Source: Bacteroides acidifaciens (GTDB taxonomy: Bacteria > Bacteroidota > Bacteroidia > Bacteroidales > Bacteroidaceae). From it: a stretch of DNA of 64,000 nucleotides. The notes beneath the pieces were generated by a model that searched no databases, had not been told where the DNA came from, and was given only the letters and a program-made list of their open reading frames with translations. Positions 1-64,000 of the stretch are shown here, one piece after another. Every line of letters begins with the position of its first letter. Position 1 is the first letter of the stretch. The stretch is taken from the NCBI RefSeq assembly GCF_903181435.1, contig NZ_CAEUHO010000004.1, forward strand, positions 186,001 through 250,000, in the 5' to 3' direction. The translations under genes were made by a program, and so were the position numbers.

Positions 1-914
1 TCGGGAAGTTGCACACCGGTTGCCACCATCGTATTCTGCTCCGGGTCATATTTGTAAATCATGGCATTTCCATGAGCTACGGAGAAAACCTCTCCCGTGA
101 CAGGATGCACACCTACATTAGTGACGCCATTCCCCAAAGAAGGAGTGATTGACCATATTGCAGACAGATTAGCAGCATCATACTGATGCGTAACATTGTT
201 CCATGGCATCGTTGCAATATGTGCATTGCCCGTAGCGTTGGCATCATTGGATAAGAATAAAGTATTGCCATCCGATGAGAAAGCGACATTCATCATCCTG
301 AATACAGTTCCACCGGTTCCATCTCCGCGTAAGAAAGTAGCGACCTGATTGTTTTTCGCGATACGGATATCACGGTCATCATCTTCCACGATATACAAAG
401 CACCTTCCTTGTCGAAAGCGATAGAACCCGGTTTCCAAAGAACCGCTTCCATGAGGGTCCCCTCTTTCTTCTCCGTTTTTGCGGAAGGAACATAACTGCC
501 GATATAAGTACTTACAATAGGAGACTGAGAATACTCAAACTCCGTTTTATATGTCAGTTCCTGCGCAGCTTCTCCCTGACCGAGATACACTTTCACCGGA
601 CCGGAGCCGGAACCCCTCTGCACATTGGCAGTAATAATATTCCCCAACGCACCCGTCACTTCGGCATCCACCCCGTTGACTGTCACGCGGATATTATCCA
701 AATCCGTGCCGAAATGCGTACCGTATAAAGTCAGGCTTGTAGACTTCCCGCCGGCTGTCGGCGTGTACATAGTGATTTTGGGAGTAGCTTCGCCCTCGCC
801 GATTTCAGGTGTCATATCCTGCCGGTTCTCATCCTCGCATGCGACAAAGCCGATTGACGCAAACATCAGAGAATAGATAGAAAACCGTTTCAAATGATGT
901 ATCAATGTTTTCAT
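1..914 (-). CDS. TIG-domain / beta-propeller surface lipoprotein (3' end outside window)
   Basis: The reading frame starts at 914 and runs off the left edge, so only about the first 300 residues are visible. A signal peptide ends in a lipobox (GFVAC), so the mature protein is a lipoprotein. Residues about 35-115 look like an IPT/TIG immunoglobulin-like domain (TPKITMYTPTAGGKSTSLTL, followed by a GVDAEVTG turn). After that come repeats in the style of NHL/SMP-30 propellers (KPGSIAFDKEGALYIVEDDD; MNVAFSSDGNTLFLSNDA). It is the last visible gene of a leftward SusC/SusD operon, 17 bp after the EEP gene. In such PULs this slot is commonly filled by a surface glycan-binding protein; that role is inferred from position. 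The family assignment is fair, the function is not shown. Confidence 0.7.
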   Translation of the reverse strand, partial: MKTLIHHLKRFSIYSLMFASIGFVACEDENRQDMTPEIGEGEATPKITMYTPTAGGKSTSLTLYGTHFGTDLDNIRVTVNGVDAEVTGALGNIITANVQRGSGSGPVKVYLGQGEAAQELTYKTEFEYSQSPIVSTYIGSYVPSAKTEKKEGTLMEAVLWKPGSIAFDKEGALYIVEDDDRDIRIAKNNQVATFLRGDGTGGTVFRMMNVAFSSDGNTLFLSNDANATGNAHIATMPWNNVTHQYDAANLSAIWSITPSLGNGVTNVGVHPVTGEVFSVAHGNAMIYKYDPEQNTMVATGVQLP

Positions 915-931
915 GTTTCTGTCTTTTTAGG

Positions 932-1765
932 TTAATCGTTTATACTGAACGTAGCTACCACCGGAAAGTGGTCTGATTCTACATAAGCATCATAATACAC
1001 ATCATAGGCTTTCGGAGACATTCCTTCATCCGGAGTGTACAATACGAAATCAATCGCTTTCACCGGAACGGGCGTTCCCGTTGTCAGTCCATAGTTCCCG
1101 TTCAGGCAACCGATTTCAAAACGTTCATACAATATCTTCATCGGGCCGGAGTCGGCTAAAGCATTGAAATCACCAGTCAATATCATTGGCTCATCCAAGC
1201 CCTTTGTCTTTTCGATAATCGTTGTAGTCTGGTTGATACGGTTAGTTTCGTTGCCCACATGAGACAGGTGCGTCACTCCGAAATAGAAACCCTTTCCATC
1301 TTTTTCTGTTTTCACTACTCCCATCGAACGCGGGTAGACATCTTCCACTGTCTCTATTCTCGGCAAATCATAATTCACTTCATCACTTATCGGATACTTC
1401 GAGAGAATCAGGTTTCCATACTCGCCGCCATCCACATCACGGGTTTTGACAAAGAAAGCATAAGGCATTCCGGTCACTTCTTTCATCAGGGCGATAATAT
1501 CCGCTTTCTCCACCTTGTTAGTCTTCGTCTCAAACTCCTGCAAACCTGCCAAGTCCGGATTTATCTTTTTAATCACTTGGGCAATCGCTTCCATTCCCTT
1601 TTTCCCGGAATAAGCTTTCTGCCCGCTATATATATTGTAAGACATGACTTTTACCAATACCCCGTCCTTTTCGTCCGGCGGGGTCACACCGTCATCGTCC
1701 GAACTGCAACCGGCAAACAAACCGCCCACCAACAGTACCAGTAATAAATAGAATTTATGTTTCAT
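932..1765 (-). CDS. Endonuclease/exonuclease/phosphatase-family lipoprotein
   Basis: A 277-residue protein with a lipoprotein signal (LFAGCSSDDD) followed by an EEP (DNase I-like) fold. Visible family motifs are the N-terminal MSYNI, the Glu motif LQEFE, the THLSHVG block, the TGDFNA metal/catalytic block and the C-terminal SDHFPV His motif. The catalytic Asp, Asn and His residues all seem present, so it is probably an active metal-dependent phosphodiesterase or phosphatase acting outside the cytoplasm. The substrate is unknown. It sits between the DUF3823 gene and the TIG lipoprotein in the PUL operon. A second EEP gene lies behind the regulator at 15481. EEP proteins recur in Bacteroides glycan loci, where a role on phosphorylated glycans or nucleic acid has not been settled. 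Confidence 0.85.
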   Translation of the reverse strand: MKHKFYLLLVLLVGGLFAGCSSDDDGVTPPDEKDGVLVKVMSYNIYSGQKAYSGKKGMEAIAQVIKKINPDLAGLQEFETKTNKVEKADIIALMKEVTGMPYAFFVKTRDVDGGEYGNLILSKYPISDEVNYDLPRIETVEDVYPRSMGVVKTEKDGKGFYFGVTHLSHVGNETNRINQTTTIIEKTKGLDEPMILTGDFNALADSGPMKILYERFEIGCLNGNYGLTTGTPVPVKAIDFVLYTPDEGMSPKAYDVYYDAYVESDHFPVVATFSIND

Positions 1766-1786
1766 TGTTACCTTCTTTTTTATCGT

Positions 1787-2515
1787 TTATCTTATATCAT
1801 TCACAGTTACTTCCACTACCCGGCTGTAGTTCACGTACGGTTTGCTTTCTGCTGTCACCGTAGCCGCAACACGTACATACACCCTGTTCTTGTTGGAAAC
1901 AATCTTATAATGATTCTCTATAAATTCAGTATCACTCATCAGGTCGATGACGTGCGTGCCACTGGCCTTTGTCCCCAGTGAAGAGAGGGTGGCATGGTTT
2001 GCATTGTTCACATCCACTCCCGGAGCATAATTCCATATCACGGAAACATCCGTCAGTTGCAATGTCTCGTTCGATGTTTTCGCATCATAGGTCAGTGTCA
2101 GCTTATTATCAGCCGATACAGCCACATCAAGGCTGATACGCGAGAACGGGATTGTGTACAAATCAACCTGCGTTTGTCCGTTCACGGTGACATACCCTTC
2201 ACATACCCCGACAAAAGGGCCATCCTTTGCCTGAATACGATAGCTGCCATTGAACACCTTCGTATGCTCAAACGTTCCATCCTGGCGGGCACGGAAATCA
2301 ACAGAGGCGGTAGCCCCCGTATTCTGCTCGTACAAACTCATCATCACACCGCTACTTCCCGGCACAGGCATAGGAACCGGTTCATTCGTTTCCTTATCAT
2401 AGATAGTGCCATACACGCCACCGTTCGGTGCATCATAATTATCGATGTCATTTTCGCATGCCGCCACGAAACAGGCGAATAATGCAGTCAATCCTATGTT
2501 TATTATTTTATTCAT
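1787..2515 (-). CDS. DUF3823-type surface lipoprotein of the PUL
   Basis: A 242-residue lipoprotein (lipobox FVAAC at about residue 20) directly after susD. The N-terminal half has a carboxypeptidase-regulatory-like beta-sandwich (GGVYGTIYDKETNEPVPMP, then a NGSYRIQAKDGPF repeat), followed by a second all-beta region ending near VRVAATVTAESKPYV. Length and layout match the DUF3823 family, which is almost always found next to SusC/SusD pairs. It probably lies on the cell surface and helps bind substrate, in the place of SusE/SusF. No catalytic residues are seen. It is cotranscribed with susD upstream (33 bp gap) and the EEP gene downstream (21 bp gap). Confidence 0.75.
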   Translation of the reverse strand: MNKIINIGLTALFACFVAACENDIDNYDAPNGGVYGTIYDKETNEPVPMPVPGSSGVMMSLYEQNTGATASVDFRARQDGTFEHTKVFNGSYRIQAKDGPFVGVCEGYVTVNGQTQVDLYTIPFSRISLDVAVSADNKLTLTYDAKTSNETLQLTDVSVIWNYAPGVDVNNANHATLSSLGTKASGTHVIDLMSDTEFIENHYKIVSNKNRVYVRVAATVTAESKPYVNYSRVVEVTVNDIR

Positions 2516-2548
2516 ATCGTTTCTTCTTTAAACTTACAATTGGACGTA

Positions 2549-4489
2549 TCAATTACCGTAACCCGGATTCTGTACCATCAACGGATTCGTACTCAAGTCC
2601 TCGGCACGGAACACCGTATAGTAGTTCTTTTCAAGGAAAAGACGCTTTCTCTTTTCGGGCACACCGGTTTCAAAGGTGTACTTGCCGCTCTTAACATTGT
2701 AATACGGACAGAGAGCCGTGCCGCGGAAATTGGTCAAACCACCTTTGCTTACATCCAGATGAGCCAGGCGCCAACGTTTCAAATCCCAGTAACGATGCTT
2801 CTCAAAAGCAAGTTCCACTTTCCGTTCATGGCGCACTTTATCCAGCGTCAGGTTACCGGCAGTCAATAGTTTGATGCCTGCCCTGCCGCGAATCTCATTG
2901 ATATCTTTCAATGCCACGTCCAGGTGTTGATTCAATTCCATGCAAGCCTCTGCACGATTCAGATAGATTTCTGCCAGACGGAAAACCACCCAGGGAGTAG
3001 AAGAACGTTTTGCGTCGATGTCCGTATAGTCCGTCAGACTTTCATCCAGGAATTTACGCTGATAGAAACCCGTCTTGCTGGCGTCACCTACACTTAATGA
3101 ACCACCGTCTTTTCCCGAAGTATTATAAGTCTGTCCGTCTATTACAACTTTGTTCTCCTTATCCGGTTGGGCGGAAGCTTCATACTTGGTTCCTATCCCA
3201 TCCTGTCCGTTGATGACACCGCGTATCCATTCGATTTTACCGCCGCCGTATCCTTTATAATCAGCACCGGGCAGGTAAACCGAACCTAATAAACGAGGGT
3301 CTTTATTCTTAAAGATATCATACGGGCTATCATAGCTGATAGCTTTTCCACCGCTGTCTTTCATCTTCAGCTTCCCTTCCGTACCGTCAATATATTCAAA
3401 TTCCTCTACCATTTCCAGTACCGGAGACATGCCGCATCCCCAACCGTCGCCACGATAAGAGAAAGGAACATTCAGTTTATCCCACATATGTCCTTTACCG
3501 GCAGCCACATTATACTGTTTCTGGAAAATATATTCTCCGTTATCCCCATTCACTGCTTTGGAGAAGAGATTGTAAAAGTTCTGCGCCAGCTCTTCCGCTT
3601 CCGTACCGGTCGATTTATACAAGCTATACACACGGGGAACCATTTCATCCAGAATCTTCGATGAAGCAGTGTAACATTCGTCAAAGTAACGTTCCGCTTC
3701 TGTCTCGGGAATATACACATATCCTTTGGAAACAGCCTCGCCTGTCAGAGTCAGCGTTTTGGAATACTTGGCGATAGTACCGGCATACAGTGCGGCACGT
3801 GACCACAAGGCAAGCACCGTTCCACGATTTGCGCGGTATTTGGCATCACTGCTGCGTACTTCCGGCAATGATTCATAGATAGCTTTACATTCATTGATAA
3901 TGAAATCATAGGTCGCGGCTTCCGTATCACGAGCCTGGTAAAGAGCTTCTGTATTTCCTGCGGTATATTCTTGCGGAACAGTCTGCAAAGGAACGCCCCC
4001 ATAACGTTTCACCAGTCCGAAGTACTGCATAGCACGGATAAAACGGGCTTCTGCTCCGAGTTCTTCTTTCTCATCCTCACTCAATACGGAAGTTTTCTCA
4101 ATATTCAGCAGGAAGTTGTTTACAATGCGGATTTGCTTGTAGCGGGTCACCATGTCGTCGTTGAATACATAGTCGCCATAAGAATAAGTAGAGTTCGACT
4201 TGTCGAATGCGCTCTCTTTCTGATAACTGGCGGTAGCCTCATCCGAAAGGCTGGTCTGATTCGCCAGGTTCGCCTTCTTGCTTCCATACCAGTCGTCGAA
4301 CTCATCCAGTTTCAGTCCCGAGTCATACATATCCGCCAATACGGCTGTGATTGCTTTCGGATTTTGCCAAATCAAATCCGGTGTGTTGACACCGCTGGTA
4401 CTCTCACGGTTCAGATAATCATCGCATCCCGTCCATACGAAGATGGATGCCCCGCCTATCAATATATATTTCAGATAATTCCTATTCAT
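2549..4489 (-). CDS. SusD/RagB-family surface lipoprotein
   Basis: A 646-residue SusD-like protein with lipobox VWTGCDDYLNRES. The N-terminal TPR-like helical region (residues about 40-330) includes the typical ARFIRAMQYFGLVKRYGGVP stretch, and the C-terminal end carries the family signature of helices and loop: LNRAEACMEL, INEIRGRAGI, ELAFEKHRYWDLKRWRLAHL, ending in NPGYGN. SusD proteins form the lid over the SusC barrel and capture glycan at the cell surface. The gene follows susC by 14 bp in the same operon. At 646 residues it is longer than the common 500-570; the extra length lies mainly in the 340-460 region. The ligand is probably the same beta-mannoside glycan implied by the two GH130 genes. 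Confidence 0.95.
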   Translation of the reverse strand: MNRNYLKYILIGGASIFVWTGCDDYLNRESTSGVNTPDLIWQNPKAITAVLADMYDSGLKLDEFDDWYGSKKANLANQTSLSDEATASYQKESAFDKSNSTYSYGDYVFNDDMVTRYKQIRIVNNFLLNIEKTSVLSEDEKEELGAEARFIRAMQYFGLVKRYGGVPLQTVPQEYTAGNTEALYQARDTEAATYDFIINECKAIYESLPEVRSSDAKYRANRGTVLALWSRAALYAGTIAKYSKTLTLTGEAVSKGYVYIPETEAERYFDECYTASSKILDEMVPRVYSLYKSTGTEAEELAQNFYNLFSKAVNGDNGEYIFQKQYNVAAGKGHMWDKLNVPFSYRGDGWGCGMSPVLEMVEEFEYIDGTEGKLKMKDSGGKAISYDSPYDIFKNKDPRLLGSVYLPGADYKGYGGGKIEWIRGVINGQDGIGTKYEASAQPDKENKVVIDGQTYNTSGKDGGSLSVGDASKTGFYQRKFLDESLTDYTDIDAKRSSTPWVVFRLAEIYLNRAEACMELNQHLDVALKDINEIRGRAGIKLLTAGNLTLDKVRHERKVELAFEKHRYWDLKRWRLAHLDVSKGGLTNFRGTALCPYYNVKSGKYTFETGVPEKRKRLFLEKNYYTVFRAEDLSTNPLMVQNPGYGN

Positions 4490-4503
4490 TGTCTTTACTG
4501 GTT

Positions 4504-7500
4504 TTAGAAGGTTACATTTACGCCAAAGTTATACGTCTTCATCTGCGGATAATAGCGTATTCCGCTGGAATTGCTTTCGGGGTCGACGTTCTTCATCAGT
4601 CCGTCACGCTTGGTGAAAGTCAGCAGATTGTTGCAGTTGATATAGAAACGCACCCGGTCGATAGCCGCCTTTTTTGTCAAGACTTTAGGAAGCGTGTATC
4701 CCAGTTCCAAGGTTTTCAGGCGCAGGTAACTTGCGTTGTGCAATGACCACGAGTTACTGGAACGGTTATCGGCGACACCTGCCACGCGTGCGGCAGGCAT
4801 ATATCCCGGAATCCATTTGCTATAAGGGTCGGTCGGGTCTTCCCGGTGCCAGCGGTCGGTCATGATAGCCAGCCCATTACCTAAACCTTGCTGGATAAAC
4901 GGGTCGAGAATATCCCCGCTAACATAAATATCGTGTCCGGCAGCTCCCTGGAAGAAGACAGTCAGGTCGAATCCTTTGTATTCTCCGGACATATTCAAGC
5001 CATAGTACATACGGGGTGTGGCACCGTGTCCGAGTGGTTGCGTATCGTTATCATCAATAATACCGTCACCATTGTAGTCTTCGAATTTCAAATCACCCGG
5101 CATCAGCGAACGGTTACCGTCCTTATCCTGAACCGGTGAGTTCAAAATTTCCTCGAAAGAAGTAAACTGCCCGATTACTTTCTTTCCCCAACGGATATCC
5201 TTGTAACGCCCGTTGGTGTTATTACGCCAATCATCATACATATTGGTGGAAGCCGCCCGCTCTACATAATCATACTTAATCCGGGTAGTAGAGAAGTTGG
5301 CCGACACATTATAATTAAAATTGCCAATCCGGTTTTTATGCCCGACTACAATCTCGAATCCGGTGTTAATATCAGAATTCAGGTTCTCCTGCGGCATTGA
5401 TTCACCGAAGATAGTAGGCAATGAGCCTACACGGGTGGCAGGCAGACCGGAACGGTTTCTGCGGAACCAGTCGAACTCCACAGAAATCAGTCCCCTGTGG
5501 TAAGACGCCTCAAAGCCGATGTTCATAATCTTCGATTCATACCAAGTCAGCCACGGGTTTGCCATACCTACCGTAGTCATGCCCGAAGTCACTCCGTTGC
5601 TGCCCATGATATAGCTTCCGTGAGACGTATATCCATCCAGATACTGGAACGCGTCGAAATCCCCTTCATCGCCCACTTTGGCGTACGAAGCACGGATTTT
5701 CAGGTTATCCATATCGGGCAACAGTTTCTTGAAAAAAGCCTCTTCGGAAACACGCCATCCCAATGAAACACCCGGAAAGAATCCCCAACGATTACCTGCA
5801 CGGAATTTATAAGTTCCGTCATAGCGGAAATTGAATTCCACCAGATAACGGTTGGAGAAATCATAGTTCAGACGTCCCACCAAGCCGGTGTGAGCCGTTT
5901 CCTGTGTCTTGCCGGAAGCTTCCTGATTCGTTTTATCCCCATAGTCCAGGTCAGGAATCAGCCCGATAGCAAAGTCACGTGTCCCGGTCACCCAGTTCTT
6001 CTTGTCATTATACATTTCCCATACGAGCATGGCACCGATATTATGCTTTTTAGCAAACGTATTGTTGTAGTTCATAGAGAACTGATAGGTCGGTTTGTCA
6101 TAGTTTTCCAGCTTCGATTCCAGATGCGCGGTATTAACCACTTTCTCTATATACTCTTCATTCGCATAATCATACGTATATTCCGAGAGGTCTTTCCGCC
6201 ACGTTTTCCATTCTTTGTTCGTATAGTCGTAGGCAACCAATGCTTTCGCCATCAGTCCTTTCACCCAGGGAAGTTGCCAGGTGATAGCCAACGAGCTGTT
6301 AAATTCGCGACGCAGGCGGTCTTCATAACCACTGTCGTCCGAATCGGAAACATGCACGGGGTTCGCCATATCTCCTACGGCTCCCCAATAATCCGGGTTG
6401 TCATTGGCATACATGGAGTAAGTCGGGATAGCCATTTGTGCCGAACGGAACAGGTTATCGCCATTGTAAGGCTTTTTGCGGTTGTCGAAGCGTCCGCTCA
6501 AACGCAGTTCCACGTTCAGTCCCTTAGCCACTTCCACGCTCAGGTTGGAACGGACGTTGTAACGTTGGTAATTCCAGTCGCCCGAACGGATAATACCGCC
6601 CTGGTCCATATATCCGATAGACATATAATATTTCACTTTTTCCGTACCGCCTGTCAGGCTCAAGTTATGTGAAGTCTGGGGAGCGGTGCTACGCATCGTC
6701 TCACTCCACCAGTCCGTACCTGCCGTACCATTCCGGTAAGCTTCCAGTTGTTCTTGCGAGTAAGCGGAAGCTCCGCGCCACGGGTTGGCATTGTGAATCG
6801 CTTCATTGTAAAGAGAGGCATACTCATAAGCATTCATCATCTCCGGATAGCGGGTCACTTTCTGAAAGCCTACATAGCCGTTATATTCTATCTTTACCTT
6901 CTGTTCCGTCCCTTTCTTGGTAGTAACCAGCAGAACACCGTTTGAACCTTTAAAACCGTAGACCGCTGCGGCGGCATCTTTCAGGATAGAGATGGACTCG
7001 ATATCATTTGGGTCGAGCTGCGTATAATCACGCTCGATACCGTCCACAATCACCAGCATGCTTCCATATCCGCGAATATCAACGGAAGCTCCATCATCAC
7101 CGGGGCTTCCGCTACGCTGTACGGCACGCAAACCCGGCAAACGTCCGGCGAGCATATTCGTCACACTGGGAGCTTTTACTTCCATCAACTTATCCGAAGA
7201 GATGGCAGCGACCGAACCGGTCACGGAAGCCTTCTTCTGAATGCCGTAACCCACCACCACTACCTCGTCCAGCGTCTCGGTATCTTCCTGCAAAGTTACT
7301 TTCAGTCCAGCTTGCCCGTTCACCCGCACTTCTGTTGTTTTATATCCTATATAGGAAATCTGTAACACTCCATTAGCGGGAACCGGCAAGGTAAACTTAC
7401 CGTCCACATCGGTAATCGTCCCCACACCGGCAGCACCTTTCAGTTGCACCGAAGCTCCGATAACCGGTTCTCCGCCGGCATCAGCAACCACACCTTTCAC

Positions 7501-7671
7501 CGTGATATTCCGAACGGTCTGTTCGATACCCGATACCGAAGGGCTTTCCGCATATACCGTAAACGGCACGCACAGGAAAGTCCCTGCCATTAAAGCTGAA
7601 ACAGTAGCTATCTTCAGCCGGTCGTTGAACGACTTTAAGACAACCGTGTTCATTTTACAAACATGTTTCAT
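4504..7671 (-). CDS. SusC/RagA TonB-dependent outer-membrane transporter
   Basis: A 1055-residue outer-membrane receptor. After a signal segment (ATVSALMAGTFLC) comes a carboxypeptidase-regulatory-like domain (VKGVVADAGGEPVIGA; GKFTLPVPANGVLQISYIGY), then the TonB box (LDEVVVVGYG), the plug domain (SVTNMLAGRLPGL, DGIERDYTQLDPNDIESI, KDAAAAVYGFKGSNGVLLVT) and the 22-strand barrel ending in FGVNVTF. It imports oligosaccharides captured by the partner SusD using TonB energy. It lies between the GH130 lipoprotein gene (8 bp away) and susD. Translation could also begin at the Met codon 18 nt downstream (7653), which would shorten the basic n-region. No STN domain is present, which fits control by the hybrid two-component system rather than by an ECF/anti-sigma pair. 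Confidence 0.96.
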   Translation of the reverse strand: MKHVCKMNTVVLKSFNDRLKIATVSALMAGTFLCVPFTVYAESPSVSGIEQTVRNITVKGVVADAGGEPVIGASVQLKGAAGVGTITDVDGKFTLPVPANGVLQISYIGYKTTEVRVNGQAGLKVTLQEDTETLDEVVVVGYGIQKKASVTGSVAAISSDKLMEVKAPSVTNMLAGRLPGLRAVQRSGSPGDDGASVDIRGYGSMLVIVDGIERDYTQLDPNDIESISILKDAAAAVYGFKGSNGVLLVTTKKGTEQKVKIEYNGYVGFQKVTRYPEMMNAYEYASLYNEAIHNANPWRGASAYSQEQLEAYRNGTAGTDWWSETMRSTAPQTSHNLSLTGGTEKVKYYMSIGYMDQGGIIRSGDWNYQRYNVRSNLSVEVAKGLNVELRLSGRFDNRKKPYNGDNLFRSAQMAIPTYSMYANDNPDYWGAVGDMANPVHVSDSDDSGYEDRLRREFNSSLAITWQLPWVKGLMAKALVAYDYTNKEWKTWRKDLSEYTYDYANEEYIEKVVNTAHLESKLENYDKPTYQFSMNYNNTFAKKHNIGAMLVWEMYNDKKNWVTGTRDFAIGLIPDLDYGDKTNQEASGKTQETAHTGLVGRLNYDFSNRYLVEFNFRYDGTYKFRAGNRWGFFPGVSLGWRVSEEAFFKKLLPDMDNLKIRASYAKVGDEGDFDAFQYLDGYTSHGSYIMGSNGVTSGMTTVGMANPWLTWYESKIMNIGFEASYHRGLISVEFDWFRRNRSGLPATRVGSLPTIFGESMPQENLNSDINTGFEIVVGHKNRIGNFNYNVSANFSTTRIKYDYVERAASTNMYDDWRNNTNGRYKDIRWGKKVIGQFTSFEEILNSPVQDKDGNRSLMPGDLKFEDYNGDGIIDDNDTQPLGHGATPRMYYGLNMSGEYKGFDLTVFFQGAAGHDIYVSGDILDPFIQQGLGNGLAIMTDRWHREDPTDPYSKWIPGYMPAARVAGVADNRSSNSWSLHNASYLRLKTLELGYTLPKVLTKKAAIDRVRFYINCNNLLTFTKRDGLMKNVDPESNSSGIRYYPQMKTYNFGVNVTF

Positions 7672-7679
7672 AGATTAAA

Positions 7680-8840
7680 TTAGTTATGTGTTTTAAGTTT
7701 CGAATCTATATTATCATCACATATCGCTACTGCAACCTGCGAATCGGCACAGCCATAATAGAGATATAATTTGTTTTTAAAGTAAGCCAGCCCTTCGATA
7801 AACACTGTTCCGTCCTTGTACTGACCGCTCTTCTCGAAAGCGGCTTCGGGCACAAAGAAAGGTTTATCCAAGCGGTCGAGTACTTTATAAGGGTCGTTGG
7901 CGTCAAACAGGAACTGCCCTGCACAATAAGCGCCTGCGGGGTATGCCGGGTCCCTTTCTTCCTTGTATCCGTTCTTGCCATTGTATAATAATACAATACC
8001 GTTCACGGTCTTGATAGCCGGCGGCCCGCACTCAGTCAGGCGGCTGTCGAAATACCCGTTGCGGGGTTTGGCTATCTCCCTTAGTTCGTTGTTTTCGTTC
8101 AGTATCGGAGTCCAGTCGGTCAGGTTATCGGAAGTTGCGGCACATACCGAATTCTCCCCCCAATACATAAAGTATTTGCCAGCCACTTTCTCAATGACCA
8201 GTCTGCCGTCTTTCACTCCGGTGACAATAGAAGCCGATTTGCTTGCTATATTGGCAAAACGCCCGTTGTACGCTTTCGCAAAAGCGAGTCCGTGTTTCGT
8301 CCAGTTTTTCAAGTCTCTGGAAGTAGCCACCGCCAAGCGGGGAAGATTGCGGTTCCAGGCTGTATAAAGCATGACGTACAATCCGTCTTCCGTCATTGCC
8401 ACACGCGGGTCTTCGCAACCACCTTCCCATTCTATTTCTTTAAAATCGTCTTCGGAAGGAAAGAGTACCGGTGCGTCCGCTTGGCTCATCGTCACTCCGT
8501 CCGCACTTTCCGCATAGCCAATGCGGGATGTTCTCTTTCCGATGCCTTGCGCCGAGTTGTCTTCCGCACGGTAGAGTACCACAATCTTCCCGTCTTTGAC
8601 GGTTGCCGCCGGATTGAAAGTGTCACTCTCTTCCCATCTTACCGGCTGCTTGCGCATCGGGCATTGGAAAGTAGTCGGTTGCGGAGAAATCACCGGATTC
8701 ACCCCTTCCGGGCGGACAAAAGGGCCGAGTATCCATTGTCCGCTCTGTTCTTCGACAGCTACGGATGCCTGTTTCTGCCCGGAGCATCCGGCTAGTGTCA
8801 TCATACTGATTAAATAGATTACAGATTTTAGTTTTATCAT
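7680..8840 (-). CDS. GH130-family lipoprotein, probable secreted beta-mannosidase
   Basis: A 386-residue protein with lipobox MMTLAGC, so it is exported and lipid-anchored. The five-bladed propeller signatures of GH130 are visible: NPAATVKDGKIVVLYRAED, GGCEDPRV with the conserved Asp, SRDLKNWTKHG and RLTECGPPAIKT (Glu270). In phosphorylase members the last motif reads R-x-G-A-G-x-x-P-I and helps bind phosphate. Its loss here, plus export to a phosphate-poor place, suggests a hydrolase like the beta-1,2-mannosidases known in GH130 rather than a phosphorylase; this is inference. It is the first gene of the leftward susCD operon, 78 bp from the upstream repeat at 8918-8964. The pairing with a cytoplasmic GH130 at 10274 suggests stepwise cleavage of one beta-mannoside, outside then inside. 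Confidence 0.85.
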   Translation of the reverse strand: MIKLKSVIYLISMMTLAGCSGQKQASVAVEEQSGQWILGPFVRPEGVNPVISPQPTTFQCPMRKQPVRWEESDTFNPAATVKDGKIVVLYRAEDNSAQGIGKRTSRIGYAESADGVTMSQADAPVLFPSEDDFKEIEWEGGCEDPRVAMTEDGLYVMLYTAWNRNLPRLAVATSRDLKNWTKHGLAFAKAYNGRFANIASKSASIVTGVKDGRLVIEKVAGKYFMYWGENSVCAATSDNLTDWTPILNENNELREIAKPRNGYFDSRLTECGPPAIKTVNGIVLLYNGKNGYKEERDPAYPAGAYCAGQFLFDANDPYKVLDRLDKPFFVPEAAFEKSGQYKDGTVFIEGLAYFKNKLYLYYGCADSQVAVAICDDNIDSKLKTHN

Positions 8841-8891
8841 ACGTCGTTTTTTTAGTTTTCCCGAATCGGTCGTTCATCGTTTTTCTGCCAG

Positions 8892-8899
8892 CAAAACTA
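8892..8899 (-). promoter_or_regulatory. -7 box of the GH130 lipoprotein-susCD operon
   Basis: On the minus strand this reads TAGTTTTG, matching the Bacteroides -7 consensus TAnnTTTG. It lies 52 bp before the start codon at 8840. There is no TTTG at the -33 place; instead the shared 47-bp element begins 18 bp upstream. This is what an activator-dependent promoter would look like. The promoter at 11361-11368 has the same arrangement. Confidence 0.6.
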
Positions 8900-8917
8900 T
8901 CGTACCCCGCAGAAAAT

Positions 8918-8964
8918 AGAGTGTACTATATTCTCAAAAGGGTATATAGGTGCTGTACAACATA
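8918..8964 (-). promoter_or_regulatory. Putative hybrid two-component regulator operator, copy 1
   Basis: This 47-bp stretch matches 11387-11433 at 44 of 47 positions. Each copy lies 18 bp upstream of a -7 box and 67-78 bp before a leftward start codon. It contains two TGTAC words 32 bp apart (8922 and 8954), about three helical turns, as expected for direct-repeat binding by an AraC-type dimer. The regulator encoded at 11477 has such a DNA-binding domain. The operator role is inferred from repetition, spacing and neighbours. Confidence 0.6.
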
Positions 8965-9007
8965 ATAATTCATCCGTTTGCAATGGCAGCTTAATGGTTT
9001 TGAAATA

Positions 9008-10255
9008 TTAGCGAACCGTTTGGTTCTGTTTGATGATGTTCCGGGCCAACGGGTAGGCTATCAACTGCAAGGCTCCTACCAGTATCAATGCGTACTTCAA
9101 TGCAAAATCCTGTGATATGGCAAAGGCAAGTGCCATAAAAAGGATGAGCCCGAAAGCACGCCCCAGGAATAGTCCGAATTCGTGGCTTAAAATATAAGTG
9201 TATTCATTTCTTTTCTCGATTTTAACTACTGCGTCGATGGTTTGCATCATAATGGGATAGTAAGGCAAGTCAAACAAGGGCTGAAAGATTACCTTACAGA
9301 GGACAAAGATAATCACTCCGGTGGCTGAAAACAAGACTCCGTTGAACAGAGTACCGATAAAAAAGACGAGTAACCCGGCAATAAATATCTTCGGGCGGTC
9401 TTCGGGTTTGGCAATACGCCCCAGTACATAGACCAGTATAGCCGTCAGCGTACCGCTAATTCCCTGTATCAAGCCTAATGTCCCTTCATCACCGACCAGT
9501 TTCAGAACCAGGATGGCGGGGGCAGTCACCAGGAATCCCTGTACCATTCCTTTCAGGGAAGCCAGCAACAGCATTTTCTTCCACAGTGTACAGAACCGGA
9601 AATACAGAAAGTTCTTCTGTACCGGATTGGCAAACTTACCACGCCACAAGACAGCTACGGCAAACAGGGTCACGACTATGACTCCGACTGTGACCAAACG
9701 ATAGGCACCATTTATATCAATCAGGCATCCCATGATTTCTTTGCCATCTATCTGGCTGATGAATGCACCAATCAATAAAGGAACAGTTATCGAAGTGATG
9801 GAGAAAAAGAAAGATTCCAGTCCGAAAAAGTAGTTCCGGCTACTATCGGTCGTGTTGTTGAGAGTCAATAGATAGCGGTTGGTCCAAAAGAAACCCGATG
9901 CGGCTCCAAGGACAAAACCTGCTATGCCTAACTCTACAAAGCCCAATGACTTCACCAGCATCATGGCAAACATCGACAGCCCGCTAACTAATATCCCGCC
10001 TGCATACAGTACTTTCACGCTGACATGCCGCAACAGGAAGCCGTTGACAAAAGAGGTCGCAATGATGCCGATATACATAAAAAGTTGATAGAAAGCTACG
10101 GAAACAGGCTCGCTCGTGTGACGCATCACATAAGCGCCTACAAATATCTCCACCACAGGAAGCACGAACGCATAGAGCAGGTTAGTCATCAGCAGTACAC
10201 GTACATTGGGAGTCTGCTGCTTGAAGAATTGATATTCTCTTTTCAATTTATTCAT
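9008..10255 (-). CDS. MFS transporter, probable sugar uptake across the inner membrane
   Basis: A 415-residue integral membrane protein with about 12 hydrophobic segments (for example VRVLLMTNLLYAFVLPVVEI, GIIATSFVNGFLLRHV, AGFVLGAASGFFWTNRYLLTL). This is the standard length for the major facilitator superfamily. No periplasmic domain is seen. It follows the cytoplasmic GH130 gene by 18 bp and should be cotranscribed with it. The pairing suggests it brings a released mannosyl-disaccharide from the periplasm to the phosphorylase; the substrate is inferred from the neighbour only. It ends the operon: the next leftward gene has its own promoter element in the 167-bp gap. Confidence 0.85.
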   Translation of the reverse strand: MNKLKREYQFFKQQTPNVRVLLMTNLLYAFVLPVVEIFVGAYVMRHTSEPVSVAFYQLFMYIGIIATSFVNGFLLRHVSVKVLYAGGILVSGLSMFAMMLVKSLGFVELGIAGFVLGAASGFFWTNRYLLTLNNTTDSSRNYFFGLESFFFSITSITVPLLIGAFISQIDGKEIMGCLIDINGAYRLVTVGVIVVTLFAVAVLWRGKFANPVQKNFLYFRFCTLWKKMLLLASLKGMVQGFLVTAPAILVLKLVGDEGTLGLIQGISGTLTAILVYVLGRIAKPEDRPKIFIAGLLVFFIGTLFNGVLFSATGVIIFVLCKVIFQPLFDLPYYPIMMQTIDAVVKIEKRNEYTYILSHEFGLFLGRAFGLILFMALAFAISQDFALKYALILVGALQLIAYPLARNIIKQNQTVR

Positions 10256-10273
10256 TCTATACCTTTATATATG

Positions 10274-11320
10274 TCATGACTTTAATGAACGAAGAATCTC
10301 TCCTATGGAGAACTCCGCTCCGCAGATTACTTCATCACTCGCACCATAGTAAACAGTCACCGTATCCCCTTCTACCAGATGCCCGTTCGTGAAGACTACA
10401 TTCCCGAAGAATCCGGTTTGCTCGTAAGGAGCAGTCGGTTCCATTATAGGAGCTTTGCTTCGGGCGATTACCTTTGAGGGGTCGTTCAAGTCAAGCAGAA
10501 GGGCTCCCAGGCAATAGCGGTTCTGATAGTCTGCACCATGATAAATCTCCAGCCAGCCTTCCTCTGTACGGATAGGCGCGGCGCCCGCACCCACACGGGC
10601 ACAGTCCCAGCTATCGGGGCGAGTGGTCGCAACGCAACGGTGGTTACCCCAGTGCAACCGGTCGGGTGATTCGGCAAGCCAGATATAGTTGCCGCCCAGT
10701 TCGGGACTACTCGGACGATGCAAGGCGAAATATTTGCCGTTTATTTTCTCTTCGAACAAGGCACAATCTTTATTATGAGGGGGGAAAATCATGCCGTGAC
10801 GAGTGTAACTCTTCCAGTCACGGGTATGAATCAGCCCTACACCGACGGCAACGGAAGAGACTTCGGTAAACGTCAGGTAATAACCGTCGGCAGTAGTTGC
10901 CACCCGGCAGTCCTCGATGCCGAAAGCCTCTAATGCCCCTTTGCCGAAAATAGGCGGATAATCCGGTTCTTCCTTAAAATGGATGCCGTCCTCGCTCGAT
11001 ACCAACCGGAGATAAGACATGGTAGTCAGATAATCCTGTCCCGCATATCCTATCACACGAGGGTCGGAAGCGTCCAGCTCCGGGTCATTCTCGTCGAAAG
11101 AAAGCACTTTTATCTTCCCTTCCTTATTATATACGGGGAAACTAATCACTCCCTGTTTCTGTACGGGGCGTTCGGCTACCCGCAGTAATAACCAGGTTTT
11201 TCCGTCGAAGCGGAATACGCCGGGATTCAGGAAACAGGTGATTTCCATACCTTCTATTCCCGGTTGTAAATCGGATGGTTTCAATAATGGGTTCTGATGA
11301 AATCGTTTTGCAATATCCAT
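10274..11320 (-). CDS. GH130 mannoside phosphorylase, cytoplasmic
   Basis: A 348-residue protein without a signal peptide. GH130 signatures run in order: LNPGVFRFDGKTWLLLRVAE, FGIEDCRVATTADGYYLTFT (catalytic-site Asp), HTRDWKSYTRHGMIFPPHNK, DSWDCARVGAGAAPI (phosphate-binding region kept, unlike in the paralogue at 7680) and LEIYHGADYQNRYCLGALLLDL. This matches beta-1,4-mannosyl phosphorylases, including Man-GlcNAc phosphorylases from gut Bacteroides N-glycan loci. The expected reaction is phosphorolysis of a beta-mannosyl disaccharide to mannose 1-phosphate plus the acceptor sugar. It is first in an operon with an MFS transporter and is divergent from the regulator. The exact acceptor (GlcNAc, Glc or Man) cannot be read from the sequence. 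Confidence 0.85.
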   Translation of the reverse strand: MDIAKRFHQNPLLKPSDLQPGIEGMEITCFLNPGVFRFDGKTWLLLRVAERPVQKQGVISFPVYNKEGKIKVLSFDENDPELDASDPRVIGYAGQDYLTTMSYLRLVSSEDGIHFKEEPDYPPIFGKGALEAFGIEDCRVATTADGYYLTFTEVSSVAVGVGLIHTRDWKSYTRHGMIFPPHNKDCALFEEKINGKYFALHRPSSPELGGNYIWLAESPDRLHWGNHRCVATTRPDSWDCARVGAGAAPIRTEEGWLEIYHGADYQNRYCLGALLLDLNDPSKVIARSKAPIMEPTAPYEQTGFFGNVVFTNGHLVEGDTVTVYYGASDEVICGAEFSIGEILRSLKS

Positions 11321-11360
11321 TTTCTAATCATTAAATAAGTGTTGTTTTTATTTCTCGTGG

Positions 11361-11368
11361 CAAAGCTA
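11361..11368 (-). promoter_or_regulatory. -7 box of the GH130 phosphorylase-MFS operon
   Basis: The minus strand reads TAGCTTTG, a match to TAnnTTTG. It is 41 bp before the start codon at 11320 and 18 bp downstream of operator copy 2. The geometry equals that at 8892-8899, while the bases between box and operator differ between the two promoters. Confidence 0.6.
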
Positions 11369-11386
11369 CCCCACACGACGACGGGA

Positions 11387-11433
11387 AGAGTGTACTATAT
11401 TCTCAAAAGGGTATACAGGTGTTGTACAGCATA
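11387..11433 (-). promoter_or_regulatory. Putative hybrid two-component regulator operator, copy 2
   Basis: This is the partner of the element at 8918-8964 (three mismatches in 47). It lies in the divergent gap between the GH130 phosphorylase gene and the regulator. Its right end is 8 bp from the TTTG of the regulator's own promoter (11442-11445), so binding here might also affect the regulator's expression. Confidence 0.6.
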
Positions 11434-11441
11434 TTTTTATC

Positions 11442-11472
11442 TTTGTTTTCTTATTTTTCCTCTCTATCTTTG
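11442..11472 (+). promoter_or_regulatory. Promoter of the hybrid two-component regulator
   Basis: A TTTG at 11442-11445 is followed after 19 bp by TATCTTTG at 11465-11472. This is a perfect match to the Bacteroides housekeeping consensus. The -7 box ends only 4 bp before the likely start codon at 11477, so the transcript would have almost no leader. Confidence 0.6.
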
Positions 11473-11476
11473 CGAC

Positions 11477-14400
11477 ATGATTCTACGAAAACACTCCTAT
11501 TTCCGTTGCATCTGCATCCTTATTTGTTCATGCCTGATGCCTGCTTTATTACATTCGCAGAATGTAGTAAAACAGATTTCCAATGCGGATGGATTATCCA
11601 ATAATTCGGTGAATTGTTTCCTCGAAGATTCGGAACATACGCTTTGGGTAGGGACATGGGACGGATTAAATGCATATAACGGTCGTAGCTTCAAGACCTA
11701 TTCTTATAATAAAAAAGATGCAGGGTCTATCAGCAATAATCTCATCTGGCAGATTATCGAGCAGAGCGACTCTATCCTATGGGTATCTACGGACTATGGG
11801 GTGAACCGGTGGAAGCGTTCTACTCAACAATTTACTCCTTATTATCTAGGTACACAGAATAATCCGCCGAAACAGGAGAAGTCATTTCTGCTGGGTATCA
11901 CTTCCAGCAAGCATATTATCTGTTATGTGAAAGAGCAGGGTCTATTCTGTTTCGATGACCGGAGACAGGAGTTTGTATCCTTGAAAAATGACCTGCCCGA
12001 TGATATCAGGAACTTCGTCATTGATTCCAAAGACCGGATATTCTTTCTCACAGGACATGGACAATTATTGCACTATCAACTGACCGTCCGCAACTCCTGT
12101 CCCGAACTCTCGTTCAAAGAAGAAATCAGGCACTGTGCCCCCGTTTCCAATATTTATCTTTCCCAAGACTGCCTCATCATTAACGATGACAGGACGCTGA
12201 CTGTTTCACAAGATAACCGTATATTGGACAGTATAAATATTCCGGAGAACAAGACTGTATCACAAGCTATCTGCCACGGTGAATATCTCCTTATCAGCTT
12301 TATCGAGGGGGGATGCATCAGATATAATCTTGAAAATGGGACTTCAACGGAATTACTCCAATTGCCGGAGAAAGCTTCCATTTTCACTATTTATATCGGC
12401 TCGCAGAATATCCTTTGGGTAGGTACGGACGGACAAGGGATATTGGAAGTCTATGAACACAGTTCGCCTTTCCATACCGTAAAAACGAATTATCCTGTCC
12501 GCTGTTTTTGTGAGGAAGACAATGGCAATATACTCGTAGGAACAAAAGGAGAAGGTATCCTGCTGCTTGACAAGCAGGAACGGGGAGTCACCCCCTATCT
12601 TTCAACAGGCAACGGGTTAATCTCCAACTCCGTTTATACTATCCGCAAAAATATGTCCGGGGATATATTCATCGGAACCGAAGGGGCGGGTATCAATTAT
12701 ATTCCACTCAATGGCAGCCAGGTGAAGAAACTGGGTATTCCCGCTGAATTTCCAGCTTTCAGGGCAGTTTACAGTATCCTTTTCACCCATAATGATTCAC
12801 TTTTATGGTTGGGAACTTCCGGCTACGGACTTATCAAGCTGAGCCTGCAAAGGGAAGGAAAAAGTTATAGAGTAACGGACATGAAACAATATAAATCTCC
12901 CGGCCCTTCTTCGCCAAGCAATAATATCATTTATTCGGTTATTGCCGGATACGATGAGAATGAACTTTGGCTAGGCACGCGAGGGGGCGGAATTAATAAG
13001 TTCGATATCGCGTCCGAACGTTTCCGGCAGATGAATGAGATAGACCCCGGCTTGTCCCTGACTAACAATGACGTGATTTATCTGACTAAAGGAGATTCTG
13101 CCAGTATTTGGATAGGTACCAGTTATGGTCTTAACCGGTTGTTCCCGACAGCCACACCGCCTTCCATCACCGAATATACGGATAATAACGGATTGCCCAA
13201 TAATACGATTCACGGCATCCTGAAAGATGAGAACGGGAATATTTGGGCAAGCACCAATCAAGGCATTTCCTTTATCGACTTGCCCTCGGGAAAAATTACC
13301 AATTATTCCTCAAGAAACGGGCTTCAAAACGACGAATTTTCTGATGGGGCTATTTTTAAGGACAAAGCCGGATGGTTGTATTTCGGCGGAGTCAGCGGGT
13401 TGAACTATTTCGACGAAAATAAGATACGCTTACGGGAACATATCGCATCATTAAGCCTGAACAGCCTGAAGATAAACAATACAAGCCGGAATATCTACGA
13501 ACGTATCCGTAACCATACACTCCGATTGGACTATGACGAGCCTTATATTACTTTGGGATTTGCCGCACATGATTTTATCAACAATGAGAATTGTGAGTTC
13601 AGCTACCGCATTATCGACTTTGCCGACGAATGGATTTACAATGAGAATAACCCGAATATCGTTATCACCAAACTACCGCCGGGAAAATATAAACTGGAAG
13701 TAAAATGCACCAATGGCGACCGGGTATGGAGCAACGAAATCTATTCCCTCAATTTGGACATCGCTTACCCCTGGTGGCTCAGTACCACCGCTTTTATTAT
13801 TTATTTTATCCTGATTGCCATTGCTATCTATATCACGCAATCCGTCATCAAGAATAGAATCCGGCTAAACCGTCAGATTCTACTGGAACATATCGAAAAA
13901 CAAAACCAGCAACGTATCCATGAATCGAAGTTGAACTTCTTCACGAATGTGGCACACGAGTTTTTCACTCCGTTGACACTGATATACGGCCCGGCACAGC
14001 ACTTGTTGGAAAAGGCAGACCTCGACAGTTATACAAAAAGATATATCTACATCATCAAGAACAATGCCGACCGGATGCAGAAGCTTATCAACGAACTGAT
14101 GGAGTTCCGGAAAGCAGAAGCGGGACATACGGCTATCTATGCTGAAAAAGTGGATATTCAGTTGCTCGTCGACTATGTATCGGACAACTATACCGAAATT
14201 GCCGAAGAAAACAAGATAGACTTCAGCTTCAAAAGCAAAGAAGTATCATCCTTTACAACAGACCGGAATGCACTGGAAAAAATAATATTCAATTTGCTTT
14301 CCAACGCCTTCAAATATACGCCGTCCGGCGGATATATCCGTGCTGAAATACGAGAGAATGTTACTGACGGGACATTGCATTTCCGAATCCGCAACTCGGG

Positions 14401-15457
14401 CAAGGGGCTGACTGAGAAACAAATGAGTGAGATATTCAGCCGGTTCAAGATTTTTGAGAGCAGTAACCTAAAACATGCGGGAAGCACCGGAGTCGGCCTG
14501 AATCTGACCAAGAGCCTGACGGAGTTATTGGGTGGAGAAATCACCGTAGGAAGTGTATTGGGAGAGTATGTAGAATTCAATGTGTCTCTACCGTCCATGC
14601 ACGTGAATTCCGGAAAAGAAAGTCAGCCGGCAGAAGAAGAGGCAGAAGCCGGTGAAATGCTTTTTGTCCCTAAACAAAAGGAAATTAGTATATTGATTGT
14701 AGAAGATGAAAAGAATATCCGCGAACTTCTGAAAGATATCCTGCTTCCTTACTACCAGGTTCGGGAAGCAGCCGACGGGGAAGAGGCGCTGAAAGAGGTA
14801 GAACAGAAACAGCCGGATATTATTATCAGCGATGTATTGATGCCCAGGCTGGACGGCATCACTCTGACGGATATATTGAAAGCCAACGAGCGGACTGCCC
14901 ACATTCCGATTATCCATATCTCCGCCAAGAACTCCATCGAAGACCAGATTAACGCTTACAATCATGGAACGGACTTATATATCCCCAAACCTTTCCATCC
15001 GAGACATGTATTGAGTGCGGTAGAGAATATGATTAATAAATACTCTCTGATGAAAGAGTATTTCAAATCCGGTCGTTCCTCTCTCATCGTAAGGGATGGA
15101 ATCACTATGCATAAAGAGGATGAGCTGTTACTGGACAAGATTATCAAATTCATCGAAGATAATATTGACGACGAATCCATAAACCCGGATTCTCTCGCAG
15201 ACTTTATAGGAGTAAGCAAAGCGGGATTGTATCGTAAACTCAAAGAATTGACGGAAAAGACACCAAGCGAATTTGTCCGTACCATCCGCCTGGAATATGC
15301 AGCAGGCCTATTAAAGACTACCAAGCTTACCGTTACCGAGATTATGTATAAATCGGGCTTCTCAAACAAGTCTTATTTCTACCGGGAGTTTGCCAAGTTA
15401 TACAACACTTCTCCCAAAGAATACAGGAGCGGACAGACAGAAGAAAAGGATACTTAA
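11477..15457 (+). CDS. Hybrid two-component system regulator of the PUL
   Basis: A one-protein sensor/response regulator. I place the start at 11477 (about 1326 residues) because a signal peptide follows (CICILICSCLMPALLHSQ) and a promoter ends just before it; an ORF start at 11339 would run through that promoter and the operator. Order of domains: periplasmic two-component propeller repeats (residues 30-690, with motifs such as LWVGTWDGLNAYNG, LWLGTRGGGINKFD), Y_Y_Y domain, a membrane helix (WLSTTAFIIYFILIAIAIYI), His kinase with phospho-acceptor His827 (NVAHEFFTPL), HATPase, receiver domain with Asp1119 (IISDVLMPRLDG), and an AraC-type DNA-binding domain at the C-terminus. It should sense a glycan fragment in the periplasm and switch on the two leftward operons through the paired 47-bp elements. 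It is 23 bp ahead of an EEP gene and may be cotranscribed with it. Confidence 0.95.
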   Translation: MILRKHSYFRCICILICSCLMPALLHSQNVVKQISNADGLSNNSVNCFLEDSEHTLWVGTWDGLNAYNGRSFKTYSYNKKDAGSISNNLIWQIIEQSDSILWVSTDYGVNRWKRSTQQFTPYYLGTQNNPPKQEKSFLLGITSSKHIICYVKEQGLFCFDDRRQEFVSLKNDLPDDIRNFVIDSKDRIFFLTGHGQLLHYQLTVRNSCPELSFKEEIRHCAPVSNIYLSQDCLIINDDRTLTVSQDNRILDSINIPENKTVSQAICHGEYLLISFIEGGCIRYNLENGTSTELLQLPEKASIFTIYIGSQNILWVGTDGQGILEVYEHSSPFHTVKTNYPVRCFCEEDNGNILVGTKGEGILLLDKQERGVTPYLSTGNGLISNSVYTIRKNMSGDIFIGTEGAGINYIPLNGSQVKKLGIPAEFPAFRAVYSILFTHNDSLLWLGTSGYGLIKLSLQREGKSYRVTDMKQYKSPGPSSPSNNIIYSVIAGYDENELWLGTRGGGINKFDIASERFRQMNEIDPGLSLTNNDVIYLTKGDSASIWIGTSYGLNRLFPTATPPSITEYTDNNGLPNNTIHGILKDENGNIWASTNQGISFIDLPSGKITNYSSRNGLQNDEFSDGAIFKDKAGWLYFGGVSGLNYFDENKIRLREHIASLSLNSLKINNTSRNIYERIRNHTLRLDYDEPYITLGFAAHDFINNENCEFSYRIIDFADEWIYNENNPNIVITKLPPGKYKLEVKCTNGDRVWSNEIYSLNLDIAYPWWLSTTAFIIYFILIAIAIYITQSVIKNRIRLNRQILLEHIEKQNQQRIHESKLNFFTNVAHEFFTPLTLIYGPAQHLLEKADLDSYTKRYIYIIKNNADRMQKLINELMEFRKAEAGHTAIYAEKVDIQLLVDYVSDNYTEIAEENKIDFSFKSKEVSSFTTDRNALEKIIFNLLSNAFKYTPSGGYIRAEIRENVTDGTLHFRIRNSGKGLTEKQMSEIFSRFKIFESSNLKHAGSTGVGLNLTKSLTELLGGEITVGSVLGEYVEFNVSLPSMHVNSGKESQPAEEEAEAGEMLFVPKQKEISILIVEDEKNIRELLKDILLPYYQVREAADGEEALKEVEQKQPDIIISDVLMPRLDGITLTDILKANERTAHIPIIHISAKNSIEDQINAYNHGTDLYIPKPFHPRHVLSAVENMINKYSLMKEYFKSGRSSLIVRDGITMHKEDELLLDKIIKFIEDNIDDESINPDSLADFIGVSKAGLYRKLKELTEKTPSEFVRTIRLEYAAGLLKTTKLTVTEIMYKSGFSNKSYFYREFAKLYNTSPKEYRSGQTEEKDT

Positions 15458-15480
15458 TAACCATCTAACAATAAAAAACA

Positions 15481-16350
15481 ATGAGAAAACTTTTTATTGT
15501 ATTGGCGCTCTGCAGTGTGTCAATACTGAATGCGCAGCAACTGAATGTCGCTTCTTATAATGTACGAAACAGTAACCCGAACGATGCCAAAGCCGGAAAC
15601 GGCTGGGAACAGCGTTGCCCGGTACTCACCCAGTTAATCACCTTTCATGACTTCGATATATTCGGAGCACAGGAAGTGAAACATAACCAACTGGAAGATA
15701 TGTTGAATGCCCTGCCGCAATACAGCTATATAGGCGTAGGACGGGATGACGGGAAAACGAAAGGGGAATATGCGCCTGTCTTCTACCGGAAGGATAAATT
15801 CAAGCTACTCAAATCCGGGAATTTTTGGTTATCGGAAGATACCTCGAAGCCGAATAAAGGATGGGATGCAGCCTATACCCGCATCTGTACATGGGGAGAA
15901 TTCAAGGATATTACAAGCAAGTTCAGATTCTGGTTCTTTAACCTGCACATGGACCATATCGGAGTAGTGGCACGTCGCGAAAGTGCCAAGCTGGTTATCA
16001 GCAAGATTAAAGAGATGTGTGGCAAAGACCCCGTCATACTCACTGGAGATTTCAATGTAGACCAAACCAGCGAAAGCTATCAAGTACTTCATGAATCCGG
16101 AATATTATCAGACTCTTATGAGGTCGCGCAACTGAGATATGCAACTAATGGAACATGTGCGGGATGGAATCCGAACACATATACTCCCAACCGTATCGAC
16201 CATATCTTCGTTACTAAAAACTTCGCTGTTGAGAAGTACGGAGTGCTGACAGATACTTACCGAATTAAAAACGAAGCCACCGGAAAGTATGAAGCACGCA
16301 TTCCTTCAGACCATTTTCCGGTGAAGGCGGTATTGAAATATACCAAGTAA
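15481..16350 (+). CDS. Secreted endonuclease/exonuclease/phosphatase-family protein
   Basis: A 289-residue protein with a cleavable signal peptide (LFIVLALCSVSILNAQQ) and no lipobox, so it is probably periplasmic. EEP motifs are clear: VASYNVR, FGAQEVKHNQL, NLHMDHIG, LTGDFNVDQ and PSDHFPVKA. It belongs to the same superfamily as the lipoprotein at 932 but is not a close copy of it (different size, anchoring and loop content). It follows the regulator gene by only 23 bp, an unusual partner for a sensor and a hint that its activity belongs to the same pathway. Metal-dependent phosphodiester or phosphomonoester cleavage is expected; the substrate is unknown. Confidence 0.85.
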   Translation: MRKLFIVLALCSVSILNAQQLNVASYNVRNSNPNDAKAGNGWEQRCPVLTQLITFHDFDIFGAQEVKHNQLEDMLNALPQYSYIGVGRDDGKTKGEYAPVFYRKDKFKLLKSGNFWLSEDTSKPNKGWDAAYTRICTWGEFKDITSKFRFWFFNLHMDHIGVVARRESAKLVISKIKEMCGKDPVILTGDFNVDQTSESYQVLHESGILSDSYEVAQLRYATNGTCAGWNPNTYTPNRIDHIFVTKNFAVEKYGVLTDTYRIKNEATGKYEARIPSDHFPVKAVLKYTK

Positions 16351-16915
16351 ACAAAGCAGAATTCGAAATGATAATATAAACCTGTCAATGTTCTATTTTT
16401 AATATTCTGTTGGGAAATAGCTAGTTAGAAAATAACGAACCAGAAAATAAACTGCATAAATAAATGCATGAGCATACAAAAAATAGCCTAATATTGCATA
16501 AAACCAAACAAGATATGCATCTTTCTCTATTCGGAAACTGTTCATTGCTTTAAAACCAACGAGGTGTTCCTCGGTGTGCATCGACTTGTTCCTCACCGGG
16601 GAAGCTATCGTTTCCCGGTGAGGAATATAAAAATGGGTTATTAAGAAGCTTTTTCTCTCTAGTTTATCATAATATATCGGAAAGAGAAAAACAATAAAAT
16701 GATTAATTATTCGGATATATTCTCTCCGAATAACTAAAATAATCAAGAATCTATCACACTTTGAATAGAATATTCTCAAAACAGCAGAAAGAGAGAGTCA
16801 CGTAATTACAAATGCTTGGCATCTTCCTGCTTTTCCTTATCAAACTGCGATTTACGTCCTTCTCCGATGATTAAATATTCCGTTTTTAAGAATCATCGTT
16901 TTTTCAGTAACCGAA
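16351..16915. other. Intergenic region between convergent genes
   Basis: About 565 bp of AT-rich DNA between the EEP gene and the convergent GH109 gene. It holds one strong inverted repeat (listed separately at 16589-16625) and a smaller hairpin just left of it (cgagg-tgtt-cctcg near 16560). Open frames here have no recognisable protein features. Confidence 0.6.
16589..16625. terminator. Inverted repeat, possible terminator of convergent genes
   Basis: Arms TTCCTCACCGGGGAA (16589-16603) and TTTCCCGGTGAGGAA (16611-16625) pair over about 14 bp around a short loop. No long T-tract follows on either strand, so intrinsic termination is possible but not certain; it may instead be a dispersed repeat. 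Confidence 0.4.
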
Positions 16916-18319
16916 CTATTTAACAAAAAAGTGCCGGTAACCTTTTACCTTATCCCATCCTCCACGGGTAAAATCGGGAACTGCTACCGGAGCCGAACCG
17001 TTTTCTATGGAAATGCGTGTGAGTTCCGCCATGCAACACCATTCTGCTAAGTCATAAACATCCATGTCCAGCGGCAGGCCATTCCGCAGACAGTATACGA
17101 GCCGATAATCCATGATATAATCCATTCCACCATGTCCGCCTACCTTTTTAGCTCTCTCTTCCAGTTCTTTATGAATAGGATGTTTATATTTATCCATCAA
17201 AACTTTCTTTACTTCTTTTGCGACTGCCCGATGTGTATTTAGATTTTCATGATTAGGAATATCCTCTGAATTAACTTGAGAAGGTCTTAAACAATACTCC
17301 TCAATCGGATACTTGCTGGCATATCCATCCGTCCCTACTACCTGATACATCCGACTATAAGGACGGGGAGTCATCACGTTATGCTGAATCAAAATCGTTT
17401 TACCATTCTCCGTACGGATAAAGGTAGATGTCTGGTCTCCGTTCTGAAAGTCTTCAACCTCTTTGCCCGTTTGCTTTTTGATATATGCCGGACCACTCAC
17501 AGCTTTTGTATCCATCGAAACCAAGGTTTTCATGCGATCTCCCCGATGGATATTAAGTATCTGGCATACAGGGCCTATGCCATGAGTAGCATATATATCT
17601 CCCCGATGTTTTCGGTTGTAATCCATACGCCAGTTATTCCAATAGCGTCGCCATACATTCTCCAAATTATGAATATAAGCCCCTTCTACATGTAAAACTT
17701 CACCAAATACACCTTGTTGTGCCATATTGAGAGTAGTTAATTCAAAAAAGTCGTATATGCAATTTTCTAATTGCATACAGTGTTTACGAGTTCTTTCTGA
17801 AGTATTAACAAGTTTCCATATTTCATCCAAAGTCATTGCAGCAGGAACCTCGATAGCCACATGTTTTCCATGCTCCATTGCATATACACCCATTTCGGCA
17901 TGATGTTCCCAATCTGTTGCTATATAAATAAGGTCGATATCTTTGCGTTTACATAATTTTTTCCATGCATCTTCCGAACCGACATAAGATACTGCTGCCG
18001 GCAGACCGGCTTTTCTCAGAACTTTTTGTGATTTCTCTACACGTTCGGGAAGAAGATCGCACAAGGCAATAATTTGTATCCCCGGAATGTGTGTCCAGCG
18101 CGCTATTGCACTGGAACCACGCATACCCAATCCGATGAAACCCACACGTACCGTATCAATTTTGGGGGCGGTAAGTTGAATCACATCCAGTTGCCCTGCC
18201 GGACGAACAGGTATTTCTGTTTGAATAGGCAACCGGACAACTTTGCTTTTTTGTGCATAACCATCTATACTTGTCAACAAAAATAAGCCGACAATGATAA
18301 TCAATAATATCTTTCTCAT
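16916..18319 (-). CDS. GH109-type NAD-dependent glycosidase (Gfo/Idh/MocA fold)
   Basis: A 467-residue protein with a signal peptide (ILLIIIVGLFLLTSIDGYAQ). The Rossmann motif VGFIGLGMRG gives NAD binding, and IATDWEHHAEMGVYAMEHGK plus AIEVPAAMT are Gfo/Idh/MocA blocks. The C-terminal GGHGGMDYIMDYRLV motif, length and secretion are typical of GH109, whose founding members are alpha-N-acetylgalactosaminidases using tightly bound NAD+. Other activities occur in the family, so the substrate is uncertain. It is intact, but the genes beside it are broken: a SusD tail begins 120 bp away, so this is probably the surviving enzyme of a decayed PUL. A GH31 enzyme at 59478 may also act on alpha-GalNAc. 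Confidence 0.85.
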   Translation of the reverse strand: MRKILLIIIVGLFLLTSIDGYAQKSKVVRLPIQTEIPVRPAGQLDVIQLTAPKIDTVRVGFIGLGMRGSSAIARWTHIPGIQIIALCDLLPERVEKSQKVLRKAGLPAAVSYVGSEDAWKKLCKRKDIDLIYIATDWEHHAEMGVYAMEHGKHVAIEVPAAMTLDEIWKLVNTSERTRKHCMQLENCIYDFFELTTLNMAQQGVFGEVLHVEGAYIHNLENVWRRYWNNWRMDYNRKHRGDIYATHGIGPVCQILNIHRGDRMKTLVSMDTKAVSGPAYIKKQTGKEVEDFQNGDQTSTFIRTENGKTILIQHNVMTPRPYSRMYQVVGTDGYASKYPIEEYCLRPSQVNSEDIPNHENLNTHRAVAKEVKKVLMDKYKHPIHKELEERAKKVGGHGGMDYIMDYRLVYCLRNGLPLDMDVYDLAEWCCMAELTRISIENGSAPVAVPDFTRGGWDKVKGYRHFFVK

Positions 18320-18438
18320 AATTATCTACTAGAAAATAAGTATACCTATAACAGATGCAGATAAACACTTGAAATACAAGTCATACTTACCTGCACCTGA
18401 AAATGTAGGGCTTGACAACCTATCAGAAACTTTACTTG

Positions 18439-18776
18439 TTAGTAGCCGGGGTTTTGAACCCACTGCGGACACTTGTTAATTTCCGGTTGCGGGATAGGCA
18501 TCAGATATTGTGCTTCTTTGAAAGTACGGATTACGTTCAGTTCCTTCACTTGGAAAAAGTCTTCTTCTGTCTTGCCATAAATGTTCAGCCCCTTGACTTT
18601 TTCTCCTAATATTTCAGCTTGTTTCCAACGACGTAAATCCCAGAAACGGTGATTCTCGAGATAGAACTCAATCTGACGTTCACGACGTACAATTTCCCGT
18701 AACCCGTCTTGTGTATTGGCTTTTTCCGGATGCGCAGCCTTCTCCCAGGCAACATCAATTGTAGGAATACCAAGAG
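18439..18776 (-). pseudogene. SusD/RagB C-terminal remnant
   Basis: About 112 codons match only the end of a SusD protein: GIPTIDVAWEKA, REIVRRERQIEFYLENHRFW, DLRRWKQAEIL, then PIPQPEINKCPQWVQNPGY at the stop. The rest of susD and the whole of susC are missing. Homology stops abruptly near 18776, where the opposite strand begins to encode the middle of an SGNH hydrolase. The two genes were therefore divergent, and a deletion removed both 5' ends and everything between them. The reading frame continues to 18825 only as antisense of the hydrolase. Confidence 0.85.
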
Positions 18777-19648
18777 GAGATATTGACCTGTTGTTTATCG
18801 AAGGTGCCGTAAACGACCATACCAACGGGTTCTCTCCACGCGACCAAATCCGGGGAATGGAAGGGGTAGTCCGCCATGCACTGACAGCAAATCCTCATAC
18901 CGACATTATCATGCTGCACTTTGTATACGAGCCTTTCCTTCAGATGTTCCCCAAAGGGCAGACACCGGATGTTATTCTGAACCACGAAAGGGTTGCCAAT
19001 CATTATCTGATTCCTTCCATTAATTGTGCACAAGAAGTTTCAGAGCGGATAGAAGATAAAGAATTCACCTGGAAAGAATTCGGCGGTGTACATCCTAAAT
19101 GGTTCGGACACAAGTTTTATGCAGCCGACATACAAGCACTATGGGACGAAATGTGGTCATTGCCGGAGAATTGCACACGCCAGCCGCACGAAATACCTGC
19201 AAAGGCTTTGGACAAATACAGCTACACCAACGGAAAGTTTGTCGACTTGAAAGAAGCCCGGATTGAGAAAGGCTGGAGCATCCTCTCTTCCTGGCAACCG
19301 AAAGAGAAAACAGGTACACGAAAAGGGTTTGTCAATGTCCCGATGCTGTACTCCGACACTCCGGGAGCAACTTTCACGTATTCCTTCAAAGGAAAAGCAG
19401 TAGGTTTGTTCATGGCTTGCGGTCCCTATTCGGGAATCATCGAATATAGCATTGACGGCAAGGAATTCCGCAAACTGGATACATTTACCAAATGGAGCAA
19501 GGGACTCTATCTTCCCTGGCTGTATGTACTGGAGTCGGAACTGGATTCCCAAAAGACGCACAAACTAACCGTACGTATCTCCAAAGATAAAAATGCGAAG
19601 AGTAAGGGTATGGAATGTGTAATCCGCAATCTTGTGATTAACGAATAA
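18772..19648 (+). pseudogene. SGNH/GDSL hydrolase, 5'-truncated
   Basis: The frame encodes the back part of an SGNH hydrolase: block III with its Asn (DIDLLFIEGAVNDH), block V with the catalytic His (FGGVHPKWFGHKFYA), and a C-terminal beta-sandwich domain (residues from GFVNVPMLYS to VIRNLVINE). Block I, which holds the nucleophile Ser, is absent, so the product could not be an active esterase. The ATG at 18716 lies inside antisense SusD sequence and is not the native start. The 5' end was lost in the same deletion that truncated SusD. Confidence 0.8.
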
Positions 19649-19763
19649 GAATTGACTTAAATCAAAATTTTTCATACCAAACTCATCCTGGCTGATTTTG
19701 TTTTACCTTTGCACCCGCAAAAAAGAAAAGGTAAAAAGTAACAGGTATCAGGTTGAGTTTGGT

Positions 19764-20906
19764 ATGAAGAAAAGTCTTATCGCTTTGGCGTTCGGCACCC
19801 TGGGATTAGGTATTGCCGAATTTGTAATGATGGGTATTTTGCCCGACGTGGCAAAAGATTTGGGTATCAGTATCCCTATGGCGGGACATTTCATTTCTGC
19901 GTACGCATTGGGCGTTTGTGTTGGTGCTCCCGTACTGACGTTAGCTCGCAAATATCCATTAAAACATATCCTGCTGGTATTAGTCACCCTGATTATGATA
20001 GGTAATATCTGTGCGGCAATGGCTCCCAATTACTGGGTATTGCTTGCTGCACGCTTTATCTCCGGACTGCCGCATGGAGCATATTTCGGCGTGGGTTCCA
20101 TTGTTGCCGAAAGATTGGCTGACAAAGGAAAAGGCTCGGAAGCCGTTTCGATTATGATTGCCGGAATGACTATTGCCAACCTCTTCGGTGTCCCACTGGG
20201 AACCTCATTAAGTACCATGCTTTCCTGGCGTGCCACTTTCCTGCTGGTCGGTATTTGGGGAGTCGTTATTCTATATTACATCTGGCGTTGGGTTCCTCAC
20301 GTAGAAGGTCTGCAAGATACCGGCTTCAAAGGACAGTTCCGTTTCCTGAAAACTCCGGCTCCATGGTTGATTCTCGGTGCTACGGCATTAGGCAATGGCG
20401 GTGTATTCTGCTGGTATAGTTATATCAACCCGATGCTGACGAATATTTCCGGTTTTTCCGCCGAAAGTATTACTCCACTGATGATTCTTGCCGGATTCGG
20501 CATGGTCATGGGGAATCTTGTCAGCGGACGCCTCTCCGACCGTTATACACCGGGAAAGGTGGGAACTGCCGCGCAAGCATTAATCTGCCTTATGCTATTG
20601 CTTATCTTCTTTCTTTCACCCTACAAATGGATGGCTGCCATATTGATGTGCCTTTGCACAGCAGGCTTGTTTGCTGTATCCAGTCCCGAACAAATATTGA
20701 TTATCCGTGTATCGAAAGGTGGTGAGATGCTGGGGGCTGCCTGCGTACAAGTTGCATTCAATCTCGGAAATGCTATCGGGGCTTATGCAGGCGGATTGGC
20801 TGTCAGTGAAGGCTATCGTTATCCTGCCCTCACGGGTGTTCCTTTCGCGCTGATTGGGTTTGTTTTGTTCCTGGTCTTTTATAAGAAATACCAAGTCAAA
20901 TACTAA
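19764..20906 (+). CDS. MFS transporter (AraJ/arabinose-efflux-like)
   Basis: A membrane protein of about 380 residues, chosen to start at 19764 (MKKSLIALAFGTLGLGIAEF), because a -7-like box TACCTTTG lies at 19704-19711 inside the longer frame that opens at 19698. About 12 membrane helices are seen, with the motif GLPHGAYFGVGSIVAERLAD and GRLSDRYTPGKVG in the cytoplasmic loops. It resembles the AraJ/YdhP group of drug or sugar efflux permeases of the DHA1 type. The substrate is not known. A terminator hairpin follows at 20967. It is the last normal-composition gene before the AT-rich island. Confidence 0.85.
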   Translation: MKKSLIALAFGTLGLGIAEFVMMGILPDVAKDLGISIPMAGHFISAYALGVCVGAPVLTLARKYPLKHILLVLVTLIMIGNICAAMAPNYWVLLAARFISGLPHGAYFGVGSIVAERLADKGKGSEAVSIMIAGMTIANLFGVPLGTSLSTMLSWRATFLLVGIWGVVILYYIWRWVPHVEGLQDTGFKGQFRFLKTPAPWLILGATALGNGGVFCWYSYINPMLTNISGFSAESITPLMILAGFGMVMGNLVSGRLSDRYTPGKVGTAAQALICLMLLLIFFLSPYKWMAAILMCLCTAGLFAVSSPEQILIIRVSKGGEMLGAACVQVAFNLGNAIGAYAGGLAVSEGYRYPALTGVPFALIGFVLFLVFYKKYQVKY

Positions 20907-20966
20907 TATTCTTGAAGGTGTTGCTACTTGCTTTTACAGAATTCTATCAAGGCTTAGCGAGACCCG

Positions 20967-21010
20967 AAGGGGAGCAAACGGATTTATCCGGCTGTTCCCC
21001 TTATTTTTGT
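20967..21010 (+). terminator. Rho-independent terminator after the MFS gene
   Basis: A stem with outer arms AAGGGGA (20967-20973) and TCCCCTT (20996-21002) and an inner CGGA/TCCG pair is followed by ATTTTTGT on the plus strand. Confidence 0.6.
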
Positions 21011-21159
21011 AAATCCCATTGGAAACGAGATTGAGTACACTTTAATCCAGCCTGTTCCTCTCTAGCTGAAAGATTCATTTTTAATTAGGAATGAATGAAT
21101 TCTTTTCGGTAGGGTTATGAATGAAATGATAATTTAGAGTTCATTTCTGTGCAGTTATT

Positions 21160-21214
21160 TGTTATAAAAAACAAAAATCAAGTAGGGAGAAAACTTCTAG
21201 ACTTTTCTCCCTAC
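21160..21214 (-). terminator. Terminator of the leftward radical SAM operon
   Basis: The arms GTAGGGAGAAAA (21182-21193) and CTTTTCTCCCTAC (21202-21214) form a 12-bp stem. On the minus strand it is followed by a T-rich run (TTGATTTTTGTTTTTTAT). It closes the operon that ends with the gene at 21259. Confidence 0.7.
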
Positions 21215-21258
21215 CCCCTATTATCAACTAATTGAAATACCAAAGTTCTATTTATAGC

Positions 21259-21780
21259 TTACTCATGATGCGTATCTTGGACTATTTTTCTTGATAGTTC
21301 TTTTATAAAGCTGTCTCTGTCATTACAACTAAGTAGATAGCTTTTGCCTGTAGTTAAGATAAGAACTTGTTGTTTCGCATTTTTTACATAAGAATAATAT
21401 CTGCCGTATTGCGTACTCCCCATTACCCCTATATATCCAAGGAAACCATTACTCCCAAAGTAACGAATATCATTCTGTACCTCATTATAGGGAATCACCT
21501 TTTTGATAGAAGAATACATAATACTTTTCTTATTGAAAGCCCTTTTTATGAAAAGTTGTTTCTCCCCCAAATAAATAGCCTGTGGAATTACAACTAACAT
21601 ATACACAAAAATTGAGAGCAAAGTTATAGCCAACAATAGACTTAGTAGCTTATCAGACACAGACTGCATCAGATACGATTTCGCTAAGAACACCAAACCG
21701 GCTACTAATAAAATAGCTTTCAGCCAGAATTCCATACGCTTCATTACAGGTTGATAATCTGATTTATACATAATAATCAC
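21259..21780 (-). CDS. Small membrane protein with a PH-like domain
   Basis: A 173-residue protein with two membrane helices (residues about 20-38 and 43-68: LKAILLVAGLVFLAKSYLM, LLLAITLLSIFVYMLVVIPQ) followed by a soluble part in which a bacterial PH-like beta domain can be guessed (KRAFNKKSIMYSSIKKVIPY, GYIGVMGSTQYGRYYSYV, VLILTTGKSYLLS). The role is unknown. Its start overlaps the stop of the preceding lipoprotein gene by 4 bp (ATGA), so translation is coupled; a second Met lies 9 nt in. It is the last gene of the radical SAM operon. Small membrane proteins of this build occur beside peptide-modification genes in Bacteroidetes, but I would not assign a function. Confidence 0.7.
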   Translation of the reverse strand: MIIMYKSDYQPVMKRMEFWLKAILLVAGLVFLAKSYLMQSVSDKLLSLLLAITLLSIFVYMLVVIPQAIYLGEKQLFIKRAFNKKSIMYSSIKKVIPYNEVQNDIRYFGSNGFLGYIGVMGSTQYGRYYSYVKNAKQQVLILTTGKSYLLSCNDRDSFIKELSRKIVQDTHHE

Positions 21781-22574
21781 AAATTTAATGCATTCTGAAC
21801 TAACTCAACAAGTTCCTTATCAGTATATTGTTCTTTGACTTCCGGATGCTTTTCTTTTACTAAAGACACAACATCTTGAATATACAGGTTGTTATATTCA
21901 TCAGCTAACTTATACACACTTCCATCCTGCGTTTGAGCATCCCATACTTGTAATGCAGTTTCGCTATTAATAGTATTAGTAGCGGCCATGACAGGACCAC
22001 TAGGACCACCAATTGCATTATATTCAAGCCCTACTCCTGCATACGCAACTCCAATCAAAATCCATTCACCAATCCACCAAAACCCCATTGAAACATCTGT
22101 ATCTGGTCTTGAAACTCTAGTCATACTATTCTTCAAAAGATTTACATTAGAAGATACTGCATTCTTGAATACATCATTATCTTCACATAAAGTAACAAAT
22201 CGGCGAATATCTCTCTTCTCAATTGCATCTCTAAATTCAGGCTGACAAATTGCTAATAAGAAACGTACAGTTCCGTCATCTACATTTATCTCTGTCTTCA
22301 ATCCCAAAGATTGAGCATATCCTACAGGGTCTTTATAAAAAGAATCAGCGGCAGTGGTTTCATTCAAAATCAATTGAGATAGTAACCCCATATCCTGAAT
22401 ATAGTTTCTTTCATACTCTGACAGATTTTTCATTGAAATAGCAGTAACATCAGGATTTACAACCTCATTTTTAGGTAAGTCCACATTCAATATTCCATCT
22501 GAATTACTGCAAGATTGCAGCGAAGTAACAGCTATCGCTGCTCCAACACCAATTGACAAAATTTTACTTTTCAT
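21777..22574 (-). CDS. Lipoprotein of unknown function, coupled to a radical SAM gene
   Basis: A 265-residue protein with signal peptide and lipobox (AIAVTSLQSCSN). I do not recognise a named family. The middle has FYKDPVGYAQSLGL, reminiscent of leader segments in which a DP-x-x-x-x-x-LG motif docks a modifying enzyme, then a hydrophobic, aromatic- and Gly-rich stretch (GFWWIGEWILIGVAYAGVGL, about residues 163-182), and an acidic amphipathic tail (VSLVKEKHPEVKEQYTDKEL). Both ends overlap neighbours by 4 bp: with the radical SAM gene upstream and the PH-like membrane gene downstream. Such tight coupling suggests it is the substrate or a direct partner of the radical SAM enzyme. That is inference; a structural or transport role is equally open. 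Confidence 0.65.
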   Translation of the reverse strand: MKSKILSIGVGAAIAVTSLQSCSNSDGILNVDLPKNEVVNPDVTAISMKNLSEYERNYIQDMGLLSQLILNETTAADSFYKDPVGYAQSLGLKTEINVDDGTVRFLLAICQPEFRDAIEKRDIRRFVTLCEDNDVFKNAVSSNVNLLKNSMTRVSRPDTDVSMGFWWIGEWILIGVAYAGVGLEYNAIGGPSGPVMAATNTINSETALQVWDAQTQDGSVYKLADEYNNLYIQDVVSLVKEKHPEVKEQYTDKELVELVQNALNL

Positions 22575-23614
22575 TTTTTTTCAGTGTTTTTTTGTTTAAC
22601 ATTATACTTTAATATCACATTGGACGCATATTTGTGTATGTTTTTTCTCACATATTCTATCTTATCACAATCATTAAATAGAGCGAGACAAGCCTCACAA
22701 TTATGCATATCTACATTAATTTCAATATTTTCATTCCTGTCCTCGGCTATTTTCTTTAAAATAAATTTTGGTCCATCAACATATGCCCATACTTTCAAAA
22801 AATCATCAAATTGTTCTGCATATATTTCTTGAATACTTTTGGAATTAATATTACCTAATTTTAAATATTTAACCCTTTTACATGCTAATCCACAGCAAGC
22901 ATATACATACCCTTCCATATCAATAGGAATACTCTCAAATAAACTACTACATCCATAGGGTACAACAGGACGTTGCAAACATCTACATTGAAGCAATTCA
23001 TTATAATTTATATCTCGTTTAATTTTATCTTCAGAATTAAATGGAATCCATATACCAGAAGAAAAAGCGACCTTATTATTTTTAATACACTCCTTCAATT
23101 CTTCGTGTTCACGAAAATTTCTTTCATTAAAAGTTGAATTGGAGTTTGTTTCAATATTTACCAAACAAACTAAATCTAATTCTGCAGATGCCTTAATTGC
23201 ATTAACTATATTATTGAAAGGAACCCAAACTTGATGATCATCACCAGTACTCAGATTCAGCTCATTCAAACCTAATGCCTTCATTTTTCTTAATATAGAG
23301 TATGCTTTATCATAACTGGAAGCCCAATAACCATTGGAAACAACTCTAGTCATAAGACCTCTTTCATTTGCAAATTGCACGGCATGATATAGATCATCTT
23401 TTAAAGAAAAACATTCTCCACCACTAAAGACTACCAATTGTATTGTAGGGAAGGCTTCTGTACATTTATTAATATACATCTTTATTTGTTCAAAAGACAT
23501 TTTACCTTTACGGTCTTGATTACACTCAAAACAACAGTTTTTACAAGCAGCCGTACAATAATAAGTTGTTAGTAAAGATATTGTTCTTGGAGAAATTTGT
23601 TTAATTAGTTCCAT
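22571..23614 (-). CDS. Radical SAM protein with SPASM-like C-terminus
   Basis: A 347-residue protein with the radical SAM cluster motif C20-x3-C24-x2-C27 (CTAACKNC) in the expected N-terminal place. The TIM-barrel features follow: VVFSGGECFSLKDDL (GGE motif, SAM binding) and TRVVSNGYWA. The C-terminal third is rich in Cys (CRCLQRPVVPYGCSS; YACCGLACKRV; HNCEACLALFNDC), as in SPASM/twitch proteins that hold auxiliary iron-sulfur clusters and modify peptides. It overlaps the downstream lipoprotein gene by 4 bp. Upstream, 59 bp away, is the broken acyl-synthase gene, and it is probably transcribed from that gene's promoter. Base composition is clearly more AT-rich than that of flanking genes. Peptide maturation is the best guess; the substrate is unproven. 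Confidence 0.85.
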   Translation of the reverse strand: MELIKQISPRTISLLTTYYCTAACKNCCFECNQDRKGKMSFEQIKMYINKCTEAFPTIQLVVFSGGECFSLKDDLYHAVQFANERGLMTRVVSNGYWASSYDKAYSILRKMKALGLNELNLSTGDDHQVWVPFNNIVNAIKASAELDLVCLVNIETNSNSTFNERNFREHEELKECIKNNKVAFSSGIWIPFNSEDKIKRDINYNELLQCRCLQRPVVPYGCSSLFESIPIDMEGYVYACCGLACKRVKYLKLGNINSKSIQEIYAEQFDDFLKVWAYVDGPKFILKKIAEDRNENIEINVDMHNCEACLALFNDCDKIEYVRKNIHKYASNVILKYNVKQKNTEKK

Positions 23615-23673
23615 TTATTATAATATTTAATGTTGTTATCAACAAGTTCAAGATAGATTAAACTCCACTGACA

Positions 23674-24327
23674 TTATACGACTTTTTGTTTTGAATTTTC
23701 AGATATTAGTAGCAACTCATATTTTTTATAGAATGTTCTCAACCCTTCAGAAGAAGAATATATTGGAATAGTGTCAGAACCAAGATATACACACCCTCTG
23801 CCAAGTGTTTTTACATCAATAGATAACATTCTCATAATTCGCAATAATTTACTATCCGATTCAGCCAACATATAACTATTGGTGTGACTAACAATTGGAT
23901 GAATGGCAAGCATCATTAACTGCTTAAAAAGGATCAATGATGAGGCATTGCAACATGAATGAACAGCAAATCTTCCAACATGCCAGAACGAGAATTGATT
24001 TGAATTATGAAGTTCTTTAAGAGGATCAATATCAAATATTTTCTGTATCGGAAGTATAGAATGGCGATCTCATGCCATTACTCGAATGCACCCTATCAAA
24101 TCACCTTGAGCATCTTCTGCTACAAAAAGATATGATGAAGACACATATCTCATTTCCTCTTCATATATATATTGAATTTCTTGCTCAAAATTCACTAAAC
24201 AAGTATCCCCTATATGGTGTTTATAATTTTCGCGAACTATAAAATTAGCGATTTTATACAAATAAGATCTATCAACCTGAAAGATATTATAATTAGTATT
24301 TGTTATTAAAAGTCTTTTCATATTCAT
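23674..24327 (-). pseudogene. LuxI/FeeM-like acyl synthase (GNAT fold) broken by one in-frame TGA
   Basis: A single reading frame of 218 codons encodes an N-acyl synthase-like protein but is split by TGA at 24070-24072 (codon 86). Nothing else is wrong: the frame is the same on both sides. The first part has the GNAT/autoinducer-synthase block VSSSYLFVAEDAQGDLIGCI then RVMA; after the stop come DRHSILPIQKIF, FWHVGRFAVHSC, LAIHPIVSHTNSYMLAESD and YLGSDTIPIYS. Related proteins usually have Trp (TGG) before the DR of this loop, so a TGG to TGA change is likely. Length, the R-V-M loop and the GRFAV block resemble LuxI/FeeM-type enzymes that join an acyl chain to an amino acid or lactone. It leads the radical SAM operon and is divergent from a LuxR-type regulator. 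Readthrough cannot be excluded. Confidence 0.7.
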
Positions 24328-24342
24328 TATTTTTTGACTGCA

Positions 24343-24350
24343 TAAAATTA
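24343..24350 (-). promoter_or_regulatory. -7-like box of the acyl synthase-radical SAM operon
   Basis: The minus strand reads TAATTTTA, one base off TAnnTTTG. It is 30 bp from the centre of palindrome A and 16 bp before the start codon. The ThiF promoter (26014-26021) has the same distance and the same final A. Confidence 0.4.
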
Positions 24351-24373
24351 ATATGCCACAAAACAAAATCAAC

Positions 24374-24387
24374 TACACAAAAGTGTA
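24374..24387 (-). promoter_or_regulatory. Palindromic box A (TACACAAAAGTGTA)
   Basis: A perfect inverted repeat, TACAC-AAAA-GTGTA, 47 bp before the acyl-synthase start codon. Read toward the gene it is TACACTTTTGTGTAG. Near-identical copies stand before the luxR-type gene and the ThiF gene. It is the right size and place (centre about -41) for a LuxR-family activator site. Confidence 0.6.
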
Positions 24388-24412
24388 TAACATGATAAAA
24401 TCACATAAATAA

Positions 24413-24426
24413 TATACTTTTGTGTA
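24413..24426 (+). promoter_or_regulatory. Palindromic box B (TATACTTTTGTGTA)
   Basis: One mismatch from the perfect palindrome. The next bases (GTA) also match the other copies. It lies 55 bp before the regulator start codon at 24481. An AT-rich element at 24449-24457 or TACTTTTG at 24458-24465 could be the -7 box. Its presence suggests autoregulation. Confidence 0.55.
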
Positions 24427-24480
24427 GTAAATAGACACATTTAAAGATTAAAATTTATACTTTTGTAAAAACAATAAATT

Positions 24481-25236
24481 ATGGCTATAATAGAAGATTT
24501 CCTTATATCAACAAAACATATAGAGAACATTTCAGAAAAGGAGTATGATAAAGTTAAATCACTATTAGTTATATTAGACGCTATAGCACGCACAACTTAT
24601 CAAAGCTTTTATATAATAGATTATTTCCGAAACGATTTCCTATATGTTTCAGAAAATCAATTACTATTATGTGGACATACCGCTGATGAAATAAAAGAAA
24701 TGGGATTCATGTTCTATATAAAACATGTGCCAAATGAGGAACAAAAAATGCTAGTAGAACTAAATAAAAGTGGATTTAATTTTTATGAAAGATTGCCAAT
24801 AAAAGAACGTATGAGTTACAGCATATCGTATGACTTTCATATTATATCAAACAAGAAGAAAACCCTCATTAATCATAAACTGACACCAATCGCCCTAAGC
24901 AAAGATAATAGAATTTGGCTGGCGGTCTGTGTCGTATCGCTATCCGCCCATGAATCACCTGGTCACATTGAAATACGAAAACAAGGACAAACATCATTCT
25001 GGGAATATGTATTAGATAATCACAAGTGGATAGAAAATTCAGGAATAATTCTAACTGAAAAAGAAAAGGATATTTTATTATTATCAGCACGAGGATATAC
25101 CATGAATGACATAGCTGATTATTTATGCGTAGCAATAGATACAGTAAAATTCTACAAACGAAAATTATTTCAGAAATTGAATGTTAAAAACATTGCCGAA
25201 GCCATATCTTTTGCTACAAATTACAAATTATTATAG
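24481..25236 (+). CDS. PAS-LuxR transcriptional regulator
   Basis: A 251-residue cytoplasmic protein. Residues about 30-150 look like a PAS-type sensor (SFYIIDYFRNDFLYVSENQ, followed by an LCGHTADEIKEMG helix and ISYDFHIISNKKKTLINHK strands), and residues about 188-251 form a GerE/LuxR helix-turn-helix (LTEKEKDILLLSARGYTMND, IADYLCVAIDTVKFYKRKLF, QKLNVKNIAEAI). There is no receiver domain and no classic AHL-binding domain. It is divergent from the broken acyl-synthase gene across a 150-bp gap carrying two copies of the palindrome, and convergent with the ThiF-like gene (1 bp apart at their ends). It is the obvious candidate to bind the palindrome; what its PAS domain senses is unknown. Confidence 0.85.
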   Translation: MAIIEDFLISTKHIENISEKEYDKVKSLLVILDAIARTTYQSFYIIDYFRNDFLYVSENQLLLCGHTADEIKEMGFMFYIKHVPNEEQKMLVELNKSGFNFYERLPIKERMSYSISYDFHIISNKKKTLINHKLTPIALSKDNRIWLAVCVVSLSAHESPGHIEIRKQGQTSFWEYVLDNHKWIENSGIILTEKEKDILLLSARGYTMNDIADYLCVAIDTVKFYKRKLFQKLNVKNIAEAISFATNYKLL

Positions 25237-25237
25237 C

Positions 25238-25996
25238 TTAATGATTATCATAAAAAATAGAAGACAAATAAAATTTCGGGAAAAACTTAAGTTCTCTGCC
25301 TGTCGCTAAATTATATAAAGCGTGAACACAATGCCCAGCGGCAATCCAGGATCCTACAGAAAGCTGCGGAACTGGTGAAATACCATATTCTTTTTGATAC
25401 GTGTCTATTACTTGTTCAAGCCAGTTTTTGGGCATATTCCAAAAATTACCATAATGAGTAACATATTTCGCTACCTCCAAATCAAATCTTTCTGGCGTGC
25501 TTGCCAACTGCGATAATTTAATTCCATCAGGCTTAACTATCGTCAAAAATCCAGCCCATCCAAAATTATACGGATGCAACACAGATATATTATATTTCTC
25601 ACAAATATTATCAAATACGAATGGTATATCAGATGTAAAATCCAGCGCATTAATTGCAACATCGTGATCCCTAATCAAGCTTTCTACATTATCTTTATTA
25701 ATAAAACAATTATGATAATTAATACTCGCAGACGGATTGATATTCAATAGTCTTTTGGATAGACATTCAGCTTTATATTTCCCAACATCTAACATATCAT
25801 AATTCTGTCTATTCAAATTACTAAGTTCAACCCTATCCCCGTCAACAATAGTAATAGACTCAAATCCAAACCTTATGGCACATTCAGCAATAATACTTCC
25901 AATACCGGCTCCGCCTAATATTATGCGATATTTTTTAAGCAAATTCTGTTCCGCTTCACTTACATAAATCCAATTACGGCTATATCTTTCTTCCAT
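25238..25996 (-). CDS. ThiF/MoeB/HesA-type E1-like adenylating protein
   Basis: I choose the start at 25996 (252 residues), not 26173, because palindrome C and a -7-like box lie at 26014-26058 and the longer N-terminus has no family match. The Rossmann ATP-binding motif GGAGIGS, VDGDRVELSNLNRQNY (with the Arg of the adenylation site) and the DVAINALDF block are typical of ubiquitin-E1-like enzymes that adenylate a C-terminal carboxylate. No zinc CxxC pairs are seen and it is short, so it is not a housekeeping MoeB or ThiF. No ubiquitin-like carrier protein is visible nearby. Under the shared palindrome it appears co-regulated with the radical SAM operon; it may activate a peptide or amino-acid carboxylate there. 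Function is inferred. Confidence 0.75.
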   Translation of the reverse strand: MEERYSRNWIYVSEAEQNLLKKYRIILGGAGIGSIIAECAIRFGFESITIVDGDRVELSNLNRQNYDMLDVGKYKAECLSKRLLNINPSASINYHNCFINKDNVESLIRDHDVAINALDFTSDIPFVFDNICEKYNISVLHPYNFGWAGFLTIVKPDGIKLSQLASTPERFDLEVAKYVTHYGNFWNMPKNWLEQVIDTYQKEYGISPVPQLSVGSWIAAGHCVHALYNLATGRELKFFPKFYLSSIFYDNH

Positions 25997-26013
25997 AAAA
26001 ACACTACTTTGTG

Positions 26014-26021
26014 TAAAGATA
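26014..26021 (-). promoter_or_regulatory. -7-like box of the ThiF-like gene
   Basis: The minus strand reads TATCTTTA (TAnnTTTA). It lies 18 bp before the start codon and 30 bp from the centre of palindrome C, as at the acyl-synthase promoter. Confidence 0.4.
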
Positions 26022-26044
26022 AGGCTTAACTTTAATTTTATTAC

Positions 26045-26058
26045 TACACAAAAGTGTA
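26045..26058 (-). promoter_or_regulatory. Palindromic box C (TACACAAAAGTGTA)
   Basis: A perfect copy of box A, and the three preceding bases (TAC at 26042-26044) also match box B read on the other strand. It is 49 bp before the ThiF-like start codon and has the same orientation toward its gene as boxes A and B. Confidence 0.6.
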
Positions 26059-26147
26059 AAATTTGATTTAAGATAAAGAACAACGCATACAATCCAACGA
26101 ATAAGAATCCAATTAGCAACAAAATAAAGAAAGCAGAAATGAGATAA

Positions 26148-26291
26148 TCAGTACTCAGCCTGCCCCAATTCAAAAACTACCCGGTGGGAATCGTCGTACA
26201 AGCTTATCTGCCGAACGCATACGACTTTCAAACCGAACTGTTTGAATTCGCCAAAGCCCGCGTAACCGAATGCGATATTCTCTTGTCTTAA
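26148..26291 (+). pseudogene. Short proline-dehydrogenase-like remnant
   Basis: About 47 codons; the stretch NYPVGIVVQAYLPNAYDFQT with ELFEFAKARV after it resembles the proline dehydrogenase part of PutA-type enzymes. The likeness begins shortly after an in-frame stop at 26145 and ends just before the next stop at 26289. GC content rises to the level of the housekeeping genes exactly here. I read it as a scrap of an older gene at the right boundary of the AT-rich island. The match is short, so the family call is tentative. Confidence 0.35.
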
Positions 26292-26370
26292 CTTTCCTAT
26301 TGGAAGTAGTCAGGAATAAGGAGAAAAGACAGAAAGTGCACCAAATTTCCTTTATTAGTTCAAAAATGAT

Positions 26371-26378
26371 TATCTTTG
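26371..26378 (+). promoter_or_regulatory. -7 box of ychF
   Basis: TATCTTTG matches TAnnTTTG and lies 46 bp before the ychF start. No clear TTTG stands at -33 (TTTC about 21 bp upstream is the nearest). Confidence 0.45.
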
Positions 26379-26424
26379 CAAACTTAAATGAGCAACTTGG
26401 TAATAAAAGTAATAATAGATTAAT

Positions 26425-27528
26425 ATGGCATTGCAATGTGGTATTGTCGGACTACCGAACGTGGGTAAGTCGACACTTTTCAACTGTTTGTCGAACGCGA
26501 AAGCACAGGCGGCAAACTTCCCTTTCTGTACAATTGAACCCAATGTAGGTGTAATCACCGTTCCCGACGAACGTCTGAATGCACTGGCAGAATTGGTGCA
26601 TCCCCAACGAATTGTCCCTACAACCGTAGAAATCGTAGATATAGCCGGACTGGTGAAAGGCGCAAGCAAAGGTGAAGGACTGGGAAATAAGTTCCTTGCC
26701 AATATCCGTGAGACAGACGCAATTATCCACGTACTCCGTTGCTTCGACGATGAGAACGTGACACACGTAGACGGAAGCGTAAATCCCGTCCGCGACAAAG
26801 AAATCATCGACTACGAACTTCAACTGAAAGACTTGGAAACCATCGAAAGCCGTATCCAGAAAGTGCAGAAACAGGCACAGACAGGTGGCGACAAAGCTGC
26901 AAAACAGGCTTACGATGTGTTGGTTCAATATAAAGACGCACTGGAACAGGGAAAATCTGCACGTACCGTTACTTTCGAAACCAAAGACGAACAGAAGATT
27001 GCCCGTGAACTGTTCCTGCTGACCAGCAAACCGGTAATGTACGTTTGTAACGTTGATGAAGCAAGCGCGGTAAACGGTAATAAATACGTAGATATGGTAC
27101 GCGAAGCCGTAAAAGACGAGAATGCTCAAATCCTGATTGTCGCAGCCAAAACAGAAGCGGACATCGCCGAACTGGAAACGTACGAAGACCGTCAGATGTT
27201 CCTTGCCGAAGTAGGCTTGGAAGAATCGGGCGTAGCACGTCTTATCAAATCGGCTTATAAACTCCTGAACCTCGAAACTTACTTCACAGCCGGCGTACAG
27301 GAAGTACGTGCCTGGACTTACGAAAAGGGATGGAAAGCTCCGCAATGCGCTGGTGTTATCCACACCGATTTTGAAAAAGGCTTTATCCGCGCGGAAGTTA
27401 TCAAGTACGAAGATTATATCCAGTACGGTTCGGAAGCAGCCGTGAAAGAAGCCGGAAAACTGGGTGTGGAAGGAAAAGAATATGTCGTACAGGATGGCGA
27501 CATCATGCATTTCCGTTTCAACGTGTGA
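26425..27528 (+). CDS. ychF: Redox-regulated ATPase YchF (Obg-family)
   Basis: A 367-residue cytoplasmic P-loop protein at the normal length for YchF/OLA1. Visible motifs are Walker A GLPNVGKST at residues 8-16, the switch/G3 VDIAGLVKGASKGEG and the atypical G4 motif CNVDE in place of NKxD, which explains why the family prefers ATP to GTP. The C-terminal TGS domain ends with DGDIMHFRFNV. It binds the ribosome and is linked to translation and oxidative stress responses in other bacteria. It stands just outside the AT-rich island and is followed by panE and lgt in the same direction. Confidence 0.97.
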   Translation: MALQCGIVGLPNVGKSTLFNCLSNAKAQAANFPFCTIEPNVGVITVPDERLNALAELVHPQRIVPTTVEIVDIAGLVKGASKGEGLGNKFLANIRETDAIIHVLRCFDDENVTHVDGSVNPVRDKEIIDYELQLKDLETIESRIQKVQKQAQTGGDKAAKQAYDVLVQYKDALEQGKSARTVTFETKDEQKIARELFLLTSKPVMYVCNVDEASAVNGNKYVDMVREAVKDENAQILIVAAKTEADIAELETYEDRQMFLAEVGLEESGVARLIKSAYKLLNLETYFTAGVQEVRAWTYEKGWKAPQCAGVIHTDFEKGFIRAEVIKYEDYIQYGSEAAVKEAGKLGVEGKEYVVQDGDIMHFRFNV

Positions 27529-27575
27529 TTATCGGCAATCACCGACGACTTATTAATTACTAATTCGCTAACAAT

Positions 27576-28493
27576 ATGAAATATCTCATTGCAGGAACGG
27601 GAGGTGTAGGCGGCAGTATCGCAGGATTCTTGTCGCTGGCAGGCAAAGATGTAACCTGTATTGCCCGTGGAGCTCATTTGCAGTCGATTCAAACGGACGG
27701 TTTGACACTGAAGTCGGATTTGAAGGGCGAACATACGCTCCGGATTCCGGCAACTACCGCTGAAGAATTCAATGGAAAAGCAGATGTGATATTTGTATGC
27801 GTAAAAGGTTATTCGGTCGATTCTATCGTAGAACTGATTAAAAGAGCAGCGCACAAAGACACGGTTGTCATCCCTATTCTGAATGTATACGGCACAGGAC
27901 CACGCATACAGAAACTGGTTCCGGGAGTCACGGTTCTCGATGGATGCATCTATATCGTAGGTTTCGTATCCAGCACAGGAGAAATCACCCAAATGGGAAC
28001 AATATTCCGTCTGGTATATGGTGCTCACCACGGCACGGTTGTGAAACCCGGATTACTGGAAGCTATCCGCCAAGACTTGCAGGAAGCAGGCATAAAGGTA
28101 GACCTCTCACCGAACATCAACCGGGATACGTTCATCAAATGGTCGTTTATCTCCGCAATGGCTGTGACGGGTGCTTACTACGACGTTCCGATGGGAGAAG
28201 TGCAAAAACCGGGAAAGATACGGGATACATTTATCGGACTTTCCACGGAAAGCGCCGCCTTAGGAAAGAAACTGGGCGTCGAATTTCCCGAAGACCCAGT
28301 CAGCTACAACCTGAAAGTGATTGACAAGCTCGCCCCCGAAAGTACCGCTTCTATGCAGAAAGACCTGGCACGCGGACACGACTCGGAAATACAGGGATTG
28401 CTCTTCGACATGATTGCGGCAGCCGAGGAACAAGGAATAGACATACCGACCTATCGGATGGTTGCGGAGAAATTCAAAGAATCTAATCATTAA
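27576..28493 (+). CDS. panE: 2-dehydropantoate 2-reductase
   Basis: A 305-residue ketopantoate reductase family protein. The N-terminal NADPH motif is [13 protein letters not shown]; the central block [12 protein letters not shown] and the catalytic Lys region ([20 protein letters not shown]) follow, and the C-terminal helical domain has [17 protein letters not shown] with the conserved Ser-x-x-x-Asp/Glu region. It reduces 2-dehydropantoate to pantoate with NADPH in the pantothenate/CoA pathway. Paralogues of this family with other ketoacid substrates exist, so the gene symbol is likely rather than certain. It lies 47 bp after ychF and 17 bp before lgt. Confidence 0.88.
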
Positions 28494-28510
28494 CATTAAT
28501 CCAATATAGA

Positions 28511-29377
28511 ATGAATACCATGCTATTATCCATCAACTGGAACCCGAATCCCGAACTATTCAACCTGTTCGGCATTTCTATCCGTTATTACGGATTACTA
28601 TGGGCAGTAGGAATATTCTTTGCTTATATGGTTGTTCACTACCAGTACCGGGATAAAAAGATAGAAGAAAAGAAGTTTGACCCGCTTTTCTTTTACTGTT
28701 TCTTTGGTATTCTGATCGGTGCGCGCCTGGGACACTGCTTGTTCTATGCCCCGGGATATTACCTGTCTCATTTCTGGGAAATGATTCTTCCCATCAAGTT
28801 CATGCCGGACGGAAACTGGAAATTCACCGGATATGAAGGACTTGCCAGCCACGGCGGTACATTGGGATTGATAATCGCCCTTTGGCTGTATTGCCGCAAG
28901 ACGAAGCTTCATTATATGGACGTGCTGGATATGATTGCCGTAGCTACTCCTATCACTGCCTGCTTCATCCGCCTTGCCAACCTGATGAACTCCGAAATCA
29001 TCGGCAAACCGTCTGATGTGCCCTGGGCGTTTGTTTTCGAGCGTGTGAAAGAATATGGAGCAAACGGTGAAATACTTCCGGCAATCCCCCGCCATCCGGG
29101 ACAACTCTACGAAGCCATCGCTTATCTCATCCTGTTCTTCATCATGATTTACCTGTATAAGAATTACAGCAAGAAACTGCACCGCGGCTTCTTCTTCGGG
29201 TTTTGCCTGACTTACATATTCACTTTCCGCTTCTTTATCGAATTCCTGAAAGAAAACCAGGAAGATTTTGAAAACAGCATGATGCTCAATATGGGACAAT
29301 GGTTAAGCGTTCCGTTTATCATCATAGGCGTCTATTTTATGTTCTTCTATGACAAGAAGAAAAAGAAAATAGCTTAA
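28511..29377 (+). CDS. lgt: Prolipoprotein diacylglyceryl transferase
   Basis: A 288-residue inner-membrane protein with about seven membrane segments. Lgt signatures are present: [16 protein letters not shown] at the N-terminus, the [10 protein letters not shown] block, [26 protein letters not shown] (the Lgt signature region with the essential Arg and Asn) and RHPGQLYEA. It moves diacylglycerol from phosphatidylglycerol to the lipobox Cys of prelipoproteins, which in Bacteroides includes the many SusD-type proteins encoded in this window. It is followed by a strong bidirectional terminator. Confidence 0.97.
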
Positions 29378-29383
29378 GGCAAC

Positions 29384-29425
29384 AAAAAAGGGATTAGCGA
29401 CTCAAATATCGCTAATCCCTTTTTT
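29384..29425. terminator. Bidirectional terminator between lgt and mutS
   Basis: AAAAAAGGGATTAGCGA (29384-29400) pairs with TCGCTAATCCCTTTTTT (29409-29425), a 17-bp stem with A/T tracts at both ends. It can end transcription of both convergent genes. Confidence 0.9.
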
Positions 29426-29448
29426 CTTATTTCATTTTTCAGCTCTTC

Positions 29449-32067
29449 TTATTTCCCCCTGACTATCTTCTTAATATCATTCAGCTTATTCAATGCTTCA
29501 ATAGGAGTGAGATTATTCACATCAAGATTCAATATCTCATCACGAATCTGACAAAGAATCGGGTCATCTAACTGGAAGAAGCTCAACTGCATACCACCAC
29601 GGTTCTCGCCCACTTCCGCCAATGGCTTGCCTGCTATTCCCTGTTGGCGATTATCAGATTCAAGCTGTTTCAATATCTCATTCGCACGCTTCACGATGCT
29701 TTTCGGCATACCCGCCATCTTTGCCACATGGATACCGAAAGAGTGTTCACTACCACCACGTTCCAGTTTACGAAGGAAGATTACCTTGTTATCCACTTCT
29801 TTCACCGATACATTATAGTTCTTGATACGCTTGAAGGATTTCTCCATCTCATTCAATTCATGGTAGTGCGTAGCAAATAAAGTACGTGCTTTTGCTTTCG
29901 GATGCTCATGGATATATTCTACAATTGCCCAGGCAATGGAAATACCATCATAAGTAGAAGTACCACGACCCAACTCGTCAAATAATACCAGACTCCGGGA
30001 AGAAACATTATTCAGAATATCCGCTGCTTCATTCATCTCTACCATGAATGTAGATTCGCCCACAGAGATATTATCACTTGCTCCTACACGGGTGAATATC
30101 TTATCCACCAGTCCGATATGCGCACTTTCCGCAGGAACAAACGAGCCGATTTGTGCGAGTAACGTAATCAACGCCGTCTGACGCAGGAGTGCTGACTTAC
30201 CGGCCATATTGGGACCGGTTATAATGATAATCTGCTGCGTAGTACTGTCCAGCATTACATCATTGGCAATATACTTCTCACCGATAGGAAGCTGCTTCTC
30301 AATCACCGGGTGACGCCCCTGACGAATATCCAGTACGTCATTATCCTCAATGACCGGACGGATATAATGATTCTCACGAGCCACATTGGCGAATGACAAC
30401 AGACAGTCCAGGCGGGCAATCTGATTCGCGTTAATCTGTATCTGCGGAATAAACTCCATCAATGCCTGTACCAAATCCGTATATAGCTGCGTTTCCAGCA
30501 CCAGAATCTTATCTTCCGCCCCTAAAATCTTCTCTTCATACTCTTTCAATTCCTGCGTGATATAACGCTCTGCATTGACCAACGTCTGTTTGCGAATCCA
30601 TTCGGGTGGAACCTTATCCTTATGTACATTACGGACTTCAATATAATAACCGAATACGTTATTGTAAGCCACTTTCAAACTCGGAATACCCGTCCGTTCA
30701 CTTTCGCGCTGCTGTATCTGAAGCAGATAATCCTTTCCCGAATATGAAATCCGGCGTAGTTCGTCCAAATCTGCATTCACCCCGTCTTGAATCACTCCTC
30801 CCTTATTAACAGCCAACGGCGGGTCATTCTTAATCTCTTTGGCAATCCGGTCGCGAATAGTGACACAGAGGTTCAACTGCTCCCCTATCCAGTTCAGACT
30901 TGCGTTATCTGCCTGGATACATGCCAACTTTATCGGCTCGATAGCCTGCAGAGCCACCTTTAGCTGCACCACCTCACGAGGTGATACACGCCCAACGGCC
31001 ACTTTGGAAATGATACGCTCCAAATCCCCTATCAGATGCAACTGCTCTTCAATCAATTCCTTAAAATCCGGTTGACGGAAGAAATACTCCACCACATTCA
31101 ACCGTTCATCAATCGGCTTCTTATCCTTCAAAGGAAAGACCATCCAACGTTTCAGCAGACGTGCCCCCATCGGGCTGATAGTCCGGTCGATGACATTGAG
31201 CAAACTGCTTCCGCCATCATTCATATTGCCAATCAACTCAAGGCTGCGCACCGTAAACTTATCCAGGCGGACGTATTTGTCTTCCTCAATACGGGCCAGA
31301 GAGGTGATATGCCCAATCTGCGTATGCTGCGTCATCGTCAGGTATTGCAGGATGGCACCGGAAGCAATGATACCATTCTTCAAATGCTCCACGCCGAAAC
31401 CTTTCAGATTCTTCGTTTCAAAATGCTTCAGCAACTTCTCACGGGCAGTAGTCTCCGTAAATACCCAGTCGTCCAACTCGAAGGTAAAGAACTTGCTGCC
31501 GAAATTTCCCTCAAACATCAGGCGTTTGCCACGTTCGAAAAGAATCTCTTTCGGAGCGAAGTTATTCAACAGTTTGTCCACATAGTCAAAAGGACCTTCC
31601 GCAGTAAGAAATTCGCCGGTAGATATATCGAGAAAGGCAACTCCACAGGAAGACTTTCCGAAATGGACGGCAGCCAGGAAGTTGTTCTCCTTATAATTTA
31701 ATACATTGTCATTGATGGAAACACCCGGAGTCACCAGTTCGGTAATCCCCCGTTTCACTAATTTCTTGGTCATTTTCGGGTCTTCCAACTGGTCGCAGAT
31801 AGCGACACGTTTTCCGGCACGAACCAGTTTCGGAAGATATGTATCGAGAGCATGATGCGGGAAACCCGCCATCTCAATAGTTTTTCCTTTTCCGTTGGCA
31901 CGTTTTGTCAGTGTGATTCCTAAAATTTCGGATGCGACGATGGCATCCGTAGAATATGTTTCATAAAAGTCGCCGCAACGAAACAGCATCACTGCATCCG
32001 GATGTTTTGCTTTCAAATCCAGAAACTGTTTCATCATCGGGGTGAGGACGATTTCTTCTTCGTTCAC
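29449..32067 (-). CDS. mutS: DNA mismatch repair protein MutS
   Basis: An 872-residue MutS at the usual length. The N-terminal mismatch-recognition domain has [24 protein letters not shown] sequence followed by the [10 protein letters not shown] motif (family GDFYE with the mismatch-contacting aromatic). The connector, lever and clamp domains follow. The ATPase domain has Walker [11 protein letters not shown], the [20 protein letters not shown] block, Walker [16 protein letters not shown] and the FATHYHEL motif. It recognises base mismatches and starts repair. A -7-like box (TATCTTTG on the minus strand, 32115-32122) lies 48 bp before the start. Confidence 0.97.
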
Positions 32068-32114
32068 GGTTCTCTCCTTTTCTTTTTATTGAGTATATAC
32101 TGCGATTATCGGAG

Positions 32115-32122
32115 CAAAGATA
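32115..32122 (-). promoter_or_regulatory. -7 box of mutS
   Basis: The minus strand reads TATCTTTG, a full match to TAnnTTTG, 48 bp upstream of the mutS start. No TTTG is seen at the -33 place. Confidence 0.45.
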
Positions 32123-32270
32123 ACGGTTTTTCGGCAGAGAATCAACGCTATCCCCCGTTTCAATTTTCAAAATAAGTGTTGCATAGATTTAAAAAGGAGC
32201 TGCATTTTTCTTAACAAACTAGAGAAAATTATTAAAACGTGTTATAAAACATACTATTTTACTTGGATAA

Positions 32271-32301
32271 TTTGCTATTTTCACAAAAGTACGTACCTTT
32301 G
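32271..32301 (+). promoter_or_regulatory. Consensus promoter of a short transcript
   Basis: TTTG (32271-32274), 19 bp, then TACCTTTG (32294-32301): a perfect Bacteroides promoter with no protein gene behind it. A terminator follows within 70 bp. Confidence 0.7.
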
Positions 32302-32305
32302 CAAT

Positions 32306-32369
32306 GTGTTTTTCATAGTATTAGATTTAAGGTTAACAAAGGTTGGAGCAAGGCGTTGCTCCTTTTTTT
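32306..32369 (+). ncRNA. Candidate small RNA of about 65 nt
   Basis: The transcript predicted from the consensus promoter would start near 32306 and end at a hairpin with arms GGAGCAA (32345-32351) and TTGCTCC (32356-32362), loop GGCG, and seven T. No start codon with a reasonable frame is present. Short stand-alone transcripts with this build, several copies per genome, are known in B. thetaiotaomicron; I cannot tell from here whether this belongs to one of those families. Confidence 0.5.
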
Positions 32370-33237
32370 ATGCCCGTACGCTTCCTATCAGAACGGTTAT
32401 CCTTAAAATCCACAGTTTTTTTGGACTGCCCCCCCTTTACAACAGCTCGTTTTTGCACGGTTTTTAGTTAAATGAGAATTTAATACAGACGGAAGAACAT
32501 AAGAACAAAAAATAAAATAGCAGTTCAATAAGCAACAGGAATAAGTGTTAAAGCGCAGCATTTATGTTCTTTTGTTCTTATGTCTAAAAATAAATGATCA
32601 TTTGGTTCATTTCAGTACAGAAATGAATCAAATCTCCAATTATCTGTATCCAAACCAGCTAAAAACTCTCTTACTGATTTTTTATGCTATAATCCGGTTT
32701 CAGCCGTTTCAGTTTTATTCGCAAACGCCTTGGCAAAAGGGAATAGTGGCTGAAGGCGGAAAAAAACACCCCCTGCGAGAATAGGTTGTAGCCAGGGGGG
32801 AGTGCTTTCAGCGCATTCAGCTTTTTCAGACTTGACAGTGGAGCTATATATTCACCGTGGTAGGTATATATACTCACCATACTGAATCTATATGCCCACC
32901 ACGCGGGGTATATAGATCCATCACCCGGATAAAAGTGGGTGGCACGTGGTTAAGTTATACACTTTTGCATTCAGGGGTGACTTCAGCCAAAAACACCGAT
33001 GAAAAGGGACTTTTTTGAAGAACTGAAAGCTGAAAGCGGTTTTTTACTTTTTATATTTGGTAGGAGATTTAGCTGTAACAAGTAGGAGACTTGACTGCAA
33101 CAAGTACTACACTTAATGAAATGATATAGGAGACTTGAGTAAGTCAAGTACATGGTTCGGCTTACTTCAGTACTGCTTTGATTCATCCCCGTACTGTTAT
33201 GAGTGAAATGATAAATAGTCGTCCCTTAAAAAGTATT
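32370..33237. other. Gene-poor region with short repeats
   Basis: About 870 bp in which none of the open frames looks like a protein. It holds a 14-bp inverted repeat (ACATAAGAACAAAA at 32497-32510 and its complement at 32570-32583), a palindrome around 32608-32627 (TTCATTTC ... GAAATGAA), alternating tatata/caccac stretches near 32860-32930, and three imperfect 22-bp direct repeats at 33061-33148. It may be the remains of a mobile or repetitive element. Confidence 0.5.
33061..33148 (+). repeat. Three imperfect 22-bp direct repeats
   Basis: Units start with TAGGAG at 33061, 33083 and 33127. The first two are adjacent (TAGGAGATTTAGCTGTAACA and TAGGAGACTTGACTGCAACA, each followed by AG); the third is 44 bp after the second and is itself partly palindromic (GACTTGAGTAAGTC). 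No function is known to me. Confidence 0.6.
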
Positions 33238-33555
33238 CTATTTTTTCTCCGCCAGATAAACGCCCCAAATGATACAGCCCGCTCCCATTAAAGTAATCCA
33301 CGTAATTTGTTCGTGGAGAATGAGTACCGACGCCACCATTGTAACCAGCGGGTTCAAATAGATATAGTTGGAAGCCTTCATCGTCCCCAACTGTTTCAAT
33401 ACTACATTCCAAAGGATATAGCAGATTAAGGAAGCAAGAACTGCCAGGAACAGTAGATTGGACGAATGATAATTCATCGGGGAGTCTAAAAGGGAATTTA
33501 TATCTCTATAAAATAAACGGCTTATAGTTATTAGTCTAATAATTTTACCATATTA
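33238..33555 (-). pseudogene. EamA/DMT transporter, C-terminal remnant
   Basis: Only the last quarter of an EamA-type drug/metabolite transporter is left: LLFLAVLASLICYILWNVVL, KQLGTMKASNYIYLNPLVTM, then HEQITWITLMGAGCIIWGVY. A Met at 33477 gives a 79-residue frame, but in-frame family-like sequence continues upstream (RLFYRDINSLLDSPMNYHSS) to a stop at about 33556. Full family members are close to 290 residues with ten helices. About 210 residues at the N-terminus are missing, so it is not expected to work. Confidence 0.75.
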
Positions 33556-33633
33556 GAGAATAAAATGAAACATATTAACTCCGTCAATATTTCTTCTTTA
33601 CACTTTATCTCCGATATTGCATAAACCGGCTTC

Positions 33634-33692
33634 AAGTTTATAATAAATAATGAAACAGTTTATTATAAACGGGTCTCAAGTTTATTATAAAC
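33634..33692. repeat. Three near-palindromic AGTTTATTATAAACT repeats
   Basis: Copies lie at 33634-33646, 33657-33670 and 33678-33692, spaced 21-23 bp apart, i.e. about two helical turns. Each is close to self-complementary. Even spacing of palindromes can mean a protein-binding array; no binder is suggested by the neighbours. Confidence 0.5.
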
Positions 33693-33734
33693 TATATTTT
33701 AGACGCTTCCGATAGCTGAAATAGAATTTTCGCA

Positions 33735-33862
33735 ACAAAAATAGGCAAGAACCTTCACAGTCTCTTGCCTATTCGTTATCCTTATAGTGCATTACGCACC
33801 CCTAACCTATTGAATTCATGTAATAATATTTATATATTTCATCTTTTATTTTCTGTTTTAAT
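33735..33862 (-). ncRNA. Candidate antiparallel small RNA of about 125 nt
   Basis: On the minus strand, ATTG (33896-33899), 20 bp and TATATTTG (33868-33875) make a good Bacteroides promoter. About 90 nt further a hairpin (arms 33740-33750 and 33763-33773, stem AATAGGCAAGA) is followed by a T run (TATTTTTG) on that strand. Inside is a smaller GTGC-GTAAT-GCAC hairpin. Only very small frames are present (8 and 5 codons). A promoter plus terminator without a gene points to a small RNA. Confidence 0.5.
33740..33773 (-). terminator. Terminator on the minus strand before leuS
   Basis: An 11-bp stem, AATAGGCAAGA and TCTTGCCTATT, with TTTTTG following on the minus strand only. The strand of the T run shows that it serves leftward transcription, for which no protein gene exists. 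Confidence 0.7.
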
Positions 33863-33867
33863 TTCTC

Positions 33868-33899
33868 CAAATATACGAAATAAAAACGAGAAAGTCAAT
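33868..33899 (-). promoter_or_regulatory. Minus-strand promoter of the candidate small RNA
   Basis: The -33 element is ATTG (33896-33899; one base off TTTG), the spacer 20 bp, and the -7 box TATATTTG (33868-33875), a full match. Confidence 0.5.
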
Positions 33900-33931
33900 A
33901 GAGAAAGCGTGGTTATCTGAAAATAAACACG

Positions 33932-33939
33932 TAAATTTG
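33932..33939 (+). promoter_or_regulatory. -7 box of leuS
   Basis: TAAATTTG matches TAnnTTTG, 54 bp before the leuS start. It lies about 60 bp from the oppositely directed small-RNA promoter. No T-box leader is present. Confidence 0.45.
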
Positions 33940-33993
33940 TGCCTAAAATCAGATATAACTGTATAAATCACTATAAATAAAAACTTTATCACT

Positions 33994-36828
33994 ATGGAGT
34001 ACAATTTCAGAGAAATTGAAAAGAAGTGGCAGAAAAGGTGGGTGGAAGAGAAAACCTACCAGGTTACGGAAGACGATTCGAAGCAAAAATTTTATGTACT
34101 AAACATGTTCCCTTATCCATCAGGAGCCGGCCTACACGTAGGACACCCGCTGGGATACATCGCTTCGGATATTTACGCCCGTTACAAACGACTGCAGGGC
34201 TTCAATGTACTCAACCCGATGGGATATGACGCTTACGGTCTGCCGGCAGAACAGTATGCCATCCAAACCGGACAGCATCCTGCCATCACTACCGTCAACA
34301 ATATCAACCGCTACCGCGAACAATTGGATAAGATAGGTTTCTCTTTCGACTGGAACCGTGAAATCCGTACGTGCGACCCGGAATATTACCACTGGACACA
34401 ATGGGCTTTCCTGAAAATGTTCAACAGCTATTATTGCAACGATGAACAGAAAGCCCGTCCTATCGAAGAACTGGAAAAAGCCTTCGCCATCTACGGAAAC
34501 GAAGGACTCAATGCCGCTTGCAGCGAAGAAATCAGCTTTACCGCCGACGAATGGAACGCAAAGAATGAAAAGGAAAAGCAGGAAATCCTGATGAACTACC
34601 GTATCGCCTATCTGGGTGAGACAATGGTAAACTGGTGTGCCGAATTAGGAACGGTATTGGCGAACGACGAAGTGGTGGATGGTGTCAGCGAACGCGGCGG
34701 TTTCCCCGTTATTCAGAAGAAGATGCGCCAGTGGTGTCTGCGTGTATCAGCTTACGCCCAACGCCTGCTCGACGGACTGGATACCATCGACTGGACAGAT
34801 TCTCTGAAAGAAACTCAAAGAAACTGGATAGGACGTTCGGAAGGTGCTGAAGTTCAATTCAAGGTGAAAGACAGTGATATCGAATTTACTATCTTTACTA
34901 CCCGTGCAGACACGATGTTCGGTGTCACCTTTATGGTATTGGCGCCTGAAAGCGAACTGGTGGCACAATTAACCACTCCCGAACAGAAAGCGGAAGTAGA
35001 CGCTTATCTCGACCGCACCAAAAAACGTACGGAACGCGAACGTATCGCAGACCGCAGCGTTACAGGTGTATTCAGCGGCTCATATGCTATCAACCCGTTC
35101 ACAGGCGAAGCAGTGCCCATCTGGATTAGCGACTACGTACTGGCAGGATACGGAACAGGAGCCATCATGGCTGTACCTGCCCATGATAGCCGTGACTATG
35201 CATTTGCCAAGCATTTCGGACTTGAAATCCGCCCGTTGGTAGAAGGTTGTGATGTCAGCGAAGAAAGTTTCGATGCCAAAGAAGGTATCGTCTGCAACTC
35301 TCCGCGTCAGGGCGTCACTCCCTACTGTGACCTTTCCCTGAACGGACTGACTATCAAAGAAGCGATTGAAACAACCAAGAAATATGTGAAAGAACATAAC
35401 CTGGGACGTGTAAAGGTGAACTACCGCCTGCGCGATGCCATCTTCTCACGTCAACGCTATTGGGGCGAGCCGTTCCCTGTGTATTACAAGGACGGAATGC
35501 CTTACATGATTGATGAAAGCTGCCTGCCGCTGGAACTTCCCGAAGTTGCCAAATTCCTGCCTACCGAGACGGGGGAACCGCCATTGGGACATGCCACTAA
35601 GTGGGCTTGGGATACAGTGAACAAATGTATCGCAGACAACGAGAAAATCGACAACGTGACTATCTTCCCGCTGGAACTGAACACGATGCCGGGATTCGCC
35701 GGTTCTTCCGCTTATTACCTGCGTTATATGGACCCACGCAATCATAAGGCATTGATCGACCCGAAAGTAGACCAGTACTGGAAAAACGTAGACCTCTACG
35801 TAGGTGGTACGGAACATGCTACCGGACACTTGATTTACTCCCGTTTCTGGAATAAATTCCTGTACGACCTAAATGTGTCTGTTATGGAAGAACCATTCCA
35901 GAAGTTAGTAAACCAGGGTATGATTCAAGGTCGCAGTAACTTTGTATATCGTATCAAAGATACCAATACATTTGTTTCACTGAATTTGAAAGACCAGTAC
36001 GAGGTTACTCCTATCCACGTAGACGTAAACATCGTATCCAACGACATACTGGATTTGGAAGCATTCAAAGCATGGCGTCCCGAATACAAGACAGCGGAGT
36101 TCGTTCTCGAAGACGGAAAATACATCTGCGGATGGGCTGTTGAAAAGATGAGCAAGTCCATGTTCAACGTTGTCAACCCGGATATGATTGTCGAGAAATA
36201 CGGTGCGGATACACTTCGTATGTACGAAATGTTCCTCGGCCCGGTAGAACAATCCAAACCTTGGGATACGAACGGTATCGACGGTGTACACCGCTTTATC
36301 CGTAAATTCTGGTCGCTGTTCTACAGCCGCACGGACGAGTACCTGGTAAAGGACGAACCGGCAACGAAAGAAGAATTGAAGAGCCTTCACAAACTGATTA
36401 AGAAAGTGACGGGAGACATCGAACAGTTCTCTTACAACACTTCTGTCAGCGCATTCATGATTTGTGTGAACGAACTATTCAACCTGAAATGCAACAAGAA
36501 AGAAGTACTCGAACAACTTGTTATCGTGCTCGCTCCTTTCGCTCCGCACGTTTGCGAAGAGTTGTGGGATGTACTCGGACACAAGACTTCCGTATGTGAT
36601 GCCGGGTGGCCTGCATACAACGAAGAATATCTGAAAGAAGATACCATCAACTACACCATCTCTTTCAACGGAAAGGCACGCTTCAACATGGAGTTTGCAG
36701 CGGACGAAGCTTCGGAAGCTATCCAGGCAGCAGTACTGGCGGACGAACGTTCACAGAAATGGATTGAAGGCAAGACTCCGAAGAAGATTATCGTTGTTCC
36801 GAAGAAGATTGTAAACGTTGTAGTATAA
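33994..36828 (+). CDS. leuS: Leucine--tRNA ligase
   Basis: A 944-residue class I aminoacyl-tRNA synthetase. The HIGH-type motif is HVGHPLGY near residue 48, the editing domain CP1 carries [20 protein letters not shown] and [13 protein letters not shown] (threonine-rich and Asp editing pocket), the KMSKS loop is [13 protein letters not shown], and the anticodon-binding helical domain ends in [18 protein letters not shown]. It charges leucine to tRNA-Leu and hydrolyses mischarged products. The length is slightly above the E. coli enzyme (860), as in other Bacteroidetes. A dispersed-type inverted repeat follows the stop codon. Confidence 0.98.
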
Positions 36829-36836
36829 AACAAATG

Positions 36837-36905
36837 AGGCACGAATTACGCGGATAGCACGGTTTGGAATTAATCAGAACCGCGAAACCCGTGTAATCCG
36901 TGCCT
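36837..36905. repeat. Imperfect 29-bp inverted repeat, dispersed-repeat type
   Basis: AGGCACGAATTACGCGG (from 36837) pairs with CCGTGTAATCCGTGCCT (to 36905), with a second block AGCACGGTT/AACCGCG inside. GGCACGAATTACnCGGAT-type sequences are frequent between genes in Bacteroides genomes. The element could act as a terminator or mRNA-end hairpin for leuS. Confidence 0.55.
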
Positions 36906-36923
36906 TAACAAATTATAAACCCT

Positions 36924-37841
36924 ATGCATAAACTGGCAAAAGCAGAAATAATGAGAGAAGTGAAAGACTATCTCTACATCACTCTCGGATTGATTAGTTA
37001 TTCTTTGGGATGGGCGGCATTCCTTTTACCCTATCAGATAACTACCGGAGGAACTACCGGTATCAGCGCTATCATTTACTATTCTACCGGATTTCCCATC
37101 CAATGGTCATATTTCATTATCAATGCTGTTCTGATGACGTTTGCTTTCCGAATATTGGGTCCACGGTTCAGCATCAAAACGACATACGCCATCTTCAGCC
37201 TTACTTTCCTGCTTTGGTTATTCCAACTGTTGGTCAACAATTACGTCGTGGCGCCGGACATGACTCCCGAAGGTCAACCGTTGCTACTCGGACCGGGACA
37301 GGACTTCATGGCGTGCATCATCGGTGCAGTCATGTGTGGCATAGGACTGGGTATTGTATTCAACTATAACGGAAGTACCGGCGGAACGGATATCATCGCT
37401 GCCATCGTCAACAAATACAAAGACGTGACGTTAGGACGTATGATTATGCTGTGCGATATTATCATCATTACTTCCTGCTACTTCATATTCCACGACTGGC
37501 GCCGTGTCATCTTTGGTTTTGTCACGCTGTTTATCATCGGCATCGTGCTCGACTGGATTATCAACAGTGCCCGGCAATCGGTTCAGTTTCTCATCTTCTC
37601 CAAGAAATATGATGAAATAGCCGATAGCATCATCAAAGACGCCGACCGTGGGGTGACGGTGCTCGACGGAACGGGATGGTACAGCAAGAAAGACGTAAAA
37701 GTACTTGTCGTATTGGCGAAGAAACGCCAGTCACTCGACATCTTCCGCCTGGTGAAACGCATCGACCCGAATGCCTTTATCTCACAAAGTTCCGTCATCG
37801 GAGTATATGGGGAAGGTTTCGACAAACTGAAAGTGAAATAA
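36924..37841 (+). CDS. YitT-family membrane protein (DUF161/DUF2179)
   Basis: A 305-residue protein with five to six membrane helices in the first 200 residues (YLYITLGLISYSLGWAAFLL, TTGGTTGISAIIYYSTGFPI, MACIIGAVMCGIGLGIVFNY then NGSTGGTD) and a soluble C-terminal DUF2179 domain (residues about 225-300: RGVTVLDGTGWYSKKDVKVL, FISQSSVIGVYGEGF). The family is widespread but its function is not known; transport has been proposed. Translation may begin at the Met at 36951 rather than 36924. It precedes rdgB by 46 bp and may be cotranscribed with it. Confidence 0.88.
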   Translation: MHKLAKAEIMREVKDYLYITLGLISYSLGWAAFLLPYQITTGGTTGISAIIYYSTGFPIQWSYFIINAVLMTFAFRILGPRFSIKTTYAIFSLTFLLWLFQLLVNNYVVAPDMTPEGQPLLLGPGQDFMACIIGAVMCGIGLGIVFNYNGSTGGTDIIAAIVNKYKDVTLGRMIMLCDIIIITSCYFIFHDWRRVIFGFVTLFIIGIVLDWIINSARQSVQFLIFSKKYDEIADSIIKDADRGVTVLDGTGWYSKKDVKVLVVLAKKRQSLDIFRLVKRIDPNAFISQSSVIGVYGEGFDKLKVK

Positions 37842-37887
37842 CTGATTGGAATAACTATCGGATAACTTTGCTAAAAAAAGAAATAGA

Positions 37888-38472
37888 ATGATGAAACGCA
37901 AACTTGTATTTGCTACCAATAATGCTCATAAACTGGAAGAAGTGGCCACTATCCTGGGAGATCAAGTGGAATTACTAAGCCTGAATGATATCGACTGTCA
38001 TACGGACATTCCCGAAACGGCTGCCACGCTGGAAGGAAACGCCCTGCTGAAATCTTCCTTTATCTTCAAAAACTACGGTTTGGATTGCTTTGCCGATGAC
38101 ACCGGTCTGGAAGTAGAGGCACTGGACGGAGCTCCCGGAGTTTATTCCGCACGCTACGCAGGTGGAGAAGGACACGACTCACAAGCCAATATGCTTAAAC
38201 TACTCCGTGACCTTGAAGGAAAGGAAAACCGCAAAGCGCAATTCCGCACCGCCATTTCATTGATACTCGATGGAAAAGAATATCTCTTTGAAGGAGTGAT
38301 AAAAGGCGAAATTATCAAGGAAAAACGGGGTGATTCGGGCTTTGGTTACGACCCCATATTCAAACCGGAAGGTTACGACAAGACTTTCGCCGAACTGGGA
38401 AATGATATAAAGAATAAAATTAGTCACCGTGCGCTGGCTGTGCAGAAGCTCTGCGAATTCTTGCAACGCTGA
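37888..38472 (+). CDS. rdgB: RdgB/HAM1 non-canonical purine NTP pyrophosphatase
   Basis: A 194-residue enzyme, normal for the family. Motifs: the N-terminal [12 protein letters not shown] (substrate loop), [20 protein letters not shown] (catalytic Asp pair and purine pocket), and the C-terminal [11 protein letters not shown] and [10 protein letters not shown]. It hydrolyses dITP, ITP and XTP to monophosphates and so keeps deaminated purines out of DNA and RNA. Two Met codons stand in a row at 37888 and 37891; either may be used. It is followed by the OmpA-family gene with a 30-bp gap. Confidence 0.95.
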
Positions 38473-38502
38473 TTATACGTACTCTTTAAAACATAAAACG
38501 CA

Positions 38503-39345
38503 ATGAAGAAAATTACTCTATTTACTCTACTTACCCTCTTATTATGCACTTCATGTGTAACAAAAAAGAAGTTCATGCTTGCAGAAATGGCGGCTACCGC
38601 AAGTAAAGATAGTCTGCAAGGGTTATTGACCGACTGCCGCCATACAAACGCCCAAATGTCGGCACAAATCAAGAATCTTTTGCGTGATACGACAAAGATG
38701 GGAAACAGTATCCGCCAGTATCAAAGCATGCTGAACGTGAACATGAGCGAACAGGAGAAACTGAATGCCCTGTTAAACCAGAAAAAGAATGAACTGAACG
38801 AAAGAGAACGCACCATCAACGAACTGCAACAGATGATTAATGCTCAGAATGAGAAAGTACAGAAACTGTTGAGCAGCGTAAAAGATGCGCTATTAGGATT
38901 CAGCAGTGATGAACTGACCGTTCGCGAGAAAGACGGAAAGGTATATGTAGCAATGTCGGACAAGTTGCTGTTCCAGTCGGGAAGTGCCCGTTTGGACAAA
39001 CGTGGTGAAGAAGCGCTTGGCAAGTTAGCCGAGGTTTTGAACAAGCAGACGGATATCGACGTATTTATTGAAGGGCATACGGATAACAAACCTATCAATA
39101 CGGTACAGTTTAAGGATAACTGGGATTTGAGCGTGATTCGCGCCACCTCTGTTGTCCGTATCCTGATTAAGAATTATCATGTGAATCCGTTGCAGATACA
39201 GCCTAGCGGACGCGGTGAATATATGCCTGTCGATGATAATGAAACAGCCGAAGGCAGAAGCAAGAACCGGCGTACGGAGATTATCATGGCTCCGAAACTG
39301 GATAAGTTGTTCCAGATGTTGCAGAGTTCGGAAGAAGCCCATTAA
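38503..39345 (+). CDS. OmpA-family lipoprotein with coiled coil
   Basis: A 280-residue protein with lipobox LLLCTSC near residue 18, a long coiled-coil region (residues about 30-125: NLLRDTTKMGNSIRQYQSML, NERERTINELQQMINAQNEK) and a C-terminal OmpA/MotB peptidoglycan-binding domain (KLLFQSGSARLDKRGEEALG, VFIEGHTDNKPI, NWDLSVIRATSVVRIL, GRSKNRRTEI). The Asp and Arg that bind diaminopimelate (in the NWDLS and NRRTEI blocks) are present. It probably ties the outer membrane to the cell wall. A bidirectional terminator follows. Confidence 0.92.
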   Translation: MKKITLFTLLTLLLCTSCVTKKKFMLAEMAATASKDSLQGLLTDCRHTNAQMSAQIKNLLRDTTKMGNSIRQYQSMLNVNMSEQEKLNALLNQKKNELNERERTINELQQMINAQNEKVQKLLSSVKDALLGFSSDELTVREKDGKVYVAMSDKLLFQSGSARLDKRGEEALGKLAEVLNKQTDIDVFIEGHTDNKPINTVQFKDNWDLSVIRATSVVRILIKNYHVNPLQIQPSGRGEYMPVDDNETAEGRSKNRRTEIIMAPKLDKLFQMLQSSEEAH

Positions 39346-39399
39346 GAAAAAATTACTATTTCTTAGCTGTATTTCTAAGGAATAATAATAAACAAAATA

Positions 39400-39446
39400 A
39401 AAAAGAGAAGTACGGAATCCTTTCGAGTTCCGTACTTCTCTTTTTT
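39400..39446. terminator. Bidirectional terminator between the OmpA gene and nadA
   Basis: AAAAAGAGAAGTACGGAA (39400-39417) pairs with TTCCGTACTTCTCTTTTTT (39428-39446) around a 10-nt loop. T tracts on both strands serve both convergent genes. Confidence 0.9.
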
Positions 39447-39466
39447 ATTTAATATCCGAATGGAAA

Positions 39467-40405
39467 CTACAATCCCAACTTCGATGAAATATCCAGCATC
39501 CGCTGAATCGGCTTCACCGCCTTTTCCGCTACTTCAGAATCTACCGTAATTTCCGGTGCTTCATTTTTCAGACACTCATAGAGCTTCTCTAACGTATTCA
39601 ACCGCATAAAGCTGCACTCGTTACATCCGCACGTACTGTCGTTCGGGGGAGCAGGAATAAATGTTGTCTGCGGACACTTCTTCTGCATCTCATGCAAGAT
39701 ACCCGATTCGGTAGCCACGATATACGTATTTTCCGGATGGTTCACAGCATACTTCAACAGAGCAGCCGTAGAGCCTACTACGTCAGCCAGTTTCAATACC
39801 GTGCTCTTACACTCGGGATGAGCCAACACCAATGCTTCGGGATGCTGCGCTTTCAGTTCCACAATCTTTTCAACCGAGAACTGTTCATGCACATGGCAGG
39901 CTCCGTCCCAAAGAAGCATATTCCTGTTCGTAACTGAGTTGATATAATTACCCAGATTCCTATCCGGTCCGAAGATTATTTTCTCATCTTTGGGGAAACT
40001 TTCCACGATTTGCTTCGCATTAGTAGAAGTCACCACCACATCTGTCACAGCTTTCACCGCAGCCGTCGTGTTGACGTACGAAATAACAGTATGTCCCGGA
40101 TGCTCTTTGACAAACTGCGCAAACTTGTCCGCCGGACAACTGTCTGCCAACGAACATCCTGCCGCCATGTCGGGAACCAGTACTTTCTTTCCCGGGCAAA
40201 GCACCTTCGCCGTCTCACCCATAAAATGAACGCCGCACATCACAATAATGTCCGCTTCCGTTTTCGCTGCCCATTGAGCCAATGCCAAACTATCACCAAC
40301 GTAATCGGCGATGTCTTGTATTTCACCCTTCTGGTAGTAGTGCCCCAGAATGATTGCATTCTTTTCTTTCTTCAGCTCGTTTATAGCTTTTATTAGTTCA
40401 TTCAT
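39467..40405 (-). CDS. nadA: Quinolinate synthase
   Basis: A 312-residue iron-sulfur enzyme. It has the NadA pattern of three homologous domains with conserved Cys: CGVHFMGETAKVLCPGKKVL, AHPECKSTV and CGCNECSFMRLNTLEKLYEC, and the N-terminal ILGHYYQKGEIQDIADYVGD. It condenses iminoaspartate with dihydroxyacetone phosphate to quinolinate in NAD synthesis, using a [4Fe-4S] cluster. No nadB or nadC is next to it here. No convincing promoter could be read upstream. Confidence 0.97.
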   Translation of the reverse strand: MNELIKAINELKKEKNAIILGHYYQKGEIQDIADYVGDSLALAQWAAKTEADIIVMCGVHFMGETAKVLCPGKKVLVPDMAAGCSLADSCPADKFAQFVKEHPGHTVISYVNTTAAVKAVTDVVVTSTNAKQIVESFPKDEKIIFGPDRNLGNYINSVTNRNMLLWDGACHVHEQFSVEKIVELKAQHPEALVLAHPECKSTVLKLADVVGSTAALLKYAVNHPENTYIVATESGILHEMQKKCPQTTFIPAPPNDSTCGCNECSFMRLNTLEKLYECLKNEAPEITVDSEVAEKAVKPIQRMLDISSKLGL

Positions 40406-40906
40406 TATAATATTCTTTTTTCCTTCTTTTAAAAAAAATCCTTTGTTAGTGATGATAGCCTGTTAATAATGTTAGCAAATAAATACGATTTTTCTTGTCG
40501 GATAAGTTATTAGTCCATACTCTCGCTTTATGAGTCGGTTATGAACTGATGTAAAAGACAAGATAGCCTATCCTACTCGCTTCATTATCAATGAAAGCAC
40601 CGTCAAATGCCATCAAATGGAAGTTTGCTATTAACTCCCTGTTGATAAAGTGCAAAGTTAAAAACTTTATGGATATAAACAGGCAGATAAGTGCTGAAAA
40701 ATATGTTTATGTCTGTGTAGAAAGTTTAGGGTTAGTTTTTTGGAATGTTCATAACGAAGGCCTCTTATACCTTCTTTTGAATAATGCAAGGATTATTTTT
40801 CAAAATCTTTGCCGATAGTTTTGACAGGTTTTAAACCGTTATCAACACCTCTGTTAACAGAAAAGGATTACCTTTGCACACAAGAACAATCTAAAAGAAA
40901 AGACGC
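40406..40906. other. Divergent intergenic region nadA / methyltransferase
   Basis: About 500 bp, AT-rich. A -7 box TACCTTTG for the rightward gene lies at 40869-40876, 30 bp before its start. I see no protein-like frame (the 75-codon frame at 40591 has no family features) and no clear structure. Confidence 0.5.
40869..40876 (+). promoter_or_regulatory. -7 box of the TrmH-type gene
   Basis: TACCTTTG matches TAnnTTTG and stands 30 bp before the start codon at 40907. The -33 place (TCTG at about 40851) is only a weak match. Confidence 0.45.
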
Positions 40907-41434
40907 ATGCGTAAACTGAAAATAACAGAGCTGAACCGTATCAGCGCCGAGGAGTTCAAACAGGTTGAAAAACTGCCCCTGGTGGTAGTGTTGGACGATA
41001 TTCGTAGTTTGCACAATATAGGTTCCGTGTTCCGTACATCGGATGCATTCCGTATAGAATGTATCTACCTATGTGGCATTACGGCCACCCCGCCACACCC
41101 CGAAATGCATAAGACTGCTTTAGGTGCTGAGTTCACTGTCGATTGGAAGTATGTTAATAACGCAGTTGATGCTGTTGATAACCTCAAAAATGAAGGGTAT
41201 ATCGTTTATTCCGTAGAACAGGCGGAAGGAAGCATTATGCTGGATGAACTCGAACTGGATAAGACAAAGAAATACGCCATCGTAATGGGAAACGAAGTGA
41301 AAGGGGTGCAACAAGAGGTTATTGACCATTCGGACGGCTGCATAGAGATTCCCCAATATGGAACCAAGCATTCTTTGAATGTTTCCGTAACTACCGGTAT
41401 TGTGATTTGGGATTTGTTCAAAAAGCTACGTTAA
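40907..41434 (+). CDS. SpoU/TrmH-family RNA 2'-O-methyltransferase
   Basis: A 175-residue SPOUT methyltransferase without an extra N-terminal RNA-binding domain. The three family motifs are present: LDDIRSLHNIGSVFRTSDAF (motif 1, with the Asn and catalytic Arg), YAIVMGNEVKGVQQEVI (motif 2) and IPQYGTKHSLNVSVTTGIV (motif 3, trefoil knot). It transfers methyl from SAM to a ribose 2'-OH in tRNA or rRNA; the exact target is not given by the sequence. It stands alone, followed by an AT-rich spacer. Confidence 0.92.
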   Translation: MRKLKITELNRISAEEFKQVEKLPLVVVLDDIRSLHNIGSVFRTSDAFRIECIYLCGITATPPHPEMHKTALGAEFTVDWKYVNNAVDAVDNLKNEGYIVYSVEQAEGSIMLDELELDKTKKYAIVMGNEVKGVQQEVIDHSDGCIEIPQYGTKHSLNVSVTTGIVIWDLFKKLR

Positions 41435-41799
41435 CAGGCATAAACAGGATTGGTTAATAAGTTGTTTATAATGAGTTAATATCTTAGTTAATTCACTAGT
41501 AATCAATAGTTATGTGTTGTTTATAACTATACAAGTTCATGTAGATTCAATAGCTGTTGGGTAGTTATTATTATAGTTGTTAATAGCCCGTTTCTTGGCT
41601 GTTAATACTTGAGTTTTCAACTATTAATACTTATCATGTAGGCTATTAATACCTGACAACTCAAGTATTAACTTCTGAGAAAGCAGAAATTAACACCTTG
41701 CGGAAAGCCTGTTAACGCTTGAAATGATAACCAATATGGTTTGAGTAGTTGATAAATAGGTTTGTATAGTATTGATAAACTTATAAATCCTTGTCTATT
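41435..41799. other. AT-rich spacer with inverted repeats
   Basis: About 365 bp between convergent genes, rich in GTTAAT and TATTAATAC words. It holds a perfect 15-bp inverted repeat (see 41601-41672). No gene-like frame is seen. Confidence 0.6.
41601..41672. repeat. Perfect 15-bp inverted repeat around TATTAATAC repeats
   Basis: GTTAATACTTGAGTT (41601-41615) is the exact complement of AACTCAAGTATTAAC (41658-41672). Between them lie two more CTATTAATACyT words, and the left arm itself contains GTTAATACTT, giving three evenly placed copies (41601, 41622, 41645). It could fold into a long cruciform or end the two convergent transcripts. Confidence 0.6.
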
Positions 41800-42405
41800 T
41801 TAGATTTGTCCATTCTCCACTAGCAGTACGACGCGTTCCGTTAGTTTATCCTCACCTTCAGGGTCATACTCCTTTTTCAAACTGGCACCGAACAGCGCAG
41901 CGAATGTCTGATAGAATCCCGCTTTGAAAGGTCCCATAAATGCTTTTACCAGTTCATAACTGGTAGAATTACTTTGTCGGTCTATTAATTTAATCAACAG
42001 TTTTCCCTGTGTAAAAGAGAGTTTTTTCATTCGGGGAGTATATTGTTCTTTCAGACCTTTTTCCACCCGTTTGATATGTTTCTGACGAGCCTTTTCATTA
42101 GGTAGAGTTTGCAGGTACTCGTAAGTTTCAATAATAGCCTGGTTAATTTCTTTTGATATGGGATATACCTTTTTTACATTCCGTACCAGTCGGTAGTATT
42201 CTTGGCGTTCCTTTTCGTTCTTGAACTTTAGCGGGCGGAAGATATATACAGTTCTTAACTGGACACATGGAATCGTATCTCCATTATAGATACACATCGG
42301 AACCAAGTATCCATTAATGCTTTGCTTTTCCTGAGCCTGTACATGCAGTGTACAGCAAACAATAGCAAACAGCGTCATTATTACTATGTTAAGCCTTCTT
42401 TTCAC
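41800..42405 (-). CDS. DUF4294 secreted protein
   Basis: A 201-residue protein with a signal peptide (IVIMTLFAIVCCTLHVQAQE). The body matches DUF4294: RTVYIFRPLKFKNEKERQEY, YRLVRNVKKVYPISKEINQA and LIKLIDRQSNSTSYELVKAF. The family is confined to Bacteroidetes and has no known function; it is basic and helical, and probably periplasmic. It is divergent from the helix-hairpin-helix/barrel gene across 118 bp. Confidence 0.8.
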   Translation of the reverse strand: MKRRLNIVIMTLFAIVCCTLHVQAQEKQSINGYLVPMCIYNGDTIPCVQLRTVYIFRPLKFKNEKERQEYYRLVRNVKKVYPISKEINQAIIETYEYLQTLPNEKARQKHIKRVEKGLKEQYTPRMKKLSFTQGKLLIKLIDRQSNSTSYELVKAFMGPFKAGFYQTFAALFGASLKKEYDPEGEDKLTERVVLLVENGQI

Positions 42406-42523
42406 GATACAAAAATAGGATTAAAATTTTATTATTTGGTCTTTTCACAAAGATGTTAACCTATTTAAAGTATCTTTGCGCCCTTGCTCGTAAAAAAGCA
42501 AGAAGATAATACACATTATATTG

Positions 42524-44572
42524 ATGAAAACGACTCAATTAATCTGGTTGATAAGTATTATAAACAGCCTGTTCATAATTCCTGCTTGTAGTGCTCAAAA
42601 CCCTTCTGAAAGTCTTTTAGAAGATATTCTTGAAGATTTGTCTGTTAATAACGATATTGATAACTCTGTTAATACCTTGAATTGGGAAAATGAACTGGAA
42701 GAACTTTCCACCCGTCTGCAAGAACCGGTTAATCTGAATACCGCCACCCGTGCACAACTGGAACAATTTCCTTTTTTGAGCGATATTCAAATAGAGCACT
42801 TATTGGCGTACATCTATATACACGGACAGATGCAGACTATTTATGAACTTCAGTTAATAGAGGACATGGATAGGCAGACTATCCAGTATTTATTGCCTTT
42901 TGTCTGTATAAAAGCTATTAACAATGAACCTGCATTTCGGTGGAAAACTATGTTGAAAAGCGCAGCGAAGTATGGTAAGAATGAAGTGCTAACTCGCATG
43001 GATATACCTTTTTATAAGCAAATAGGTTATGAACATACCTATCTGGGCCCTGCTGTTTATAACTCAGTGAAATATAGCTTTCGATATAGTGACCGGCTTT
43101 ACGCTGGAGTCGTTGCCGAGAAAGATGCGGGAGAGCCTTTCGCCGCTTTGCACAATCGTTACGGATACGATTATTATTCCTTTTATTTGTTATTGAAAAA
43201 CTGTGGACGGTTGAAAGCATTGGCTGTTGGTAACTATCGGCTCAGTTTTGGTCAGGGGTTGGTGATTAGTACAGATTATCTGATGGGAAAGACAATTTAT
43301 GCTTCTTCTTTCAACAATCGCAGCAGTGGGATAAAGAAACACTCTTCTACGGATGAATACAATTATTTCCGGGGAGTGGCGGCTACTGTTGTTTTAACAA
43401 AGCATTGGGACGTATCCGGCTTTTATTCACACCGTTCCCTGGATGGTGTGATAACGGATGGAGAAATCACTTCTATCTACAAAACCGGACTACACCGGAG
43501 CCGGAAAGAAGCGGATAAAAAGAACTTGTTCACATTGCAGTTAACAGGTGGAAACGTAAGTTATCAACAGAACCGTATCAGACTGGGTATCACCGGTATT
43601 TACTATGTTTTCAACCGACCTTATGAACCGGAATTAACAGGTTATTCCAAATACAATCTTCATGGAAATAATTTCTATAATCTTGGAGTGGACTATGCAT
43701 ATCGCTGGCATCGTTTTTCTTTTCAGGGAGAGACAGCCATAGGAAAACAAGGTTGGGCTTCTTTGAACCGTCTGCAATATTCGCCGATTCAAGATGTTCA
43801 TCTTATGTTGATACACCGGTTCTATTCTTATGATTATTGGGCAATGTTCGCCCATTCCTTTGGAGAAGGAAGCACAGTTCAGAATGAACATGGATATTAT
43901 TTAGGAATGGAAACCTCTCCCTTTGCTTATTGGAAATTCTTCGCTTCATTTGACTTGTTTTCTTTTCCCTGGAAAAGATACCGGGTCAGTAAATCTTCCC
44001 GTGGAATAGACGGACTGCTCCAAGCTACTTTTACCCCGCGCACTAATCTCTCAATGGATTTGAAATATCGTTATAAACAAAAAGAGCGTGACCTGACAGG
44101 AAGTAAAGAAACGCTAACGCTTCCTATTTTTCATCACCAATTACGTTATCGTTTGAACTATTCTTTTAAAGATGTGTTTAGCAGTCGTACAACTTTAGAT
44201 TATAATCATTTTCATTCTCAGGACAGAGCTGCTGACATAGGATATCAGGTTACACAGATGATATCCTCCCAACTGCCTTGGACCAGGCTGTTTGCTGACG
44301 TTCAAGGCAGTTACTTTTCTACAGACAGTTATGACTCTCGTATATATGCATCCGAAAAAGGATTGCTTTATACATTCTATACCCCGTCATTCCAAGGTCG
44401 CGGATTCCGGTGTAGCATCCGTTTAAGATATGAACTGAATAAACACTGGTTGTTCATCACCAAGTTCGGGGAAACCGTTTATTTGGACCGTAATGAAATA
44501 GGTTCCGGCAATGATTTAATTCATGGGAATAAAAAAGCGGATATACAAATGCAACTGCGTATTAAGTTTTAA
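42524..44572 (+). CDS. Helix-hairpin-helix protein with outer-membrane-barrel-like body
   Basis: A 682-residue protein starting at the ATG at 42524 (a TTG one codon earlier is less likely). A signal peptide (LIWLISIINSLFIIPACSAQ) is followed by a ComEA-like helix-hairpin-helix segment (VNLNTATRAQLEQFPFLSD, with a second hairpin YELQLIEDMDRQTIQYLLPF). The remaining 550 residues are rich in alternating aromatic strands (YSFRYSDRLYAGVVAE, KYRYKQKERDLT) and end in IQMQLRIKF, typical of a beta-barrel C-terminus. It probably sits in the outer membrane with the hairpin in the periplasm. Its function is unknown; DNA contact is possible from the hairpin but not shown. A -7 box TATCTTTG lies at 42471-42478. 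Confidence 0.75.
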   Translation: MKTTQLIWLISIINSLFIIPACSAQNPSESLLEDILEDLSVNNDIDNSVNTLNWENELEELSTRLQEPVNLNTATRAQLEQFPFLSDIQIEHLLAYIYIHGQMQTIYELQLIEDMDRQTIQYLLPFVCIKAINNEPAFRWKTMLKSAAKYGKNEVLTRMDIPFYKQIGYEHTYLGPAVYNSVKYSFRYSDRLYAGVVAEKDAGEPFAALHNRYGYDYYSFYLLLKNCGRLKALAVGNYRLSFGQGLVISTDYLMGKTIYASSFNNRSSGIKKHSSTDEYNYFRGVAATVVLTKHWDVSGFYSHRSLDGVITDGEITSIYKTGLHRSRKEADKKNLFTLQLTGGNVSYQQNRIRLGITGIYYVFNRPYEPELTGYSKYNLHGNNFYNLGVDYAYRWHRFSFQGETAIGKQGWASLNRLQYSPIQDVHLMLIHRFYSYDYWAMFAHSFGEGSTVQNEHGYYLGMETSPFAYWKFFASFDLFSFPWKRYRVSKSSRGIDGLLQATFTPRTNLSMDLKYRYKQKERDLTGSKETLTLPIFHHQLRYRLNYSFKDVFSSRTTLDYNHFHSQDRAADIGYQVTQMISSQLPWTRLFADVQGSYFSTDSYDSRIYASEKGLLYTFYTPSFQGRGFRCSIRLRYELNKHWLFITKFGETVYLDRNEIGSGNDLIHGNKKADIQMQLRIKF

Positions 44573-44616
44573 TGTATATTTGTCTGCTGAAAAAAATTAA
44601 AAGAATACGATATTAA

Positions 44617-45126
44617 ATGGATGACAGAGCGGCTTTTGACAAAATGTTTAATGAATGGTATGCACAGTTTGTATATTTTGCATACTATTTCATAAATGAC
44701 GCTGAGGTATGCAGGGATATCGTAAGTGATGCTTTTGAGTATTTATGGCGTAATTATGAAAAGATAGAAGAATCCACAGCTAAAACTTATCTTTATACAA
44801 TCATCCGTACACGTTGCATTGACTATATGCGCAAGCAAAATATCCATGAAGAATATGTAGAGTTTACTTCGCAATTAACCGATAAAATGATAGAAGTCGA
44901 TTCGCAACATCTTGATTCCCGTATTCTGCGTATTCGTGAAGCTATGAAAAAGTTGACTCCTTATAATTATCGTATACTGGAAGCATGCTATATTCATCAT
45001 AAGAAATATAAAGAAGTGGCCGAAGAACTGAATGTGAGTGTTGCGGCCATCCATAAGAATATAGTGAAAGCTTTGCGTATTCTTCGCGAAGAATTGGGGC
45101 AAAAGGGTAACCGGAACAGACTTTAA
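44617..45126 (+). CDS. ECF-type RNA polymerase sigma factor
   Basis: A 169-residue sigma-70-family factor with only regions 2 and 4. Region 2: AFDKMFNEWYAQFVYFAYYF, RDIVSDAFEYLWRNYEKIE, TYLYTIIRTRCIDYMRK. Region 4: LTPYNYRILEACYIHHKKYK, EVAEELNVSVAAIHKNIVKA. It belongs to the Bacteroidetes group paired with FecR-like anti-sigma factors. The anti-sigma gene follows by 31 bp, and a SusC with an STN domain comes next, so this is a complete surface-signalling set. The likely target promoter is the ECF-like one at 46399-46425. Confidence 0.94.
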   Translation: MDDRAAFDKMFNEWYAQFVYFAYYFINDAEVCRDIVSDAFEYLWRNYEKIEESTAKTYLYTIIRTRCIDYMRKQNIHEEYVEFTSQLTDKMIEVDSQHLDSRILRIREAMKKLTPYNYRILEACYIHHKKYKEVAEELNVSVAAIHKNIVKALRILREELGQKGNRNRL

Positions 45127-45157
45127 ATCGTAAATATATATATTGAATACATTATTT

Positions 45158-46333
45158 ATGGATGAAAAGAATATAAATATAAGCAAGTCGGAAGAAGAAC
45201 TCCTGGAGATTATGGAGAATCGTTCGCATATAACTGCTGACCAATTGCATCATTTGAAAGAAGATGAGGAATGCTTGCAAGCATGTGCTGATTTGGCAGA
45301 GGCTGTGATAGAAATGCAGAAAGAGAAAAATTTACTGGCAATTGATGTTCGGAAAGAGTTATCAGATTTTCGTAAAAAGCATTCTCAAAACGACAGGAGA
45401 AAAAATACGCGTATACTGTGGACTAGTGTTGCAGGTATAGCGGCAACTGTTGTCGTAATATTGGTTTTACGTGCAATGATGATTTCATCACAACCGGAAA
45501 CCATTAAAGTGTTTCAAGCCGATCACATTGCTCAAGAAATCACTTTACAAGTGAATGATGAGGAGGAAATAAAGCCGTTAAAAGAAGTAATAGAATCTCT
45601 TTCGCCTTCCTCTACTGCACAGTTGTCTTCTAAAGAAATAGATTATAGCCGTGCTCTTCTTCAGACAGAAATCAAGGAAGTGGGAAAGCAGAAAGCACAG
45701 ATACATAGATTAAGTATTCCTAGAGGCGAAACATTCAAAGTTGTTTTATCCGAGGGGACTGAGGTTTTCTTGAATTCAGACAGCCGTTTGGCGTATCCTA
45801 CAGTTTTTAAAGGAGAAGAAAGAGTCGTTTCTTTGGAAGGTGAAGCTTATTTTAAAGTTGCTAAAGATACAGAACATCCTTTTATTGTGAAAAGTGGAAA
45901 TCTGCAGGTTCGTGTATTGGGGACGGAATTTAATGTGCGTAGCTACTCTCCAACTGATGTCCGTGTTACGCTCATTACAGGAAAAGTAGCAGTTAGCGAT
46001 ACTTGTGGGGTTCATAGTGTTGAAATGAAACCGGGACAAAGTGCACAACTTTCTTCTAACGGAACATTTGTAGTGGATGAAGTGGATATTGAATCATTCT
46101 TGTATTGGAAGGAAGGATTTTTCTATTTTGATGATGTGACCCTAGTTGACATGATGAAAGAAATAGGACGTTGGTATAATATAGATATAGAGTTCCGTAG
46201 TAGCAAAATCATGGATCTTCGTATGCATTTCTTTGCAAATCGTCATCAAGACATCTTTCACTTGGTTGAATTATTAAACCGAATGGAGAGAGTTCATGCC
46301 TATTTTGAAACAGGAAAACTAGTTATCGAATAA
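45158..46333 (+). CDS. FecR-family anti-sigma factor
   Basis: A 391-residue protein started at the ATG 45158 (a TTG at 45143 is less likely). The cytoplasmic N-terminal part (about 85 residues) should hold the sigma factor, one membrane helix follows (ILWTSVAGIAATVVVILVLR), and the periplasmic part has the FecR domain (IPRGETFKVVLSEGTEVFLN, SEGEAYFKVAKDTEHPFIVK-like block, LGTEFNVRSY) and the C-terminal DUF4974 domain (FYFDDVTLVDMMKEIGRWYN). It passes the signal from the STN domain of the SusC protein to the sigma factor. Confidence 0.94.
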   Translation: MDEKNINISKSEEELLEIMENRSHITADQLHHLKEDEECLQACADLAEAVIEMQKEKNLLAIDVRKELSDFRKKHSQNDRRKNTRILWTSVAGIAATVVVILVLRAMMISSQPETIKVFQADHIAQEITLQVNDEEEIKPLKEVIESLSPSSTAQLSSKEIDYSRALLQTEIKEVGKQKAQIHRLSIPRGETFKVVLSEGTEVFLNSDSRLAYPTVFKGEERVVSLEGEAYFKVAKDTEHPFIVKSGNLQVRVLGTEFNVRSYSPTDVRVTLITGKVAVSDTCGVHSVEMKPGQSAQLSSNGTFVVDEVDIESFLYWKEGFFYFDDVTLVDMMKEIGRWYNIDIEFRSSKIMDLRMHFFANRHQDIFHLVELLNRMERVHAYFETGKLVIE

Positions 46334-46398
46334 AAAGCAAGCAAAAAGTCATAAATCTGGATGGAAATATATATTTCTGAAAAAAAATCTTTTTAAGG

Positions 46399-46425
46399 GT
46401 AACCATTCTTTTTTAAACTTCGTAT
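46399..46425 (+). promoter_or_regulatory. Putative ECF-sigma promoter of the susC operon
   Basis: GTAACC at 46399-46404 and CGTAT at 46421-46425 have the AAC (-35) and CGT (-10) cores usual for ECF sigma factors, 17 bp between the AAC and CGT. They lie 41 bp before the susC start. No TAnnTTTG box is present in this gap, which suits control by the sigma factor encoded at 44617. Confidence 0.45.
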
Positions 46426-46465
46426 ACAATTAAAAGAATGAAATATTATTTAACTATTCAGGTTT

Positions 46466-49400
46466 ATGAAAAAGAATCAAGCACAAAAGTTCATTGTCTT
46501 ATTCTTGTTTTTCCTTTTTGCCTATTCATGGCGTGCTGAAGCACAAACAGGTAAGGAAAAGCAAATAACAATGGAGTTTAAAAATGAAGGGTTGCCTTCT
46601 ATTTTTAAACGTTTTGAAAAGGTATCGGGGTATAAAGTACTTTTTATCTACGATGAAATCAGTTCTTATACTTCTACCGGAAAAGTAGAAAAAGCTACAG
46701 TCGATGCTGCATTGAAAGTGATTATTGGAAAAAATCCGTTGAAATACCACATTGACGGACAATTCATAAATATCACAAAAAAAGATTCTAAGAAGTTTTT
46801 CTCACAAGTAAAAGGAAAAGTTCTTTCCGAGGAAGACGGGCTTCCGGTGATTGGTGCCACTATTATAGTGGAAGATCCTAGTAGTAATATCCGTACTATT
46901 ACAGATAATAATGGTAATTTTCAGCTCTCTGACGTTCCGAAAGATAGCCGGGTCAAAATATCGTATGTAGGTTTGGAAACCCAGTTCTTGAATCCTTCAT
47001 CTCAGATGTCGGTAGTGATGAAAGCCGATACGAAGGCGTTGGATGAAGTAGTGGTGACAGGTATGTTTAATAGAAAGAAAGAGGGATTCACTGGTTCTGC
47101 CGTTACTATTAAAGGAGAAGATCTGAAAAAGTATAGTACAAATAATGTAGCTAAAGCGATAGCCGCTGTTGCTCCCGGACTTCGTATTGTGGATAACATC
47201 AATATGGGATCTAATCCGAATGGTTTGCCTGATATGCGTATGCGTGGCGGTGCAAATATGGATATGGCTACGCAGTCGGCAGTAGAGTTTAATTCTACCA
47301 GTAATGATGTATTGGCAGTTCAGGGTGAATATGAGACTTATGCTAACCAACCCTTGCTTATCATGGACGGATTTGAAATCAGTATACAGACGCTTGCCGA
47401 TATGGATCCCGACCGTGTTGCTTCTATCGTTGTGTTGAAAGATGCGGCAGCTACGGCTATTTATGGTTCGCGTGCGGCAAATGGAGTAATTGTTATCGAG
47501 AGCAAGACTCCCAAACCGGGGCGGATTTGGGTGACGTATGGTGGGGAACTTCGTATTGAAGCTCCGGACATGACCGGATATAACCTGATGAATGCAAGAG
47601 AGAAGATAGACGCAGAGTTGCAAAGCGGGCTTTATACATACGGTGGCGAGACTGTTGAAAAATGGAAGCTCTATCAATCTAAATTGCGTGAAGTATTGGC
47701 AGGAGTCAATACGTATTGGTTGGACAAACCTTTGCAGACAGCTTTCCAACAGCGGCATACGGTTACGTTGGAAGGTGGTGACGAAGCTTTGCGTTATCGG
47801 ATGTATGTCGGATATAATAGTTCTCCGGGTGTGATGAAAGACAGTAAGCGTGATGTATTGACCGGTTCACTTGATTTTCAGTATCGTCTGAAAAAGGTAT
47901 TGTTAAAGAATAGCATTACGTTGGATAATTCGGTAGCTAATGAGTCTCCGTGGGGAAGTTTTAGTGAATATACCCGTTTGAATCCTTATCTGCGTCCGTA
48001 TGGAGAGAACGGAGAAATACAAAAACGACTTGATAATTTTGAAGGAGTAGGTGGTGAGTCGAGCTATCTGAATCCGATGTACAATACAACATTCAACAGC
48101 AAAGATCAAAGCAAGAACTTTACCGTACGTGAACTTTTCAGGGTGGAATATAATCCTACTAATGAATTGCGGTTTGAAGGAGCTTTCAACTTGTCCAAGA
48201 GTGTGGGACATCGTGATATTTTCCGTCCTGCACAGCATACGCTTTTTGATAATGTGACTGATCCTACTTTAAGAGGTGATTATCGCAGAAGTCAGAGCGA
48301 AGCTGTCAATTGGGGTATAGATTTGACAGGAAGCTGGAATAAGCAACTGGAAGATCACTACCTGACTGCTAATGCACGTATGAGTGTATTGGAGAGTAAT
48401 TCGGAAACTTATGGAAACTATGTGACTGGTTTCCCGAATGATAATATGGATAACTTGCTGTTTGGTAAGAAATATAATGAAAAAGTGACGGGAGATGAGA
48501 GGACCACACGCTCCATTGGTTGGGTGGCTGCCGGAGGCTATTCTTATAAATATAAGTATTCGTTCGACTTTAATATACGTTTGGACGGCTCTTCACAGTT
48601 TGGAAGAAATAACCGTTGGGCTCCTTTCTGGTCAACCGGATTACGTTGGGATTTGAAAAAAGAGAACTTCATGAAAAATGTATCTTTTATTTCTGATTTC
48701 ATTTTGAGGGGTACATACGGTACGACTGGTTCGCAAGGTTTTGATCCTTACCAGGCACACGGTTATTATACATATTCTAATCTGCTGCTTCCTTATTACT
48801 CATCGGATGCAACAGGGTCGGAAATCCTGGCCATGCATAATGAAAATTTGAAATGGCAGACTACCAAAAGCGCTAATCTTGCCTTGGAACTCGGTTTCTT
48901 AGACCAACGTCTTACCGCCCGTGTGGAGTATTACCGGAAAATAACAGATAATATGGTTACTTCGGTAAGTCTTGCCCCTTCTCTTGGTTTCAGCAGTTAT
49001 CCTGAAAACCTGGGAAAGATAGAGAATAAAGGTTGGGAAATTTCTCTGTCGGCTATTCCTTATAAGAATACTGCCAAACAGGCTTATTGGACAATTACAG
49101 TAAACGGTTCCCGCAATACTGACAAACTGTTGGAGATATCAGAAGCAATGAAACATAGGAATGACATGAATGCATCCAATCTGAAAGATACACCGTTGCC
49201 ACGTTATGAAGAAGGAGAATCTCTTTCCCGCATTTGGGTAGTACGTTCATTAGGTATCGATCCCGCTTCCGGAAATGAAATATTATTAAAGCGTAACGGA
49301 GAAATGACCAGCGCCGTTAACTGGAATGCGAACGATGTAGTTCCTATTGGTAATACAGAACCTACATGGCAAGGATATATTAACTCTTCCTTTACCTATA

Positions 49401-49822
49401 AAGGTTGGGGAGCAGATGTCAGTTTCAGATACCAATATGGCGGTCAGGTATATAACCAGACTTTGATTGATAAAGTGGAAAATGCCAATCTGAAATATAA
49501 TGTAGACCGACGTGTGAGCCAGTTGCGTTGGGCTAAACCAGGCGACAAGGCACAATTCCGTGCCCTTAATCCTAGCGGTTGGGATACGAAGGCCACCTCC
49601 CGGTTTATCATGGATGAAAATATATTCCAGGGAAGTTCGTTGTCTGTCTACTATCGTATGGATCGTACCAATACTAAATTTATCAGCCATTGGGGATTGA
49701 GTTCTGCCAAAGTAACGTTTAATATGGAAGACTTTTTCTATTGGTCTACCGTGAAACGCGAAAGAGGTTTATACTATCCCTATTCCCGTCAGTTTACATT
49801 TGCTTTGAATGTTGCTTTCTAA
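46466..49822 (+). CDS. SusC/RagA TonB-dependent transporter with STN signalling domain
   Basis: An 1118-residue outer-membrane protein. After the signal peptide (FIVLFLFFLFAYSWRAEAQ) comes an STN domain (ITMEFKNEGLPSIFKRFEKV to YHIDGQFINITKK) that signals to FecR, then a carboxypeptidase-regulatory-like domain (VKGKVLSEEDGLPVIGATII), TonB box (LDEVVVTGMF), plug (NNVAKAIAAVAPGLRIVDNI, VLKDAAATAIYGSRAANGVI) and barrel ending in FTFALNVAF. It is the pore partner of the following SusD. With metalloprotease genes downstream rather than glycosidases, the cargo is more likely peptide than glycan; this is inference. Its C-terminal Phe fits outer-membrane insertion. Confidence 0.96.
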   Translation: MKKNQAQKFIVLFLFFLFAYSWRAEAQTGKEKQITMEFKNEGLPSIFKRFEKVSGYKVLFIYDEISSYTSTGKVEKATVDAALKVIIGKNPLKYHIDGQFINITKKDSKKFFSQVKGKVLSEEDGLPVIGATIIVEDPSSNIRTITDNNGNFQLSDVPKDSRVKISYVGLETQFLNPSSQMSVVMKADTKALDEVVVTGMFNRKKEGFTGSAVTIKGEDLKKYSTNNVAKAIAAVAPGLRIVDNINMGSNPNGLPDMRMRGGANMDMATQSAVEFNSTSNDVLAVQGEYETYANQPLLIMDGFEISIQTLADMDPDRVASIVVLKDAAATAIYGSRAANGVIVIESKTPKPGRIWVTYGGELRIEAPDMTGYNLMNAREKIDAELQSGLYTYGGETVEKWKLYQSKLREVLAGVNTYWLDKPLQTAFQQRHTVTLEGGDEALRYRMYVGYNSSPGVMKDSKRDVLTGSLDFQYRLKKVLLKNSITLDNSVANESPWGSFSEYTRLNPYLRPYGENGEIQKRLDNFEGVGGESSYLNPMYNTTFNSKDQSKNFTVRELFRVEYNPTNELRFEGAFNLSKSVGHRDIFRPAQHTLFDNVTDPTLRGDYRRSQSEAVNWGIDLTGSWNKQLEDHYLTANARMSVLESNSETYGNYVTGFPNDNMDNLLFGKKYNEKVTGDERTTRSIGWVAAGGYSYKYKYSFDFNIRLDGSSQFGRNNRWAPFWSTGLRWDLKKENFMKNVSFISDFILRGTYGTTGSQGFDPYQAHGYYTYSNLLLPYYSSDATGSEILAMHNENLKWQTTKSANLALELGFLDQRLTARVEYYRKITDNMVTSVSLAPSLGFSSYPENLGKIENKGWEISLSAIPYKNTAKQAYWTITVNGSRNTDKLLEISEAMKHRNDMNASNLKDTPLPRYEEGESLSRIWVVRSLGIDPASGNEILLKRNGEMTSAVNWNANDVVPIGNTEPTWQGYINSSFTYKGWGADVSFRYQYGGQVYNQTLIDKVENANLKYNVDRRVSQLRWAKPGDKAQFRALNPSGWDTKATSRFIMDENIFQGSSLSVYYRMDRTNTKFISHWGLSSAKVTFNMEDFFYWSTVKRERGLYYPYSRQFTFALNVAF

Positions 49823-49838
49823 TTAAAAACATATTTGT

Positions 49839-51362
49839 ATGAAACAGTTAATATATATATTATTGACAACAACCATGCTGGGACTTATGTCTTGCAGCGA
49901 CTGGTTGGATGTATCTCCGAAGACTTCTATTCCTACCGACAAGCAATTTGAGTCGGAATCCGGATTTAAAGATGCTCTTACGGGTATTTATTTGAAGTTG
50001 GGCACCAAGACATTGTATGCCGGAGACTTGACTTATGCATATTTGGATGAGTTGGCAGGATTATATTCCGATTATCCGGGATATAATACAAACGCTGTTT
50101 TCAATCAAAGTATCGTATTTGATTATGAGAACATGTTTTTGAGTAAGAAAAACGGGATTTACTCGGCAATGTATAACATCATAGCCAATATTAACAACTT
50201 CCTGGAGTACGTAGACAAAAATAAAGATGTCTTGGTGACCGAACGCTATTATGAAACCATGAAGGGAGAGGCTCTCGGGCTTCGTGCTTTTCTCCATTTT
50301 GATTTGTTGCGCATGTTCGGTCCTATTTACAAGGAACATTCTGCATCCAAAGCTATACCCTACCGTACAGCTTTTGATAAGGACGCTACACCTGTTTTAT
50401 CGGCCAGCGAAGTGGTTGATGCCATTCTCAAAGATTTGAATGCTGCTGAAAAATTGCTGGAAGAGAGTGACCCTCTTGACTTCTTTACCGATCAGATGGG
50501 TGAAGATGCTACAGAGGTAAATCCTTTTCTTGTCAATCGTGAATTTCGTATGAATCTATATGCGGTGAAAGCTATGCTGGCCCGTGTATATTGTTATAAA
50601 GGGGATGCGGAAAGCAAAAGATTGGCTGTGGAGTATGCTAAACAAGTGATTGCTGCCTCTAAATATTTTACGCTGTACAAATCGCAGACAGCTTCCAATT
50701 ACAATTCCATACGTTACGCAGAGCAAATATTCGGAATAACAGTCAATGAATTCTCCAATCTGCTTATTGGAAACTATATGGATATGGAGAATACTAACAC
50801 CCAGCAACATTTCTACTTGGATGGAGATAAATTTAATGCTTTCTATGAAACAGCCAGTGCGGGGAATACCGATTGGAGAAGAATTGCAGAAATGTTTGAA
50901 GTTGTTGACGGAGGAAACCAGGCAAATGTTTTCTGTAGAAAATATAACCAGAAACCTTTGAATAGCGGATATACTTATTCCGGTGCCAATGCCGTTCCGT
51001 TGATACGTTTGCCTGAAATGTACTATATTGTAGCAGAGTGTGCATCTTCTGCATTGGAAAGTGCTGATGCACTGAACACCGTACGTTTTGCTCGGGGTAT
51101 TTCTTACAGCGATGAGATACCGACTACCGGATATGATGATCTTGATACTACTTCGGAAGAAGACAAAAACCAGACTAAACGTATCAATGAAATAATGAAA
51201 GAATATAGAAAAGAATATTTTGCAGAAGGACAACTTTTCTATTTTTTGAAAGCGCATAATTACAGCACTTATTACGGCTGTGGGGTAGAAACAATGACTG
51301 AAGCCCATTATCAGATGACATTGCCGGATGATGAGTATATTTTTGGAAACAACTCTAAATGA
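49839..51362 (+). CDS. SusD/RagB-family lipoprotein of the protease locus
   Basis: A 507-residue SusD-like protein with lipobox LMSCSDWLDVSPKT, the usual SusD start. The TPR region has ETMKGEALGLRAFLHFDLLR and FGPIYKEH; the C-terminal end has IRLPEMYYIVAECAS, NTVRFARGISYSDEIP and the EYRKEYFAEGQLFYFLKAHN helix in place of the more common RRxELxxExxRxxDLxRW motif. It ends with a short tail instead of NPGY. It caps the SusC barrel at 46466, 16 bp upstream in the operon. Ligand unknown; peptide is favoured by context. Confidence 0.92.
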   Translation: MKQLIYILLTTTMLGLMSCSDWLDVSPKTSIPTDKQFESESGFKDALTGIYLKLGTKTLYAGDLTYAYLDELAGLYSDYPGYNTNAVFNQSIVFDYENMFLSKKNGIYSAMYNIIANINNFLEYVDKNKDVLVTERYYETMKGEALGLRAFLHFDLLRMFGPIYKEHSASKAIPYRTAFDKDATPVLSASEVVDAILKDLNAAEKLLEESDPLDFFTDQMGEDATEVNPFLVNREFRMNLYAVKAMLARVYCYKGDAESKRLAVEYAKQVIAASKYFTLYKSQTASNYNSIRYAEQIFGITVNEFSNLLIGNYMDMENTNTQQHFYLDGDKFNAFYETASAGNTDWRRIAEMFEVVDGGNQANVFCRKYNQKPLNSGYTYSGANAVPLIRLPEMYYIVAECASSALESADALNTVRFARGISYSDEIPTTGYDDLDTTSEEDKNQTKRINEIMKEYRKEYFAEGQLFYFLKAHNYSTYYGCGVETMTEAHYQMTLPDDEYIFGNNSK

Positions 51363-51371
51363 TGAAGTTTT

Positions 51372-52061
51372 ATGAAACGTATTATATATTTTATTTTAGC
51401 TATTCTTGTTTGTGGCATCTATGCAGGATGCAGCGAGAATGAGATAGACTTGTATGATCAGACATCTCGTATCAATTTCTATGGAAGTCTGCATATCCGC
51501 ACATTGGTTGATACAGACTATGTGAAAAAAGATGATCCTTATGCCATAGACAGTTTTACGGTGAAAATACAGGGGGATCTTTTGAAAGAGAACCGTGATT
51601 TCTGTGTGAAAGTTAGTCCGAATAGTGATTATCAGAAGCCGGTAGATGTATTGTTGGAAAGCAAGTATACATACACTGAATTGGATACGGTTTGCCAGGT
51701 ATTCTATTATAAAATTAAACGTCCGGCAGTAGAGGTAGGTAGAAAAGTCTATGGCTGTTTTCTGGAGTTTGATTTGAACAATCCTCTTCATCAGTTTGAC
51801 AAAGGGCTGGTTGAGCAGCATCAAATACCTTTAAATGTCAGATGGGAGTTGAAAACGGATGAATGGGGTTGTTGGAGCGGATATAAATATGGCAGCTATA
51901 GTGACGAGAAATATATGTTCATTATGGATGTATGTGGGTGTGTGTATGAGGAACTGGAAGAGGAGGATTATGACAAAGTCAAACAAGCTTACAAGGAATA
52001 TAGAGAAGCGGGAAATCCTCCTATTTTAGGTGAAGACGGTGATGAAATTGTTTATGAATAA
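51372..52061 (+). CDS. DUF4843 lipoprotein
   Basis: A 229-residue lipoprotein (lipobox CGIYAGCSENE). The sequence matches the DUF4843 family in layout: RINFYGSLHIRTLVDTDYVK near the N-terminus, VQGDLLKENRDFCVKV-like beta region, FDKGLVEQHQIPLNVRWELK, and a KYMFIMDVCG stretch near the end. The family occurs beside SusD genes in ECF-controlled loci. It is probably an extra surface protein of the SusCD complex. The stop of susD and this start are 9 bp apart. Confidence 0.8.
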   Translation: MKRIIYFILAILVCGIYAGCSENEIDLYDQTSRINFYGSLHIRTLVDTDYVKKDDPYAIDSFTVKIQGDLLKENRDFCVKVSPNSDYQKPVDVLLESKYTYTELDTVCQVFYYKIKRPAVEVGRKVYGCFLEFDLNNPLHQFDKGLVEQHQIPLNVRWELKTDEWGCWSGYKYGSYSDEKYMFIMDVCGCVYEELEEEDYDKVKQAYKEYREAGNPPILGEDGDEIVYE

Positions 52062-52079
52062 GATTAAAGAAAAAACGTT

Positions 52080-53720
52080 ATGAGGAAATATATCATCTAT
52101 ATAGCAAGTTTTATCGGAGCGGCTTTATTGCAAACAGGCTGTTACGATGACAAGGGAGATTACGATTATCATGATGTGAATATGATGGAAATTGTAATAC
52201 CTGAAACCAAGTTGCGTATGCCGAAGGAAGAAGCGGTGGAAGTTTCTATTATGCCGCAGATTTCTCAGACATTGGAACAGAATGAAGAAAATCTTGTATT
52301 TCAGTGGAAGCGTCTCAATCCGAATGCCACGTTGGGTTCGGACCGCTTGTCTGATTATACGGATTATTCTGTAGGAAAAGAGTGTAAGATAACTGTTGAA
52401 CCTAATGAATCTGATAATATAGGTTTGATGTTGGTTGTTTCGGATGAAAAGAATGGAACTATGTGGTATCAGCAAGGACAGGTGACAATAATCAAGCCAT
52501 TTAATCCTTGTTGGTTTGTCCTTCAGGAGAAAGAAAATAAGGGAGTGCTTGGAGCTATTGAAGGAACATCGGAAGGGTATTATGTATATCCGGATGTATT
52601 TCTGTCGGAAACAGGAAATACGTTTCCTCTGGATGGAAAGCCATTAGCTGTGACTACCCGACGCAAATACGGTCCGATTGATCAGATGTCTGCTATGATT
52701 ATAGGATTAAAAACTGTTCCTGTTCTTACGTTAGTGACAGATAAGGATGCGGCTTTATTTACTCCGAGTTCGTTAATAATGAAATTTCAGGCGGATAAGA
52801 TATTATTTGAGCCGGTTCAACAAGGCAAAGCAATAAAAATTGATACTTATAAAATGGATAAACATGGCGAATTGTTTGTGAATGACGGTAAGTCTTATTT
52901 CGCCTATATGGATGGTTGTTGCGTACCTTATTCTATTAAGAATAACGCTACTGGTGATTATCCTTCTGTTTCTGTTTATGGTTCTTATGGAAAAAAATTG
53001 CTTTTTTTTGATTCTTCTACACATTCTTTCTTGAGGCGTAATGCTTTGTCTAGTTATGGTGATTATCTCAATCCTTCTAATAATGCTAAAGCTATTCGCG
53101 AGAGGGGTACTATATGGGATGATAAATATCCGATACAAGCTTCTGCAATTGATTTTAATGATGGAGATGGAAGTGCCTTTGATCCGAATAACATTGATCC
53201 TTCTCTACAAGTGAGAACGATTGTCACAGGAGGAAGTGGTGGTAATAATGCTTATGCCATTGCTTCTACTCAGAGCGGGAAAGATTTGACGGTATTTAAG
53301 TTTAGCAATGATACTCCTACTTGTGCAGGTTTATATACTGTTTCTTTACCGTCGGATATAAATGTGGAAACTGCAAAGTTTGCTGCTTCTTATGCTTATA
53401 CGGCAGATCTTCTGTTTGTAGCTTCCGCTAACAAGTTATATCGAATAGACTTGAATCGTAGTCAGGTGACAGAACTTTATCAATATGAAGCAGACCCGTC
53501 AGCACAAATCACGTGTTTGAAGTTTAAGGATGCTGAAAATGAAGAAGAACTCGGTATGTCTCTCGGATTGGGTGTCAATACTGCTGACAAGGGTTTAGTT
53601 GTCGAATTACAGCTGACAGTGGCGGGAGATGTATCCCGTGGAGAAAACAGTATTTGTGTTTACGAAGATCCCAATCAGCCTATCGGAAAGATTGTTGATA
53701 TTAGTTATAATTACGAATAG
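52080..53720 (+). CDS. PKD-like surface lipoprotein
   Basis: A 546-residue lipoprotein (lipobox LLQTGCYDDKGDY). The N-terminal half has PKD-like immunoglobulin sandwiches (EAVEVSIMPQISQTLEQNEE to LMLVVSDEKNGTMWYQ), followed by a larger beta region with propeller-like repeats (VDLNRSQVTELYQYEADPSA type). Proteins of this kind regularly follow DUF4843 in SusCD operons and may help hold the substrate. B. thetaiotaomicron has a SusCD complex with two extra lipoproteins that was found with bound peptides; the gene order here resembles that case, from memory. Confidence 0.75.
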   Translation: MRKYIIYIASFIGAALLQTGCYDDKGDYDYHDVNMMEIVIPETKLRMPKEEAVEVSIMPQISQTLEQNEENLVFQWKRLNPNATLGSDRLSDYTDYSVGKECKITVEPNESDNIGLMLVVSDEKNGTMWYQQGQVTIIKPFNPCWFVLQEKENKGVLGAIEGTSEGYYVYPDVFLSETGNTFPLDGKPLAVTTRRKYGPIDQMSAMIIGLKTVPVLTLVTDKDAALFTPSSLIMKFQADKILFEPVQQGKAIKIDTYKMDKHGELFVNDGKSYFAYMDGCCVPYSIKNNATGDYPSVSVYGSYGKKLLFFDSSTHSFLRRNALSSYGDYLNPSNNAKAIRERGTIWDDKYPIQASAIDFNDGDGSAFDPNNIDPSLQVRTIVTGGSGGNNAYAIASTQSGKDLTVFKFSNDTPTCAGLYTVSLPSDINVETAKFAASYAYTADLLFVASANKLYRIDLNRSQVTELYQYEADPSAQITCLKFKDAENEEELGMSLGLGVNTADKGLVVELQLTVAGDVSRGENSICVYEDPNQPIGKIVDISYNYE

Positions 53721-53735
53721 TATGAACTAATCCTT

Positions 53736-56087
53736 ATGCTAAAAGGAATGATCAGTGCAATATTTCTAGCTGTTGCCTGTACTTTTTTGTACGGGCAACA
53801 GCCAAGTATTGCTACTTTCTTAAAGGGGAGAGCCCCTGTGGAAGTTATTCCCGGTATGTTTACTACCTATCGAAGTGACAAACATATATATTGGGAAATT
53901 CCGGATTCATTGGTTGGACGTGAATTTGCTGTAACGACTACCATTCTGACTGCTCCTGCCCGTCCGGACCGGGATATGGAAAAGAAATTCGGATATTCGG
54001 GTGACATGATAGGTCCGGTATTTTTTAGTTTTCAAAAACAGGGTGACGAGTTGTGGATAATGGATCCACAATATGAAAGAGTGATAGAAAACCCTGAGGG
54101 AGTATATGCCAAGATTGCCGCCCAACAGGGAAATGGCAGACTTTACAAGAGATTGCCGATCATAACAAAGACTCAAGGAAGTAGTTTGGTAGAGATTGGT
54201 GAAATATTAAAAGATTTCCCTTTGTTTACTCTCGATATTGTATCTTTTGATTTATCAATAGGTACGCGTTTAAGAGAGAAAGATTCTATCAAAGAAATTA
54301 AAGGATATGACAACCGCCTGTTAATACACGCATCACGAGCTTATCGAAGTTCGTCAATGAGAATGCCTGGCAAGCCTGTTGCACCTCCTTATATTGGAGA
54401 TTGGGATACGGGTATTTGCATTAAATTATTATCCAAGAAACCGTTGGAGGCAGTTACTGCAAATGCCGGAACTTATTTTACGATCGGCAAGGAGTGTTTT
54501 CAAGGAGATCAGCCTGCTATTCGGAAATCTGTTGTCAAACGATGGCGGCTGGAAATAAGGGCGGAAGATGAAGAAAAATACATGAGGGGCGAACTGGTAG
54601 ACCCCATCCAGCCTATTATTTTTTATATAGACCGTAATACACCGGAAAAGTACATCGGCTGTATCATTGAAGCGGTGCGCGACTGGCGTCCGGCTTTCGA
54701 GAAAGCCGGGTTTAAGAATGCCATCGATGCACGGCTGGCTCCCACTGCCGAGGAAGATCCTGATTTTAGTATTTATGACAGCACTTATCCGTTTATTTCA
54801 TGGAAGATATCAGGGCAAAATAACGCTTATGGACCTACTCCATGCGAACCCCGGTCCGGTGAGATTATAGCTTGCCACATCGGTATTTTTTGCAGTGTCT
54901 TGAATTTGGAACAGAAATGGTATTTCGCCCAATGTGGAGCGAATGATCCGCAGGCATGGAATATAGAGCTGCCGGACTCTTTGCAATTCGAACAGATAAA
55001 ACAAGTGCTGACACATGAAGTGGGTCATACATTAGGGTTGGAACATAACTTTTTGGGTAGTTCTCATTACTCCATCGATCAATTACGTGATAATGACTTT
55101 TTAAGTCAATATAGTATCGGTAGTTCCATTATGGATTATGTGCGGTGTAATTATGCTTTGCGTCCTCAGGATAAGGTCGATTTGAAAAACAGGCGGATAC
55201 GTGTCGGTGAATATGATAAGTGGGCTATCGAATGGGGCTACCGGATATTTCCGGGCAAGAATGCTTCCGAAAGAGAAAAGAACAGGGCCCTTTGGAATCA
55301 GGAAAAACAGAAAGATCCCTTATTGCATTTCTTGGGCGGAATAGATGTACGTGCCCAGGCGGAAGATTTGGGCAATGACCATGTGGCGGTTAATACACAG
55401 GGAATAGAGAACCTGAAATATTTGTGTGAACATCCGGATGTATGGAATGTGACAGATAAAACGTCCTTGCGTGTATTACAAGGGCGTTATGAAGCGGTAT
55501 TGGAGCATTACAAACAGTGGGTGCAACATGTGCTGTCGCATTTAGGCGGAAAGCGTCTTGCCGAACCGGATGAGGAGCATATTTACATACCCGAAAAGGC
55601 TGATTACAATAAGAAGGTTATGAGCTTTATACAAGCTTACATATTACAACCGCCTGTGTGGATGTTTGATGAAAAACTTACCGCTAAATTAGAAATAGAC
55701 GGTAGCCGGGAGTTCGACCGCTTTTATGAAGAGCTGATGTCGGAAATGATTCGTTCCCTCCGCGAAGTGGAAAGAACGGAGAATGTTGGTGAGGATATGT
55801 TGTCTGTAGATGAGTTTTTGGAAAGCATACATAAAGAATTGTTTTCCGAATGGGCTGACAATATTCCTGTAAGTGATGCCAAGTATAAAGTGCAGCTGCT
55901 TTATGTGAGTAAACTTGCTAAATTGTTGGATAGATCAGAAAAGATAACTTCGTCGAGATTATTGGTTTCCATTATGCAGGCTTTGAATAGAATAAAGGAG
56001 GAAAGTCTTGATTATAGCCATAAGATTACGGATCTGGTTGCCCAAAAACGGGCAATGTTTCTTGTAGATAGTATTGGGTTTGAATGA
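53736..56087 (+). CDS. Zinc-dependent metalloprotease (DUF5117/DUF4953 type)
   Basis: A 783-residue secreted protein (signal IFLAVACTFLYGQQ, no lipobox). The zinc site is complete: HEVGHTLGLEHN at residues 427-438, that is HExxHxxGxxHN of the metzincin clan, followed by the Met-turn-like SIMDYVRCNYAL. N-terminal DUF5118/DUF5117-like sequence (FTTYRSDKHIYWEIPDSLVG) and C-terminal helical part complete the family layout. It should cleave proteins in the periplasm or outside. It is 15 bp after the PKD-like gene in the sigma-controlled operon and supplies the peptide theme of the locus. Confidence 0.88.
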   Translation: MLKGMISAIFLAVACTFLYGQQPSIATFLKGRAPVEVIPGMFTTYRSDKHIYWEIPDSLVGREFAVTTTILTAPARPDRDMEKKFGYSGDMIGPVFFSFQKQGDELWIMDPQYERVIENPEGVYAKIAAQQGNGRLYKRLPIITKTQGSSLVEIGEILKDFPLFTLDIVSFDLSIGTRLREKDSIKEIKGYDNRLLIHASRAYRSSSMRMPGKPVAPPYIGDWDTGICIKLLSKKPLEAVTANAGTYFTIGKECFQGDQPAIRKSVVKRWRLEIRAEDEEKYMRGELVDPIQPIIFYIDRNTPEKYIGCIIEAVRDWRPAFEKAGFKNAIDARLAPTAEEDPDFSIYDSTYPFISWKISGQNNAYGPTPCEPRSGEIIACHIGIFCSVLNLEQKWYFAQCGANDPQAWNIELPDSLQFEQIKQVLTHEVGHTLGLEHNFLGSSHYSIDQLRDNDFLSQYSIGSSIMDYVRCNYALRPQDKVDLKNRRIRVGEYDKWAIEWGYRIFPGKNASEREKNRALWNQEKQKDPLLHFLGGIDVRAQAEDLGNDHVAVNTQGIENLKYLCEHPDVWNVTDKTSLRVLQGRYEAVLEHYKQWVQHVLSHLGGKRLAEPDEEHIYIPEKADYNKKVMSFIQAYILQPPVWMFDEKLTAKLEIDGSREFDRFYEELMSEMIRSLREVERTENVGEDMLSVDEFLESIHKELFSEWADNIPVSDAKYKVQLLYVSKLAKLLDRSEKITSSRLLVSIMQALNRIKEESLDYSHKITDLVAQKRAMFLVDSIGFE

Positions 56088-56109
56088 TGAAAAGTAAATA
56101 AAGAAATTC

Positions 56110-58221
56110 ATGAAGAGAAGAAGATATGTGATTGGTATATTGTTGTGTGTCACAGCTTTGCTTCAGGCACAGGATTCCGTCAAGCCGTTTGACGAGTTTT
56201 TTGTTGCCGGGATGGATAAGATCGACGGTGTGTTTCCTGTATATGTAGCGGAAAAAGAAATCTATTTGGAAATACCCGAAAAATATATCGGGCGGGAAAT
56301 TGAAGTCAGCGGACAGATAGACCGGGGGTTTGATTTGTTGAATCGTCCGGTTGACGGACTGGGAGTAGTGCGTATTATCTCTCCGGATAAAGCTACAATA
56401 TGCTTTCAAAAACCGTTTTATACAGAGCGTATTTTAGATGAAAAAAGCACATATCAGCAATCTTTCTCGTTGTCGAACAGGCAACCTGCCGGTAAAAGCT
56501 ATCCGGTGGTGGCGTATTCAAAAGAGCAGGGAGCTATTATTCGGATAACAGAGTATCTGACGACTGGCGATGACTGGTTCAGCTATAATCATAATTTTAT
56601 TCGTTCCTTGGTTCCGGAACTGTCGGAAATAATGAAAATACATCCTTTTAAGGAAGGCGTGTCGTTTACGGTCAGGCGTTATCATGGAGTTGAAGCGGAA
56701 AGATATATGCTGTCCAGTTCTGCCGTTCTATTGCCTGAAGGTAGTATGCCTTTGGAAGTCACTTGTGCGGTACGCTTGCTGCCTCTGAAAAAAGATCAGA
56801 TCCGCCTGGCAGATTACAGAATACCCTACCGGACATTGAGTTTCAAAGATTATTCGCAGAGTCCTTATTGTATGGTAGAAGATTCATTGATTCTTCGTTG
56901 GGATATGTCGCAACCGCTTACTTTCTATGTAGATACCCTTTTCCCGAAGGAATATTTTCAGGCAGTAAAGGAAGGAGTGGAAGCATGGAATACCGCCTTC
57001 CATAAAGCTGGTATTCATGATGCTTTACAAGTGAGGTATGCAGACCGAAAGATCATTCCGGCAGAACAACGTGCTTTTATATCTTATGATTTGAGACTAC
57101 CGGGAGTCAAGAGCGGCTTTACCTGCCATCCTCGTACCGGAGAGATACTTTCATGTCGTCTGAATATCGGACATGGATTCCTGAAAGGAAAATTAGACGA
57201 CTATCTGTTAAGGTGCGGTGCCTCGGATTCGCGTGTTCTGGCTGACCGTTATTCTAAAGAAGTGGAAAAAGAATTGTTGCAAAATGAAATAACGGAAGAG
57301 ATTGGATATCTTTTAGGTTTGCGCAGAAGTTTATCGAAAAGTTCGTGTGGAAAGACTTTAAAAGTGGGAGATGATGATTGCCGGATTGTTTATTTTGGCT
57401 ATCATCCTTTCAAAGGAGACAAAAATTGTTATGATGAACGGGAGAAGCTCCGCCAGTGGATAGATCATAATTTACCAGACCACATTCGTTTATTCCAACC
57501 ATCAGGGAAGGAGAATGCTGATTCTTCATTTTCAGAAGATTATGCGGTCAAAATATCGGATTTGCAGACGGTAGTGAGTCGGTTGGATAAGATTGTGTAT
57601 AAGGGGAAGAAATACGACAAAGGGAGTTCGCTCACTGATATATACAGAAAGGCTATTCGTCTGTATGGGAGTTATCTGATGGAAATGGCAAAGGTGGTGG
57701 GTAGTTCTCAACCGGCAGATGCGCAGCGTCAGGCAATGCTTGATTTGGACAACTGCTTATTTCATCCTGTTAAGGAGATGGAATGTGCCTATGTAAAAGA
57801 GAATTTGTTGGAAACAAGAAACAAGCTTCTGTATCCGGAACTGGCGAAGTTGTTCAAACAATTGTTGAGTGTAAAGACAATTTCTGCTCTTCGATTGCAG
57901 GCGTTGCAGAGTGACGGGAAGGGGTATGGCGATATTGATTTTTTCCGGGATCTTTATAAGGGGTTGTTTAACGATTTTGATCCGCAGTCTGCCGTTAGTT
58001 ATGAACAGATGGATATCCAGCTGATATGTTTGGAAGCGTGGCTGGAGATTATACAGAAAAATGCTGAACATAACAGTACGGTAAAGCGTTTGAAGGACGA
58101 ATTGCATAGTCTGTACGATAGGCTGGAGAAGCTTAGCACAACGCACTCCCAAGTAGAAGTACGTGATATGTATATGCTGTTTTTGCGAAGAATGGACCCA
58201 TATTTCCGTGCGGTTCCTTGA
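56110..58221 (+). CDS. Metalloprotease paralogue without a zinc site
   Basis: A 703-residue secreted protein (signal VIGILLCVTALLQAQ) with the same domain order as the preceding metalloprotease: the N-terminal FPVYVAEKEIYLEIPEKYIG corresponds to YRSDKHIYWEIPDSLVG, and GFTCHPRTGEILSCRLNIGH to CEPRSGEIIACHIGIF. At the catalytic place it reads EEIGYLLGLRRS (residues 396-407) instead of HEVGHTLGLEHN. All three zinc His are changed (Glu, Tyr, Arg), while the surrounding G, LGL and the Glu are kept. It cannot bind zinc in the normal way. The frame is intact over its whole length, so it was probably kept for another role, such as substrate binding or control of its partner. Confidence 0.8.
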   Translation: MKRRRYVIGILLCVTALLQAQDSVKPFDEFFVAGMDKIDGVFPVYVAEKEIYLEIPEKYIGREIEVSGQIDRGFDLLNRPVDGLGVVRIISPDKATICFQKPFYTERILDEKSTYQQSFSLSNRQPAGKSYPVVAYSKEQGAIIRITEYLTTGDDWFSYNHNFIRSLVPELSEIMKIHPFKEGVSFTVRRYHGVEAERYMLSSSAVLLPEGSMPLEVTCAVRLLPLKKDQIRLADYRIPYRTLSFKDYSQSPYCMVEDSLILRWDMSQPLTFYVDTLFPKEYFQAVKEGVEAWNTAFHKAGIHDALQVRYADRKIIPAEQRAFISYDLRLPGVKSGFTCHPRTGEILSCRLNIGHGFLKGKLDDYLLRCGASDSRVLADRYSKEVEKELLQNEITEEIGYLLGLRRSLSKSSCGKTLKVGDDDCRIVYFGYHPFKGDKNCYDEREKLRQWIDHNLPDHIRLFQPSGKENADSSFSEDYAVKISDLQTVVSRLDKIVYKGKKYDKGSSLTDIYRKAIRLYGSYLMEMAKVVGSSQPADAQRQAMLDLDNCLFHPVKEMECAYVKENLLETRNKLLYPELAKLFKQLLSVKTISALRLQALQSDGKGYGDIDFFRDLYKGLFNDFDPQSAVSYEQMDIQLICLEAWLEIIQKNAEHNSTVKRLKDELHSLYDRLEKLSTTHSQVEVRDMYMLFLRRMDPYFRAVP

Positions 58222-58420
58222 GTGGCGTTAGAGTCATAATTTGTTTGGGGTGATGAAAAAATGGTCGTACAGATAGAATAACCTATAAGTTTTGGGTTAT
58301 CTTTGTGCGCGACTAATTGGAGAAATTAGTAGACAAAGTGAGCAGTTTAATTTTGCAGTATTGACTAGAAATGATTGGTTGATAAAGTATGTAAATTGTA
58401 AATGATAAAATTAGAATAAG

Positions 58421-59194
58421 ATGACTATTATTTTTCCTTCGCCCATCTTCGGCCCTATTCATTCCCGCCGTTTGGGCGTTTCTTTGGGAATCAATTTATT
58501 GCCGGACGACGGTAAGGTTTGTTCATTCGACTGCATTTATTGTGAGTGTGGTTTCAATGCCGAACGTCGTACGAAGAAACTTCTTCCTACCCGTGAAGAA
58601 GTCCGCACAGCTCTCGAAGAGAAACTGAAAGATATGCAGGCAAATGGTCCCGCCCCCGATGTATTGACATTTGCCGGAAACGGTGAGCCGACTGCGCATC
58701 CCCATTTCCCGGAAATCATAGAAGATACACTTGCGCTTCGCGACAAGTATTTCCCAAAAGCGAAAGTAAGCGTATTGAGTAACTCTACATTTATCGACCG
58801 TCCTGCCGTATTCGAAGCACTGAACAAGATAGATAACAATATCCTGAAACTGGATACGGTGGATGAAGAATACATTCATCTGTTGGACCGTCCTAACGGA
58901 AAATATTCTGTTAAGAAGATCATCGAAAGAATGAAAGAGTTCGAAGGAAACTGCATCGTACAAACGATGTTCCTGAAAGGAAGTTATCAGGGGAAAGATG
59001 TAGATAATACATCTGATAAGTATGTACTCCCTTGGATAGAAGCAGTGAAAGAAATCGCTCCCCGTCAAGTGATGATTTATACGATCGACCGGGAGACTCC
59101 CGACCATAATTTGCAGAAAGCTACGCATGAAGAGTTAGACCGTATTGTGGCTTTATTGGAAAAGGAAGGTATTCCGGCAACAGCTTCTTACTGA
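58421..59194 (+). CDS. Radical SAM protein (COG0731-like)
   Basis: A 257-residue protein with cluster motif CSFDCIYC (C-x3-C-x2-C) near residue 35 and the GNGEPTAHP and VSVLSNST blocks of the SAM barrel. The N-terminus FGPIHSRRLGVSLGINLLP is typical of a widespread group of radical SAM proteins related to wyosine-type tRNA enzymes, without a known bacterial reaction. There is no SPASM domain. It stands alone between two intergenic gaps. Composition and codon use match the housekeeping genes, unlike the radical SAM gene at 22571. Confidence 0.85.
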   Translation: MTIIFPSPIFGPIHSRRLGVSLGINLLPDDGKVCSFDCIYCECGFNAERRTKKLLPTREEVRTALEEKLKDMQANGPAPDVLTFAGNGEPTAHPHFPEIIEDTLALRDKYFPKAKVSVLSNSTFIDRPAVFEALNKIDNNILKLDTVDEEYIHLLDRPNGKYSVKKIIERMKEFEGNCIVQTMFLKGSYQGKDVDNTSDKYVLPWIEAVKEIAPRQVMIYTIDRETPDHNLQKATHEELDRIVALLEKEGIPATASY

Positions 59195-59264
59195 ATATAA
59201 TAAAAGGTTAGCTTAAAATAGCATACTTAATAAGAGCAAGTAATATTTAATAGAGTAATAGTAA

Positions 59265-59306
59265 CGGCAGCATTAAAATTCCATTCTGGTGGAATTAATG
59301 TTGCTG
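59265..59306 (+). terminator. Terminator-like hairpin after the radical SAM gene
   Basis: CAGCATTAAAATTCCA (from 59268) pairs with TGGAATTAATGTTGCTG (to 59306) around TTCTGG, with small bulges. A T-rich run (TTCTTCTATTCT) follows. Confidence 0.55.
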
Positions 59307-59477
59307 TTCTTCTATTCTCCTATTGTTTCCTCATTATTACCCTTGAATAGTGAAAAAAAGCAATAAGAACAAAGAATAGTTAAAAAACGGCTATAAAATT
59401 AGGGTAACAGGTGATTTACGTGTATTTATCATTGTATTACGACAAGCATCTTATGTCTAATTCTAAATAAATAAAGC

Positions 59478-62400
59478 ATGAAAAACAGTCATTCTCTTTC
59501 TTTGCGGTATCTCAAGTTCATCGCATTACTAGTATTGTTATTACATCCCATTTCATTTCTTTCCATACAAGCATCCGAAACTTCGGGAATCCTTCGGGCG
59601 GAAAGGGTAAATCCGACTACAGTCGATGTGCTGTTTACAAACAACCAGCGGATGACTATTGACTTCTACGGAGAGAACATCTTCCGTGTCTTTCAGGATA
59701 ACTCCGGCGGCATTATTCGTGACCCCGAAGCGAAACCTGAAGCGCAAATACTTGTCGACCAGCCCCGCCGCAAGGTATCCGCTCTTACACTGGACGAAAA
59801 GGACGGTCGTATCATCCTGACTACCGGAAAGGTACGGGTTGAGCTCGACAAACAGACATCCCTGATGAAAGTCTTTAACCTCGAAACAAACGTATGTGTC
59901 ATCGAACAGACTGCCCCGGTGGCATTCAGTCCGAAAGAAGTGACCGTCACCCTGAAAGAACAGCCGGACGAATATTTCTACGGTGGCGGTGTGCAGAACG
60001 GACGCTTCTCCCACAAGGGCAAAGTGATTGCCATCGAAAACCAGAATAGCTGGACAGATGGCGGAGTCGCTTCCCCCACCCCTTTCTACTGGTCAACAAA
60101 AGGCTATGGAATGATGTGGTACACCTTCAAGAAAGGCCAATATGACTTTGGCGCAACAGAAAAAAACGTAGTGAAACTATCCCATAATTCTTCTTACCTT
60201 GATTTATTTTACATGGTCAACGACGGAGCCGTTGCCCTGTTGAACGATTTTTACCAACTGACGGGAAATCCCGTACTATTGCCCAAATTCGGTTTCTACG
60301 AAGGGCACCTTAACGCCTACAACCGCGACTATTGGAAAGAGGATGAGAAAGGAATCCTCTTCGAAGACGGAAAACGTTATAAGGAAAGCCAGAAAGACAA
60401 TGGCGGCATCAAAGAATCCCTGAACGGTGAGAAAAACAACTACCAGTTCTCAGCACGTGCCGTTATTGACCGTTACAAGAACCATGACATGCCCCTCGGC
60501 TGGCTGCTACCCAACGACGGTTACGGCGCCGGCTACGGACAGACGGAAACGCTGGACGGCAACATCGCCAACCTGAAAAGCCTGGGCGATTATGCCCGTA
60601 AGAACGGAGTGGAAATCGGACTTTGGACACAGTCCGACCTGCATCCGAAAGAAGGTGTAAGCGCTCTGCTGCAACGTGACATCGTGAAAGAAGTGCGTGA
60701 CGCAGGCGTACGTGTACTGAAAACCGACGTTGCCTGGGTGGGAGCCGGATACTCCTTCGGGCTGAACGGTGTGGCTGATGTGGGACATATCATGCCTTAT
60801 TATGGCAATGATGCCCGTCCTTTCATCATTTCGCTCGACGGTTGGGCAGGCACGCAGCGTTATGCCGGCATCTGGTCGGGCGACCAGACAGGCGGCGTAT
60901 GGGAATATATCCGTTTCCACATCCCGACTTATATCGGTTCTGGTCTTTCCGGACAGCCCAATATCTGTTCTGATATGGACGGAATATTCGGCGGCAAAAA
61001 TGAAACAGTCAATATTCGTGATTTCCAATGGAAGACATTTACCCCCATGCAGTTGAATATGGATGGCTGGGGCGCCAATGAGAAGTACCCCCATGCTTTA
61101 GGCGAACCGGCTACATCCATCAACCGAATGTACCTGAAGCTGAAATCCGAATTAATCCCCTACACATATAGCTTTGCCAAGGAAGCGGTGGACGGAATGC
61201 CGCTAATCCGCGCCATGTTCCTTGACTACCCGAATACGTACACTTACGGTCCTGCCACGCAGTACCAGTTCATGTACGGTACGGACTTCCTCGTGGCTCC
61301 CATCTATCAGAATACCCAAGCCGACGAGAAAGGCAATGACATCCGTGATGGTATCTACCTGCCCGAAGGAACCTGGATTGACTACTTTACCGGTGAGAAG
61401 TACGAGGGCAACCGCATCCTCAACAACTTCGATACTCCTATCTGGAAATTGCCCGTATTCGTGAAAAACGGCTCTATCATCCCGATGACCCACCCCCACA
61501 ACAATGTCAGCGAGATAGACCCGTCCCTGCGCATCTATGAGCTTTACCCGAACCGCCATACCGCTACCGTTGAGTATGACGATGACGGCGTGACGGAAGC
61601 TTACCGTCAAGAGAAATCCGTATCTACCCTGATTGAATCCGACGTGAATGCCAAAAAGAATACATTGACGATTACCATTCATCCGGCAGCCGGCAACTTC
61701 GACGGCTTCGTGAAAGATAAAAAGACGGAACTGCGCATCAATGTCACCGAAAAGCCGAAGAAACTATCAGCCAAGATAAACGGCAAAACCGTGAAACTTA
61801 CAGAAGTGAACACAGCTGATGACTTCCTGAAAGGTGAAAACGTCTTTTGGTACGAAGAAACTCCGAACTTGAATAAGTTTGCAACAAAAGGCAGCGAATT
61901 CGAGAAAGTGACCATCACGAAGAATCCGCAAGTACGTGTAAGACTGGCTGCTACCGATATTACCGCCCATCAGACCACGGTAAACGTGGAAGGCTTCCGT
62001 TTTGAGCCCGCCGACCGTTATCGTGTAAGCACCGGTACTCTGACAGCTCCGCAGAATGCGCAGGTAACCGAAGAAAACCGGGAAGCATACACCTTGAAAC
62101 CGACTTGGGACAAGATAACCAATGCCGACTTCTATGAAATCGAGTTTGGCGGAATGCTCTATACAACCATCCGTAACACTTATCTTCTGTTTGAAGGACT
62201 GGAAGCCGAGACTCCTTATTCTTTCAAAGTGCGTGCGGTCAACAAGGACGGCGTTTCCGACTGGACTGCTATCCAGGTAACTACGAAAGCGAACCCGCTG
62301 GAATTTGCCATCCATGGCATTGAAGGTGAATCTACTGCTCCTTCACAGGGAGGATTCGGTGTCAACCGCTTGTTCGACTTTGCCGAGTCTGGTGACAACT

Positions 62401-63320
62401 GGCATACAAAATACCGTACCAACGCTATTCCTCTGGATTTGATTATCGACCTCAAGACCGTTAACCAGCTTGACAAGTTCCACTACCTGCCACGCACCGA
62501 TGCCGGAAACGGTACGATACTGAAAGGTTCCGTATCTTACAGCATGGATAAAGAGCATTGGATGGAAGCCGGAGCATTCGACTGGAAACGGAATGGTGAA
62601 GTGAAAGTCTTTGAATTTGCCAACCATCCTACCGCACGTTATATCAAGCTTAATATAACGGCAGGTGTGGGCAACTACGCTTCCGGTCGTGAGCTTTATG
62701 TATTCAAGGTGCCGGGAACAGCCAGCTACCTGCAGGGAGATATCAACAACGACGGCAAGATTGACCGCAACGACCTGACTTCCTATATGAACTACACCGG
62801 TTTGCGCCGTGGAGATTCGGACTATGAAGGATATATCAGCAAAGGTGATATAAACATGAATGACTTGATAGACGCTTATGATATATCCGTAGTAGCCACC
62901 CAACTTGAAGGCGGTGTCGGCAGAAAAGATACGCTTAAAGTATCGGGTTCTTTGTCAATCAGCACCCCGAAACGTCTGTATCAGAAGGATGAAATCGTTG
63001 AAATCCGTGTGAAGGGCAATGACTTGAAAGCGGTAAATGCGCTCAGCTTTGCCTTGCCTTACGACCAGAATGATTATGAGTTCGTAGGTGTAGAGTCATT
63101 GAATATGAAAGCCATGGAGAACCTTACTTACGACCGCTTGCATACCAACGGAATGAAATCACTCTATCCTACGTTTGTCAACTTGGGCAAACAGGAATCA
63201 TTGAATGGTTCGGAAGACCTGTTTATTCTGAAATTGAAAGCGAAACGTAAAGTGAAGTTTGAATTGACTTTAAAAGATGGAATATTGGTTGATAAGGAAT
63301 TGAGGATGCATCAGTTCTAG
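59478..63320 (+). CDS. Multidomain GH31 glycosidase, possible alpha-N-acetylgalactosaminidase
   Basis: A 1280-residue secreted enzyme (signal FIALLVLLLHPISFLSIQA). Domains: N-terminal GH31 beta-sandwich (residues 30-280), (beta/alpha)8 barrel with nucleophile Asp417 (VLKTDVAWVGAGYS) and acid/base Asp469 (WSGDQTGG), DUF5110-type C-terminal sandwich (to about 830), FN3 (about 850-937), discoidin/F5/8C (about 940-1085), dockerin-like pair of calcium loops (GDINNDGKIDRNDL and GDINMNDLIDAYDI, about 1086-1148) and a cohesin-like sandwich at the end (1153-1280). The usual WxDMNE nucleophile motif is absent, as in the GH31 alpha-GalNAc-ases described from Enterococcus and gut Bacteroides; the module order also recalls those, so alpha-GalNAc on mucin O-glycans is the best guess. 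It stands alone, without susCD. Confidence 0.85.
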   Translation: MKNSHSLSLRYLKFIALLVLLLHPISFLSIQASETSGILRAERVNPTTVDVLFTNNQRMTIDFYGENIFRVFQDNSGGIIRDPEAKPEAQILVDQPRRKVSALTLDEKDGRIILTTGKVRVELDKQTSLMKVFNLETNVCVIEQTAPVAFSPKEVTVTLKEQPDEYFYGGGVQNGRFSHKGKVIAIENQNSWTDGGVASPTPFYWSTKGYGMMWYTFKKGQYDFGATEKNVVKLSHNSSYLDLFYMVNDGAVALLNDFYQLTGNPVLLPKFGFYEGHLNAYNRDYWKEDEKGILFEDGKRYKESQKDNGGIKESLNGEKNNYQFSARAVIDRYKNHDMPLGWLLPNDGYGAGYGQTETLDGNIANLKSLGDYARKNGVEIGLWTQSDLHPKEGVSALLQRDIVKEVRDAGVRVLKTDVAWVGAGYSFGLNGVADVGHIMPYYGNDARPFIISLDGWAGTQRYAGIWSGDQTGGVWEYIRFHIPTYIGSGLSGQPNICSDMDGIFGGKNETVNIRDFQWKTFTPMQLNMDGWGANEKYPHALGEPATSINRMYLKLKSELIPYTYSFAKEAVDGMPLIRAMFLDYPNTYTYGPATQYQFMYGTDFLVAPIYQNTQADEKGNDIRDGIYLPEGTWIDYFTGEKYEGNRILNNFDTPIWKLPVFVKNGSIIPMTHPHNNVSEIDPSLRIYELYPNRHTATVEYDDDGVTEAYRQEKSVSTLIESDVNAKKNTLTITIHPAAGNFDGFVKDKKTELRINVTEKPKKLSAKINGKTVKLTEVNTADDFLKGENVFWYEETPNLNKFATKGSEFEKVTITKNPQVRVRLAATDITAHQTTVNVEGFRFEPADRYRVSTGTLTAPQNAQVTEENREAYTLKPTWDKITNADFYEIEFGGMLYTTIRNTYLLFEGLEAETPYSFKVRAVNKDGVSDWTAIQVTTKANPLEFAIHGIEGESTAPSQGGFGVNRLFDFAESGDNWHTKYRTNAIPLDLIIDLKTVNQLDKFHYLPRTDAGNGTILKGSVSYSMDKEHWMEAGAFDWKRNGEVKVFEFANHPTARYIKLNITAGVGNYASGRELYVFKVPGTASYLQGDINNDGKIDRNDLTSYMNYTGLRRGDSDYEGYISKGDINMNDLIDAYDISVVATQLEGGVGRKDTLKVSGSLSISTPKRLYQKDEIVEIRVKGNDLKAVNALSFALPYDQNDYEFVGVESLNMKAMENLTYDRLHTNGMKSLYPTFVNLGKQESLNGSEDLFILKLKAKRKVKFELTLKDGILVDKELRMHQF

Positions 63321-63330
63321 TATATATTTT

Positions 63331-63368
63331 GAGTAGAGTATATGGCACTTTCGACCTATACTCTACTC
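63331..63368. terminator. Terminator between the GH31 gene and higA
   Basis: GAGTAGAGTATA (63331-63342) pairs exactly with TATACTCTACTC (63357-63368). T-rich tails lie on both sides (ATATATTTT before, AAATTTTAATT after), so it may serve both convergent units. Confidence 0.7.
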
Positions 63369-63407
63369 GAAATTTTAATTATAATCCGTATTAAAATAAT
63401 TACACTA

Positions 63408-63710
63408 TTAAAGTACCGGATTAAGTTCCACACTTAAACCTAAAGCATTTACTATTCTATAAAATGTAGCAACACTTGGAACTGTAATTCCCTTTTCAAT
63501 TCGAGAAATATAGGACTTATTTGCTCCGATTCGCTTAGCAAGCTCCTCTTGCGTTAAACGTGCATTTTTACGTGCATCAAGTAGTATTTGACTAGTATAG
63601 AAAGTGTATGCTTCTTCATCAAACTTGGCACGTTCTTCTGTACCATGTTTGCCGAATTTCTTTTCAAGAACCGCACTGTAGTCAACGATTTGATGATTGT
63701 TTGTCTCCAT
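63408..63710 (-). CDS. HigA-type antitoxin, XRE-family regulator
   Basis: A 100-residue protein. The C-terminal half is an XRE/Cro helix-turn-helix: SQILLDARKNARLTQEELAK, RIGANKSYISRIEKGITVPS and FYRIVNALGLSVEL. The N-terminal 40 residues (VLEKKFGKHGTEERAKFDEE) probably bind the toxin. It overlaps the end of the upstream toxin frame by 29 bp, a usual arrangement in which toxin precedes antitoxin. It should repress its own operon and neutralise HigB. Since the toxin frame is broken, it may now be an orphan. Confidence 0.88.
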   Translation of the reverse strand: METNNHQIVDYSAVLEKKFGKHGTEERAKFDEEAYTFYTSQILLDARKNARLTQEELAKRIGANKSYISRIEKGITVPSVATFYRIVNALGLSVELNPVL

Positions 63711-64000
63711 AATAAGCCTCCTTAATTTTTAATGCTTTCTCTATTTCGTTTGATGGAGTTTTTTGAGTTTTCTTCTGAAATCCATTAAATAACACAACTA
63801 TTTGTCCATCATCAAAAATAAAAAATACTCGGTAAATATTACTATTATATTCCATACGTAGCTCATATAATCCATCACGTATAAATTTGATGAATTTGAC
63901 AGGCATTCTATCTTCTGATTCCTATAGTTTAATTTCAGTAACTCTTTGGTTGAAAGAGTCGATATGAATCTCTCAAAATAGCCACCGTATGTTGTAATCT
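63682..64000 (-). pseudogene. HigB-type toxin, frameshifted and cut by the window edge
   Basis: The C-terminal part (from 63906) reads MPVKFIKFIRDGLYELRMEY and VVLFNGFQKKTQKTPSNEIE, the RelE/HigB (Gp49-like) core. The family normally has about 40 more residues in front. They are present in another frame on the same strand: TYGGYFERFISTLSTKELLK then LNY, up to about 63924. Between LNY and SEDRM a short stretch is missing and the frame changes. The toxin is thus split. The true start lies beyond position 64000. Confidence 0.7.

Follow-up and report, generated by a model that had tools for sequence, protein, structure and literature searches.

An AT-rich island of Bacteroides acidifaciens with a candidate acyl-signal cassette and a radical SAM peptide module

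Among the described systems that come closest to the locus reported here, Tyz of Mycobacterium combines TyzA, whose nearest folds are FeeM and BjaI, with a ThiF homologue, TyzB, which is described as cyclising N-acyl-Tyr with ATP (PMC10404671). TrzAS is portrayed as working likewise, and oxazolones are remarked in that account to resemble AHLs (PMC12856293). On the peptide side, the epipeptide of Bacillus subtilis is presented as a membrane-active product (PMC7026026), and one Cys in the later CC of the enzyme EpeE as critical (PMC8326336).

Here we set beside these systems an AT-rich island in a 64,000-nucleotide stretch of Bacteroides acidifaciens DNA (the window, to which all positions refer). 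We lean somewhat towards reading the island as a LuxI/LuxR-like signalling cassette, with a signal derived from an N-acyl amino acid and with peptide cargo, a reading based on sequence features and on analogy with described enzymes.

The island and its two modules

The island is a foreign-looking stretch of ~5.5 kb (20913..26413) that carries six AT-rich genes and is flanked by an MFS gene and ychF. It is absent from G001, the nearest relative compared, where homologues of window positions 19728-20912 and 26414-29028 lie ~50 bp apart (L168). GC is 0.30-0.36 (GC3 0.19-0.34) in all six genes, as against 0.44-0.49 (GC3 0.48-0.58) in the flanking genes MFS, ychF, panE, lgt and mutS, the gene names here being our own assignment. 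At the right edge there is a remnant of a long gene (26161..26274, plus strand), presumably putA-like; in G652 (L200) this site is occupied by a 1162-aa ORF, with part of which the remnant shares 76% identity. Tandem-repeat and Rfam scans gave nothing informative, and in a sigma-70 scan promoter-like sites were rarer than in shuffles. A plasmid origin is unsupported: ThiF matches occur in 7 plasmid records, all at ≤51% identity, and radical SAM matches in 9, every one below 60%.

The six genes are two modules, A (synthase, ThiF enzyme and PAS-LuxR regulator) and B (radical SAM enzyme, lipoprotein and PH protein). The first-pass annotation had described the low GC of the six genes, the translational overlaps that join the PH, lipoprotein and radical SAM genes (4 bp each), and the identities of the PAS-LuxR regulator, the peptide-modifying radical SAM/SPASM protein and the ThiF-like E1 enzyme, all of which hold. 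Its suggestion that the six form one system does not, the families splitting under the refuting condition that the annotation itself had set. Among 251 genomes of the family of G001, which we take to be Bacteroidaceae, 11 were found to carry ThiF and 3 the radical SAM family, with none shared. Of 80 other loci of the radical SAM gene, many of them on short contigs, one (L036) was found to have LuxR and ThiF nearby.

The radical SAM and lipoprotein module

Module B encodes, all on the minus strand, an immunity-like membrane protein with a bacterial PH domain (21259..21780; PF10882, 84 bits), a lipoprotein predicted to be the substrate or precursor of the radical SAM enzyme (21777..22574), and the EpeE/YydG-like radical SAM/SPASM enzyme itself (22571..23614; PF13186). 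The enzyme scores 98.2 bits against TIGR04078 (YydG), below the cut-off of 300, and matches the EpeE structures 8ai1-8ai6 with E values of 1e-22 to 4e-21. Its CxxxCxxC and later CC pair align to EpeE (8ai1/8ai6), whose critical Cys we take to be C223, and in the enzyme's family C240 and C241 are present in 79/79 rows with letters, out of 81 rows. Throughout the 29 rows selected for alignment A6, window included, the lipoprotein keeps its lipobox cysteine, Cys22; non-Bacteroidota members and L005, whose lipoprotein has no lipobox cysteine, were left out of that alignment.

A trio of this make-up (enzyme, substrate, immunity-like protein) recurs across phyla, and bPH_4, DUF1648 or SdpI proteins are found at or near the place of the PH gene in other loci. 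An alternative is that module B is not a weapon, and that the lipoprotein matured by the radical SAM enzyme has a structural or sensory function, the PH protein serving as a membrane partner. This would suit the window's own precursor, which is 265 aa long, lacks a V/A/I-rich core and is poorly modelled by AlphaFold (pLDDT 52.9; a helical domain at 53-135 is the best part, and 139-216 falls below pLDDT 50). However, the companion membrane protein switches between bPH, DUF1648 and SdpI types, as immunity genes may, and a V/A/I-rich core, by a criterion set after looking at example sequences, occurs in neighbours of the radical SAM gene in 47/80 loci versus 10/633 other ORFs. We regard a non-weapon role as somewhat unlikely.

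Synthase, ThiF enzyme, regulator and operator boxes

In module A, the gene for the FeeM/LuxI-like N-acyl synthase (~23674..24327, minus strand) is broken by one premature in-frame stop (24070..24072, minus strand); the earlier annotation was right about the kind of enzyme. An unbroken copy, 99% identical, exists. Pfam FeeM is matched at E ≤ 1 in 17 of the 22 family members, and the structure model of an unbroken relative, P0105 (pLDDT 88.7), predicts an AHL-synthase-like fold: its top PDB matches include LasI (E 1.9e-8), TofI, FeeM (TMq 0.63) and BjaI, and it also matches other GNATs. The Glu of ExxR, the motif of AHL synthases, is absent from the family; WHxGR stands in its place, with W113, H114, G116 and R117 invariant in alignment A4. 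The window strain, its synthase broken, may be silent, or may be listening to intact neighbours.

The PAS-LuxR regulator (24481..25236, plus strand) had been called divergent, which is true relative to the synthase but not to the ThiF gene, with which it is convergent. Its family has a GerE domain in 16/16 members and a weak match to PAS_3 in two of them, and 3clo matches the family profile over positions 72-252. The ThiF-type E1-like adenylating enzyme (25238..25996, minus strand; PF00899, 113.8 bits) has a close homologue with solved structures, 9egb, 9egc and 9egd (E 2.5e-94), behind which we found no paper in the open-access literature. Enzymes of this type often have RiPP genes for neighbours, and peptides might be their substrates, which counts against the cassette reading.

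Judged from sequence comparison, the conserved unit is synthase, ThiF and LuxR. Synthase and ThiF occur in the same 11 of 395 sampled Bacteroidota genomes (p 1.3e-21, kinship ignored), a co-inheritance of FeeM-like acyltransferase and ThiF that is also a trait of acyl-oxazolone pathways. Within the family of G001 the synthase is found in 8/251 genomes, all among the 11 that have ThiF (p 4.7e-13, again with kinship ignored). Further evidence for co-inheritance of module A is that the gene order and strands of the window recur in five loci of another family (L156-L160). Of the 11 carriers in the Bacteroidota sample, the 10 outside the family of G001 have one LuxR orthologue apiece, adjoining a synthase. 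Outside that family there are 12 ThiF places, and 7 of them lack an adjacent regulator; it lies ~7-12 kb away on the same contig in four and on another contig in two, and at L167 only a synthase adjoins ThiF. Two of the families, f10 and f14 (same class), are taken as flavobacterial on the strength of a named Riemerella gene that falls with one of them in the ThiF tree. Loci with synthase and LuxR are not clustered on that tree (5 changes; shuffled mean 4.6), which has 27 rows, the degenerate ThiF of L117 being left out. We found no paper on a synthase-ThiF-LuxR cassette in the open-access literature.

Module A adjoins or surrounds varied RiPP clusters. In G346, a lanthipeptide leader, LanB, LanC and a C39 exporter sit between LuxR and ThiF, the neighbours in G592 are an NHLP precursor and NHLM HlyD, and those in G557 are NHLM exporters. 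The presence of RiPP-type genes beside or within the module in several loci would fit a tailoring role, in which the synthase acylates a neighbouring peptide, ThiF activates the C-terminus of that peptide as MccB does, and LuxR is a mere cluster regulator; the ThiF enzyme has MccB among its PDB relatives, and some RiPPs are described as being built by ThiF enzymes (PMC12250964). However, the relationship to MccB is no more than distant (E 2e-9), and the cargo varies (LanB/LanC, NHLP, PapB-like, EpeE-like radical SAM) whereas synthase and ThiF stay homologous. Moreover, among the genes scanned, L156 is adjoined only by an outer-membrane protein, and L160 only by two proteins without a RiPP family. 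Peptide tailoring therefore seems improbable to us; a signalling unit with exchangeable cargo is the better reading, and the target of the E1-like enzyme is more likely to be the signal than the lipoprotein.

The regulatory evidence centres on the box TACACAAAAGTGTA, a 5-4-5 inverted repeat. It had been noted as a promoter box common to the ThiF gene, and the sharing is real: there are exact copies at 24374..24387 and at 26045..26058, upstream of the ThiF gene (both plus strand). A copy with one mismatch (24413..24426, minus strand) lies 39 bp on from the first and forms with it a putative operator pair, of which there are counterparts in relatives; paired copies are 36-40 bp apart. With ≤3 mismatches the window holds 10 sites, which is not above chance (mean 6.8; 20/100 shuffles have as many), and the weight of the operator case therefore falls on the pairing and on the comparison with relatives. 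The exact pair is found in 11/251 genomes of the family of G001, versus 0/251 for the reversed control, and in all 11 the regulator or its remnant lies ≤1 kb from a pair; on this distribution we reject the box as a common promoter element. Pairs with ≤2 mismatches per box precede the regulator in 16/24 loci (shuffles, 0/1000 per locus). In the other eight (L036, L112, L113, L116 and L208-L211) no pair is found there, although L113 has one beyond the synthase instead and L112 has its own variant. In place of the usual pair, G003 carries TACCCAATTGGGTA twice, 38 bp apart, before its regulator; this type of pair occurs in 1/60 genus genomes and was the sole find of a scan for palindromes lacking a central spacer. 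Single boxes in the 10 carrier genomes of other families were no commoner than the reversed control. It is strongly suggested by these comparisons that the GerE head of the LuxR protein recognises paired inverted repeats, and the GerE domain and the putative inverted-repeat operator near the synthase are traits shared with LuxI/LuxR systems.

That synthase and ThiF make a non-signal metabolite, with the PAS-LuxR protein sensing something else, for instance redox state or a host molecule, would agree with the absence of PF03472 (the LuxR autoinducer-binding domain) from the Pfam matches of the 16 regulators at E ≤ 0.1, with a PAS domain that has no assigned ligand, and with a signalling role for oxazolones that is put forward as a suggestion in PMC12856293, but it is quite unlikely in view of the divergent, LuxI/LuxR-like layout with its operator pairs and of G057 and G125, which retain the regulator where the synthase is lost or not found, as in LuxR solos.

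The proposed signal and its relation to known systems

Under the cassette reading, the FeeM-like synthase would N-acylate an amino acid, and the ThiF enzyme would activate the carboxylate of the N-acyl amino acid with ATP and close a ring, by analogy with Oxz, Tyz and Trz. The first-pass guess of an acylated signal is, on this analogy, probably right. Most simply the product would be a 5(4H)-oxazolone, which is acyl-lactone-like; oxazolones are reactive, and the final signal may therefore be another derivative. The PAS domain would bind the signal and the GerE head the paired 5-4-5 inverted repeats about 38-39 bp apart, and the bound LuxR protein would switch on synthase, ThiF and the neighbouring cargo. 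In the island, the EpeE-like enzyme would probably epimerise residues in a hydrophobic part of the lipoprotein precursor; the resulting lipid-anchored peptide would be membrane-active, and the PH protein would serve for self-protection. The island suggests an undescribed signal that may be used to switch on peptide weapons.

More tentatively, Bacteroidota could possess their own LuxI/LuxR-like quorum sensing, in which a FeeM-like synthase and an E1-like cyclase produce acyl-oxazolone-type signals, and PAS-LuxR proteins read these on paired operators with exchangeable arms and gate exchangeable RiPP weapons (here an epimerised, lipid-anchored peptide), the synthase often being lost and the receiver kept. 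We know of no established synthase-receptor quorum-sensing pair in gut Bacteroides, and the island makes the question testable by supplying concrete genes, a defined candidate operator and a predicted chemical class. If the proposal is true, it would give oxazolone-type lipids a function in biology, and silent RiPP clusters in Bacteroidota could be traced in genomes by the operator pair.

The island resembles LuxI/LuxR AHL quorum sensing in having a regulator with a GerE head, divergent from a synthase of predicted LuxI fold, with inverted repeats before the synthase; it differs in its PAS-type front domain, added ThiF, paired operators and Bacteroidota host, and in a synthase that matches Pfam FeeM and no autoinducer-synthase family. 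With OxzAB of Pseudoalteromonas rubra and TyzACB and TrzAS of Mycobacterium, as these are described, it shares an N-acyltransferase and a ThiF-type cyclase (PMC10404671, PMC12856293). Unlike them, it has no nitroreductase-type oxidase (a part of those pathways) among its six genes, and it adds a linked LuxR regulator, operator pairs and RiPP-type cargo. The yydFGHIJ/epe system of Bacillus subtilis has a related radical SAM enzyme, EpeE/YydG, with the same cysteine pattern, whereas the six island genes include no YydH-type protease, have the PH protein for YydIJ, and encode, where the Bacillus system has a short precursor, the 265-aa lipoprotein. DAG-RiPPs (DybA/DybH) are a Bacteroidota example in which the precursor modified by a RiPP enzyme is described as carrying a lipoprotein signal (PMC12636315), but the enzyme there is an MNIO enzyme, in contrast to the radical SAM enzyme and large precursor of the island. 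Finally, luxR genes are reported to adjoin biosynthetic clusters in Proteobacteria (PMC5872303); the island brings this arrangement to a different phylum and joins to it a synthase and a ThiF partner.

Two modules in one island

The six genes flanked by an MFS gene and ychF are, from left to right, those for a PH-domain membrane protein (21259-21780), a lipoprotein (21777-22574), a radical SAM enzyme (22571-23614) and the synthase (about 23674-24327), all on the minus strand, followed by a LuxR gene on the plus strand (24481-25236), head to head with the synthase gene, and a ThiF gene on the minus strand (25238-25996), tail to tail with LuxR. GC is 0.30-0.36 for each island gene versus 0.44-0.49 in five flanking genes. 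The ychF region is 96% identical between the window and the nearest genome compared (G001), where the island flanks sit only about 50 bp apart; 20913-26413 is thus an insertion or replacement. In genome G652 the same site holds, among other genes, a 1162-aa ORF that we take to be putA-like, and a 114-bp remnant of this ORF (26161-26274; 76% identity) marks the island's right edge. Inserts at the site differ between G652 and G660. Elsewhere in the window, a 128-aa frame (18439-18825) looks by eye like a SusD/RagB C-terminal end and is overlapped by a hydrolase-like frame with a TTG start (18716-19648); both appear truncated.

The first-pass annotation had read the six genes as one system; they fall into two modules, the first comprising synthase, ThiF and LuxR, and the second the remaining three. 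ThiF occurs in 11 of the 251 genomes of G001's family (assumed to be Bacteroidaceae) and the synthase in 8, all within those 11, and a LuxR gene is present at 12 of 12 ThiF places. The radical SAM family occurs in 3 of the 251, none of them a ThiF carrier. Among 395 Bacteroidota genomes, ThiF and synthase mark an identical set of 11, one of which (G003) has the synthase as a remnant only. The remaining 10 come from two more families, f10 and f14, presumably flavobacterial, and each has one LuxR orthologue (E<1e-40) adjoining a synthase. Their 12 ThiF places comprise five with the window's gene order (L156-L160), one where the synthase adjoins ThiF without LuxR (L167), four whose contig also has synthase-LuxR, about 7-12 kb away (L207-L210), and two, both in G494, on other contigs than synthase-LuxR. 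On a Riemerella plasmid (L142), ThiF lies tail to tail with a helix-turn-helix regulator (E 6e-97 in the family profile). LuxR and ThiF adjoin the radical SAM cassette in one of 80 radical SAM loci (L036), and in another (L012) a synthase-like match (E 2e-10) lies about 7 kb off.

Predicted regulation and cargo of the first module

The predicted operator box, TACACAAAAGTGTA, consists of five-base arms flanking four A/T and is found in pairs. The exact pair ACACWWWWGTGT-N25-28-ACACWWWWGTGT occurs in 11 of the 251 genomes of G001's family (reversed control, 0/251). Eight of these carry ThiF (p 7.5e-11, a value that ignores kinship); the other three, G057 (L141), G125 (L139) and G239 (L136), have a LuxR gene or remnant at the pair. 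Further pairs were seen in L138, ahead of an outer-membrane-protein relative, in L137, close to a sugar-nucleotide-gene relative, and in L140, at what remains of a regulator gene. When each box was allowed as many as 2 mismatches and the starts could be 36-40 bp apart, 16 of 24 stretches had a pair ahead of the regulator (0/1000 base shuffles for each stretch), including the window, L156-L160 of f14, L207 and the Riemerella plasmid. No such pair precedes the regulator in the other eight (L036, L112, L113, L116, L208-L211); L113 has a pair past the synthase. Single exact boxes in 10 f10/f14 genomes were not above the reversed control. In L112 (G003), TACCCAATTGGGTA occurs twice, 38 bp apart, ahead of the LuxR gene (0/500 base shuffles of the stretch); among 60 genomes of the genus, this pair was found in G003 alone. 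It has altered arms at unaltered spacing compared with the others, which is the strongest evidence here that the LuxR protein itself would read the pair.

A single in-frame stop breaks the window synthase gene at residue 86 of its 217. At the 12 ThiF places of G001's family, the synthase is full-length at six (L107, L109, L111, L113, L114, L116); three (L106, L110, L112) have it broken, truncated or reduced to a remnant, and at three it was not seen (L108, with a contig end close by, L115, L117). Repeated synthase loss with the regulator kept suggests receivers without senders. Regulators whose synthase is truncated, broken or was not found were noted in L106, L110, L112, L139 (G125) and L141 (G057).

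Judging from the neighbour families found locus by locus, the module's cargo differs between loci and serves, in many but not all of them, peptide modification and export. In G346, LuxR and ThiF enclose genes for an outer-membrane protein, a leader of class I lanthipeptides (41.1 bits against NF038153, whose cut-off is 22), LanB, LanC and a C39 exporter. G592 has an NHLM HlyD and an array of precursors resembling NHLP, of which the one scanned scored 55.8 bits against TIGR03793 (cut-off 50.9); G272 shares this arrangement, and G557 has two NHLM exporters, both above cut-off. G193 combines a C39 exporter with a radical SAM enzyme resembling PapB (176 bits, against a cut-off of 340). L158 has a C39 exporter, and L111 a glycosyltransferase scoring 376.6 bits against TIGR04157 (cut-off 400) together with a weak LanC-like match at 15 bits (cut-off 23.2). 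OMP_b-brl_3 proteins were identified by Pfam in L106 and L156, and by clustering in L107, L109, L110, L112, L117 and L159. L107 also has a transglutaminase-like protein, at 20.6 bits (cut-off 23), and one resembling O-antigen ligases; in L118, the radical SAM cassette is flanked by relatives of both (L107 2547-7452; L118 7724-14017).

The radical SAM module

Members of the radical SAM family come from many phyla. In the 80 loci kept for analysis of 160 confirmed, clustering placed a lipoprotein relative within 6 kb of the radical SAM gene in 37 and a PH relative in 18. Six of ten small membrane proteins scanned from such loci exceeded Pfam cut-offs (bPH_4, 1; DUF1648, 3; SdpI, 2), two gave weak bPH matches and two had no match; one of those above cut-off is encoded on the opposite strand, and the exact third position is not universal. 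SdpI confers immunity to the SDP toxin. At a contig end in the nearest genome compared lies an incomplete radical SAM relative carrying a stop (G001:C112:59-502; L095/L120).

The nearest solved relative of the enzyme is EpeE (YydG), whose CxxxCxxC and later CC align with the window enzyme; the later CC is kept in 79 of 79 family rows with letters. By a criterion set after examples had been viewed, a V/A/I-rich, L-poor 30-residue stretch occurs in radical SAM neighbours at 47 of 80 loci versus 10 of 633 other ORFs. By the same criterion the window lipoprotein lacks such a stretch; it has a W-rich stretch near residues 163-185. Epimerisation by the enzyme is a reasoned guess. The lipobox cysteine is invariant in 29 of 29 selected alignment rows, which leave out L005, whose lipoprotein lacks it. 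RiPP-lipoprotein hybrids have a described precedent (PMC12636315). Long runs rich in Val/Ala/Asn, reminiscent of polytheonamide-type cores, were seen in neighbours of radical SAM genes from Calidithermus (L057, 9330-9950), Thermogemmatispora (L050, 9104-9820) and Vibrio (L028, 11002-12042).

Predicted signal chemistry

P0105, a database protein of 215 aa with 16 member sequences, is stop-free and 99% identical to the window synthase. Its AlphaFold model (pLDDT 88.7) matches LasI, TofI, FeeM and BjaI in the PDB, with FeeM giving the top query-normalised TM-score among the 50 matches listed; many other GNAT structures also match, as expected from the shared fold. Of 22 synthases in the family, 17 match Pfam FeeM at E<=1, the lowest E value being 3.7e-7; the window synthase, read with an X, reaches 23.3 bits where the cut-off is 27. 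In the ThiF family, cysteines C39 and C132 are nearly invariant (26/27 rows). A solved homologue (9egb, 9egc, 9egd), on which we found no paper in the open-access literature, is 57% identical to the window ThiF and 61-69% identical to 11 of 12 f10/f14 ThiF proteins.

Since no oxidase is found among the six island genes, the expected product would be a saturated oxazolone, or what results from its opening. The PAS domain, by its position, would be the receptor. This mechanism is proposed by comparison with known pathways: TyzA, an acyltransferase with FeeM and BjaI among its nearest folds, and TyzB, a ThiF homologue, yield cyclised N-acyl amino acids (PMC10404671), and products of acyl-oxazolone pathways are described as resembling AHLs (PMC12856293).
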